Positions 1-42,726 of a stretch of DNA of 42,726 nt are shown one piece after another. Where the stretch lies: NCBI GenBank assembly GCA_900696575.1, contig CAADHD010000013.1:1-42726 (forward strand). Reading direction: 5' to 3'. A program made the translations under genes and the position numbers. Source of the DNA: an uncultured Bacteroidota bacterium (GTDB taxonomy: Bacteria; Bacteroidota; Bacteroidia; AKYH767-A; OLB10). Under the pieces are notes generated by a model. It was not told where the DNA came from, ran no database searches, and was given only the letters and a program-made list of their open reading frames with translations. Each line of letters starts with the position of its first letter. Position 1 is the stretch's first letter.

Positions 1-131
1 GCATGGTAACAACAGCCCGGTCAGGCGTACATCAGATGGATGTAAACCTGAACGACCTTGCCAAAGGCATGTACCTGATTGAGCTTCGCTCCAATTCAGG
101 AACAGAAGTACAGAAGCTGATTGTAGAATAA
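1..131 (+). CDS. C-terminal fragment of a T9SS type A sorting-domain protein
   Basis: The reading frame is open from the window edge (first full codon at 3) to TAA at 129-131; the start lies outside the window. The visible 42 residues end in LAKGMYLIELRSNSG followed by VQKLIVE. This is the usual end of a type A T9SS C-terminal domain: a 'L..GxYxxxxxx' strand, a turn, then a last strand with a basic residue. Such domains direct a protein through the type IX machinery to the outer surface, where the domain is removed. Nothing can be said about the cargo. A strong terminator follows 22 bases later, so this is the last gene of its transcript. Confidence 0.75.
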   Translation, partial: MVTTARSGVHQMDVNLNDLAKGMYLIELRSNSGTEVQKLIVE

Positions 132-153
132 TCAACTTTCAGCTACGGATGTT

Positions 154-187
154 AGACCTGTACCAATTAATTGGTACAGGTCTTTTT
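154..187 (+). terminator. Intrinsic terminator, perfect 30-nt palindrome plus T-run
   Basis: Bases 154-183 form a perfect inverted repeat with 15-nt arms (AGACCTGTACCAATT and its complement), followed by a T-run at 182-187. It ends the transcript of the upstream T9SS gene and separates it from the sucC promoter. Confidence 0.85.
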
Positions 188-246
188 TATTTTAAAAACA
201 AATTATTGTGAAGAATTTATTCGAAACACAAATTAAAAATTTCATG

Positions 247-254
247 TAGGTTTG
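247..254 (+). promoter_or_regulatory. Bacteroidota -7 promoter element upstream of sucC
   Basis: TAGGTTTG matches the Bacteroidota -7 consensus TAnnTTTG and lies 15 bases before the ATG at 270. No clear TTTG (-33) box is seen at the usual distance, so only half of the promoter is supported. If used, the 5' leader would be about 10 nt. Confidence 0.4.
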
Positions 255-269
255 CCCCAAAAGCAAATC

Positions 270-1484
270 ATGAATTTACACGAGTATCAAGGCAAAGAAA
301 TACTAAAAAGTTTTGGTGTGGGCATTCAGGAAGGCATTGTTGCTGAAACTCCTGAGCAAGCTTTAAAAGCTGCAATTCAATTACAGAAAGAAACCGGAAC
401 CGGTTGGTGGGTTGTCAAATCACAAATTCATGCCGGTGGAAGAGGAAAGGGAAAAATTTCAGGCACCGACCAAAGCGGTGTTGCTTTGGCCAAAACATTG
501 GATGATGTTAAGCGCATTTCAGAAAACTTATTAGGCAAAGTATTGGTAACCATTCAAACCGGGCCTCAGGGTAAAAAGGTAAATAAAGTGCTGGTAGCTC
601 AGGATGTATATTATCCTGGCGAATCGAAACCGAAAGAATTTTACATGAGCGTACTTCTAAACCGTTCTTCCGGAAGAAACATTATCATGTACAGTACTGA
701 AGGCGGAATGGACATAGAAGCTGTAGCCGAAAAGACCCCACATTTGATTTTTAAAGAAGAGATAGATCCTAAAGTTGGAATCCAACCTTTTCAAGCCAGA
801 AAAATCGCCTTCAATCTAGGTTTATCGGGCAATTCCTTTAAAGAAATGACCAGATTCGTTATGGCACTTTACAGAGCGTATGATTCGATAGATGCATCCA
901 TGTTCGAAATAAATCCTTTGCTAAAAACCTCAGATGATAAAATTATTGCTGTTGATGCCAAAGTAAACCTGGACGAGAATGCACTGTTCCGGCACAAAGA
1001 TTATGAGGCTATGCGTGATAAAAGCGAAGAGGACCCCACAGAAGTGGAGGCCGGAGAACATAACCTTAATTACGTAAAACTTGATGGAAATGTAGGCTGC
1101 ATGGTAAACGGTGCGGGATTGGCCATGGCCACCATGGATATCATAAAACTTGCTGGTGGAGAGCCGGCTAACTTTCTTGATGTGGGAGGAACAGCCAATG
1201 CTGCCCGTGTGGAGCAGGCATTCCGCATTATACTTAAAGATCCGAATGTAAAAGCCATCCTGGTAAACATTTTTGGAGGCATTGTGCGATGCGACCGTGT
1301 TGCCCAGGGTATTGTTGATGCTTATAAAAACATCGGTAATATACCTGTGCCTATCATAGTGCGGCTTCAGGGAACCAATGCCGTGGAAGCCAAAAAGATT
1401 ATTGATGATTCAGGATTGAAAGTTTTTTCAGCCATTCAACTTAAAGAAGCTGCTGACCTTGTTAATCAATTATTAAAAAAATAA
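270..1484 (+). CDS. sucC: Succinate-CoA ligase (ADP-forming), beta subunit
   Basis: SucC makes or cleaves succinyl-CoA with ADP/ATP in the TCA cycle, as a complex with SucD in the cytoplasm. The protein is 404 residues, close to the family's usual 390-400. The N-terminus [12 protein letters not shown] is the canonical ATP-grasp start, so ATG 270 is chosen over the in-frame TTG at 252. A glycine-rich stretch (AGGRGKGK) follows near residues 50-60, and the C-terminal ligase half has a GGTAN run and the typical [10 protein letters not shown]. sucD is not adjacent. The agmatinase-family gene starts 16 bases downstream, so the two are probably co-transcribed. A terminator lies upstream, so transcription must start locally. 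Confidence 0.95.
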
Positions 1485-1500
1485 TTACAAAGAAAACGCC

Positions 1501-2424
1501 ATGACAACCACTGCAAATCCAAAAATTAAACCTGCACTTCCGGTACTTGGTCCGGAGAAAAATTTTTTGGGAATTGAAGACCCGGCACTTTACGATTATA
1601 CCAAAGCTCGTTTTGTAATTCAACAGGTACCTTACGAACACACCTCATCTTACATGCGTGGTTCTGCAGAAGGTCCTGAAGCTATTCTTGAAGCTTCTCA
1701 TTATGTAGAGTTTTATGATGAGCTGCTTGATTCAGAGCCATACCTGAATGGAGGAATCTGCGCTTTAGCTCCAATTAATTTTGAAAATAAAATTGACAAT
1801 GATGCCATTAACCTTATTGAAAATCATACTGAAAAACTGATTGCTGATGAGAAGTTTGTGGTTTCATTAGGCGCTGAACATACCGTAACCTTTGGATTTG
1901 TAAAGGCTCATGCCAAACATTTTAATAATCTTACGGTACTCCAATTAGATGCACATTCTGATCTTCGGGAAAATTATCTTGGCAATCCATATTCACATGC
2001 CTCAGTCATGGCAAGGATACATCATCTGGGTTTGAATATTTGTCAGGTTGGCATTCGTGCTCAATGCAAAGAAGAATCAGAGTTGATAAAGTCTTCGGGT
2101 AATATTCATACATTTTATGCACATCACATCCGCAAAAATCCTGACTGGATGAGTGAAGCTATCTCTTGCCTGACAGAGAATGTTTACATTACCATTGATG
2201 CCGATGGATTTGACCCTTCAGTAATTCCTTCAGTTGGAACTCCTGAACCCGGGGGCCTCTATTGGGAAGAGACCATTGATTTTTTACAGATGGTTTTTAA
2301 TCAGAAAAATGTGGTAGGGTTTGATGTGGTAGAAATGGCTCCTCGTCCTGATGATTTGCGATCACCCTATAATTTAGCCAAACTGGTGTATCGGCTAATT
2401 GGTTTTGCTGCGCATAAGTACTGA
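1501..2424 (+). CDS. speB: Agmatinase-family ureohydrolase
   Basis: Ureohydrolases split a guanidino substrate into urea and an amine using a two-manganese site. Agmatinase (agmatine to putrescine) is the usual bacterial member of this subgroup. The 307-residue protein keeps the expected metal ligands: H127 in LGAEHT, D150/H152/D154 in LDAHSD, and D233/D235 in TIDADGFDP. The GTPEPGG signature follows near 246-252, and E278 sits in VVEMAPRPD. The length is normal. It starts 16 bases after sucC and is probably in the same transcript. The exact substrate (agmatine, arginine, guanidinobutyrate or another guanidino compound) cannot be read from the sequence. Agmatinase is the most likely call, and the symbol follows it. 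Confidence 0.8.
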   Translation: MTTTANPKIKPALPVLGPEKNFLGIEDPALYDYTKARFVIQQVPYEHTSSYMRGSAEGPEAILEASHYVEFYDELLDSEPYLNGGICALAPINFENKIDNDAINLIENHTEKLIADEKFVVSLGAEHTVTFGFVKAHAKHFNNLTVLQLDAHSDLRENYLGNPYSHASVMARIHHLGLNICQVGIRAQCKEESELIKSSGNIHTFYAHHIRKNPDWMSEAISCLTENVYITIDADGFDPSVIPSVGTPEPGGLYWEETIDFLQMVFNQKNVVGFDVVEMAPRPDDLRSPYNLAKLVYRLIGFAAHKY

Positions 2425-2431
2425 TTTCAAT

Positions 2432-2439
2432 TAACTTTG
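2432..2439 (+). promoter_or_regulatory. Putative -7 promoter element for the hydroxylase-accC group
   Basis: TAACTTTG matches TAnnTTTG and lies 16 bases before ATG 2456. A TTTG occurs at 2404-2407, but the 24-nt spacing is longer than usual, so the call is tentative. Confidence 0.35.
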
Positions 2440-2455
2440 CCAAAATCTTAAGTTT

Positions 2456-3106
2456 ATGGCAAGAGCAGCAGTTTCAAATCAGGGAACAAAAGTGCTGTTC
2501 AGCAATTACCTGCTTGAACGGCTAACCCGTACTCACTTCCTGTTTCCTGTCATTTTATTTTATACATTATGTGTGTTGATGTTACTTCTTTCAATTTTTT
2601 TCACCAGTTCCGGTTTTTGGGTTCTTTTAGCATTATTTTTTAGCGGAGCTTTTGCATTTACTCTGACAGAATACCTTATTCATCGCTTTCTTTTTCACTT
2701 TAATGCCAATACTGATAGAAAGAAAAAAATTCAGTACCTGATTCATGGCGTACATCATGAGTTTCCAAAGGATAAAGACAGGTTAGTAATGCCGCCTGTG
2801 GCTTCGGTATTGCTTGCTGTTTTCTTTTTTTCAATATTCTGGTTGCTGATGAAAGAATCAGTTTTTGCCTTCTTTTCGGGATTTTGTTTCGGCTATTCAA
2901 CTTACCTGATGATTCATTACGCTGTTCATCGTTGCAAGCCGCCCAAAAATTATTTACGCATACTTTGGAGACATCATGCCTTACATCATTACAGAGAGGA
3001 TGAAGGTAATTACAGTGTTTCATTTCCATTTTGGGACTTCTTTTTCAGAAGTAATTTGAAATTGAAATCGCGAAACGACATCAAAGAAGCCATGAATCTG
3101 CTGTAA
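2456..3106 (+). CDS. Membrane fatty acid hydroxylase (fatty acid 2-hydroxylase-like)
   Basis: This is a diiron integral-membrane oxygenase of the sterol desaturase/fatty acid hydroxylase superfamily. The 216-residue protein has hydrophobic segments near residues 28-50, 53-72, 114-131 and 134-152. Between them lie the histidine clusters of the family: H76/H81 (HRFLFH), H97/H100/H101 (HGVHH), H154/H158, and H173/H174/H177/H178 (HHALHH). The run FPKDKDRLVMPP after the second cluster is characteristic of FA2H/Scs7-type 2-hydroxylases, which hydroxylate the alpha carbon of acyl chains, often in sphingolipids. Sphingolipids occur in several Bacteroidota, so a sphingolipid or lipid A substrate is plausible but inferred. 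There is no cytochrome b5 domain. A biotin carboxylase starts 10 bases downstream, suggesting a lipid-metabolism operon. Confidence 0.85.
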   Translation: MARAAVSNQGTKVLFSNYLLERLTRTHFLFPVILFYTLCVLMLLLSIFFTSSGFWVLLALFFSGAFAFTLTEYLIHRFLFHFNANTDRKKKIQYLIHGVHHEFPKDKDRLVMPPVASVLLAVFFFSIFWLLMKESVFAFFSGFCFGYSTYLMIHYAVHRCKPPKNYLRILWRHHALHHYREDEGNYSVSFPFWDFFFRSNLKLKSRNDIKEAMNLL

Positions 3107-3116
3107 GGAATAGTTA

Positions 3117-4604
3117 ATGACCATAAAAAAAATACTGATTGCCAACCGTGGAGAAATTGCATTACGCATAATGCGCTCAGCCCGCGAGATGGGAATTGCT
3201 ACGGTTGCTGTTTATTCAGAGGCAGACCGCAGTTCGCCTCATGTTCGTTATGCAGATGAATCTGTTTGTATAGGCCCGCCTCCTTCTTCTCAATCCTACC
3301 TTGATATGAAAAAGGTGATTGAAGCTGCATGGAAAACAAAGTCAGATGCAATTCATCCCGGTTATGGTTTTCTCTCAGAGAATCCGGTATTTTCGAAAGA
3401 AGTAAAAAGAGCAGGTTTGATTTTTATTGGACCTGATGCTGCAGCCATGGAAATGATGGGCAGTAAATTGAGTGCCAAAACCGCAGCAAAAAAATTTAAT
3501 ATTCCTTTAGTACCGGGATCAGATGGTGCAATCAACAGCTTAAGCGATGCAATAGATGTGGCAGAGCAAATCGAATATCCGTTACTAATAAAAGCATCGG
3601 CAGGCGGAGGAGGTAAAGGGATGAGAATCGTTAATAAAAAGGAAGAGTTGGAAGAGAGTATAACTCGCGCCATGAGCGAATCACAATCGGCTTTTGGCGA
3701 TCCTTCAGTCTTTATTGAGCGCTATGTAGCCTCTCCTCGTCATATCGAGGTTCAGATAATAGCTGATAGTCATGGTAATGTTGTTCACCTTTTCGAACGT
3801 GAATGTTCCATTCAGCGCAGGCATCAGAAAGTAATAGAAGAAGCACCTTCTTCCATTATTTCTCCAGAATTAAGAAATAAAATGGGGCAATGCGCAGTAC
3901 AGGTAGCTAAACTCTGCAACTACATCAATGCTGGAACAGTTGAATTTCTTCTTGATGAAAACCTCAACTTTTATTTTCTTGAAATGAATACACGGCTTCA
4001 GGTAGAGCATCCTGTTACGGAAATGATTACCGGGCTTGATTTGGTAAAAGAACAGATTAGAATTGCAGAAGGAAAAAAGCTTTCTTTCTCACAGAATGAT
4101 CTTTCAATTAATGGACACAGTATAGAAGTAAGAGTTTATGCCGAAGACCCGCAGAATAATTTTCTTCCCGATACCGGGAAACTTCATACCTACCTCCGGC
4201 CACAAGGAAACGGAGTGCGTGTTGATGATGGCTTTGAACAGGGTATGACTATCCCGGTCTATTATGATCCCTTGATTTCAAAACTTATTGTGCATGGTAA
4301 AAACAGGAAGGAGGCTATCAGTAAAATGCTCAGGGCAATTGAAGATTATGTAATTTCAGGAGTTAAAACAACATTGCCTTTTTGTTCATTTGTACTGAAA
4401 CACGAAGCATTTACCGGTGGAAGTTTTGATACTCATTTTGTTCAGGATTATTTTAAACCTGATATGCTAATTGCATCAGGCGGAGAAAATATGGCTGCCT
4501 TGTTTGCAACCATTCAATTCGAACTTCATAAAAAGCCAGACAATGGAGTGGAACGCAATGGAGTTTCAGAAGAAATTACTCCATGGCGCAGAAACCGGGT
4601 TTGA
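3117..4604 (+). CDS. accC: Biotin carboxylase (acetyl-CoA carboxylase subunit or related)
   Basis: This enzyme carboxylates biotin on a carrier protein using ATP and bicarbonate. In acetyl-CoA carboxylase it makes malonyl-CoA for fatty acid synthesis. The 495-residue protein starts with MTIKKILIANRGEIALRI, the normal N-terminus. It has the ATP-grasp lysines K117 and K159, the glycine-rich loop SAGGGGKGMR (161-170), and EMNTRLQVEHP (about 289-299) with the metal and catalytic residues. It lacks a biotinyl domain. The tail is about 45 residues longer than E. coli AccC and ends in a low-complexity basic stretch. The gene for the carrier (accB), often found directly upstream of accC, is absent. 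It may therefore serve another biotin-dependent carboxylase, such as the propionyl-CoA enzyme. It is probably co-transcribed with the hydroxylase. Confidence 0.9.
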   Translation: MTIKKILIANRGEIALRIMRSAREMGIATVAVYSEADRSSPHVRYADESVCIGPPPSSQSYLDMKKVIEAAWKTKSDAIHPGYGFLSENPVFSKEVKRAGLIFIGPDAAAMEMMGSKLSAKTAAKKFNIPLVPGSDGAINSLSDAIDVAEQIEYPLLIKASAGGGGKGMRIVNKKEELEESITRAMSESQSAFGDPSVFIERYVASPRHIEVQIIADSHGNVVHLFERECSIQRRHQKVIEEAPSSIISPELRNKMGQCAVQVAKLCNYINAGTVEFLLDENLNFYFLEMNTRLQVEHPVTEMITGLDLVKEQIRIAEGKKLSFSQNDLSINGHSIEVRVYAEDPQNNFLPDTGKLHTYLRPQGNGVRVDDGFEQGMTIPVYYDPLISKLIVHGKNRKEAISKMLRAIEDYVISGVKTTLPFCSFVLKHEAFTGGSFDTHFVQDYFKPDMLIASGGENMAALFATIQFELHKKPDNGVERNGVSEEITPWRRNRV

Positions 4605-4667
4605 TTTCTTTTCATGTTTGATTCACCCGCATTCTGTTTTTGGATTTAGTTTTGATTCCTGAATACT

Positions 4668-5363
4668 ATGATGCGATTATTCCTTACTGTTCTGGCTTTG
4701 TTGACAGGCATTGCTGCTGCCAATTCGCAAAGCGATACCGCCATTAAAATTTTTAAAGGCGGGCAACTGATTGTTGATACAGTTGTTCAGCAAGAACCCA
4801 AACCAAAACCTCAGTTGCATGTAACCTATTTTATTCTTGATGATGGCGACAGTGTTCCTGTAGTGAACCTTCCCCCCGTTCAGATAGAAGATACGTTGAA
4901 CCCGATTCTTGCCGATAATATGAAATTGTATCTTCGCTTAAAACGGGATGTTCTAAGGGCATACCCCTATGCCAAAATTGCCTCAGCAAAACTGATTGCT
5001 GTTAATGATTCGCTATCACTCTTTAAAAAATCAAAAGCAAGAAAAAAGTATATCAAGGAATCAGAAAGCAAAATGAAGGCAGAGTTTGAAGAGGAGCTAA
5101 AGCGACTAACTGTGAATCAGGGAAAAATTTTAATTAAATTGGTTGACAGGGAAACAGGCTCCACAGGATATGAAATTGTGAAAGAATTGCGCGGACCATT
5201 TCAGGCAATGTTTTGGCAGTCAATGGCAAAAATGTTTGGTTCTACATTAAAAATGGAATACGATCCTAATGGAGAGGATAAGCTAATTGAAGGAATTGTA
5301 AGAAGTATTGAAAGCGGAGAAATACCTGTCCCGCCAAGAAGAACTGCCCAGAAGAAGGGATGA
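4668..5363 (+). CDS. DUF4294-like secreted protein of unknown function
   Basis: The 231-residue protein begins with a signal peptide (MMRLFLTVLALLTGIAAANSQS, cleavage likely after about residue 20). The mature part has a DDGDSVPVVNLPPVQI segment (about 58-73). A charged, probably helical region with YPYAK follows, then the conserved-looking blocks KILIKLVDRETG, VKELRGPFQA and YDPNGEDKLIEGIVR. I recognise this pattern as the Bacteroidota-specific family DUF4294, which has no known activity. Either ATG 4668 or ATG 4671 could be the start. It lies 63 bases after accC on the same strand and ends 3 bases from the stop of the opposite-strand gene, so there is no room for a separate terminator. Confidence 0.7.
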   Translation: MMRLFLTVLALLTGIAAANSQSDTAIKIFKGGQLIVDTVVQQEPKPKPQLHVTYFILDDGDSVPVVNLPPVQIEDTLNPILADNMKLYLRLKRDVLRAYPYAKIASAKLIAVNDSLSLFKKSKARKKYIKESESKMKAEFEEELKRLTVNQGKILIKLVDRETGSTGYEIVKELRGPFQAMFWQSMAKMFGSTLKMEYDPNGEDKLIEGIVRSIESGEIPVPPRRTAQKKG

Positions 5364-5366
5364 TTG

Positions 5367-6125
5367 TTAATAGCCTGAAATAATCAGCTTATTGGTCTGA
5401 AGTACTTTCCCGTTAAGTTCAACATTGTAAAAATACATTCCGTCACGAAGCCTTTCACCGGCAATGTTTTTTAAATCCCATTCAAACGAATGTGTTCCCG
5501 GACTCTTAAATTCGTTGGCAACTTCATGAACCTTCTTTCCAAGTGAATTGAAAACATTGATTTTTATCTGACCGCTGTTTTTTAAAGTGTAAATAAACAC
5601 AGTGTTTGTTTTTGCAGGATTGGGATAGTTGGAAAGCACTCCATTGGTAATTTGGAAATCATTCAAATCAAGGGTGCAGTTTTGAAATACTCCACTTACC
5701 AAAACCCAGCTTGATGCCGGAGGCACACTGGTCATAGCAATATTGATGGGAAAATTATTCGGATCAGTATTTACCTGAACAGAAAAATCAACATTATGAA
5801 AAATCATACTGAGATTGTAAATCACTGATCCGCCCGGTATGGCACCTGCAGGCCCCTGGCTGAAATATGCATACGGTTCAAAACAAATACTCCAAAGATT
5901 GGGACCAACATTGGTCATTAAGCCAACACCTGGATTGGTAATGTTTCCAACAGCGTATTGCCAGAAGTTTCCCGGTTGATCAATCCCAACCCCGGCATAA
6001 ATATATACAGGTGAAACTCCTGCCAATACGCCAGTTCCTGCATTAAAGGTGATTTGAAAGTTTGATTGGCTGTAGGAGTTCCTAAGGCCTGCAATCAGCA
6101 GGAATAAAAGTAGTTTTTTAAGCAT
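5367..6125 (-). CDS. Small T9SS type A secreted protein of unknown function
   Basis: The chosen start is ATG at 6123-6125, because it gives a clean signal peptide (MLKKLLLFLLIAGLRNSYSQ); the longer frame to 6170 adds a charged, non-signal extension. The product is 252 residues. The middle is beta-rich, with a GAGTGVLAGVSPVYIYAGVG stretch near the N-terminus, reminiscent of starch-binding/Ig-like folds but not assignable. From about residue 160 the protein has SNYPNPAKTNTVFIYTL, then a GKKVHEV strand, and ends in GMYFYNVELNGKVLQTNKLIISGY. This is a typical type A T9SS sorting domain, so it is expected on the cell surface or in the medium. The tRNA-Met gene lies upstream on the same strand. Confidence 0.7.
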   Translation of the reverse strand: MLKKLLLFLLIAGLRNSYSQSNFQITFNAGTGVLAGVSPVYIYAGVGIDQPGNFWQYAVGNITNPGVGLMTNVGPNLWSICFEPYAYFSQGPAGAIPGGSVIYNLSMIFHNVDFSVQVNTDPNNFPINIAMTSVPPASSWVLVSGVFQNCTLDLNDFQITNGVLSNYPNPAKTNTVFIYTLKNSGQIKINVFNSLGKKVHEVANEFKSPGTHSFEWDLKNIAGERLRDGMYFYNVELNGKVLQTNKLIISGY

Positions 6126-6176
6126 AAATTTTACTGTGACTAATGTAATGTGTTCAATTTGAATAATCAAAAACAG

Positions 6177-6250
6177 TAGCGAAGGGGGGAATCGAACCCC
6201 CGACCTCAGGGTTATGAATCCTGCGCTCTAACCACCTGAGCTACCTCGCC
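6177..6250 (-). tRNA. tRNA-Met (anticodon CAT)
   Basis: The minus strand folds as a complete 74-nt tRNA: acceptor GGCGAGG with CTTCGCT, TA at 8-9, D stem GCTC/GAGC, and anticodon loop TTCATAA. The variable loop is AGGTC and the T arm is GGGGG-TTCGATT-CCCCC. The discriminator base is A and CCA is not encoded. G1 faces U72, and position 31 (A) faces 39 (C), a mismatch at the base of the anticodon loop. The CAT anticodon fits elongator Met. Initiator is unlikely because of the G1:U72 pair. A lysidine-modified tRNA-Ile2 cannot be excluded from sequence alone. A good promoter lies just upstream. Confidence 0.93.
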
Positions 6251-6272
6251 AGTCATTCTAATTTTGGAGGCG

Positions 6273-6302
6273 CAAAAATAGATTTCTGGCATGTATTTCA
6301 AA
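6273..6302 (-). promoter_or_regulatory. Bacteroidota promoter for tRNA-Met
   Basis: On the minus strand, TTTG (6302-6299), 18 nt, then TATTTTTG (6280-6273) matches TTTG-N-TAnnTTTG. The expected start near 6267 lies about 17 nt before the first tRNA base. Confidence 0.7.
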
Positions 6303-6413
6303 GCTTCAACCTCATGTAACGCAAATTTCAAACTTTCTCACCTTTCTTTATTCCGTTTTAGCCTTTCAAATAATAATACTTTTGTATTAGTCTTTATAGC
6401 TTATTTTCAACAC

Positions 6414-6445
6414 TTTGCATTTTAATTAAATGTAGTTTACCTTTG
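6414..6445 (+). promoter_or_regulatory. Bacteroidota promoter for the 1408-residue T9SS protein
   Basis: TTTG (6414-6417), 20 nt, then TACCTTTG (6438-6445) is a full match to the -33/-7 consensus. The predicted start near 6451 gives a leader of about 54 nt to ATG 6505. Confidence 0.7.
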
Positions 6446-6504
6446 TACCGAAAAACATTAATTCGATAATTTCGTATTGTTTGATGTTACAATTAAAACC
6501 GGCT

Positions 6505-9500
6505 ATGAAAAAGCTAATCCCATCAGCTTTACTACTTTTATTTATTGCGAATTCTTTTGATGTCAGAGCGCAAATATCTACTTCAAACGGAAATGGCGAT
6601 TGGAATAATCCGGCAACATGGTTACCTGTCGGGGTTCCTCCAATAAACAATAACGTAGTTATCCGTGCTTCTGATTCTGTTTGGGTGAACAACCCAACCC
6701 AAATAGTTGCTGATATTACTGTAAATGGAATTCTATCCGTAAACAACATTGCCTCTGCTGATTTAACCTTTGATGGTCATTTGACAATTAACGGAAAGTT
6801 ATACAATAACGGATACGTTGAAATGGTTACTCCAGGCAAAAATTTTGTGATGGGTGCCGGTTCACTTTATCAACATAACCCCAGGAATGATTTGAATACC
6901 CATTTGTTTTTTCGAGGTGTGGAGAATTTTGCCCCGACAAGTACTTTGGTTATCATGAAATGGGATGATGAGAACATTCCGTTGGGAGCAACTAACAGAG
7001 TTACAAGTGACTTCGGAAATGTAGTATTAAGCTACAATTCAGCTACTGTTTGGGAGCAACGTGGTCGTTTTGGGCCTCCCGGTAATGCAAATCGGGTAAA
7101 AGGGAGCTTTACCGTTACGTCAGGATTAATTAGCATGGATGACGGAACAAGCAGCCCCACCACTGCATTAACATTGCAAACCGTTTTGATAACAGGTACA
7201 GCACAGGTAGTCTTTCAAAAAGGTACTAACAGAAATCTGACTCTGATTACCGGCAGTTTTACAGATAACAGTACCAATCCTTTGCCAACTGTTATTATGC
7301 AAAATTCCTATGGTGCTTTAAACTGGACTGTAAATGGTAATCTTAATATCAGCCATCCTTTTATTGGAATAGAAGGAACTTCCAATGAGAATGCTACCGG
7401 AAGACTTACAGTAAATGGTAATTTCAACATCTCAGGCGGGAGTTTCGAGTATTGTACGCGCGTAAATGCTTTAACGGAGATTACTGTTAATGGTAATACA
7501 ACAATCTCTGGTCCTGTTACCAAAGTACGATTCAACGATGGCAACAATTTGGATATGAATTTCATTACGAATGATTTCGTAGTTTCTAATTGTAACGACA
7601 TTGTCTTACTGGGGGGCAATTACGGTATAACCCTGCCTGGTGGCACCCCAACGGTTACAATCAACAATGATTTTCTTTTGAATGGCGATTGCAGTGTTAC
7701 CATTTTAGATTCAACTGCAAGTACACGCAAAACACGCGTTAATGTTATACGAGATTTGATTTCAAGTTCACCGAATGCCAATCTTAAACTTGCCAATAAT
7801 CAAGGTGCGGTTACGCTTCGTGTAGGAAGACATCTGACTTATACCGGGGGTAATTATATTGGACAGGCAAATAACAATTCTACCGGGATTGACTCTGTAA
7901 TTGTTGTCGGAAATTTTACTTACAACACTCCTACAGCTTCAAATTATTTCAGAGCAAACTATGGTGTTGGAAATACCTTTTTAGAAGTTAATGGCAACAT
8001 GACTGTTATTAATTCCGGCACAGCTAATAATCAGGGGATCAGTTTAATTCATATCCCAACTGCCATGAACATGGGAACAGGACAACTGAATGTTACTATT
8101 GGGGGAACTTATTTGCAAAATGGTGGTCGTTTTGTTGGAATCAATCGAGGTGCAGGTGCGCTAACTTTTAATTGCACAGCCGGCCTGTTTGATTTTAATG
8201 GAGGAGTGTTTATGGGAATTAACAACCTTGATACTATATCTTCAGGGGCTGCAACTTATAACTTATTAAGCATTGATTACGATGGAGGATTATTCATTGC
8301 TCATAATGGCAGCACTACAACCGGTCCGGTTTTAAATGTGAATATTACAAACAATTGCAAAATCAATTACACTGCAGTTACTGATCAATTCCGATTTGTT
8401 GGGTTATTTCTTGTTCAGACATCCATCAATATCCTTCCATTGAATCTTACCGTTGGTGGTAACATGACCTTTTCCGGAGTAAACGGAAGCTTCACTTCAA
8501 GTCATTCGGCAGGAAATGAAACAATCGCCATAACAGGTAATTTAACAGTTTCTGCAGGAACAAATCATTTCAATTTATTTCCCAATTCAGGTTACCAAAC
8601 CAATGGGCACACTGTAAACATGACTGTTAACGGGCAAGTTAGTATTTCCGGTGGTTTCACTACGCTTTGTGCTGAACTGGGTACTTTGAATGCAACTTTT
8701 AATCAGAATCTGACTGTAAGCAATGGTAATTTTGTTCTAAAATCTGGTTTTGGCAGCGGAACATTAAATATAAACGGAGGGTTCACTCAAACTGGCGGTT
8801 CGGTAGAATTGTATAAGAACTCAACATTCACTAACAATCTGGTAGTGGCAATGGTAGTTAACGCAGATAATGACGCAGTTGGTGATTTTTCGCATACAGG
8901 TGGTACCATAAGTTTCAGTGATAATAGCAATCCGAGTTCAGGAGAGAATCTTCTTTCTGTTAAATCTCCAAACTTTACTATTGGTGGTAATGGTATCATA
9001 ACTTCTGCTGGTGCTGGCAGTTCGTTGATCTTGGGTATAATTGATTTCTCAAGAACCGGTACCACAGTGTTTGCCAGAGGTATTGGAAGTTCTCATAACG
9101 TAACTCAAGCACGATATATTATTTCAGCAGGAACAACTGTTGATGTTACAACCGGAAATATGCAATTGGCATCACACAATAATAACGCTGTTATTGATAT
9201 GCTAAAAATTAACGGAAGTGGGGTGTTGTGGCTCCGCGGTAGCAATCAAGTTTACTCAAATGGAACTTATACCTACTGTAATATTCAGACTTTTAACTTT
9301 AGCCGTATCAGAATTGAAAACCCTAATGGTTTTTACAATGGAACCAATACTGCAGCTCTTAACGCAAACAATAATCTGAATTTTGCTCTTGCTACCGGAA
9401 ATTTTGTAGAGTACCGTGGTACGGCAAATCAGATCGTAACAGGGTTAGGCGTTGGTGTTGCTACTTTATCACAGCATAAATACGGTGCCCTGGAGATTAA

Positions 9501-10731
9501 TCATCAGGGAATACCCGGTGTCAATTACGTTTATCCTTCAGCCGACCTGAGCGTATTTATCAAGTATCAGCTAATACTAACCCAGGGAGAATTTAACCTT
9601 GATCCCGATAACAATCCTGCTACGCTTAATGGCAGAACCATCACTGTTGAAAGTGCATCTGCTGTTGCAGTAAGCCGTACCAACGGATATATAAAAAGCG
9701 AAACACGCGATGGTAGTGCAGCAATTCGCTGGTTTATGGGAAGTGCTACCGGTACCCGTACAATTCCTTTTGGATATGACCCATCTAACTATATTCCATT
9801 CAAGTTAACCACTTCCGGTGGAACCGTTGATACGGTTACAATGGCAACCTATCGTACTCCGGCTGCGGATAACCTGCCATTTCCGCCTACCGTACTTCAT
9901 GTTAACGATTTATCCGGTGTTGATAACAGTCTTCAAACTATTGACCGTTTCTGGCTGGTTAATGTAAAAGGGTCAGTAGCCTCGGTTAATTACGAATTTA
10001 CCTATGTGCCGGCTGAAGCTTCACTTCTTGCCGGTTCTCCCCGGGCTCAAAAATGGTTAATGCCAACTTCGCTTGGCTGGAGTTTTCCGTATCCGGGCAC
10101 TCAATCAAATATTGTAAATGGTGTAGTTGCCAATGGTATATCTAACAAATCCGGTTGGTGGACGCTTTCCTCCATCACAAGCCCGCTACCCGTTGAACTG
10201 CTGGCATTTGACGCAAAGTGCATAAACAATGAGGTGAATCTTGAATGGGCAGTCGCATCTGAAAAGGAGAATAGTCATTTTACCCTGCTCAAGAGTTATA
10301 ATGGAAAAGATTTCTTTAAGTTGGCTGATATAGATGGAAGAGGAAATTCATCTGCAGTAGCATTATATTCTTTCAGTTACAGAGAAGAAAGGCCAGGCTT
10401 ATGTTTTTATAAGCTATTACAAACTGATTTTAGCGGAGCATCCTCGAATTTAAAAACAATTGCTTTTAATGGATGTTTGCCGAATGATGTTTTTTCAGTA
10501 CAGGTTTTCGGTAGTCAAGCGTTGATTACGGTACCTGTTGAAGGGGATTATTCAATGATAATAAACGATGCTTCGGGCAGAATGATAGAAATTAAACAAC
10601 TCTTGAATCTGAGAAAGGGATTGAATACTTCCGGACTGAACTTGGATCGTTTCGCTGAAGGTATTTATTTTATTAGAGTTTCATCCACCGGAGGAAACAG
10701 CATAGTTTCAAAATTTTTTATTTTCCGATAA
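6505..10731 (+). CDS. Large T9SS type A surface protein with beta-repeat body
   Basis: ATG 6505 is chosen because it gives a standard signal peptide (MKKLIPSALLLLFIANSF...RAQ); ATG 6484 and TTG 6481 are in frame upstream. The product is about 1408 residues. From about residue 25 to 1000 it is an irregular array of short beta segments of the type TVNGNLNIS/GG, for example TVNGNFNISGG, LTVGGNMTFSG and LNINGGFTQTGG. These suggest a beta-helix or stacked-strand stalk. A later domain contains YIPFKLTTSGG and an immunoglobulin-like part. At about 1229 the Bacteroidota linker LPVELLAF opens a fibronectin-like domain, and the protein ends in a type A T9SS sorting domain (LNLDRFAEGIYFIRV..FFIFR). The protein is probably a cell-surface adhesin or matrix component; no catalytic motif was seen. 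Its last 14 bases overlap the stop region of the convergent gene. Confidence 0.85.
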   Translation: MKKLIPSALLLLFIANSFDVRAQISTSNGNGDWNNPATWLPVGVPPINNNVVIRASDSVWVNNPTQIVADITVNGILSVNNIASADLTFDGHLTINGKLYNNGYVEMVTPGKNFVMGAGSLYQHNPRNDLNTHLFFRGVENFAPTSTLVIMKWDDENIPLGATNRVTSDFGNVVLSYNSATVWEQRGRFGPPGNANRVKGSFTVTSGLISMDDGTSSPTTALTLQTVLITGTAQVVFQKGTNRNLTLITGSFTDNSTNPLPTVIMQNSYGALNWTVNGNLNISHPFIGIEGTSNENATGRLTVNGNFNISGGSFEYCTRVNALTEITVNGNTTISGPVTKVRFNDGNNLDMNFITNDFVVSNCNDIVLLGGNYGITLPGGTPTVTINNDFLLNGDCSVTILDSTASTRKTRVNVIRDLISSSPNANLKLANNQGAVTLRVGRHLTYTGGNYIGQANNNSTGIDSVIVVGNFTYNTPTASNYFRANYGVGNTFLEVNGNMTVINSGTANNQGISLIHIPTAMNMGTGQLNVTIGGTYLQNGGRFVGINRGAGALTFNCTAGLFDFNGGVFMGINNLDTISSGAATYNLLSIDYDGGLFIAHNGSTTTGPVLNVNITNNCKINYTAVTDQFRFVGLFLVQTSINILPLNLTVGGNMTFSGVNGSFTSSHSAGNETIAITGNLTVSAGTNHFNLFPNSGYQTNGHTVNMTVNGQVSISGGFTTLCAELGTLNATFNQNLTVSNGNFVLKSGFGSGTLNINGGFTQTGGSVELYKNSTFTNNLVVAMVVNADNDAVGDFSHTGGTISFSDNSNPSSGENLLSVKSPNFTIGGNGIITSAGAGSSLILGIIDFSRTGTTVFARGIGSSHNVTQARYIISAGTTVDVTTGNMQLASHNNNAVIDMLKINGSGVLWLRGSNQVYSNGTYTYCNIQTFNFSRIRIENPNGFYNGTNTAALNANNNLNFALATGNFVEYRGTANQIVTGLGVGVATLSQHKYGALEINHQGIPGVNYVYPSADLSVFIKYQLILTQGEFNLDPDNNPATLNGRTITVESASAVAVSRTNGYIKSETRDGSAAIRWFMGSATGTRTIPFGYDPSNYIPFKLTTSGGTVDTVTMATYRTPAADNLPFPPTVLHVNDLSGVDNSLQTIDRFWLVNVKGSVASVNYEFTYVPAEASLLAGSPRAQKWLMPTSLGWSFPYPGTQSNIVNGVVANGISNKSGWWTLSSITSPLPVELLAFDAKCINNEVNLEWAVASEKENSHFTLLKSYNGKDFFKLADIDGRGNSSAVALYSFSYREERPGLCFYKLLQTDFSGASSNLKTIAFNGCLPNDVFSVQVFGSQALITVPVEGDYSMIINDASGRMIEIKQLLNLRKGLNTSGLNLDRFAEGIYFIRVSSTGGNSIVSKFFIFR

Positions 10732-12196
10732 GGGAACTGTAAAAAAGTGTGCCGCCCTGCGGATAAGTAATTTTTATCAAGTTTTTTTCTTTTTCAAGTG
10801 AATCGGAAATCCGAGATTCATTTTTTTCGAGAAAGTATATATCAGCAGTGTTTAACGGAATATTAATGCGTTCAATAGTTATTCTGTTTTTCAACTCCTG
10901 ATTTTTTTCAATATAAAATTTTAATGGCAGTTCAAGCTCCAGACTCGAGAGCGAACTGTAAGGTTTTTCCTTATTGCTAAGGATAACTTTAGAAAGATCC
11001 CGGATCATCAATGGGGCATCAGCATCAGCTCGCCAATCATGAAATGTTTTTAGGTTATAGCTCGAGATAAAATGTATCATCATAAGAAAACCGGTCATGA
11101 CATAAGCAAGGTTTTGGAACAAGCTTGTTCTTTTTTCTGCCATCAGCGTTAAACTGATTATTGAAACTGCCAGTATGTACAGATAAAGAGCTGTCCTTTC
11201 AGCCGGCAGCGGAGTTGAAAAGAGAATGAATAAGATTCCGTGTGAAAAAATAATGCCTGATATGGTGAGCAATAAAACAATGGCAGTTTTGCCTTCCGCG
11301 GAAGTACTATAAAGCCGTATGTTTTTTAAAATTCTTATTATCAAAAAAAGGATTAGAGCCAGTATTGTTGCTGAAAGAGAATAAAGTAAAACTGAGTTGC
11401 CGGAATGATAAGCAGAGTTCACGATCACAGAAAGAAGCATGTCCTGCATAACTCCGTTTTTGCCTCCGAAAAGAAATGCATTGAAATTCTGTAACAGAAT
11501 AAAGTAGGCAACTCCGACAATCAGCGCGGATATAAATATCATATGTATGAATAAAGGTGTTCGCTTTAAGGAGTTGCGTAAAGCTGTTGTCCATTTCAGT
11601 TTTCCGTAACGGAGATCATTAACCATAGGTACTAATAAAAATACCGTCACATAGAGCAATGTAAAAGCGGGTAACAGCATAGCACCTGCAAGCATACCAG
11701 CCAATGCTGCTCCCAACATCCTGTTAAGCCATTTAGCCTCGCCCGAAAGATTATACCTGTAAATACAAACAACAGAAGTCAAAAGGCAGGCATGGGCAAT
11801 ACCGTAACCTCGTAAAAGACAAAAAAAATCAAACAAGTAAGGATTAAAGCTGAGAAGTGCAAATACGGAAAACGAGACAGTAAAATTCTTTGCGCGCAAT
11901 GCAAACCAGGAAGTAGCCGTAAGGTAAACACCAAAGAACAAAATACTTCCAAGCCGCAGGTTAATCTCATTTATTCCGAAAATCCTTGTGAATGTATAGC
12001 TCAACCAGGTATTAAGCAGGTGATTATTGGCGGCCATTCCTCCACCTGCTCCGGGATATAATTTTCCGGTACTGATAAATTCGATACAAGTAAAAGCTTC
12101 ATCCCAGGTAATGGGAGCCATGCTTGCTTTCAGAAATGAAAGCACTAATAGAATAGCACAGAATGCAGCTAATACTAGTCTTCGCCATTGATTCAT
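10718..12196 (-). CDS. Multi-pass membrane glycosyltransferase, GT-C (ArnT/PMT/GT39) type
   Basis: The 492-residue protein has a short N-terminus, a first hydrophobic helix (about 7-23) and a loop with D32/E33 in ITWDEAFT. GGMAANNHLLNTWLSY follows near residues 52-67. An acidic pair after TM1 and a polar 'HxPL/NNHLL' element are hallmarks of GT-C glycosyltransferases, which use lipid-linked sugars. Ten or so further hydrophobic helices follow up to about residue 390, then a soluble C-terminal region of about 100 residues. Acceptor and sugar are unknown. The start codon directly follows the U-run of a terminator hairpin, leaving no room for a ribosome-binding site. The alternative M26 would remove TM1, so M1 is preferred. 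The 3' end overlaps the convergent surface-protein gene by 14 bases. Confidence 0.75.
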   Translation of the reverse strand: MNQWRRLVLAAFCAILLVLSFLKASMAPITWDEAFTCIEFISTGKLYPGAGGGMAANNHLLNTWLSYTFTRIFGINEINLRLGSILFFGVYLTATSWFALRAKNFTVSFSVFALLSFNPYLFDFFCLLRGYGIAHACLLTSVVCIYRYNLSGEAKWLNRMLGAALAGMLAGAMLLPAFTLLYVTVFLLVPMVNDLRYGKLKWTTALRNSLKRTPLFIHMIFISALIVGVAYFILLQNFNAFLFGGKNGVMQDMLLSVIVNSAYHSGNSVLLYSLSATILALILFLIIRILKNIRLYSTSAEGKTAIVLLLTISGIIFSHGILFILFSTPLPAERTALYLYILAVSIISLTLMAEKRTSLFQNLAYVMTGFLMMIHFISSYNLKTFHDWRADADAPLMIRDLSKVILSNKEKPYSSLSSLELELPLKFYIEKNQELKNRITIERINIPLNTADIYFLEKNESRISDSLEKEKNLIKITYPQGGTLFYSSLIGK

Positions 12197-12228
12197 AAAA
12201 AAAGCCGGAACAGATTTTTGTTCCGGCT
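12197..12228 (-). terminator. Intrinsic terminator after the Omp28-like gene
   Basis: On the minus strand, a 9-bp stem AGCCGGAAC/GTTCCGGCT (12220-12228 with 12203-12211) with an 8-nt loop is followed by a run of Ts (12202-12197). It lies 21 bases after the stop of the Omp28-like gene. The T-run ends at the base next to the ATG of the glycosyltransferase. Confidence 0.8.
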
Positions 12229-12249
12229 AATATATCCAGAATGAGAATT

Positions 12250-13119
12250 TTAATTCCAGCTAACGGTTTGTCCAAGTTTTACCTGTTGAACATTCAGTAT
12301 TTCATGGGTGGTCGAAGATGCCCCCGTTTTATTGATGAAAGCAACTACATAGGAATTACTTGTATTTATACCACTCAATGAAATGGAATAGCTTTTTGCG
12401 AAAATGCTATTTTTAATTGTAGAGGAAGCCGGAATGGCCTCTCCGCCATTGGGGGTAACAGATTTTCTTACCACTCGGTTATGTACATAACTATTGATAG
12501 GGTTACCCTGATTGTAAAACGGGCTTCCGGTAATGGTGTTAAATCCATTTGCCTGGCTGTAACCTGTTCCTGTCCCGGTGATGTTATCTTCAACTAAGTA
12601 AACATTTAATGTAAGTCCGGATGAAAAGTCTTCAATAAAGCCAGCTTTTATATCCAGGTTTGCATTGCTTCCGGATATGGATGAGGAAATAGACAATCCG
12701 CATTTGGCCGTTCTGCTTAGTGCTGCCGTAGTATTGCTTAACCATTGATTGGAATTCAGTACAACATTTCCAAGCGATGGTATTCTGCTTACCATACCTG
12801 AGGGAATTCCGGTTCCGAACGTACTGAAGTACCAGGTATAAGCCGGTATCGCCATGCTGTCGTTGTTATGAATAGTAATACTGATTACTTTACCTGAATA
12901 GGTACTCACTATCTGATCTCGTTTGTAATCGGCATCAGGGCAAGTACTGCACCAGGTACCGGTGAATGTTTCAAGCAATACACGTTGTACAAATGAAGTT
13001 GGTAAGTCATTTCCTGCCGGCAGAGGCGGAGTGTTATCAGCAGGAGTAATAGCATCGTTTTTTTTACTGCATGCCTGTAAAACAAACAGTGCAAGCGTCA
13101 GAAATACAATTCTCTTCAT
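12250..13119 (-). CDS. Omp28-like outer-membrane lipoprotein with thioredoxin-like CxxC
   Basis: The 289-residue protein starts with a lipoprotein signal (MKRIVFLTLALFVLQACSKK; lipid-modified C17), then a proline-rich linker. From about residue 45 it has LLETFTGTWCSTCPDAD, a thioredoxin-like active-site region with C57 and C60 followed by proline. The next part (HNNDSMAIPAYTWYF) and the beta-rich C-terminal half (about 150-289) resemble Bacteroidota Omp28 family outer-membrane proteins. The CxxC suggests thiol-disulfide exchange at the cell envelope, but activity is not established for this family. The neighbouring giant protein is unusually cysteine-rich, which makes an envelope redox role attractive but speculative. 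The gene has its own terminator, and no clear promoter was seen. Confidence 0.75.
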   Translation of the reverse strand: MKRIVFLTLALFVLQACSKKNDAITPADNTPPLPAGNDLPTSFVQRVLLETFTGTWCSTCPDADYKRDQIVSTYSGKVISITIHNNDSMAIPAYTWYFSTFGTGIPSGMVSRIPSLGNVVLNSNQWLSNTTAALSRTAKCGLSISSSISGSNANLDIKAGFIEDFSSGLTLNVYLVEDNITGTGTGYSQANGFNTITGSPFYNQGNPINSYVHNRVVRKSVTPNGGEAIPASSTIKNSIFAKSYSISLSGINTSNSYVVAFINKTGASSTTHEILNVQQVKLGQTVSWN

Positions 13120-13237
13120 GGTAGATTTTTTTTTAGTTTACGATTAAAATAAATGCAGGTTGCATGTTAAAACTATGACTGATATTTTTCTAAAATAGCT
13201 TAACTACCCTTAATCTTGCATGGAATAAATTAAAAAA

Positions 13238-13693
13238 ATGAGTTATCCATTCAATGTCCGTGTTTACGGAATTGTCATTCATGAAAGGAAGGTGTTGGTA
13301 GCTGATGAGTTTTTTCACGATACATTTATTACCAAATTTCCTGGCGGAGGATTGCAGTTTGGAGAAGGAACAATAGACTGTTTGATTCGCGAGTTTAAAG
13401 AAGAATTGGGGATTAAAGCTCAGGTTATACAGCATTTTTACACTACTGATTTTTTTCTGCCATCCGCTTTTGATCAATCGAAACAAATTATCAGTGTTTA
13501 TTATTCTGTTACTGCCTTGAATCTGTCTTCTATCGTTGTTTCCAGTAGTAAACCGGAAATACGAAAGTTGACCAATGGTTTTTGTTCTTTCAGATGGCTG
13601 CCGCTTGATCAACTCTCTGAAGATGAGTTTACTTTTACTGCTGATAGAAAAGTTGCCGCTTTATTGCTCGAATCGTTAAAGAGGCAGCATTAG
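13238..13693 (+). CDS. Nudix hydrolase
   Basis: Nudix enzymes hydrolyse nucleoside diphosphates linked to another moiety, using Mg2+ bound by the Nudix box. The 151-residue protein has a perfect box GX5EX7REUXEEXGU at residues 37-59 (G37, E43, R51-E52, E55-E56, G58). The flanking strands (RVYGIVIHERKVLVADEFF at the start; a WLPLDQL element near the C-terminus) fit the fold. It is a small single-domain member whose substrate (oxidised nucleotide, sugar nucleotide, dinucleotide) cannot be told. ATG 13238 follows an A-rich leader, and a weak -7 match (TAATCTTG, 13211-13218) lies upstream. It is convergent with the giant PKD gene, with 28 bases between stops and no obvious terminator. Confidence 0.88.
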   Translation: MSYPFNVRVYGIVIHERKVLVADEFFHDTFITKFPGGGLQFGEGTIDCLIREFKEELGIKAQVIQHFYTTDFFLPSAFDQSKQIISVYYSVTALNLSSIVVSSSKPEIRKLTNGFCSFRWLPLDQLSEDEFTFTADRKVAALLLESLKRQH

Positions 13694-13721
13694 AACAAAC
13701 TTTCCGGAGAATGTTAATTAC

Positions 13722-16700
13722 TTATCTCACCAAACTTACCCTTCCAACATAACGATGCTCTTTGTAAAAGACATCGGTTACAACGGCCTCGTACACATAG
13801 ACATCTTCTTTGGCTTGATCACGGCTGTTTTGTACCGATCCATCCCATGGATAAGAAATACAATCTTCTGTGAAATAAATTTTATCTCCCCATCGGTTCC
13901 AGATGTTCATTTTAACATCGCGGATGTTGATGCCTTTTACTAAGAATACATCGTTTGTTCCATCGCCATTGGGTGAAAAAGCATTGGGAATAAAAACAGT
14001 GGTGATTGGTTCTATGTAAATCCATTTGCTGATAGTGTCGGTACAGCCGAAATCATTCATTACAAAAAGCAGCACATGGTACCAGCCTGTATCCTTATAG
14101 GTATGCGTAGGAGTAACTTGTCCGGAAGTATGGCCATCTCCAAATTGCCATTGATAATAATTGGCTCCCTGCGAAAGATTATGGAATGTAATCACCGGAT
14201 TCAGGATGTTTGTTTTTGGAGGCGAAGGCATAAAATCAGCCACCGGTTTGGGATGCACTGTAACCGCATTGGGAATGGTTACTGTATGAGTACAACCATT
14301 GTTGGAAGTAACGGTTAGCGATACATTATAATTACCTGAGTGCATATAAATATGAACAGGATTCTGAACGGAATCATATCCGCCATCACCGAAATTCCAT
14401 TGCCATGCCACAATGTTTCCTGATTGAATAAACGAGCTGTCGGTAAAGTAAACAGGCAACGGGCCACATCCGATGTTGTTTACAGCAGAGAAATGTGAAA
14501 CCGGATTGGGATAGATAGTAATGTTCATACTGGCAGTATCGCTGCAACCCATGTCAGATAAGGCTATGAGTGTTACCGTGTATGTTCCCGGAGTGTTAAA
14601 TGATATGGAAGGATGAATGGCAGCAGAGGTTTGTCCGTTGCCAAAATTCCATAAATAAGAAACAATGCTTCCGGAACTGATAGTGGACTGATTGATAAAC
14701 TGCACATTGTTGCCTGCACAGGCATTGGCAGCATTAAAATCTGCATCAGGCTGCGGGTTTACCACCACAGGAACAGTAACCATGGTTTTGCAGCCGAAGT
14801 TATTGGTCAGTTCCAGTGAAACATTGTATGTTCCAGCGGATGTGTAGTAGTGCGAAGGCTGAATCTGAGAAGATGTATTACCATCTCCGAAATTCCAGTT
14901 GAAGGTATTTCCTGAAGTGTTGGATGGGTCATTACCGTTCACCAGCAAAACAGGATCAGTAATACAACCTGCTGTTACAAGGATAGAAGGCTCAGGAGCA
15001 GGGAAGATGCGGATGGAATCGCTTAAAGTGTTTGAGCATCCGTTGAGCGAAGTTACGCTAAGTGTAATGTTATAAGTGCCGGGCAATGTATATTGATGTA
15101 CAGGATGCTGAGCTTGCGAAGTAGTGCTGTCACCAAGATTCCATGACCATTGGGTTACAGGAGAACTATTAGGCACTGAAGAAAGATCAGTGAATAATAC
15201 CTGGGTGTTAATACATGCATCGGGCGCAGTGAAATTTACAATTGGTAAAGGATATACTTCTACCGGAAGTGTAATTGTGTTTACACAACCGTTAGCTGAA
15301 GTGGCAGTAAGCGAAACCTGAAATGTACCATAAGTGCTGTAGGTGTAAACAGGGTTCTGATCAGTTGATGTATTGCCGTCACCGAAATTCCACAGGCAGC
15401 TAACAGTACCTCCGCCTGAAAGAGTACTTTGATTGAAAAAAGCGGTTGGCATGCCAAGACAAACATTTCCTGTGCTGAAATTAGCAACAGGAATTGCAAA
15501 AGAATTTACGGTTTGAGTAACAGACTGCGTACATCCCTGAGCAGAAGTAACCGTAAGTGTAACAGGATAAGAGCCGGACGAGCCGAAAGTATGTGAAGGA
15601 TTCTGAGAAGAGGAAGTATTACCATCACCAAAGTTCCATGACCATGAAGTGATGGTGCTTCCGGCAACGGTTGATGTATCAGTAAATACAGATTGGCCAT
15701 TTAAACAGGCATTCGTAAAACTGAATCCGGCCAAAGGCAAGGAGTAAACGGTTATTGATTGAAAGGCACTATCCATACAACCCTTATCGCTTACTGCTAC
15801 CAGCATTACATTATAACTTCCTGAATTGGAATAAATGTGGGAAGGATTCTGAATTCCGGCAAAGGTGCTATCGCCAAATTCCCAATACCAGTTTTGAATG
15901 CTACCTGAGTTGATGCTGGCATTGCCTGTGAATTGAGATGGGGAAGTATGGCAAACAGGCTGTGTGGTAATAGAGGCATCAGGTAACGGGTTTACACGAA
16001 CAGGCATGGAAAGGGTGTCGTTACAGCCTTTATCAGAAGTAACAACAAGTGTTACGTTAAATAAACCGTCAGTTAAATAGGTATGTGATGGATTCTGAAT
16101 TGATGCATTACCACCATCGCCAAATGTCCACTCCCAACCATCAATGCTGCCGGGTGTAATGGTAGACAGGTCAGTAAAATCCGTCATTGAGCCACGACAA
16201 ACTTCGGTGGCTGAGAAGTCAGCGACAGGTCGCGGATTAATATCAACCGGAGCAATTATTGTGTCCGAGCACCCTTGGTTTGATGTTACAATTAATGTTA
16301 CAATATAATTTCCTGCTGCATTGTATTGATGCATTGGGTTTAAGCCGATCCCTGATGAGCCATCACCAAAATCCCAGTTCCAGCCTGTAATGTTTCCATT
16401 ATTTACCGCTGAAAAATCCTGGAATTGAGTAATTTCCCCGAAGCAAACGGTATTGCTTACGAATAAGGCATCAGGCTTTGGATAGATTGTGATGTTTTGA
16501 GAGATTGAAGCAGAACATCCGTTTCCACTGACAGCCGTAAGTGTTACTGTATAGCTTCCTTGAATAAATTGATTTGATGGTTGTTGCGCTGTTGATGAAT
16601 TGCCATCTCCGAAATCCCAAAACCATGAGTTAATAGTACCGCTCGAAATGGTGGTATTGTTGGTTAATAATGTTGGCGTGTTTTCACAATTTGGCGAAGC

Positions 16701-19700
16701 TGAAAAGCTGACCAGCGGCAAAGGATGAACGGTAACATTAGCATTGTAAACTGCAGAGCAACCTGATCCATCAGTAACTGTTACGGTGTATGTTCCTGCT
16801 GTATTCACAATGATGCTTTGCGTAGTGGCTCCGGTTGACCATTGATAAATCGATCCAGGATTACCGGCATTGAGTACAGTGGAACCTCCATCGCAAAAGA
16901 CAGCCGGAGTAAGATTTCCCGCCAAACCTGTTCCACCTACTGTTATGTTGGCGCTTCCTGATGACTGACAACCAAAATTGTTTGTAACTATTACGGAGTA
17001 GAAACCTGAAGTACCTACTGTAATAGTTTGAGTTGTTTCGCCACCTGGCGACCATAAATAAGTGGAACCTGCATTTCCTGCATCCAGGGTAACGGTATTA
17101 CCGGAACAGATAAATGCTGATTGAAGACTTACAAGGGGTGATGGATTTACAGTAACACTGACAGTATCCCAATTCTGGCAACCGTTGGAATCTGTAACAA
17201 GTACAGTAAAACTGGAGTTGGCTAACGGATTTACGTAGATAGTTGCAGAGGTGCTGCCGGAAGGGCTCCACAAATAAGATGTTCCTCCTGTTGCAGATAA
17301 CGTGGCAGTAGCACCACTGCATAAAGTTACATCAGGTCCGGCATTAGCTGAAGGAAGCGGATTAACGGTAACAACAACTGTATCGTTGTTAATACAACCG
17401 GCAGCACTTGTGGCAGTTACAATATAACTTGTCGTAGTGGTTGGGTTAACTGCAATCGAAGCTGTTGTAGCTCCTCCCGGATTCCACAAATAGGTTGTTC
17501 CGCCTGTTGCCGTAATGTTTGTTGAGGCGCCTATGCAAATGTTTTTATCTGCACCTGCATTAACAACAGGAAGCGGAAGGACATTGACATTCACAGTATC
17601 TTGATTTGCACAACCATTGCTGTCAGTTACTAAAACCACATAGGAAGTATTAACTAAAGGAAATACAGTTATTGATGCTGCCGTTTGTCCGCCCGGTGTC
17701 CATGAATAGATATATCCTCCCTGTGCATTCAGCGTTGCAGAAGTTCCAAGACAAACAGACTGATCAGGCCCGGCATTGGCTGCCGGTAATGAATTTACAG
17801 TTACCGGTTGTTGAATGGAAGCTGTACAGCCGTTAGAAGAAGTGGCAATCAGGGTTACTGTATATGTTCCGGCATTGTTGTAAAGATGAGAAGGATTTTG
17901 GGCTGCAGAAGTAGTGGCATCTCCAAAGCTCCATTGCCATGATGAAATAACGCCACCGGGAACTGTGGATGTAGAAGTGAAAGTTGTTGGATTGCCAACA
18001 CAAACCGGAAGAGCATTAAACGAAGGCTGAGGCAATGGATAAATGGTTATAGGTTTGGTAATGGTATCGCGGCAACCGCCATCAGTAGTAACAATTAAAG
18101 TGATGTTGTAAATGCCGGGAGATGAATAAATATTCGTGGGATTCTGAAGTGTTGAGATGTTTCCATCTCCGAAATTATAATTCCATCCTGTAACATTTCC
18201 GACACTCACAGTAGATGTATTAGTAAGGCTCACTGCTGTTCCGGTACAGGCATTGTTCAGATTAAAATTAGCTTCAGGCAAGGGAAATACTGTGAATGAC
18301 TTGGTAATGGAGCTTACACATCCCTGATTCGATGTAACAGTGAAGGTAACAGAGTAAGTGCCTGGTGTTGCATAAATATGAATCGGATTTTGTTGCTGAG
18401 AAACATTGCCATCGCCAAAATCCCATTGCCAACTAACAATAGTGCCACTGTTGATGGTAGAGATATCCATAAAAAACATGCTGTCGCCTATACAAACATC
18501 ATTGGGTATAAACTGAGCCTGTGGCAATGGAAATACATTTACAGTTGTGGAAACTGTTCCACTGCAGCCATTGCCATCGGTTATAGTTACACTGTAAGTT
18601 CCGGTATTGTAAACGGTGATAGTCTGTGTAGTGGCACCGGTTGACCAAACATAGGCAGATCCGGAGTTTCCGGCATTCAAAGTAGCACTGTCGCCCTGAC
18701 AAAACTGTGCATTGGTTAAACTATTGGTAATTGTTCCGCCAACACTGATTACGGCTGATGAGGATGCCGTACATCCCTGGGGAGTTGTAACGGTTACAGT
18801 ATAAGTTCCTGCACTCGATACTGAAATGGTTTGTGTTGTTGATCCGTTTGACCATACATACGTTGATCCGGGATTGCCGGGATCAAGAGTTATACTCTGC
18901 CCGGAACATACAAATGCATTCTGCAAGCTGACAACCGGCAATGGATTTACAGTTACATTCACAAATCCTGTCCCTGTACAACCGTTGATATCCGTTACGT
19001 TTACGGCATAAGTTGTAGAAGTTGATGGAGTAACGGTAATGGTTCCTGTGGTATTTCCCGATGGATTCCAATAGTATGACACACCTCCGGTAGCGGTAAG
19101 ATTGACACTCTGGCCTATGCATATTGATTGATCGGGGCTTACTGTCGGTACCGGTAATGGATTTACCGTAACAATTACCTGAGCAGTAGCCGTACAGCCA
19201 TTAGCATCGGTTACTGTAACGGTATAAGTTGTATTAGTTGGCGGGCTTACAGATATCACATCTGTTGTTGCGCCTGTATTCCATTGATAAGTTACTCCAC
19301 CCGATCCAACCAAGGTTACTGATCCTCCCAAACAAACACTTTGCGGGTTGCCGGCATTTGCCGTTGGTGGAGGATTAACAATTACTGTATGAGTTACCGT
19401 GCTGACGCAACCGTTCAAACTGGTAACCGTCAATGTAACATCAAAACTGCCCGGTGTGTTATAGGTAACGGATGGATTGGGAGAAGTGGAAGTTTGACCA
19501 TTGCCAAAATTCCAGTTATAAGTTGTTCCGCCTGTAGATGTGTTGTTGAAAGTAATGGTTCCTCCCTGACATGTTCCTAATGGACTGAAGTTAAATGCAG
19601 CCACCGGCAGCGGATAAACTGTTACAGGCAAGGAGAAATTATTTATACAACCATTAGGTGAAGTTGCGACAAGAGTAATAGTGTAAGTGCCCGTGTCGCT

Positions 19701-21464
19701 GTATGTGATGGTTGGGTTTGTTCCTGTTGATGTTTGGCCATTTCCGAAGTTCCAGTTGTAAGTACTTCCCGCAGGATTGGTATTGTTGGTTATGTTAATG
19801 GCAGTACCCAAACAGGCATTCCCTGCTGCGAAACTGACAACCGGTAAAGGATAAATGGTTATAGGGATGATGACTGTATCAATACAACCTAGATTGGTTG
19901 TAACCACTAATTGTACATTGTATGTTCCGTCATTGGTATAAGTATAAACGGGATTTTGTTGTGTAGAGGTTCCGCCATTACCAAAATTCCAGTTCCATGA
20001 CGTAAAAATTCCTCCCGGCAAAGTTGACAAGTCTGTAAACTGAATGGGAGTATTTATGCAGGCATTTGTTGCTGTGAAATTTGCGGTAGGTTCATAAGCG
20101 CTTATTACATCCACTGTATCCGTATCAGTACACATGCCATCACTTACCGTAAGAACATACGTTCCCGGTCCGACTGTAATACCCGGATTGGTTGAACCTG
20201 TACTCCACAGATAAGTGTAAGTACCGCTTCCTCCGGTTGCAGAACCATATAAAGTAGCTATGTCATTGCAGGCTATTAGCTGGTCAGTACCTGCATTGGC
20301 CTGAACTCCCACTACTGTTAAGCAATAAGAATAAATCTGAGTTCCATTCATAGGACAGGCGTCATCCTGTACCATTGCTGTAAAGCATTGCTGAGTACCT
20401 ATGTCAGCATCGGTTGGCGTCCAGCAAAAGGTGGCTGTAGGATGTTGTGCTGCATTAGTGGTGAATGTTCCTCCGGCAATACCGCCATCCCAGCTTACAA
20501 AAACATTTTGCCCGGCATCAGCATCATCAGAGTAGATGTTAAAACAATAAGGTTGATTGGCACAGATGGTTGCGGTAAACTGATTGGTTCCGTTAATACC
20601 GGTAAGGGTGGGTAATTGATTGTTGCAGGCAATTACTGTAACCTGAATATCTCTTTCCACAGTACCTATTAAAACTCCATTCCTGTACTCGCTAACAAGC
20701 ACGGCCATTACTGTAACCTGTAATTGCTGAGGTGTCATGCAGATATCACCTGTGTTTGTATTGAACTGAACCGAGGGGCTTGAATTAAGTGGATTTGTTG
20801 CTGAATAGGGTGGGATGTAGTTGACTGTTCCTGCAGCAGTTTGTAATGGGGTGATCAATGAGTAAGCCAGCGAGTCGCCATCAGCATCAAATGCTCCATG
20901 GTTAAAACAAAGCTGTTGGCCAAGGCAGGCAAAGGGTACCGGTTTATTTGAAAATACCGGTGAAGTATTGCAGGGCGAAATGGTATTGTTTAATGTAGCA
21001 TAAATATGAAATGTACTTGTTCCCGGATTGGAAATGGTATTGATGGCAGCATTGCGGCAGCACAGGTCATAACTGAATCGCCAGTCAGTGCATTGCATGG
21101 GTAAAGTAATAACGCCTTCGTAAATCCATTCCTGTATTCCGGTAAATGTTCCGCCATTGCATGTGGATAAAGCGCTCGGGCAAAGAGGAGTTACTTGTAC
21201 TCCTGTTCCTGGTATAGGATTGCAGGTAACTCCAAGGCTCTGGCCGCAGGATGCAGAAGTTACATTTATATAGACACTGTTGGGCGCATTTATGCCAATG
21301 CAATCTCTGTAAAAAGATAATCTTACCCGGTAGGTGTTGCCTCCAAGGCAAGTGTAAGTCAGATCCGCGCCCATGGCATGACTGGCCTCGCTTTGGAAAC
21401 TCCAAAGACTGAGTAGTGAAAACAGGATGGCTGGTAAGGATTTTCTGAGTAGTTTTTTTACCAT
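13722..21464 (-). CDS. Giant secreted PKD/Ig-repeat protein with type B T9SS (gliding-motility-associated) C-terminal domain
   Basis: The 2580-residue protein has a signal peptide (MVKKLLRKSLPAILFSLLSL..SEA) and a cysteine-rich N-terminal part to about 385. A modular array then runs in this order: Ig1; PKD1-3 (about 455-700); Ig2-5 (700-980); PKD4-6 (980-1225); Ig6-10 (1225-1580); PKD7-17 (1580-2475). PKD modules show W.W.FG[DN]G...QNP and repeat every ~82 residues. Ig modules show Y.WS.G.TT..I.V...GTY.VTVTD and repeat every ~70. The last ~90 residues (IPNAFSPNGDGTNDVF..WNRWGD..Y) are the CHU_C/gliding-motility-associated domain, a type B T9SS signal that usually leaves the protein attached or handed to a partner outside. 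Likely an adhesin or surface fibre. All modules but one carry a regular cysteine pair. No catalytic domain was seen. Confidence 0.92.
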   Translation of the reverse strand: MVKKLLRKSLPAILFSLLSLWSFQSEASHAMGADLTYTCLGGNTYRVRLSFYRDCIGINAPNSVYINVTSASCGQSLGVTCNPIPGTGVQVTPLCPSALSTCNGGTFTGIQEWIYEGVITLPMQCTDWRFSYDLCCRNAAINTISNPGTSTFHIYATLNNTISPCNTSPVFSNKPVPFACLGQQLCFNHGAFDADGDSLAYSLITPLQTAAGTVNYIPPYSATNPLNSSPSVQFNTNTGDICMTPQQLQVTVMAVLVSEYRNGVLIGTVERDIQVTVIACNNQLPTLTGINGTNQFTATICANQPYCFNIYSDDADAGQNVFVSWDGGIAGGTFTTNAAQHPTATFCWTPTDADIGTQQCFTAMVQDDACPMNGTQIYSYCLTVVGVQANAGTDQLIACNDIATLYGSATGGSGTYTYLWSTGSTNPGITVGPGTYVLTVSDGMCTDTDTVDVISAYEPTANFTATNACINTPIQFTDLSTLPGGIFTSWNWNFGNGGTSTQQNPVYTYTNDGTYNVQLVVTTNLGCIDTVIIPITIYPLPVVSFAAGNACLGTAINITNNTNPAGSTYNWNFGNGQTSTGTNPTITYSDTGTYTITLVATSPNGCINNFSLPVTVYPLPVAAFNFSPLGTCQGGTITFNNTSTGGTTYNWNFGNGQTSTSPNPSVTYNTPGSFDVTLTVTSLNGCVSTVTHTVIVNPPPTANAGNPQSVCLGGSVTLVGSGGVTYQWNTGATTDVISVSPPTNTTYTVTVTDANGCTATAQVIVTVNPLPVPTVSPDQSICIGQSVNLTATGGVSYYWNPSGNTTGTITVTPSTSTTYAVNVTDINGCTGTGFVNVTVNPLPVVSLQNAFVCSGQSITLDPGNPGSTYVWSNGSTTQTISVSSAGTYTVTVTTPQGCTASSSAVISVGGTITNSLTNAQFCQGDSATLNAGNSGSAYVWSTGATTQTITVYNTGTYSVTITDGNGCSGTVSTTVNVFPLPQAQFIPNDVCIGDSMFFMDISTINSGTIVSWQWDFGDGNVSQQQNPIHIYATPGTYSVTFTVTSNQGCVSSITKSFTVFPLPEANFNLNNACTGTAVSLTNTSTVSVGNVTGWNYNFGDGNISTLQNPTNIYSSPGIYNITLIVTTDGGCRDTITKPITIYPLPQPSFNALPVCVGNPTTFTSTSTVPGGVISSWQWSFGDATTSAAQNPSHLYNNAGTYTVTLIATSSNGCTASIQQPVTVNSLPAANAGPDQSVCLGTSATLNAQGGYIYSWTPGGQTAASITVFPLVNTSYVVLVTDSNGCANQDTVNVNVLPLPVVNAGADKNICIGASTNITATGGTTYLWNPGGATTASIAVNPTTTTSYIVTATSAAGCINNDTVVVTVNPLPSANAGPDVTLCSGATATLSATGGTSYLWSPSGSTSATIYVNPLANSSFTVLVTDSNGCQNWDTVSVTVNPSPLVSLQSAFICSGNTVTLDAGNAGSTYLWSPGGETTQTITVGTSGFYSVIVTNNFGCQSSGSANITVGGTGLAGNLTPAVFCDGGSTVLNAGNPGSIYQWSTGATTQSIIVNTAGTYTVTVTDGSGCSAVYNANVTVHPLPLVSFSASPNCENTPTLLTNNTTISSGTINSWFWDFGDGNSSTAQQPSNQFIQGSYTVTLTAVSGNGCSASISQNITIYPKPDALFVSNTVCFGEITQFQDFSAVNNGNITGWNWDFGDGSSGIGLNPMHQYNAAGNYIVTLIVTSNQGCSDTIIAPVDINPRPVADFSATEVCRGSMTDFTDLSTITPGSIDGWEWTFGDGGNASIQNPSHTYLTDGLFNVTLVVTSDKGCNDTLSMPVRVNPLPDASITTQPVCHTSPSQFTGNASINSGSIQNWYWEFGDSTFAGIQNPSHIYSNSGSYNVMLVAVSDKGCMDSAFQSITVYSLPLAGFSFTNACLNGQSVFTDTSTVAGSTITSWSWNFGDGNTSSSQNPSHTFGSSGSYPVTLTVTSAQGCTQSVTQTVNSFAIPVANFSTGNVCLGMPTAFFNQSTLSGGGTVSCLWNFGDGNTSTDQNPVYTYSTYGTFQVSLTATSANGCVNTITLPVEVYPLPIVNFTAPDACINTQVLFTDLSSVPNSSPVTQWSWNLGDSTTSQAQHPVHQYTLPGTYNITLSVTSLNGCSNTLSDSIRIFPAPEPSILVTAGCITDPVLLVNGNDPSNTSGNTFNWNFGDGNTSSQIQPSHYYTSAGTYNVSLELTNNFGCKTMVTVPVVVNPQPDADFNAANACAGNNVQFINQSTISSGSIVSYLWNFGNGQTSAAIHPSISFNTPGTYTVTLIALSDMGCSDTASMNITIYPNPVSHFSAVNNIGCGPLPVYFTDSSFIQSGNIVAWQWNFGDGGYDSVQNPVHIYMHSGNYNVSLTVTSNNGCTHTVTIPNAVTVHPKPVADFMPSPPKTNILNPVITFHNLSQGANYYQWQFGDGHTSGQVTPTHTYKDTGWYHVLLFVMNDFGCTDTISKWIYIEPITTVFIPNAFSPNGDGTNDVFLVKGINIRDVKMNIWNRWGDKIYFTEDCISYPWDGSVQNSRDQAKEDVYVYEAVVTDVFYKEHRYVGRVSLVR
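14010..20300 (-). repeat. Coding tandem array of 17 PKD and 10 Ig-like modules
   Basis: Within the giant gene, PKD modules recur every ~245 bp (14130-16630, 17915-18430, 19500-19995 for the FGDG codons) and Ig-like modules every ~210 bp (16830-17710, 18640-19290, near 20190). Copies are diverged at the DNA level, so the array is old and not a recent slippage product. Boundaries are approximate. Confidence 0.85.
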
Positions 21465-21812
21465 GCGTAATTACATTTTATCGTTTATAACTGAATTAGG
21501 TTTCACTCAGTTGGATTTAAATTGAATTACATATCAAATGTATTTTTGATTAACAGCGATGATGAACCAACTTTAAGTTATTCTTGTTTTTGTAAGAAAC
21601 GAAAGGTCAGCTCTATGTAATTGGGGAGATTGAAGAGCTGGAAACGAAAAAACCTTTTCATCTGGCTTAATCAGCCATGTAAGGAAACAGGAAAAATGTT
21701 AAGAAATCACATACTTGATAAGTGATTAATCGGAAGTGTCTGTATTCTGTTGCTTAAAACAGACATTGGGTTTTGAAAACAGGAACAGAATTTGGCTAAG
21801 CAGCGGATTTTT
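21465..21812. other. 348-bp intergenic region between giant PKD gene and psd
   Basis: No gene is supported here. The region must hold the promoter of the giant gene at its left side and the 3' end of the psd transcript at its right side. The right side has a 7-bp inverted repeat TGTCTGT/ACAGACA (21737-21765) without a T-run, so no terminator is claimed. The remainder is AT-rich with no further structure that I can see. Confidence 0.5.
21535..21542 (-). promoter_or_regulatory. Putative -7 element for the giant PKD gene
   Basis: TACATTTG on the minus strand matches TAnnTTTG. The predicted start would give a leader of about 65 nt before ATG 21464. No exact TTTG is seen at -33; the nearest is TTGG at about 23 nt. 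Confidence 0.4.
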
Positions 21813-22469
21813 TTATGCTGACCACTCGCCAATTACCGTAATTCCACCTTTGGTTTTTTCGTTCAGTTTAACATTGATTTTTGTGCCTATAGGGAGGTAC
21901 AAGTCAACTCTTGAGCCAAACTTTATGAAACCCATTTGAGAGCATTGTTTAACCATATCGCCCTCATGAGGATAGTAAATAATCCTTTTGGCAAGAGCAC
22001 CGGCAATCTGTCTGAGAAGTATAGATTTATTTTCCTTCTCGATGACAATTGTTGTACGCTCGTTTTGAGTAGAAGCTTTCGGGTGCCAGGCAACTAAGTA
22101 TTTGCCTGCATGATAACAGATGTATTTGATTTTTCCGCTGATAGGATACCAGTTGATATGAACATTAAATGGTGACATGAAAATACTGACCTGAATTCTT
22201 TTGTCTTTGAAAAACTCATGTTCTGTTGTTTCTTCAATAACTACCACTTTTCCGTCAGCAGGAGCTAAAATCAGTTTTTCGCCAAAAACAAACTCTCTGG
22301 AAGGGCTGCGGAAAAACTGCAACAGCAATAACATGATGACGATTGAAACAGAAAGTGAGGAAAGGATAATCCAGTCATCATCTCTAAAATAAAGCAGCGC
22401 AACGTTTACTGCAAGCAAAATAAAAAATGCAGAATACAGAATGGTATGTCCTTCGCGGTGAATGGTCAT
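21813..22469 (-). CDS. psd: Phosphatidylserine decarboxylase, short (archaeal-type) proenzyme
   Basis: Psd removes the carboxyl group of phosphatidylserine to give phosphatidylethanolamine at the inner membrane. The 218-residue protein starts with two hydrophobic helices (about 9-27 and 33-51). The PADGKVV motif (70-76), SIFMSPFNVHINWYP (95-109, with the family His) and a C-terminal FGSRVD follow. In this short class the self-cleavage site is GS, here G185-S186; S186 becomes the pyruvoyl group. Length and motifs are complete. It starts 21 bases after the yebC-family gene and is probably co-transcribed with it. The phosphatidylserine synthase partner (pssA) is not in the window. Confidence 0.9.
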   Translation of the reverse strand: MTIHREGHTILYSAFFILLAVNVALLYFRDDDWIILSSLSVSIVIMLLLLQFFRSPSREFVFGEKLILAPADGKVVVIEETTEHEFFKDKRIQVSIFMSPFNVHINWYPISGKIKYICYHAGKYLVAWHPKASTQNERTTIVIEKENKSILLRQIAGALAKRIIYYPHEGDMVKQCSQMGFIKFGSRVDLYLPIGTKINVKLNEKTKGGITVIGEWSA

Positions 22470-22490
22470 AAAAGAGTTGAGGTTATAGTT

Positions 22491-23198
22491 TTATTTAAGA
22501 TTATGGAATACCTGTTGCACATCATCATCCTGCTCAATAGCTTCAACTAACTTAATGACTTCTTCCTGCTGCGATTCATTTAGTTCGACCCATGTATTAG
22601 GTATGCGTTGTTTTTCTGCACTAATCATATCAATTTTTTTTTCTTCAAGCGCTTTGGCCATGTTGCCGAAATCGTTAAACGAAGTATAGATATAAGCTTC
22701 CTGCCCGTCAACGGCAAGATCTTCAAGCCCGAAGTCAATCAATTCAAGTTCTAATTCTTCGGTATTTAAGTTGCCAGTCTTAATTTTAAAAACGCCTTTT
22801 CGGTCAAAAATAAAATCAAGTGATCCGGTTTTACCTAATGTTCCCCCTCCGCGGTTAAAATGCATACGGATATTGGCTACCGTCCGTGTGGGATTGTCGG
22901 TAGCCGTTTCGACAACAATAGCAACTCCATACGGGCCGTAACCTTCATAAACAACTTCTTCAAACGTGGAAGCGTCTTTTGAAGATGCCTTTTTAATGGC
23001 ATTTTCTACTCTGTCTTTTGGCATGTTTACCCCTTTGGCATTTTGTATTGCCGCCCGTAATCTCGGATTGTTATCAGGATTTGGGCCTCCTTGCTTTACT
23101 GCAATTGCAATTTCTTTTCCTATTCGGGTAAATGCTTTAGCCATCCGGTCGTACCGGGCAAACATTTTATGCTTTCTTTTTTCAAATATTCTTCCCAT
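22491..23198 (-). CDS. yebC: YebC/TACO1 family protein
   Basis: The 235-residue protein has the YebC layout: a basic N-terminal domain (RIFEKRKHKMFARYDRMAKA), IRTAI-like RLRAAIQNAKGVNMP with DRVENAIKKA (about 45-70), VYEGYGPYGVAIVVE (about 84-98), and NIRMHFNRGGGTLG followed by a ferredoxin-like domain. It was long annotated as a transcriptional regulator. The mitochondrial homologue TACO1 and recent work on bacterial members point to a role in translation of difficult (for example polyproline) sequences. A -7 promoter element lies 30 bases upstream, so it probably begins a yebC-psd transcript. Confidence 0.92.
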   Translation of the reverse strand: MGRIFEKRKHKMFARYDRMAKAFTRIGKEIAIAVKQGGPNPDNNPRLRAAIQNAKGVNMPKDRVENAIKKASSKDASTFEEVVYEGYGPYGVAIVVETATDNPTRTVANIRMHFNRGGGTLGKTGSLDFIFDRKGVFKIKTGNLNTEELELELIDFGLEDLAVDGQEAYIYTSFNDFGNMAKALEEKKIDMISAEKQRIPNTWVELNESQQEEVIKLVEAIEQDDDVQQVFHNLK

Positions 23199-23227
23199 TT
23201 AAAATTCTAATTTCGGTTAGCAGAGGG

Positions 23228-23235
23228 CAAATGTA
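23228..23235 (-). promoter_or_regulatory. -7 promoter element upstream of yebC
   Basis: TACATTTG on the minus strand, in the 43-base gap between the GNAT gene and yebC, matches TAnnTTTG. The predicted start near 23221 gives a leader of about 23 nt. No TTTG box was found upstream, where the GNAT coding end lies. Confidence 0.45.
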
Positions 23236-23241
23236 AGCAGG

Positions 23242-23775
23242 TTATGGCTGGGCATGATTTTTATTTAAATCAAGTTTCATTACATGATCATTGTAAAGTT
23301 TTTTCCCTACCATAAATTGTTTTTCTCCAATAATTTCAAATCCCCATTTTTTGTAAAATTCAACAGCTCTCAAATTTTGTTGCCACACGGTTAACCATAT
23401 TACTTCCATTCCTTTAGCCAGCGATTCGCTTATGCATTGTTGCATTAACAGGGCGCCAATTCCTGTACCCAATGCTTTTTTACGTGCATAAATTCTCTGT
23501 ATCTGCACAGTTTTTTTGCCTTCCAGAGTATTTACTCTTTCGTTTGTATTCAATTTTGCATATGCTATTGCTTCATCATTTTGGAAAAGCAGAAAAAAAA
23601 CATTTCCATCTTCTTCAATTTCTGATTTCATCTGATGAATGGAGAAGGCAGACTGCAAATAACTTTCAAGATCTTCTCGGGTGTTTACTTCGCCAAATGC
23701 TTCAGAAAATGTAATAGCACCCAGCTGAGATAATAATTCTGCATCTTCAATTGTCGCTTTTCTGATAATATTCAT
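23242..23775 (-). CDS. GNAT family N-acetyltransferase
   Basis: The 177-residue protein shows the GNAT fold in order: N-terminal strand IRKATIEDAELLSQLG, a central strand pair ending VQIQRIYARKK, and the acetyl-CoA pyrophosphate loop ALGTGIGALLMQQCI (about 112-126; R/QxxGxG/A form). The C-terminal strands are VIWLTVWQQNLRAVEFYKKWGF and GEKQFMVGKK. The substrate is unknown. The best guess from the overall look is a RimI/PhnO-like small-molecule or peptide acetyltransferase. It starts 1 base after the stop of the upstream lipoprotein gene, so the two form an operon. Confidence 0.88.
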   Translation of the reverse strand: MNIIRKATIEDAELLSQLGAITFSEAFGEVNTREDLESYLQSAFSIHQMKSEIEEDGNVFFLLFQNDEAIAYAKLNTNERVNTLEGKKTVQIQRIYARKKALGTGIGALLMQQCISESLAKGMEVIWLTVWQQNLRAVEFYKKWGFEIIGEKQFMVGKKLYNDHVMKLDLNKNHAQP

Positions 23776-23776
23776 T

Positions 23777-24346
23777 TTACTGCCATGTTAGTCCAAGCTT
23801 AACACTAACACCGTTCGTACCAATGGAAGACACACTGTTGATATATGGATTCGTCAGGCTTAAGTCCGGCTCAACAACGAAAGAAATACTGTCCATCAAT
23901 ATGCTGTCGCGGCCGGCTGAAGATAAGTCAAGATCATAAACACGCAGGTGGAATTGTTTTCCGAACCCGGGAATGTAAAGCGGGGAAGTCAGGTTGTAAA
24001 CTAAAGGCAGGTTTCGCGGATCAACGTTAACAAAGTGTGTTTGTTGATAAAAACTAAACGGAAAAAGAGTATCATAAATGCCGATATTGTAAAATACATC
24101 AGGGTATTGAAAGTTTACGGAATCAAAATTTGTTGTTATTACGGTATCCCAAAGCTGTCCGAACGGGTTTAGTGAATCAAAACTGTTTAAAATAATGGAA
24201 GAAATAAATACTGAATCTTTGGGTACTATTATGGTGTTTCCTTGTTCATCCTGACCTAAAACGGGTATATCCTTTTGGCATGAGCTAAGCACAGAAGCGA
24301 TGGAAATAAAGATTATTGTTGTGCCTAAATGTCTGTTTGCGAGCAT
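23777..24346 (-). CDS. Putative lipoprotein of unknown function
   Basis: ATG 24344-24346 is chosen over the longer frame to 24397, because it gives a lipoprotein signal ending VLSSC (C23) and sits 21 bases after a full Bacteroidota promoter. The 189-residue product has no family I can name. The mature part is rich in D, S, F and N, with repeated short beta-like segments (DSVFISSIILNSFDS, NIGIYDTLFPFSFY). It ends in KLGLTWQ, a terminal aromatic that may simply be chance. It looks like a small beta-sandwich anchored in the outer or inner membrane. It is coupled to the GNAT gene downstream. Confidence 0.65.
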   Translation of the reverse strand: MLANRHLGTTIIFISIASVLSSCQKDIPVLGQDEQGNTIIVPKDSVFISSIILNSFDSLNPFGQLWDTVITTNFDSVNFQYPDVFYNIGIYDTLFPFSFYQQTHFVNVDPRNLPLVYNLTSPLYIPGFGKQFHLRVYDLDLSSAGRDSILMDSISFVVEPDLSLTNPYINSVSSIGTNGVSVKLGLTWQ

Positions 24347-24366
24347 GTTATGAGTGTATAAGGGTT

Positions 24367-24398
24367 CAAAAATAGGCATTCTGTAACGCCCGCCCAAA
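24367..24398 (-). promoter_or_regulatory. Bacteroidota promoter for the lipoprotein-GNAT operon
   Basis: On the minus strand, TTTG (24398-24395), 20 nt, then TATTTTTG (24374-24367). The predicted start near 24361 gives a leader of about 15 nt and rules against the longer reading frame starting at 24397. Confidence 0.7.
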
Positions 24399-24430
24399 TG
24401 GAATTACTGACAAAAAAATTATTGAAATTG

Positions 24431-24464
24431 TTTGCGCAGGTCTAATCATTTGCTTTTAAATTTG
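24431..24464 (+). promoter_or_regulatory. Bacteroidota promoter for the histone H1-like gene
   Basis: TTTG (24431-24434), 22 nt, then TAAATTTG (24457-24464). The predicted start near 24470 leaves a leader of about 36 nt. It lies back to back with the divergent promoter at 24367-24398. Confidence 0.65.
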
Positions 24465-24505
24465 TACGATTTTCAACAAACTTGCTTACCAAAACTTGAA
24501 AAACA

Positions 24506-25090
24506 ATGGCAACTAAAAAGAAACAAAAACCCAAAAAGGCTTCAGCAAAAAAACCTGCAGCCAAGAAAAAATCTAAACCTTCAAAAAAGCCGTTGAAGAA
24601 AAAACCGGCATCAAAAAAAGTTGCTCAGAAAAAGGCCAGGAAAAGTTCTGCCAGACCAAAGGCAAAGAAGGCAGCCCCAAAAGCTAAAAAAGTTGCAGCA
24701 AAAGCAAAGACAATAGGAAAGAAAAAGAAGGCGCAACCAAAAATATCTGTTAAGAAAGTTGCAGCAGCCAAAGTCAAAAAGCAAAATTTGAAGCCGAAAA
24801 AAGCAGCATCAAAACCCAAAGCCATAGCACCTCCGCCACCACTTCCAAAACCGAAACTTGGTAAGATTAAAGAGATACCGATGGTTCCGCCTTTGGATGA
24901 AATAACAATAACAGAAACAGCAGTGATCGAAGTAAACGATCAGCCCGTTGATGAAGTAGGGGATGAAAGGCTTGACGAGTTCCGCGAAACGCTGGGAAGT
25001 CCTGTTCGCGATTGGGGAGAACTTCTTACCAGAGGCGAAGAAGAGGATGTAGATGATGACTTGGAAGATGATCTGGATAAAGAATTATAG
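24506..25090 (+). CDS. Histone H1-like basic protein with acidic C-terminal tail
   Basis: The 194-residue protein has two opposite halves. Residues 1 to about 112 are mostly K, A, P and S in repeated KKxAxKK/PKAKKAA patterns, with no hydrophobic core; this resembles the C-terminal tails of eukaryotic H1 and bacterial H1-like DNA-binding proteins. A proline-rich link (PPPPLPKPK) leads to a C-terminal 80 residues rich in E and D, ending GEEEDVDDDLEDDLDKEL. The basic part is expected to bind DNA or RNA non-specifically. The acidic tail could compete with nucleic acid for it (inferred). It has its own promoter and terminator, so it is a single-gene unit. Composition bias makes homology uncertain. 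Confidence 0.75.
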   Translation: MATKKKQKPKKASAKKPAAKKKSKPSKKPLKKKPASKKVAQKKARKSSARPKAKKAAPKAKKVAAKAKTIGKKKKAQPKISVKKVAAAKVKKQNLKPKKAASKPKAIAPPPPLPKPKLGKIKEIPMVPPLDEITITETAVIEVNDQPVDEVGDERLDEFRETLGSPVRDWGELLTRGEEEDVDDDLEDDLDKEL

Positions 25091-25102
25091 AACCAAATTC
25101 TT

Positions 25103-25134
25103 TATAAAAAACCGGCTGCAAGCCGGTTTTTTTG
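25103..25134. terminator. Bidirectional terminator
   Basis: ACCGGCT/AGCCGGT (25111-25117 and 25121-25127) with a GCA loop is flanked by A5 on the left and T7 on the right. It can stop both the histone-like gene (plus) and the response-regulator gene (minus). Confidence 0.85.
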
Positions 25135-25788
25135 TTAGAATCCTTTTCCGGTTCTGCCGGTTTTGTTAAGTGCTTCCACTCTGCTTTGCACGTGCAGTTT
25201 GTCGTAAATATGATACACATGGGTACGAATGGTATTAGCGCTCAGGCTTAGTTTTTCAGCAATCTCTTTATTACGATAGCCTTTGGCAAGCAAATCAAGA
25301 ATTTCATTTTCACGCGGAGTGAGTAAATCATTTTCAGGGGCAACCTGATTTCTGTTCTGAAAAAAGGAAACAACTTTTTTGGCAATGGCAGAACTCATCG
25401 GGGCGCCTCCCTGCTGCAATTGTTTGAGCGATTCAAGCAAGGAATCTCCTGCAGCGCGTTTCAAAATATAACCGTTTGCTCCGGCAGAAAGAGCTCTGAA
25501 AATTTTATCATCGTCTTCATATACTGTGCACATCATAATCTGAGCTTTAGGATATTTCTGTCTGATGATTTTAGTGGTTTCAATTCCATCAATGCCGGGC
25601 AGATTAATATCCATCAGCACAATTTCGGGAGGATCCTGCTCAAAAGCTATCAGTGCATCTTCAGCTTTTGAGAACGGCAATGCTGTAAACGATGGGTCGT
25701 TGTTAATCAAAAAAGCCATACCATCACGAATGGCATGATGGTCTTCTATGATAGCTACCTTCTGTTTTTTTTCGGTTGTCTGATTCAT
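25135..25788 (-). CDS. LuxR/NarL-type response regulator
   Basis: This is the DNA-binding partner of the adjacent sensor kinase. ATG 25786-25788 is chosen because the receiver domain begins soon after; an in-frame ATG at 25824 would add 12 residues. The 217-residue product has E15-D16 in IIEDHH, the phospho-acceptor D60 in VLMDINLPG and K110 in GYILK. The LuxR-type helix-turn-helix (LTPRENEILDLLAKG..NKEIAEKLSLSANTIRTHV) is at about residues 150-200. It follows the kinase by 53 bases in the direction of transcription. No target sites could be identified. Confidence 0.92.
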   Translation of the reverse strand: MNQTTEKKQKVAIIEDHHAIRDGMAFLINNDPSFTALPFSKAEDALIAFEQDPPEIVLMDINLPGIDGIETTKIIRQKYPKAQIMMCTVYEDDDKIFRALSAGANGYILKRAAGDSLLESLKQLQQGGAPMSSAIAKKVVSFFQNRNQVAPENDLLTPRENEILDLLAKGYRNKEIAEKLSLSANTIRTHVYHIYDKLHVQSRVEALNKTGRTGKGF

Positions 25789-25841
25789 ATGCGATCGGTT
25801 AAAATTCCGGATAAAGTTAAGCACAATTTTCTATCTCTTAA

Positions 25842-28769
25842 TCAAGCCGGCAACGGAACCTCAAGGGTTACTGTTGTTCCTTTTCCGATAGCCGATTCAA
25901 TAGTATAAACACCATGGATTTCATTCATTCGTTTTTTCATGTTTAAAAGGCCGTTGCCGCTGCCGGTTCGCTCACTTACATTAAAGCCTGAGCCGTTATC
26001 TGATATAATAATCTTCAGTGTTTTTTTATCAGGCAAAAGAATTTTGATTTTTAATCTTTCTGCTGAGGAATGTTTAACCGCATTATGAACAGATTCTTTA
26101 ACCACCAGAAAAACGTTTCTTCTGTAACCGGCTTTCAAATGAACATTGGGAATCTGAGACGGGATGTTTACTTCAAAATCTATTTTAGCAGTTTCAAGAT
26201 TTTCTTTGAGGTAACGGTGCAGGTAGGCAATAAGGTTGGAAAGAGTATCGTTTGAAGGATTAAGTGCCCAGATGATCTCATTCATTTTATTAATTACATC
26301 GTTGGCGGCATTTTCAATCCTGTCAATGGCATCTCGTTCCTGCTCTTTTGGCTTGATGGTTTGCCGTGCAATTTTTGAAAGAATAACAATGTTTGTTAAA
26401 TCGGCACCAAGATCATCGTGCATATCTCTCGATATGCGATTTCGTTCCTGCTCCAAAGCACGCTCTCTTTCGTAAACAGCTAACCGTTTTCTGAATTTGG
26501 CTGATACCATGTTCCGCAAAAGCATATAAAGTATAAATACTAATGTATTGGCTATGATCAGGCGAAACCAAAGTGTTCCATAAAACGGAGCAATGATTTC
26601 AAATTTGACAAACACTGGTTTACTCCATCCTGAATTTGCTTTTTTGGCCTGTACCTGAAAAATATAAGTTCCCGGATCAAGCGAACTGTATTCGGCAAAG
26701 GTGTTTTCGGTTTCTGTCCAATCTTCGTTAAAACCATTCAGCTTATACTGGTATCTTACACCTTCAGGGCTGTGATATACCGGAGATTCAAATTCAATAT
26801 GCAGCGGACCTTTCCGGTATTTAAACTTCATACTGTCATTTAAAGAATATGTTTGAAAATCGTAATTAAATAGCTTGAGAAAAACCATAGGTGGTTCTGA
26901 GATGTATTTTATCATGCTGCCCGGAAAGAAATTAATTCCCCGGTAACCTGCAGTAATTAACTTGTTTCCTGCCAGAACATCATTGACCGAATTGGAAAGC
27001 AACCCGTCATAATAATTAAACTGCTCATATGATTCAATTTGTCTGCTATTTATTAATAGGCGGTAAATACCGGTTTGAGTGGCCAGCCAGGTAACACCTT
27101 CCTTGCTGATAGTAATACGATTGACCGATCCAATGTATTTCTTTTCAAATTCTTTGAATTGAAAAATCTGATTCCCTGCATGGTATCCTAACAATCCTTC
27201 ATTGGCAGTTGCTATTAAAAGTGTGTTGCCAACGGTCATTTGCAAATCATTGATTACAGAATTGATTTTTGGCGAAAGGGGTTCTGCAGAAAGATCTGTA
27301 ATATCATAAACCGTTTGATTTATTACGGCAAGAATTTTATTTTCAGGAGCTTTTCTAACCTTGGTGATCAGCGCTTCGGATGTATATTCTTTTTTCAGTT
27401 TTAGACTCGGACTGCTAAGAGAAACAGAATATACTGTTGTATCAGAAGCAATCAGCCATTTATTGCCTTCAAAAATCAGGTCATTAATCTTTTTAATTGA
27501 ACTTCTTTTTTTAGTTGGTTCAAGAAGGTCATCTAATGTATAAACCCGTGAACTTTGGTTACGGTAAATGGATAATTTATTTCCGGAAGCAATCATGAAC
27601 ACACCGGAGGATGAATCAGCATCGGCTGAAATAGATGATGGGAAAGAGTTCTCCAGTGTTTCTGTAAGGAATGTTATTTTGCTGTCCTTAAGAATTGCCG
27701 ATGAACCGTCACTGGTAACCGCCACCAATTGATTATTTGAAAATGGCAGCAGCCTGACGATTCGGTCAGAAGGAAGGCTGTCGCGCGATGTCATATAATT
27801 TCCTGCAAGCGATACCGATGAAAACCGGTATAATCCTGCTCCATCGGTATAAACCCATAAATTATTTTCAATATCTGTAAAGTATCCGTTAACCTGTATT
27901 CCCGAAAACATCTCGTAACCTTTGCGGTAAACTCCTTGATCATAGAAAAAAAAGTAACTGCGCATCAGGGAGCTGAGCCAGATATTATTGTTATGGTCAT
28001 AATGAATACGTTCAATTTTTTCAGACGAATGAATCCGCTTGGGCGAAATCACGGTTCCGTAGTTTTTATTAATCATTCTTTCAACCCCTTTTGAAGTCAT
28101 AAATATGGCATTGCTGGGCGAGATGAAGTGATAGACCAGTTCGCGCTGCGTTTGAATTACCGGACCAAGTAATAATTCAAATTCATCGCTGTCGTAATTG
28201 TAATTGTAAAAGTTGGAGGAATAAATTATCCACAGTTCATTATCAGAGGTGAGATAAAATTCAGGTGCATAGCTGAAATTACCGGGATGCGGAGAAGCAA
28301 AAAAAACCAGCGCATCAGAAACGGATAATTTTGACAATGATCCGCCTGCATAACTGAACCATACATTGCCGAATATATCTTCCATTATTTTCTGCGGCAT
28401 TTTCTGATTTTCAATTCTTGCCAGCAGCTTTTTGGAAGCAGCAGTATAAAAAACATTGTTTTCGATTAAACTTATTTTCCCGGAAGGATGAAATACCCAC
28501 AACCGGTTTTTTAGATCAGCATAAATTTGTGAAATCTGATTATCGGCCAGTCCGTCTTTAATAGTATAGGTTAGAAATTCACGACCATTAAAAAAACTCA
28601 ACCCGGCATCAGTTCCAAACCAGATAAATCCCCTTTTATCCTGTGCAGCGCAAAAAATTCTTTCCGATGGCAATCCGTCAGTCATGGAGTAATTAAAGGG
28701 TGAAGGAATCTGCGCACTGATACGCAAGGAAGATGCAACAGCAATTAACAATACACCAATTAACCGCAT
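25842..28769 (-). CDS. Sensor histidine kinase with Reg_prop propeller and Y_Y_Y domain
   Basis: The 975-residue protein has a signal peptide (MRLIGVLLIAVASSLRISA). A long periplasmic part carries Reg_prop-like repeats (for example GLPSERIF..DKRGFIWFGTDAGLSFF, residues ~33-65) forming two likely beta-propellers to about 620. A Y_Y_Y domain (RYQYKLNGFNEDW..YSSLDPGTY..VQAK, about 665-715) is followed by one membrane helix near 735-755. Inside are a HisKA_3 dimerisation domain with phospho-acceptor H784 (SRDMHDDLG) and a HATPase with N-box KESVHNAVKHSS and the G-boxes DNGSGF and GNGLLNMKKR. The kinase precedes its regulator gene. In Bacteroidota such sensors often respond to polysaccharides, but no polysaccharide-utilisation genes are in the window. 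Confidence 0.93.
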   Translation of the reverse strand: MRLIGVLLIAVASSLRISAQIPSPFNYSMTDGLPSERIFCAAQDKRGFIWFGTDAGLSFFNGREFLTYTIKDGLADNQISQIYADLKNRLWVFHPSGKISLIENNVFYTAASKKLLARIENQKMPQKIMEDIFGNVWFSYAGGSLSKLSVSDALVFFASPHPGNFSYAPEFYLTSDNELWIIYSSNFYNYNYDSDEFELLLGPVIQTQRELVYHFISPSNAIFMTSKGVERMINKNYGTVISPKRIHSSEKIERIHYDHNNNIWLSSLMRSYFFFYDQGVYRKGYEMFSGIQVNGYFTDIENNLWVYTDGAGLYRFSSVSLAGNYMTSRDSLPSDRIVRLLPFSNNQLVAVTSDGSSAILKDSKITFLTETLENSFPSSISADADSSSGVFMIASGNKLSIYRNQSSRVYTLDDLLEPTKKRSSIKKINDLIFEGNKWLIASDTTVYSVSLSSPSLKLKKEYTSEALITKVRKAPENKILAVINQTVYDITDLSAEPLSPKINSVINDLQMTVGNTLLIATANEGLLGYHAGNQIFQFKEFEKKYIGSVNRITISKEGVTWLATQTGIYRLLINSRQIESYEQFNYYDGLLSNSVNDVLAGNKLITAGYRGINFFPGSMIKYISEPPMVFLKLFNYDFQTYSLNDSMKFKYRKGPLHIEFESPVYHSPEGVRYQYKLNGFNEDWTETENTFAEYSSLDPGTYIFQVQAKKANSGWSKPVFVKFEIIAPFYGTLWFRLIIANTLVFILYMLLRNMVSAKFRKRLAVYERERALEQERNRISRDMHDDLGADLTNIVILSKIARQTIKPKEQERDAIDRIENAANDVINKMNEIIWALNPSNDTLSNLIAYLHRYLKENLETAKIDFEVNIPSQIPNVHLKAGYRRNVFLVVKESVHNAVKHSSAERLKIKILLPDKKTLKIIISDNGSGFNVSERTGSGNGLLNMKKRMNEIHGVYTIESAIGKGTTVTLEVPLPA

Positions 28770-28830
28770 AAATTTATTTGCTCGTGCCGCAAGTTATGAA
28801 TTGAAGCGCTTGGTCAATCATTGAATTAGA

Positions 28831-28838
28831 TACTTTCG
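28831..28838 (+). promoter_or_regulatory. Weak -7 element upstream of the MscS gene
   Basis: TACTTTCG differs from TAnnTTTG at one position and lies 15 bases before ATG 28854; a TTG at 28810-28812 is 18 nt upstream. It lies within the 84-base divergent gap with the kinase gene. Confidence 0.25.
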
Positions 28839-28853
28839 CAACCTGTTTAAACT

Positions 28854-29975
28854 ATGAATAACCAGTTTCTTGAAAGAGAATTTCTTGGCAATACCGTTGA
28901 AAGCTATCTGTGGTTTGCGGGCATTCTTCTGATAGGTCTTTTGTTTAAGAAACTCATATCACAGGCAGTTTCCTGGATAGCTTTCCGGCTGATTAAAAAG
29001 TATTCGAAAGGGATTACGTTTAACGACTTTAAAACACTCTTGCTTAAACCGGGTAATCTGGTCATTCTTCTTATAGTGTTATACCTTGCTTTTGACCGCC
29101 TTTCCTTCCCTGCACACTGGAATCTTGATCCGGTTGACAAGCCCGGTTTACGCAGTTCTATTTTCATGCTTTTTCAATTACTAATTACTGCAGCTTTTGC
29201 ATGGACTATTCTCCGGTTTATTGATTTTATCGGTCTTATTTTGATGAAAAGGGCTGAAGCAACCGAAAGTAAATTGGATGACCAGTTTGTTCCTTATATC
29301 AAATCAGGATTGAAGATTATTGTCTCCATCATGGCCATTTTTTTTGCGCTGGGATTCATATTTAAGGTTAACATTTTAGCCATTGTAGGCGGGTTAGGTA
29401 TCGGAGGGCTTGCCCTTGCATTGGCCGGAAAGGAAACCGTAGAAAATCTGTTTGGCTCTTTCACCATCTTTTTTGATAAACCATTTACCGTTGGCGATCA
29501 TGTAAAAGTGGGCAGTGTGGAAGGTTTTGTTGAAAGTATAGGTTTGCGAAGTACCCGCATCCGAACGCTGGAGCGAAGTCTGCTGGCCATACCTAATAAA
29601 AAAATGATTGATGCAGAATTAGAGAATGTTACACTGCGCAGCATGTGGCGCGCCCGTTTTTTTATCGGGCTTACGTATTCTACCAGCGCAGTACAGCTTA
29701 AGGCGGTGATTAAAGATATTTACGATTACATTCATGCCCACCCGCAAACCCGCGATAATCCTGTGGTCAAGTTCAGCGAATTTAACAGCAGCTCACTCGA
29801 TATTCTTGTGGTTTATTTCGTGCTAACCAGCGAACTGGAAACCTTTCTGAACATTAAGGAAGAAATCAATTTTAAAATTATGGAAATTGTTCAGCAACAC
29901 GGATGCAGTTTTGCTTTCCCCAGCACCAGTGTGTATGTGGAGAAATGGAATGAAAAAAATAATCGGTTAGAATGA
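28854..29975 (+). CDS. MscS family mechanosensitive channel
   Basis: MscS-type channels open under membrane tension and release solutes on hypo-osmotic shock. The 373-residue protein has four or more hydrophobic helices before the conserved pore helix and its exit (IVGGLGIGGLALALAGKETVENLFGS, about 177-202). The beta domain (FFDKPFTVGDHVKVGSVEGFVESIGLRSTRIRT) and a C-terminal alpha/beta domain follow to the end. It is longer than E. coli MscS (286) by extra N-terminal helices, as in many YbdG/MscM-like relatives. It is divergent from the kinase gene, and its stop is 3 bases from the stop of the opposing permease gene. Confidence 0.9.
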   Translation: MNNQFLEREFLGNTVESYLWFAGILLIGLLFKKLISQAVSWIAFRLIKKYSKGITFNDFKTLLLKPGNLVILLIVLYLAFDRLSFPAHWNLDPVDKPGLRSSIFMLFQLLITAAFAWTILRFIDFIGLILMKRAEATESKLDDQFVPYIKSGLKIIVSIMAIFFALGFIFKVNILAIVGGLGIGGLALALAGKETVENLFGSFTIFFDKPFTVGDHVKVGSVEGFVESIGLRSTRIRTLERSLLAIPNKKMIDAELENVTLRSMWRARFFIGLTYSTSAVQLKAVIKDIYDYIHAHPQTRDNPVVKFSEFNSSSLDILVVYFVLTSELETFLNIKEEINFKIMEIVQQHGCSFAFPSTSVYVEKWNEKNNRLE

Positions 29976-29978
29976 CAA

Positions 29979-31229
29979 CTATTGATTGGATCTGATGGCT
30001 TCAACCGGGTCAAGACGGGAAGCGGTGTAAGCAGGCATAAACCCTGAAATTACCCCTATCAAACTAGAAATAAATATCCCGTACATTACATTGAACCAAG
30101 TGAGCGTAACATCAAAATCCATCGCTTTTGTGGCAAAAACAGATCCGATAAATACTATTGTTAATCCCAAAACACCACCGGTAATACAAAGCACTATGGC
30201 TTCAATCAGAAATTGCAGCAGGATAAAATAATTTTTTGCTCCTAATGATTTCTGTATGCCGATGATGCCGGTTCGTTCTTTAACCGAAACAAACATGATG
30301 TTGGCTATACCGAATCCGCCAACCAGTATGGAGAATCCTCCAATAACCCATCCTGCAATGCCAATGGCGTTGAATAAACTTTCAATTCCGCTGTTTAAAA
30401 GGTTCGACTCATTCAATGCAAAATTATCTTCTTCCATCGGGCGCAACCTGCGTATGGAACGCATGGCACTGCGCAAGTCTTCTGCCATCTGTGCATTGGT
30501 AATTCCCGGTTTTGCTTTTGCCTGAATGAAAGGATCAATCCTGTCGCTTCGCAGGTTCATCAGGTTACGAGCAAAATTTACCGGTATATTTATCTGATTA
30601 TCTTTTGAATTTTCAAAAATACTGCTGCCTTCTTTTTTATAAACTCCGATGACCGTAAGCCTTCTTCCCAAAGTTTGTATTTCACGGCCAATGCAATCTA
30701 CATCCCCAAAAAGACTAACAGCCACCTCGTGTCCTATTACAGCTACATTTTTTCCTGCTTCTGATTCGGCCAAAGTAAAATACCTTCCGTTTACAATTTC
30801 GAAAGAAGTAATCAGGTAATGATCATGAGAAATACCGCCAATGGTCGCATTCTCAATCGTTGCTCCGCCTGCTTTTACCGGTTTGTTTACATAAGCTTCG
30901 TACGAAAAAGCCTCAACCGTTACCGTTCTCTTTTTCAATTCAGCCATCTCCTCATAGCCCGGCAATGGCCTTTGCCAGTATTTCCACCAGGGATAATCTC
31001 CTCCAAACGCCCACGGCCATTTCTGAATAAAAATTACATTGCTTCCCAGCGACTCTACATTCTTTCGTATGCTTCGCTCTAATCCGTCACTTACGGTAAA
31101 CACGGAGATGATGGCAAAGATTCCTATCGAGATGCCAAACAAGGATAGAAATGTACGCAGTTTGTTCCCATTCATCGAATGGAATGCCATCAACACACTT
31201 TCCTGAAACAAACGGATAAATATCAGCAT
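29979..31229 (-). CDS. ABC transporter permease, MacB/FtsX type
   Basis: The 416-residue protein has an N-terminal helix (LRTFLSLFGISIGIFAIISVFT, about 25-46) and a large periplasmic MacB-like domain (about 55-270, including an ESLGSNVIFI stretch). The C-terminal FtsX domain has three helices (about 290-315, 335-365, 380-400) and ends TASRLDPVEAIRSNQ, the family's usual finish. Such permeases act with a separate LolD/MacB ATPase in export of lipoproteins, peptides or drugs, or in signalling. Neither the ATPase nor a membrane-fusion protein gene is adjacent, so the partner must be elsewhere. The substrate is unknown. It is divergent from kynU with 50 bases between them. Confidence 0.88.
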   Translation of the reverse strand: MLIFIRLFQESVLMAFHSMNGNKLRTFLSLFGISIGIFAIISVFTVSDGLERSIRKNVESLGSNVIFIQKWPWAFGGDYPWWKYWQRPLPGYEEMAELKKRTVTVEAFSYEAYVNKPVKAGGATIENATIGGISHDHYLITSFEIVNGRYFTLAESEAGKNVAVIGHEVAVSLFGDVDCIGREIQTLGRRLTVIGVYKKEGSSIFENSKDNQINIPVNFARNLMNLRSDRIDPFIQAKAKPGITNAQMAEDLRSAMRSIRRLRPMEEDNFALNESNLLNSGIESLFNAIGIAGWVIGGFSILVGGFGIANIMFVSVKERTGIIGIQKSLGAKNYFILLQFLIEAIVLCITGGVLGLTIVFIGSVFATKAMDFDVTLTWFNVMYGIFISSLIGVISGFMPAYTASRLDPVEAIRSNQ

Positions 31230-31279
31230 GGCGTAAAAGTAAATTTTCAGACTTTAGCCGCGCTTTAATTCACCTTTTT

Positions 31280-32554
31280 ATGCAGTATGAGTTTTCAGAA
31301 TCCTTCGCCCGTTCTGTGGATGAAATGGATGTTTTAAGAAATTTCAGAGAAAAGTTTCATTTTCCTGTGCATGAAGGAAAGCCGGTAAAGTATTTCTGCG
31401 GTAATTCCCTTGGGCTACAACCTAAAGAAACAGAACAGGCCTTACTGCAGGAATTGAACGACTGGAAGTTGCATGGCGTTGAAGGCCATTTCAGAGCCGG
31501 GCATCCCTGGTACAGTTATCATGAGTTTTTGAAAGAAAATATGGCAGCCGTAGTCGGTGCTTTGCCTTCTGAAACTACCTTAATGAATTCACTTACTACC
31601 AATTTACACCTAATGCTGGTGTCTTTTTACAGGCCAACAAAGCAGCGGTATAAAATTATTTATGACTGGTCGCCTTTCCCGTCCGACAGGTATGCGCTTC
31701 AATCGCAGGCAGCTTTTCATGGTTTTGACCCTGATGATGCATTGATTGAATTGAAACCGGATGCCAACGGATATGTAAGCACCCGATCGGTTATTGAAAC
31801 TATAGAAGCAAACAAAAATTCTTTAGCATTAGTAATGATTGGCGGAGTGAATTACTACACCGGCCAGTTGTACGATCTTAAAAGTATAACAGAGGCAGCA
31901 CACAAGACCGGAGCATTGGCCGGTTTTGATCTTGCCCATGCAGCCGGCAATGTACTGTTGAAGCTGCATGACTGGAATGTTGACTTTGCTGTTTGGTGTT
32001 CTTATAAATACCTTAATGCTGGACCTGGTAGCGTAGGCGGCATTTTTGTTCACGAAAAGCATCACAGCGAAAACCTTCCTCGCTTTGCAGGTTGGTGGGG
32101 CAATGACCCTGCAACAAGGTTTACCATGCCCGAAAGATTTATTCCCGTTAAAAGTGCTGATGCCTGGCAACTCAGTAATGCTCCTGTTTTCAGCATGGCC
32201 CCGCTTATGGTTTCACTGAACATTTTTTCAGAGGCGGGAATGGAAAAACTCAGTGCCAAAAGCAAACTGCTTACAGGGTATCTTGAATTTCTGATTTCGG
32301 AAATCAATAAAGAACAGGATGCCATTACCGTACTTACTCCTTCTGATGAAAATGAAAGAGGATGCCAGCTTTCTTTGGTTATGAAAAAAAACGGAAAAAA
32401 AGTTTTTCAGATACTTGCTGAAAAGAGAATAGTTGCAGATTGGCGCGAACCTGATGTTATTCGTGTGGCCCCGGTGCCCTTGTATAATTCTTTTGACGAT
32501 GTTTATCACCTTGGTTCGAATTTGAAACAAGCCATTGAAAATTTAACGGCATGA
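31280..32554 (+). CDS. kynU: Kynureninase
   Basis: KynU is a PLP enzyme that splits kynurenine or 3-hydroxykynurenine into alanine and (3-hydroxy)anthranilate. The 424-residue protein has the family N-terminal signature (FCGNSLGLQPKE, 39-50). Downstream lie the PLP-binding D217/H220 in GFDLAHAAGN and the Schiff-base lysine K243 in SYKYLNAGPG. FVHEKHH and GWWGNDP motifs follow. Full length. It overlaps the next gene by 4 bases (ATGA), so the two are translationally coupled and act on successive intermediates. Adjacent kmo makes 3-hydroxykynurenine the likely physiological substrate. Confidence 0.95.
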   Translation: MQYEFSESFARSVDEMDVLRNFREKFHFPVHEGKPVKYFCGNSLGLQPKETEQALLQELNDWKLHGVEGHFRAGHPWYSYHEFLKENMAAVVGALPSETTLMNSLTTNLHLMLVSFYRPTKQRYKIIYDWSPFPSDRYALQSQAAFHGFDPDDALIELKPDANGYVSTRSVIETIEANKNSLALVMIGGVNYYTGQLYDLKSITEAAHKTGALAGFDLAHAAGNVLLKLHDWNVDFAVWCSYKYLNAGPGSVGGIFVHEKHHSENLPRFAGWWGNDPATRFTMPERFIPVKSADAWQLSNAPVFSMAPLMVSLNIFSEAGMEKLSAKSKLLTGYLEFLISEINKEQDAITVLTPSDENERGCQLSLVMKKNGKKVFQILAEKRIVADWREPDVIRVAPVPLYNSFDDVYHLGSNLKQAIENLTA

Positions 32555-33894
32555 AGAAACCTGAACATATTATCATTCTCGGGGCAGGATTGGTAGGAAG
32601 CCTGCTCGCTGTTTATCTTCTGAAAAGGGGTTATCGTGTTACGCTTTACGAACGCAGGCCTGACATGCGCAAAGTTCAGATTCCGGCCGGGCGTAGTATT
32701 AACCTCGCTCTTTCCGACCGGGGATGGCGCGCACTCGAAGGGGTTAAACTGGCAGAAGACATTCGGAGAATTGGAATACCCATGAAAGGCCGTATGATTC
32801 ATCCGCAGCAGGATGAAATTTATTTTCAGCCTTATGGCAAGGAAGGGCAGGCAATTTATGCCGTTTCAAGAGGAATACTGAACTGCACACTCCTTGATCT
32901 TGCTGAAAAAGCCGGAGCAGAAATTATTTTCAACCAACGATGTTCAAGTGTTGACCTGGCTAATAACACTGCAAAATTTCTGCATAGCGATACCAACCAG
33001 GCTTCAGAAGCAAAAGCCGATTTGATTTTCGGGGCCGATGGCGCTTATTCTGCTGCCCGCCTTCAATTACAGTTTACCGACCGCTACAATTATTCACAAA
33101 CTTATCTTGAACACGGCTACAAAGAGTTGATGTTTGTTGCCAATGCCGATGGCACTCACCAATTCGAGAAACATGCCTTGCACATTTGGCCGCGAGGCGG
33201 ATACATGCTCATTGCGCTGCCCAACCTTGACGGCACTTTTACGGTTACACTGTTCTTTCCATTTAAAGGAAATCCTTCGTTCGAAATGCTCGACTCAAAA
33301 CAGAAAGTGAAATCATTTTTCTCCGAAATTTTTCCTGATGCTGTTCCGCTGCTGCCAACGCTGGAAGAAGATTTTTTTCAGAATCCTACCGGTTCATTAG
33401 TTACTGTGAGAAGCTTTCCGTGGAGTTTTGACAACAAATTGGTGCTGATTGGCGATGCCGCCCATGCTATTGTTCCGTTTTATGGACAGGGGATGAACTG
33501 CGGATTTGAAGACTGCACGGTGTTGAATCAGTTGCTTGATGAATATGATGACGAGTGGGAACAGGTAATTCCTGCTTATGAACAGCACCGCAAACCGGCA
33601 GCCGATGGTATTGCCGAACTGGCCGTCAATAATTTTTATGAAATGCGCGACCTCGTTGGTCATCCTGATTTTATTCTACGTAAAAAAATCGAGGCCTGGT
33701 TTTCAGAAAAACATCCTGACAAATGGATTCCGCTTTACACCATGGTTACCTTCAGCCACATTCCTTATCACGAAGCATTGAAACGCGGTAAGCAGCAGGA
33801 TGCCATTATGGATGAAGTGATGAAACAGCCTGACATTGAAAAGAACTGGCAGAGCGAAAAAGTAGAGCAGAGAATTCTATCAATGCTTAATTGA
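32551..33894 (+). CDS. kmo: Kynurenine 3-monooxygenase
   Basis: KMO is an FAD-dependent hydroxylase that converts kynurenine to 3-hydroxykynurenine with NADPH and oxygen. The 447-residue protein opens with the dinucleotide-binding fold (IIILGAGLVGS, G11/G13/G16) and carries GRSINLALSDRG (about 48-59). The FAD motif LIGDAAHAIVPFYGQGMNCGFED lies near residue 295-318 and is highly characteristic of KMO. It starts inside the kynU stop (4-base overlap). The two enzymes lead from kynurenine to 3-hydroxyanthranilate, the precursor of quinolinate and NAD. 3-Hydroxyanthranilate dioxygenase and the first enzyme, tryptophan dioxygenase, are not in the window. In bacteria with KMO the pathway is usually biosynthetic. 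Confidence 0.95.
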   Translation: MKKPEHIIILGAGLVGSLLAVYLLKRGYRVTLYERRPDMRKVQIPAGRSINLALSDRGWRALEGVKLAEDIRRIGIPMKGRMIHPQQDEIYFQPYGKEGQAIYAVSRGILNCTLLDLAEKAGAEIIFNQRCSSVDLANNTAKFLHSDTNQASEAKADLIFGADGAYSAARLQLQFTDRYNYSQTYLEHGYKELMFVANADGTHQFEKHALHIWPRGGYMLIALPNLDGTFTVTLFFPFKGNPSFEMLDSKQKVKSFFSEIFPDAVPLLPTLEEDFFQNPTGSLVTVRSFPWSFDNKLVLIGDAAHAIVPFYGQGMNCGFEDCTVLNQLLDEYDDEWEQVIPAYEQHRKPAADGIAELAVNNFYEMRDLVGHPDFILRKKIEAWFSEKHPDKWIPLYTMVTFSHIPYHEALKRGKQQDAIMDEVMKQPDIEKNWQSEKVEQRILSMLN

Positions 33895-33960
33895 ATTTCA
33901 GCACCTCTTAATCAACAGAAAATATATTAAAGCTTTGGTTTTAACCGGAACATTGTGGTC

Positions 33961-36606
33961 TTACCGGTTCGGAATATCTTCTTCCATTACTTCCACCTTT
34001 TCTTCCTGTTCTTTATATTGCATCACCTGCTGTAAAGCATCTGGTACAACATCGCTGCAAATTACAATGAATGAACCTTTCCTGGCATGTTTCAATGCAT
34101 AGTTTATCGCTTCACGTTCCTGTGGAATCACTTTAACAGGTTTACTTCCATTAACAGATTTAATTCCCTGAAGCATCAGGTCTATGATTTCCTGTTCGGT
34201 ACGTCCGCGCAGGTTTCTGTCCTGACGGATGATTACTTCATCAAACATTTTAGCAGCTAACTGTCCAAGGCCGATGATGTCTTCGTTTCTTCTGTCGCCA
34301 ACACCGGCAATGATTCCGACTTTAGGTTTTGCTTCTACTTTTTCGAGAAATCGGGCAATGGCCTGAAATCCTGCAGGGTTGTGTGCATAATCAACCATAA
34401 CGGTGAACTTCCGAAACTGGAACATGTTCATTCGTCCCGGTGTTTGAACCGGTGAAGGGATAAAAGTTTCCAGCGCAAGCCGAATGTCTTCCATTTTAAA
34501 ATTGCGGATGAATGCAGTTAAGATAGCCGGCAAAACATTCTGAATCATAAACACGGCTTTGCCTCCGAAGGTTAGCGGAATGTTTACCACTTTATCTACT
34601 CTCAGTTTCCAGTTTCCTTTGCAAATGGTTACATAACCGTTTTCATAAATAGCGGCTAATCCTCCGTTATTACAATGTTCCTTAACAATCAGGTTGTTTT
34701 CGTTAAGGCTGAAGAAAGCTACTTTGCAATCAACTCCTCTTCTTATTTCGGTTACCAGTGGATCATCGGCATTTAAAATAGCATAACCTGAAGGCATGAC
34801 GGATTCTGCTACCACACCTTTTACTTTTGCCATATCTTCTAAAGTATTAATTCCTTTTAACCCGAGATGATCTGCAGCTACGTTGGTAATAATGCCAATG
34901 TCGCAATTATGAAAACCCAACCCGGCTCTGAGAATTCCACCCCGTGCAGTTTCAAGAACGGCAAAGTCAATAGTCGGATCTTTCAATACAAATTCAGCGC
35001 TTTGCGGGCCGGTGCAATCGCCCTGCTGAAGCATTTGGTTTTGTATGTAAATACCATCGGTAGTTGTGAAACCTACTTTATGTCCGCAGGTTTTGGCAAT
35101 GTGAGCAATCAGTCGTGTTGTGGTTGTTTTGCCATTGGTTCCGGTAACAGCTACAATCGGAATACGCGAATTTGAACCGGGCGGATAAAGCATATCTACC
35201 ACAGGTTCTGCAACGTTGCGTGGTAACCCGTCTGTCGGAGCAATATGCATGCGGAATCCGGGAGCAGCATTCACTTCCAGAATGGCTCCGCCTGCCTCGG
35301 CTATGGGAAGGCTGATGTCAGGGGTCATAATGTCAATACCGCAGATGTCAAGCCCGATGATGCGTGCGATGCGTTCGCACATAAATACATTATGCGGATG
35401 AACAATGTCGGTTACATCGGTTGCTGTACCACCGGTACTGAGGTTGGCTGTGCGCTTCAGAAAAAGTTCTTTTCCTTTTTCCAGAACAGTTTCAAGAGTA
35501 AGATTCTTCTCTTCAAGAATCTGCATGGTCATCTCATCAGCTTTGATAGCCGTCAATACTTTTTCATGGCCGTATCCTCTTCGCGGATCGGAGTTAATCT
35601 GATCAATTAACTGCCTGATGGTTGACTTTCCATCGCCAACAACAGCTGCGGGTTTGCGTTGGGCTGCCGCAATAAACCGGTAATTGATTACCAGAATACG
35701 ATGGTCGTATCCGGTGATATATTTTTCAACAATAACACCACGCGAAATTTTTTTGGCAATGGCCAGTGCTTCCACTGCCTGCTCTTTTGAATTGATGTTG
35801 ATGGTGGCCCCCCGTCCGTGATTTCCGTTAACCGGTTTAATCACCAGCGGAAATCCGATGTAATCAATGGCTTCCATCAAATCTTCCTCATCATAAATAA
35901 TCCTTCCTTTAGGCACTGGAATCGAAGCGGCTTCTAACAGAGTTTTGGTATCCTCTTTATCGCAGGCTATTTCAACGGCAATGCTTGATGTGGTTGATGC
36001 CACGGTTGCCTGAATCCGTTTTTGATTGATGCCGTAACCAAGCTGCACGAGCGAATGGCGGTTTAAGCGAATCCACGGAATGCCGCGGGCAGCCGCTTCT
36101 TCTACAATACTTCCGGTGCTGGGGCCAAGGCGTTCCTCTTCTCTTATTTCACGTAGTTTCTGTATATCCTCATCCAGTGCATATTCTTTTCCGTCAACCA
36201 ATGCCCGGGCAATGCGTACCGAAGCTCGTGCTGCATAAACGCCTGCCTTTTCTTCCATATATGAGAACACAACATGATACACTCCGTGTTCACCGGTGCT
36301 GCGCGTTCGGCCAAAACCGGTATCCATTCCGGCCAGGGTTTGTAATTCCAGGGCGATGTGTTCAATCACATGGCCCATCCATGTTCCTTCCTTCACACGC
36401 TTAAAAAATCCACCGGCATGGTCTTCGCTGCAGCGGTGTTCGTACATGGTAGGAAACATCTTTTCAAGCCGCCCGCTGAATCCTTCAATCTTATCGGTAG
36501 GAAAATCTTCAAGCTCTTCAAGATCGAGCTTCATCACTATTAGTTTATGTCTTCTTATGCTCCAGAAGTTAGGACCGCGCATGGGGCGGATCTCAAGTAT
36601 TTTCAT
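33961..36606 (-). CDS. cphA: Cyanophycin synthetase
   Basis: CphA polymerises aspartate and arginine into cyanophycin, an insoluble nitrogen store, using ATP. The 881-residue protein matches CphA1 throughout. The N-terminal domain (MKILEIRPMRGPNFWS..; GHVIEHIALELQ, about 96-107) is followed by the ATP-grasp domain with KPVNGNHGRGATINI and IVEKYITGYDHRILVIN (about 255-305). The Mur-ligase-like domain has the P-loop VTGTNGKTTTTRL at about 489 and ETARGGILRAGLGF near 560. Length equals that of cyanobacterial CphA. The convergent kmo gene ends 66 bases away. No cyanophycinase (cphB) or isoaspartyl dipeptidase gene is adjacent. No clear promoter was found. Confidence 0.95.
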   Translation of the reverse strand: MKILEIRPMRGPNFWSIRRHKLIVMKLDLEELEDFPTDKIEGFSGRLEKMFPTMYEHRCSEDHAGGFFKRVKEGTWMGHVIEHIALELQTLAGMDTGFGRTRSTGEHGVYHVVFSYMEEKAGVYAARASVRIARALVDGKEYALDEDIQKLREIREEERLGPSTGSIVEEAAARGIPWIRLNRHSLVQLGYGINQKRIQATVASTTSSIAVEIACDKEDTKTLLEAASIPVPKGRIIYDEEDLMEAIDYIGFPLVIKPVNGNHGRGATININSKEQAVEALAIAKKISRGVIVEKYITGYDHRILVINYRFIAAAQRKPAAVVGDGKSTIRQLIDQINSDPRRGYGHEKVLTAIKADEMTMQILEEKNLTLETVLEKGKELFLKRTANLSTGGTATDVTDIVHPHNVFMCERIARIIGLDICGIDIMTPDISLPIAEAGGAILEVNAAPGFRMHIAPTDGLPRNVAEPVVDMLYPPGSNSRIPIVAVTGTNGKTTTTRLIAHIAKTCGHKVGFTTTDGIYIQNQMLQQGDCTGPQSAEFVLKDPTIDFAVLETARGGILRAGLGFHNCDIGIITNVAADHLGLKGINTLEDMAKVKGVVAESVMPSGYAILNADDPLVTEIRRGVDCKVAFFSLNENNLIVKEHCNNGGLAAIYENGYVTICKGNWKLRVDKVVNIPLTFGGKAVFMIQNVLPAILTAFIRNFKMEDIRLALETFIPSPVQTPGRMNMFQFRKFTVMVDYAHNPAGFQAIARFLEKVEAKPKVGIIAGVGDRRNEDIIGLGQLAAKMFDEVIIRQDRNLRGRTEQEIIDLMLQGIKSVNGSKPVKVIPQEREAINYALKHARKGSFIVICSDVVPDALQQVMQYKEQEEKVEVMEEDIPNR

Positions 36607-36713
36607 AGTTATGGTTCAACTGAGTGTTTGAGCAAAGAAACAAAGCGGATTACAATACTGCAATGCTAAAGTGCCGCACCATCGTTTGAAATTTCACCAT
36701 CGAAGGCTGCAGC

Positions 36714-37475
36714 CTACTCCGCTTTCTTTATCATTTGCGAAGTATTCGCCTGTGCCAGTGGAGTAAGTATTATTTCATTAAGGCATACATGTGGCGGCCG
36801 GGTGGCTGCAAAGTAAATAACCTCTGCAACATCCTGCGCATGCAGCGGTTCATAACCTTTGTAGGTTTTTGAAGCACGTTCGGCATCGCCTTTAAATCGT
36901 ATCAGTGAAAATTCAGTATCCACTGCACCGGGATTGATGGAGGTTACTTTAATGCCATGCTCTAATAAATCAATCCGCATGGATTTCGTTATGGCATCAA
37001 CCGCAAACTTGGTTGAGCAATAGACATTTCCTTTCGGATAGGCTTCTTTTCCCGCAATGGAACTCAGGTTGATGATGTGACCTTGCTTTCTTTCAATCAT
37101 CCATGGCATTACCGCACGCGATACATAAAGCAGCCCTTTTACATTGGTGTCAATCATTGTTTCCCAATCGTCAATATTGCCTTCCTGAATGGTAGATAAT
37201 CCTTGGGCAAGGCCTGCGTTATTGAGCAAGACATCAATTTTCTTCCAATCATGCGGCAAGCTGTTTAAGTAATTGATCACATCGTTCCGGTTACGTACAT
37301 CAAAGCATAATGACAAAACTTTGGAATTTGTTAATGACTGAATTTCTTCCTCCATCTGTTTCAGTCGGTCGGCTCTGCGGCCGGTAATGATGACATTCCA
37401 TCCATGCCGGGCAAATAAATAGGCGGTGGCTTTCCCGATTCCGGCCGTGGCTCCGGTAATAAGAATTGTTGGCAT
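36714..37475 (-). CDS. SDR family NAD(P)-dependent oxidoreductase (YdfG-like)
   Basis: The 253-residue protein starts at ATG 37473-37475, which places TGATAGIGKATA (residues 7-18), the SDR cofactor loop, at its normal distance; the longer frame upstream is an artefact overlapping the neighbouring gene. GRRADRL after strand 2 suggests NADPH preference. The fold continues with NNAG (about 90) and the active site S in NLSSIAG, then YCSTK (Y and K four apart, about 150-155). The ending LNEIILTPLAQ is typical of YdfG-type 3-hydroxy acid/serine dehydrogenases. The substrate is not determinable. It sits upstream of cphA in transcription order, but the 107-base gap leaves co-transcription open. Confidence 0.85.
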   Translation of the reverse strand: MPTILITGATAGIGKATAYLFARHGWNVIITGRRADRLKQMEEEIQSLTNSKVLSLCFDVRNRNDVINYLNSLPHDWKKIDVLLNNAGLAQGLSTIQEGNIDDWETMIDTNVKGLLYVSRAVMPWMIERKQGHIINLSSIAGKEAYPKGNVYCSTKFAVDAITKSMRIDLLEHGIKVTSINPGAVDTEFSLIRFKGDAERASKTYKGYEPLHAQDVAEVIYFAATRPPHVCLNEIILTPLAQANTSQMIKKAE

Positions 37476-37597
37476 AAGTTTTTGCGTTTTCAGCAAAGAA
37501 AAGATGTTTGAATTTGATGTGCAGGCAGCCAGTGGGTTGTTTGTAATTTTAACATAGATTATCCTGAATGCATCTATGGGCTTGATACATTTGTTCA

Positions 37598-38908
37598 ATG
37601 AAATTAAAAATTGTCTTTGTATGGGTATGTGTGAATCTCTTGCTGCCACATAATGCAGATTCTCAAAGCCTGTATTTCCCGCCTTTATCTTCTTCTCAGC
37701 CTTGGGATACGCTTTCTGCTTCCTCGCTTGGCTGGTGTGTGAATTATGTTGATTCACTTTATGATTTTCTCGATCAGAATAATACCAAAGGTTTTGTTTT
37801 ACTTAATGACGGAAAAATTGTGCTTGAAAAGTATTTCGGCAATTTTACGGTTGACAGCCTGTGGTACTGGGCTTCTGCCGGAAAAACAATAACTGCATTT
37901 TTAGTTGGCAAAGCACAGGAAGAGAACTTTCTCAGCATTACCGATACCACTTCTGATTACCTTGGAACAGGATGGACTTCCTGTTCATCAACCCAGGAGG
38001 AAAAAATTACGATCCGGAATCAGCTTACCATGACTTCAGGACTTGATGATGGCGTGTCCGACCCATATTGTACGCTCAGCTCCTGCCTTACCTGTTTGGC
38101 TGATGCCGGTACACGCTGGGCTTATCACAATGCCCCTTATACATTGCTTGATGGGGTGTTAAGCAATGCCACCGGTTTTACTTTGAATAATTTTACCAGC
38201 ACACGTTTAAAGATTAAAACCGGCATGACGGGTTTATGGCTTCAGCTTGGCTACAACAACGTTTACTTCAGCAATGTAAGAAGCATGGCAAGATTCGGGT
38301 TGCTTGCTCAAAACAACTTTATATGGCAGAACGATACCTTGCTGATTGATTCTGCTTTTAAAAATCAAATGGTGAATTCTTCCCAGTCATTGAATCCATC
38401 GTACGGCTACTTATGGTGGCTTAATGGTAAAAGTTCATATATGGTTCCGGGTTTACAATGGATTTTTCCGGGATGGCTGGCTCCTGATGCCCCTGCGGAT
38501 ATGATTGCCGCCCTTGGAAAAGACGGACAGGTATTGAGTATTTCAAAAAGCAAAGGATTGGTTTATGCGCGGATGGGCGATTCACCAACCGGACCGGTTC
38601 CTTACACCATTTGCAATGACATCTGGAAATACCTGAATCTGATAATCTGTTCTCCATCATCAAGCAGCTTTAATAATTCACCTGAGGTATTTTCAATAAG
38701 TCCGAACCCGGCCGGTGAATTTATTCAGATTTATTGTAATGCAACGGAAGATTTTGAAACAGTAATTTATGATATCAGCGGAAGGCTTTTACAAACGGAT
38801 TTCAATTCGTATAAAGTAAATGTCAGCAGGTTACAGCAAGGTGTTTACTTTTTAAAATTTTCCTCTGGCCAGCTAACATCAACTATCAGATTACTTATTA
38901 ACCGTTGA
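37598..38908 (+). CDS. T9SS-exported serine hydrolase (beta-lactamase class C family)
   Basis: The 436-residue protein has a signal peptide (MKLKIVFVWVCVNLLLPHNADS) and a class C beta-lactamase-like catalytic domain (about 35-345). The nucleophile motif is S93-x-x-K96 (ASAGK), the second motif Y176-x-N178 (YHN), and a late GKDGQ motif lies near 317. The last ~80 residues (SISPNPAGEFIQIY..GRLLQ..LQQGVYFLKFSSGQ) are a type A T9SS sorting domain. It probably acts on esters or peptides outside the cell; antibiotic hydrolysis is not implied. The mature domain has several cysteines (C47, C129, C158, C163, C166). TACATTTG at 37586-37593 matches a -7 element but would leave almost no leader. Confidence 0.85.
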   Translation: MKLKIVFVWVCVNLLLPHNADSQSLYFPPLSSSQPWDTLSASSLGWCVNYVDSLYDFLDQNNTKGFVLLNDGKIVLEKYFGNFTVDSLWYWASAGKTITAFLVGKAQEENFLSITDTTSDYLGTGWTSCSSTQEEKITIRNQLTMTSGLDDGVSDPYCTLSSCLTCLADAGTRWAYHNAPYTLLDGVLSNATGFTLNNFTSTRLKIKTGMTGLWLQLGYNNVYFSNVRSMARFGLLAQNNFIWQNDTLLIDSAFKNQMVNSSQSLNPSYGYLWWLNGKSSYMVPGLQWIFPGWLAPDAPADMIAALGKDGQVLSISKSKGLVYARMGDSPTGPVPYTICNDIWKYLNLIICSPSSSSFNNSPEVFSISPNPAGEFIQIYCNATEDFETVIYDISGRLLQTDFNSYKVNVSRLQQGVYFLKFSSGQLTSTIRLLINR

Positions 38909-39117
38909 GGAGAATTTTTTTTTAGGCCTGTCTATAACGTCCCCGTCTGCTTGTTTCAAAAAAGCAAGAGGTGAGCGATGGAAGATGAGAAGAAGTAAAT
39001 TGCAGATACCTCAACCAGCCGGACAGTTCCCCTTCCTCCCCTCTGTGCGGCCGGCAAAGCGCGCAGGAGAGAGGGGGTGCGAATGATTGCGCGGAAGCAG
39101 GGGTGTGTAAAAAAATC
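38909..39117. repeat. Structured intergenic patch, candidate dispersed repeat
   Basis: Between two converging T9SS genes. It holds an AT hairpin at about 38947-38967 (CTTGTTT/AAGCAAG). It also holds a GC-rich compound inverted repeat at 39030-39076, with CCCCTCT against AGAGGGG on the outside and TGTGCG against CGCGCA inside around GCCGGC. The GC-rich part has the look of a REP-type element and lies 170 bases from a second REP-like palindrome inside the neighbouring gene. No coding frame is supported. Dispersal in the genome cannot be judged from one window. Confidence 0.45.
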
Positions 39118-40644
39118 TCATTCACTCACCACAAACTTCCTGCTCAGCGTTTCCTTTTCTGTCTGCAGTTTAACCACATACACACCGGCAGAAAGGTTCG
39201 GAAGGAAAATATCCTGAGTGAAGTAGCCAGTGTTGGGAGATGCTCCCCTCTTCTGAGGAGAGGGGCCGGGGGCGAGGTTTTTCCCTGCAACATTAAACAC
39301 CTCCACCGTTACCATTCTTCCTTTCAAATGCTGCGCATTCACAAACAACTTCTGCCATGAACTCACCCAGGTAACGAAGAGTTCTGCCTTCGTTATTCCT
39401 TGTTCGATACCCGGTACTCCCGTTAAGCACGGGCAACCTCCAGTTGTATCGCATCCTAAGTCATAATCGGGGTTGTTGGGTAAGCCCCAGTAGGTTCGTT
39501 TGCCTCCAAGGTAAAATGAGTACGGCTGAAAATCGCAGGCAGCGCCAAGACTGTCGGGCTGATTGATGACAGAGAGGTTCATGTTATACATGTTAAAAAC
39601 ACTGTCTGGATATGGATAAACAGCATTAGTATATCTGCATGCCAAATAGATTTTGTCGTTTGGACCTCGTTTCAATGTACCGCCAGAGTTTACAGGATAG
39701 TTTGTTGACCAGATTGTTTGACGACTTGCAGCAATATTGGGAGCTGTTAAATCGTATTGAAACAAGAAGGATGTAAAATCACTTGTAGAGACATAAAGTA
39801 TATTACTGTTAGGTGAAATTTCATTTGATACCCATAGGGTATCAAAGTTGACTGTATTTTCAGGTTGAATAGTAATAGGATTAGAAATAATACCTGTACA
39901 TCTGTCAAAATCATATTTTTCAATTAATCCCCGCCATCCAGAGTAAATTAAAATATTACCATTTTTTGAAAATGTCAATTTCCCTCCACCATCAGTTTGT
40001 AAAGATCCAACATTTTGCATGGAAAAATTAGTAATCCCTGCAGGTGAAATTAAAAAGGAATAAAACTCATTATTTGGTGTAAAAGAGCTAGGGTATCTTT
40101 GTCTGAAAAACAGCCACCAGTCTCTTCCGTTCCCATGTTTAATGGCGTTCAGACAATCAATCTGAGCAAAAGGAACCAATTGATTATTTTTTGATAAGAC
40201 TATGCCTAAACCACCATTTGCATTTAGGTTAACCAAGGTATAATATAGTCCATATATTGGCCCAACCCCTGCAAAAAAGACATAGTATAAACTGTCATCG
40301 GAAGGCAATGGAATAATAATTACTTCATTATAAAACAACAGGCCTATGGAAGAGTCACCATTTGCCATCAATGTGTGATTTTTATTAAAAATGGCTCCCA
40401 TATAAACATTACCTGATAAGTAATATGGCAAATAACTAGTAGATGCATAAAATAAAAGATTGCCGCTAGAATCAGCAATTGCACAATTACTTCCATGAGT
40501 GTCATTGCCGGTTGAAAATACTGAAGGACTGGAAATATTATTGAAATCTATCCCTGCACTATCTCCAAAACACCAGATATAGTTTCGCTTTTGTGCATTT
40601 AAATTTATGGAAATAATGAATAAAAGTATCAGGAAGTATTTCAT
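39118..40644 (-). CDS. T9SS type A secreted protein with Bacteroidota 'IWCFGDSAGIDF' propeller-like domain
   Basis: The 508-residue protein has a signal peptide (MKYFLILLFIISINLNAQ) and then NYIWCFGDSAGIDFNN. Variants of that opening occur at the head of many Bacteroidota surface proteins. Repeated blade-like segments follow (NGNILIYSGWRG, NILYVSTSDF, PNDKIYLACRY), suggesting a beta-propeller to about 400. The C-terminal ~85 residues form a type A T9SS domain ending GVYVVKLQTEKETLSRKFVVSE. Between its strands lies the insertion LAPGPSPQKRGASPNT, encoded by a REP-like palindrome. The gene starts 3 bases after the stop of the upstream gene, so the two are an operon. No enzymatic motif was seen. 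Confidence 0.8.
   Translation of the reverse strand: MKYFLILLFIISINLNAQKRNYIWCFGDSAGIDFNNISSPSVFSTGNDTHGSNCAIADSSGNLLFYASTSYLPYYLSGNVYMGAIFNKNHTLMANGDSSIGLLFYNEVIIIPLPSDDSLYYVFFAGVGPIYGLYYTLVNLNANGGLGIVLSKNNQLVPFAQIDCLNAIKHGNGRDWWLFFRQRYPSSFTPNNEFYSFLISPAGITNFSMQNVGSLQTDGGGKLTFSKNGNILIYSGWRGLIEKYDFDRCTGIISNPITIQPENTVNFDTLWVSNEISPNSNILYVSTSDFTSFLFQYDLTAPNIAASRQTIWSTNYPVNSGGTLKRGPNDKIYLACRYTNAVYPYPDSVFNMYNMNLSVINQPDSLGAACDFQPYSFYLGGKRTYWGLPNNPDYDLGCDTTGGCPCLTGVPGIEQGITKAELFVTWVSSWQKLFVNAQHLKGRMVTVEVFNVAGKNLAPGPSPQKRGASPNTGYFTQDIFLPNLSAGVYVVKLQTEKETLSRKFVVSE
39243..39279 (-). repeat. REP-like palindrome inserted in frame in a T9SS sorting domain
   Basis: Bases 39245-39265 form a 9-bp hairpin (CCCCTCTTC against GAGGAGGGG-type arm, TGA loop) followed by a GCCGGGGGCGAGG tail. 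The same layout (a palindromic CCCCTC..GAGGGG core next to GGCCGGGGG) is familiar from dispersed repeats in Bacteroidota genomes. In the reading frame it encodes LAPGPSPQKRGAS. Confidence 0.7.
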
Positions 40645-40647
40645 TTT

Positions 40648-42726
40648 TTATTTGAATTTAGAAAAAGTACCTTTAAACTCCCTGTTGTTGCAGATTACCC
40701 TGTATGAATATAAACCAGCAGCAAAAGACTGTACATTTACTTCATGAATTTTATAAGTATCGGCAGGCAGCATCATTATTTTATTTCCTGCATTATCATA
40801 GATTTCTATGAGAGCAAGGTTTTCCGCTACAAGCGGTTTTAAATAAAAGTAGGCTTTGTCGAATGCAGGATTTGGGTACATGAAAACATCATTTTTTGTC
40901 AGCGGTTTTTCTTTCTTTGGATTTACATCAGACTTTCTTGCTTCGGAAGAAAACTGTTGATGGATTTCCAATCCAAGGATTGCTGCTGCTGTATATATTG
41001 CATTACCGGCAAGTGTCAATGGCAAATGTGCGATGTAATCAAGTGTTGCAGAGTCGGAAGGAGATAATTCGCCAGTTGCAAACAAAGTAAGCTGAATCTC
41101 ATGCATTGTCTTACTAAAGTATTCCACATTATTTGTATCATTGATTGAGCTGTTTATATTGCTGGCAATAAGAAAAGTTGTACTGTCATTCATTAATGTA
41201 CCTACCGAATCGAGCAAACCCATATTACCTGCATCCATGCAGGCAACAAAATATTCATAGACATGGTCATCAGGTTTCCCCTGATGAATAAGTGCACTGT
41301 CTTGCTTTAAAGCTTTGTAAACAACCATTTTTGCCTGGTACATGTTTTCTTCGGGGTATTCATCAAACTCCAACGAATCATTTACTGTTTTTGCAATGCT
41401 GTTTTCCCTGCTTTCATAGCGTGCAAAATCTAGGCAGTCATTGTTGCCTGAATTTGGAGTAAAAATTGGAACAATATTAAACGTAGCTGGCAGTGGGTAA
41501 TAAGGATTTAATGGACTAGTTGCGCCTTGGTAATACCATAAGATGGGGGTATTCGCTTCACTCACTTTCAAAACTGATGGAGGTTCTGTTCCTGTATAAC
41601 CCCACCAATTATCATAGGGGAAATATTGTCCGCTGTTTGCATCTAAATCTCCTTGCGCAGGCAATAAGGTGTTGGGTTCTAAATGTACGCCATGATCATA
41701 GCCCGACATGATATTGTATTTCAACTTGGTTAAATTACAATTTCCGGTGAAGTTTATGCTGCGGGGCAGGTTAGTTATCGTATTACAATTAATCCTGCAA
41801 TCATTGGATGCCTCCATATCAATCCCTCTGAAATTATCAGTACCGGTTGCCGGCACATCATTGGAAATTTCATTGCTCACCACTTTAGCGCCAGAGCAGT
41901 TTTGCAGCCAGATGCCTTTGTAATGTATATCAGGAGCGGGAGATGAGCCGAGGTTATACCTGATCGTGTTGGTAAATCCCGTTCCGAAACTACTTGAAGC
42001 ATTCATACCTATTTTAATATTGTTATAATTAATAGCATGGATGCCTATCCGGTGATTTAAAATAGCATTCTTGAAAATGAATATGTCCAAAGGTTTAGTG
42101 CCGTTGATTTGATAATTAAATGATAAAGCAGTATTGTAAAAATTGCTTCCTGAACCTTGACCCTGCAAGCCGAAAGAGCTGTTATCAAATGAGTTGCCGG
42201 CTACCGTAATTTCAAAATCTTTTCTGCGGTTTATGACTAACAGACCAATGTTGACATTTGAAAAAGTGTTGGGTTCATAAGCATTTTCACCACCGATAAA
42301 TATTCTGCCATTAGATGTTTGCCTGTTTTCAACAAAGATACCTGTTCCGTAATGTGAGGCATGATAGTTTCCGTTTTTATCAAAGATGCTATTGAAGGTG
42401 TTATTATAAACTCTTGCCTTAGCGTCAATAAGACTGATACCTCCAAAAGCATTTTCAAAAAGATTGCCCTTTGAAGCGACATCGCGTCCGATAAGAGGGA
42501 GACTCGCGCTACTTGTACAGGTGGAACATACATTATGCAACTGAACATGATAAAAAGGAATCTTGCCCGTTAGCGGATCTCTTCTTAAGCTGCCTTTGCT
42601 GCATATAAACCGGTTTGCCTGAATAACAGCATTACTGAAGTTTCCGTTTTCAAGAAATACAGATGTTTGGTTTCCGTCAAAATCATTTCCAAATAAATTT
42701 ACCAAAGCTGTTCCGCTTGCCTGTAC
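40648..42726 (-). CDS. Parallel beta-helix T9SS protein, 5' end outside the window
   Basis: The frame stays open from TAA at 40648-40650 to the right window edge, and the first visible residues are VQASGTALVNLFG. The TTG at 42705 is an internal leucine codon, not a start. At least 692 residues are visible. Residues to about 350 are right-handed beta-helix (PbH1-like) repeats with N-rich turns (GNLFENAFGGISLIDA, VYNNTFNSI, GIFVENR, VAGNSFDNSSFGLQG). A linker with WGYTG and PLNPYYPLPATFNIVP follows, then a helical part around 430-560. A type A T9SS domain (MYPNPAFDKAYFYL..GLYSYRVICNNREFKGTFSKFK) ends it. Beta-helices of this kind bind or cleave polysaccharides or act as surface stalks; no active site was identified. 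It is co-transcribed with the next gene. Confidence 0.82.
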   Translation of the reverse strand, partial: VQASGTALVNLFGNDFDGNQTSVFLENGNFSNAVIQANRFICSKGSLRRDPLTGKIPFYHVQLHNVCSTCTSSASLPLIGRDVASKGNLFENAFGGISLIDAKARVYNNTFNSIFDKNGNYHASHYGTGIFVENRQTSNGRIFIGGENAYEPNTFSNVNIGLLVINRRKDFEITVAGNSFDNSSFGLQGQGSGSNFYNTALSFNYQINGTKPLDIFIFKNAILNHRIGIHAINYNNIKIGMNASSSFGTGFTNTIRYNLGSSPAPDIHYKGIWLQNCSGAKVVSNEISNDVPATGTDNFRGIDMEASNDCRINCNTITNLPRSINFTGNCNLTKLKYNIMSGYDHGVHLEPNTLLPAQGDLDANSGQYFPYDNWWGYTGTEPPSVLKVSEANTPILWYYQGATSPLNPYYPLPATFNIVPIFTPNSGNNDCLDFARYESRENSIAKTVNDSLEFDEYPEENMYQAKMVVYKALKQDSALIHQGKPDDHVYEYFVACMDAGNMGLLDSVGTLMNDSTTFLIASNINSSINDTNNVEYFSKTMHEIQLTLFATGELSPSDSATLDYIAHLPLTLAGNAIYTAAAILGLEIHQQFSSEARKSDVNPKKEKPLTKNDVFMYPNPAFDKAYFYLKPLVAENLALIEIYDNAGNKIMMLPADTYKIHEVNVQSFAAGLYSYRVICNNREFKGTFSKFK

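Follow-up and report, generated by a model that had tools for sequence, protein, structure and literature searches.

The window, that is, the whole stretch of 42,726 nucleotides from an uncultured Bacteroidota bacterium that was analyzed, contains a long gene on its minus strand, with the following layout.

13722..21464, minus strand: gene of the ladder protein, a predicted type IX secretion system (T9SS) type B substrate; open reading frame of 2,580 amino acids with 75 cysteines
20310..21464, minus strand: N-terminal region, residues 1–385, cysteine-rich, without a Pfam match at 0.001
14004..20309, minus strand: stalk of 27 modules, residues 386–2487 (17 PKD and 10 Ig_7-like), with 53 ladder cysteines
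14004..14255, minus strand: module 27, the last Ig-type module, with an F–G cysteine only (state 01)
13725..14003, minus strand: type B sorting domain (CHU_C / Bac_Flav_CTERM), residues 2488–2580, found by PF13585 and TIGR04131

The sorting domain belongs to the CHU_C family of Pfam (PF13585), scoring 50.5 bits against a cut-off of 27, and it is also matched by the T9SS type B sorting domain of NCBIfam (TIGR04131), where 35.5 bits are barely above the cut-off of 35. PKD_4 of Pfam (PF18911) reaches 810 bits (cut-off 27) and covers 17 stretches of the protein, while Ig_7 (PF19081), scored over the whole protein, gives 44.5 bits (cut-off 27.3), with no single stretch below 0.001 alone. The Polycystin model (TIGR00864) scores 151.9 bits, far below its curated cut-off of 1861.4 bits. 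We divided residues 386–2487 into the 27 modules, whose limits are our own. Inspected by eye, the N-terminus resembles a signal peptide, and the N-terminal region is taken to hold two Ig-like domains, a (about residues 175–283) and b (about 284–385), with limits also set by us. Elsewhere in the window there are a 1,416-aa protein (6481–10731, plus strand) whose T9SS type A tail stays below threshold and which otherwise matches nothing in Pfam or NCBIfam at 0.001, and a cyanophycin synthetase (33961–36606, minus strand; TIGR02068, 1291 bits).

One cysteine lies directly before strand B (here referred to as the A–B cysteine) in 26 of the 27 stalk modules, and a second one lies at the F–G turn (the F–G cysteine) in all 27. 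Only module 27 (PPKTNILNP...DFGC) is without the former. The two are 45–47 residues apart in Ig_7-like modules and 54–59 apart in PKD modules. In fact, 53 of the 54 cysteines in the stalk region occupy these two places, and the sole other one, C2023, is a cysteine in 4 of 19 aligned rows. The number of cysteines, their positions and the peculiarity of the last module had all been described correctly in the preliminary description of this DNA. A search with the N-terminal region found 26 loci, and the 23 of them whose open reading frame reaches 1,000 aa and bears the family motif were aligned with the window protein; L074, L075 and L076 have no such frame and stand outside the alignment. At the 53 ladder columns, cysteine is present in all rows that have the column (23 orthologues and the window protein), the sole exception being FG12 of L051, a serine that sits at a contig end. 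As a control for chance, a 13-residue stretch in mid-module contained cysteine in 15 of the 1,635 modules of the wider set described below. Moreover, four orthologues (L054, L055, L057 and L058) possess 22 modules instead of 27, with five whole modules gone around modules 18–23, and the register of the cysteines, i.e. the phase of the ladder, is kept in them.

An AlphaFold model of modules 19–21 (pLDDT 96.3, pTM 0.74) shows the first cysteine (residue 12) in a two-residue bridge directly before strand B (16–21) and the second (residue 70) between strands F (56–66) and G (71–81), each 11 residues long, and the other two modules repeat both placements. This strand order fits the earlier assignment of the cysteines to the A–B and F–G turns. 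It also bears on the reading that both cysteines of one module bond each other in an ordinary intradomain disulfide. All stalk modules of the window but one do have both cysteines, but by the strand order of the model one lies at each end of the sandwich, and with such bonds the conserved C2474, the F–G cysteine of module 27, would stay unpaired.

Because the orthologues hardly vary and therefore say little about pairing, the comparison was extended to paralogues encoded in the own genome, in related genomes, and elsewhere in the class and the phylum. For each of the two kinds of module, a profile model was built from the window and iterated on the fetched proteins, and cysteines were scored at the A–B and F–G anchors. 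Set 1 comprised 157 arrays of at least three modules, reduced at 50% identity to 107 representatives with 1,635 modules; array counts leave out loci L001–L030, L077–L106 and L247–L250 as well as proteins with fewer than three called modules. In SprB-type modules the A–B cysteine sits four residues earlier and narrow scoring windows gave false discordances, hence these windows were changed and then widened, and modules with runs of X were left out of the wide-window scoring.

Of the 1,455 junctions of set 1, 1,424 have A–B(n) and F–G(n+1) in the same state (1,325 with both cysteines, 99 with neither, 16 and 15 discordant; phi 0.853), counts that are not independent events, since the modules of one array are paralogous and the arrays share ancestry. 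Within the same module, 1,370 of the 1,635 have both cysteines, a number that speaks for the intradomain bond, 112 have neither and 153 are discordant (phi 0.545); at lag −1 and lag +2, phi is 0.498 and 0.723. A nonzero baseline of phi is expected because some arrays are poor in cysteine throughout, and shuffling within arrays controls for this baseline. When the F–G states were shuffled within arrays 2,000 times, the 31 discordances at lag +1 stood against a shuffled mean of 89.5 and a minimum of 72, while the 153 at lag 0 were no better than shuffled (mean 156.1) and the 129 at lag −1 compared with a mean of 124.7. Lag +2, with 48 discordances against a mean of 74.8 and a minimum of 54, is also below the shuffles, much less strongly than lag +1. 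With the terminal modules removed (91 arrays), 19 discordances are left at lag +1 against a shuffled minimum of 38; the corresponding numbers are 56 at lag 0 (mean 64.0, minimum 48), 47 at lag −1 (mean 51.3, minimum 37) and 30 at lag +2 (mean 41.6, minimum 30). Wide scoring windows give 23 discordances at lag +1 and 148 at lag 0 in set 1. A frequent pattern along the arrays, with the A–B state written first and the F–G state second, is '10 11 11 ... 11 01' or its later part.

Set 2 consisted of 21 further arrays, partly from genomes already sampled and without a redundancy filter, which were scored with frozen models. It is nearly saturated with cysteine: 453 of 490 junctions agree and 37 are discordant at lag +1, joint absence does not occur, and phi is −0.031. 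Many of these discordances are F–G cysteines shifted by a few residues, and wide scoring windows leave 17 of 488. Being saturated, set 2 neither supports nor refutes the lag +1 pairing. Taken over the sequences compared, the co-variation strongly supports A–B(n) with F–G(n+1) as the one pairing singled out, which is the pairing that the preliminary description had proposed.

Short arrays provide cases in which the two readings separate. Ten two-module stretches of the form '10 01' (dominoes) were called in the representatives of set 1. In four of the ten (L208 twice, L210 and L211) there are exactly two cysteines, one per module, and therefore a within-module bond is impossible there; three of the four stretches stand at the start of related proteins and are therefore not independent. 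Among the other six, four appear by eye to be miscalled, with shifted cysteines (L210 module 10, L232, L236 and L061). With same-module agreement at the level of shuffled data and these one-cysteine modules added to the placement in the model, we regard intradomain bonds as very improbable. Several arrays from phylum genomes outside the class (e.g. L208, L210, L212, L218, L231 and L243) have short ladders, such as '10 01' or '10 11 01', inside long runs of cysteine-free PKD modules, and these embedded ladders lie at similar places in different proteins. In L031 of the own genome one ladder stops and another begins, with 01 and then 10 at modules 9 and 10.

We then examined the ends of the arrays. 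In 41 of the 107 representatives no sorting-domain motif was recognised, and in 13 the motif lies more than 40 residues beyond the last called module, so that 53 remain with a last module beside the sorting domain. The A–B cysteine is absent from this last module in 44 of the 53, while in the 66 proteins that have the motif, 1,126 of 1,143 non-terminal modules possess this cysteine and 17 do not (Fisher p 5e-57). Eight of the nine last modules that keep the A–B cysteine carry another cysteine where their own strand G ends (e.g. VTVSVICDTL). Thus a last module that either has no A–B cysteine, as in the window protein, or has a strand G-end cysteine is found in 52 of 53 arrays. The claim that the last module lacks the A–B cysteine holds for the 44, and eight of its nine exceptions have a possible partner; it fails in L178, the sole terminal module of the 53 with an A–B cysteine and no partner before the sorting domain, which is the kind of case named beforehand as refuting. 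The sorting domain of L178 has three cysteines. The other end is less uniform: the first modules of the 107 arrays are '10' in 24, '11' in 61, '01' in 12 and '00' in 10, and most have upstream cysteines in uncalled domains.

The partner of an A–B cysteine also seems to be exchangeable. In L037 of the own genome (contig C16, 4147–8244, minus strand), four PKD modules have the A–B cysteine without the F–G cysteine, and where strand G ends, 71–72 residues after the first, the same four have a further cysteine. With wide scoring windows, F–G(n+1) stands without A–B(n) at 15 junctions of set 1, and at 7 of these a cysteine is found in the linker or where G(n) ends (EPRC, PPCN). The converse, A–B(n) without F–G(n+1), is seen at 8 junctions, and 3 of them, all from L037, have such a cysteine. 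In set 1, strand G or linker cysteines of this kind occur at 10 of 23 discordant but at 7 of 1,432 concordant junctions; in set 2 the figures are 5 of 17 and 0 of 471. The discordances with no substitute of this kind (13 of 23 in set 1 and 12 of 17 in set 2) are unexplained or miscalled. In set 2, 12 junctions have A–B(n) without F–G(n+1); strand G-end cysteines are present at 3 of them (L261 modules 35 and 39, L257 module 41) and absent at the other 9, one of which lies at a contig end and some of which have a cysteine just past the scoring window. The occurrence of strand G cysteines at discordant junctions suggests, as the simplest reading of these sequences, that A–B(n), the end of G(n) and F–G(n+1) meet at one place, the junction.

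The positions that would form the two ends of the ladder are as follows.

20925..20927, minus strand: C180, A–B cysteine of domain a, predicted first rung to C370; cysteine in 70 of 70 homologues
20355..20357, minus strand: C370, cysteine of the F–G loop of domain b, predicted partner of C180; cysteine in 70 of 70 homologues
20562..20564, minus strand: C301, A–B cysteine of domain b, predicted partner of C445; cysteine in 68 of 70 homologues
20130..20132, minus strand: C445, F–G cysteine of module 1, from module calls, orthologue alignment and N-domain homologues
14466..14468, minus strand: C2333, A–B cysteine of module 26, predicted partner of C2474 (last rung), from module calls and orthologue alignment
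14043..14045, minus strand: C2474, F–G cysteine of module 27, from module calls and orthologue alignment

C445 is a cysteine in 69 of 70 N-domain homologues. In a model of residues 175–540 (pLDDT 87.6, pTM 0.55), and according to our own mapping of residues, C180 is model residue 6, the last of the first strand of domain a (4–6) and ahead of strand 11–14; C370 is residue 196, between strands 184–193 and 201–211 in the F–G loop of b; and C301 is residue 127, the last of the first strand of domain b (123–127) and likewise ahead of the next one. Most other cysteines of the N-terminal domains pair by co-loss among the 70 homologues, with joint absences and discordances of 34 and 0 for C360–C381, 19 and 0 for C307–C347, 28 and 2 for C186–C242, 18 and 4 for C39–C165, and 6 and 2 for C73–C125; C135 and C136 are likewise lost together (9 and 0). 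The bookkeeping is even, as the 19 N-domain cysteines (all except the variable C81) and the 53 ladder cysteines amount to 72. By analogy with the modules, the states would be 10 for domain a, 11 for b and for modules 1–26, and 01 for module 27, and the ladder probably starts in the N-terminal domains with C180, C370 and C301, giving 28 links and 29 domains. The suggestion that TICANQP (C301) and DDACPM (C370) start the ladder is favored by this pairing-off of the other cysteines, but C301–C445 itself shows one joint absence and one discordance in the 70 homologues, C95–C301 scores equally, and co-loss alone does not decide between them.

On these grounds we propose that the stalk is a secreted or surface structure of 29 Ig-like domains (a, b and 1–27) ending in the type IX sorting domain, in which the cysteine at the A–B turn, on the lower end of one domain, would bond the cysteine at the F–G turn, on the upper end of the next. 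There would be 28 rungs, from C180–C370 and C301–C445 to C2333–C2474. Because A–B(n) is near the start of its module and F–G(n+1) near the end of the following one, the bonds would produce two interleaved rails, each composed of segments of about 24 residues (strand G, linker and strand A) joined by disulfides, with the parts from B to F as cross-pieces. Most of each domain would then be off the load path, and the stalk would be nearly inextensible and survive any single proteolytic cut. We consider this whole explanation, the A–B(n)–F–G(n+1) bonds together with the two covalent rails, to be highly probable.

The mechanical side can be expressed in numbers if the 28 bonds are assumed to exist. 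C180 and C2474 would then be connected by a shortest covalent path of 381 bonds including 15 disulfides, as against 2,294 without disulfides and 870 with bonds within modules, and on the same assumption no peptide bond out of 2,294 would be a bridge in the ladder, as against 843 with within-module bonds. A residue spans about 0.36 nm and a folded Ig-type domain about 4 nm. With these general lengths the ladder path would come to about 130–140 nm, compared with roughly 115 nm for the 29 folded domains. As the path length is close to the folded length, the stalk could hardly lengthen even with all of its domains unfolded. It would also be rigid, to judge from the covalent topology, the pTM of 0.74 for modules 19–21 and the superposition on GhpA described next.

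Among the solved matches listed for the model, the closest structural relative is the grappling hook protein GhpA of Aureispira sp. CCB-QB1, a long Ig/PKD-like array like the stalk of the window protein, known from cryo-EM (PDB 9flp, 9fls, 9flu, 9flv, 9flw, 9flx, 9fly and 9g8b). The eight entries superpose on the three-module model with the same geometry (Z 10.5–14.2, rmsd 3.3–4.4 Å over 228–233 residues), while the remaining matches listed with an aligned length above 200 residues (fibronectin, titin, cell-adhesion and similar tandems) give 6.3–12.6 Å, and the highest Z belongs to single PKD domains. The alignments made by Foldseek itself give 4.4–5.5 Å for five GhpA entries and about 20 Å for 9flw and 9flx. 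GhpA is longer than the window protein (5,898 versus 2,580 aa), and its cysteine pattern was compared at two modules, those visible in the HMMER output, which have cysteines at both places, before strand B and after strand F. The GhpA density may already show inter-module bonds. A search of 395 genomes for the gene of GhpA itself gave a best match of 34–38% identity. GhpA was solved as a multimer, with 56 chains in the eight entries, and this would suit intermolecular bonds that join neighboring stalks as in a bundle; such bonds would not require the matching states of modules n and n+1 seen in one chain, nor the loss of the A–B cysteine from the last module, and of all the readings this seems to us the most improbable.

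Disulfides between domains and stalks hardened by covalent bonds are both known. In isopeptide-stabilised pili and adhesins covalent bonds harden a long repeat stalk from inside each domain, whereas the ladder of the window would join domains and alter the covalent topology of the whole chain. A disulfide between neighboring Ig domains is known from D1–D2 of Siglec, at one junction only, whereas the stalk of the window would have a repeating ladder. SprB-type gliding and surface adhesins are large type B substrates exported by the T9SS (PMC12635249), as is predicted for the window protein from its sorting domain. In F. johnsoniae, SprF–GldK and PorG–GldK disulfides are described, and the part of that account dealing with disulfides mentions no bonds between adhesin modules (PMC12635249). 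In the titles and abstract openings searched, we found no description of bonds between consecutive modules of T9SS arrays, which does not prove their absence.

The positions of the cysteines, their conservation, their co-variation and the closure of the array ends are seen in the sequences; that the bonds form, at which site they are made, the first two rungs and the mechanical role we infer. The remaining reading is that the cysteines are kept for packing, as free thiols or for metal binding, and that no bonds form at all. It can draw on the missing Dsb and VKOR genes: DsbA (PF01323), DsbB (PF02600) and Thioredoxin_4 (PF13462) have 0 matches in the own genome, estimated at 100% completeness, and VKOR (PF07884) has 0 matches in 21 genomes, with the same searches finding matches in control genomes. 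But presence and loss in pairs across junctions, closure at the array ends and the switch to strand G cysteines look like the behavior of bonded pairs, and in the same protein family C360–C381 and C307–C347 are lost jointly without discordance, so we consider it even less probable than bonds within modules. The same genome encodes several cysteine-rich module arrays. An Omp28-family lipoprotein with a thioredoxin-like WCSTC motif (12250–13119, minus strand; PF11551, 93 bits) lies on the same strand as the stalk gene, with a divergent NUDIX gene between the two. We considered this lipoprotein as a dedicated oxidant and rejected it as a conserved partner, since of 26 orthologue loci only the divergent L075 has a match.

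If correct, the ladder rule would be a simple way of reading the cysteines of giant surface proteins of Bacteroidota, from which a disulfide map could be written module by module from the sequence. It predicts a mechanical property, that of near-inextensible, cut-tolerant rods, and leads one to ask how a protein of 75 cysteines would be oxidised in a genome that has no recognisable DsbA, DsbB or VKOR. In its widest form, to which we give an even chance, the proposal is that T9SS stalks in the Bacteroidota and relatives outside the class are two-rail ladders with bolted junctions and ends closed by rule, load-bearing and cut-tolerant independently of domain folding, and oxidised by a route other than DsbA, DsbB and VKOR. 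Several giant open frames with such modules, up to 7,941 aa, are present in one further genome (G505; contigs C167, C217 and C133; loci L250–L254).
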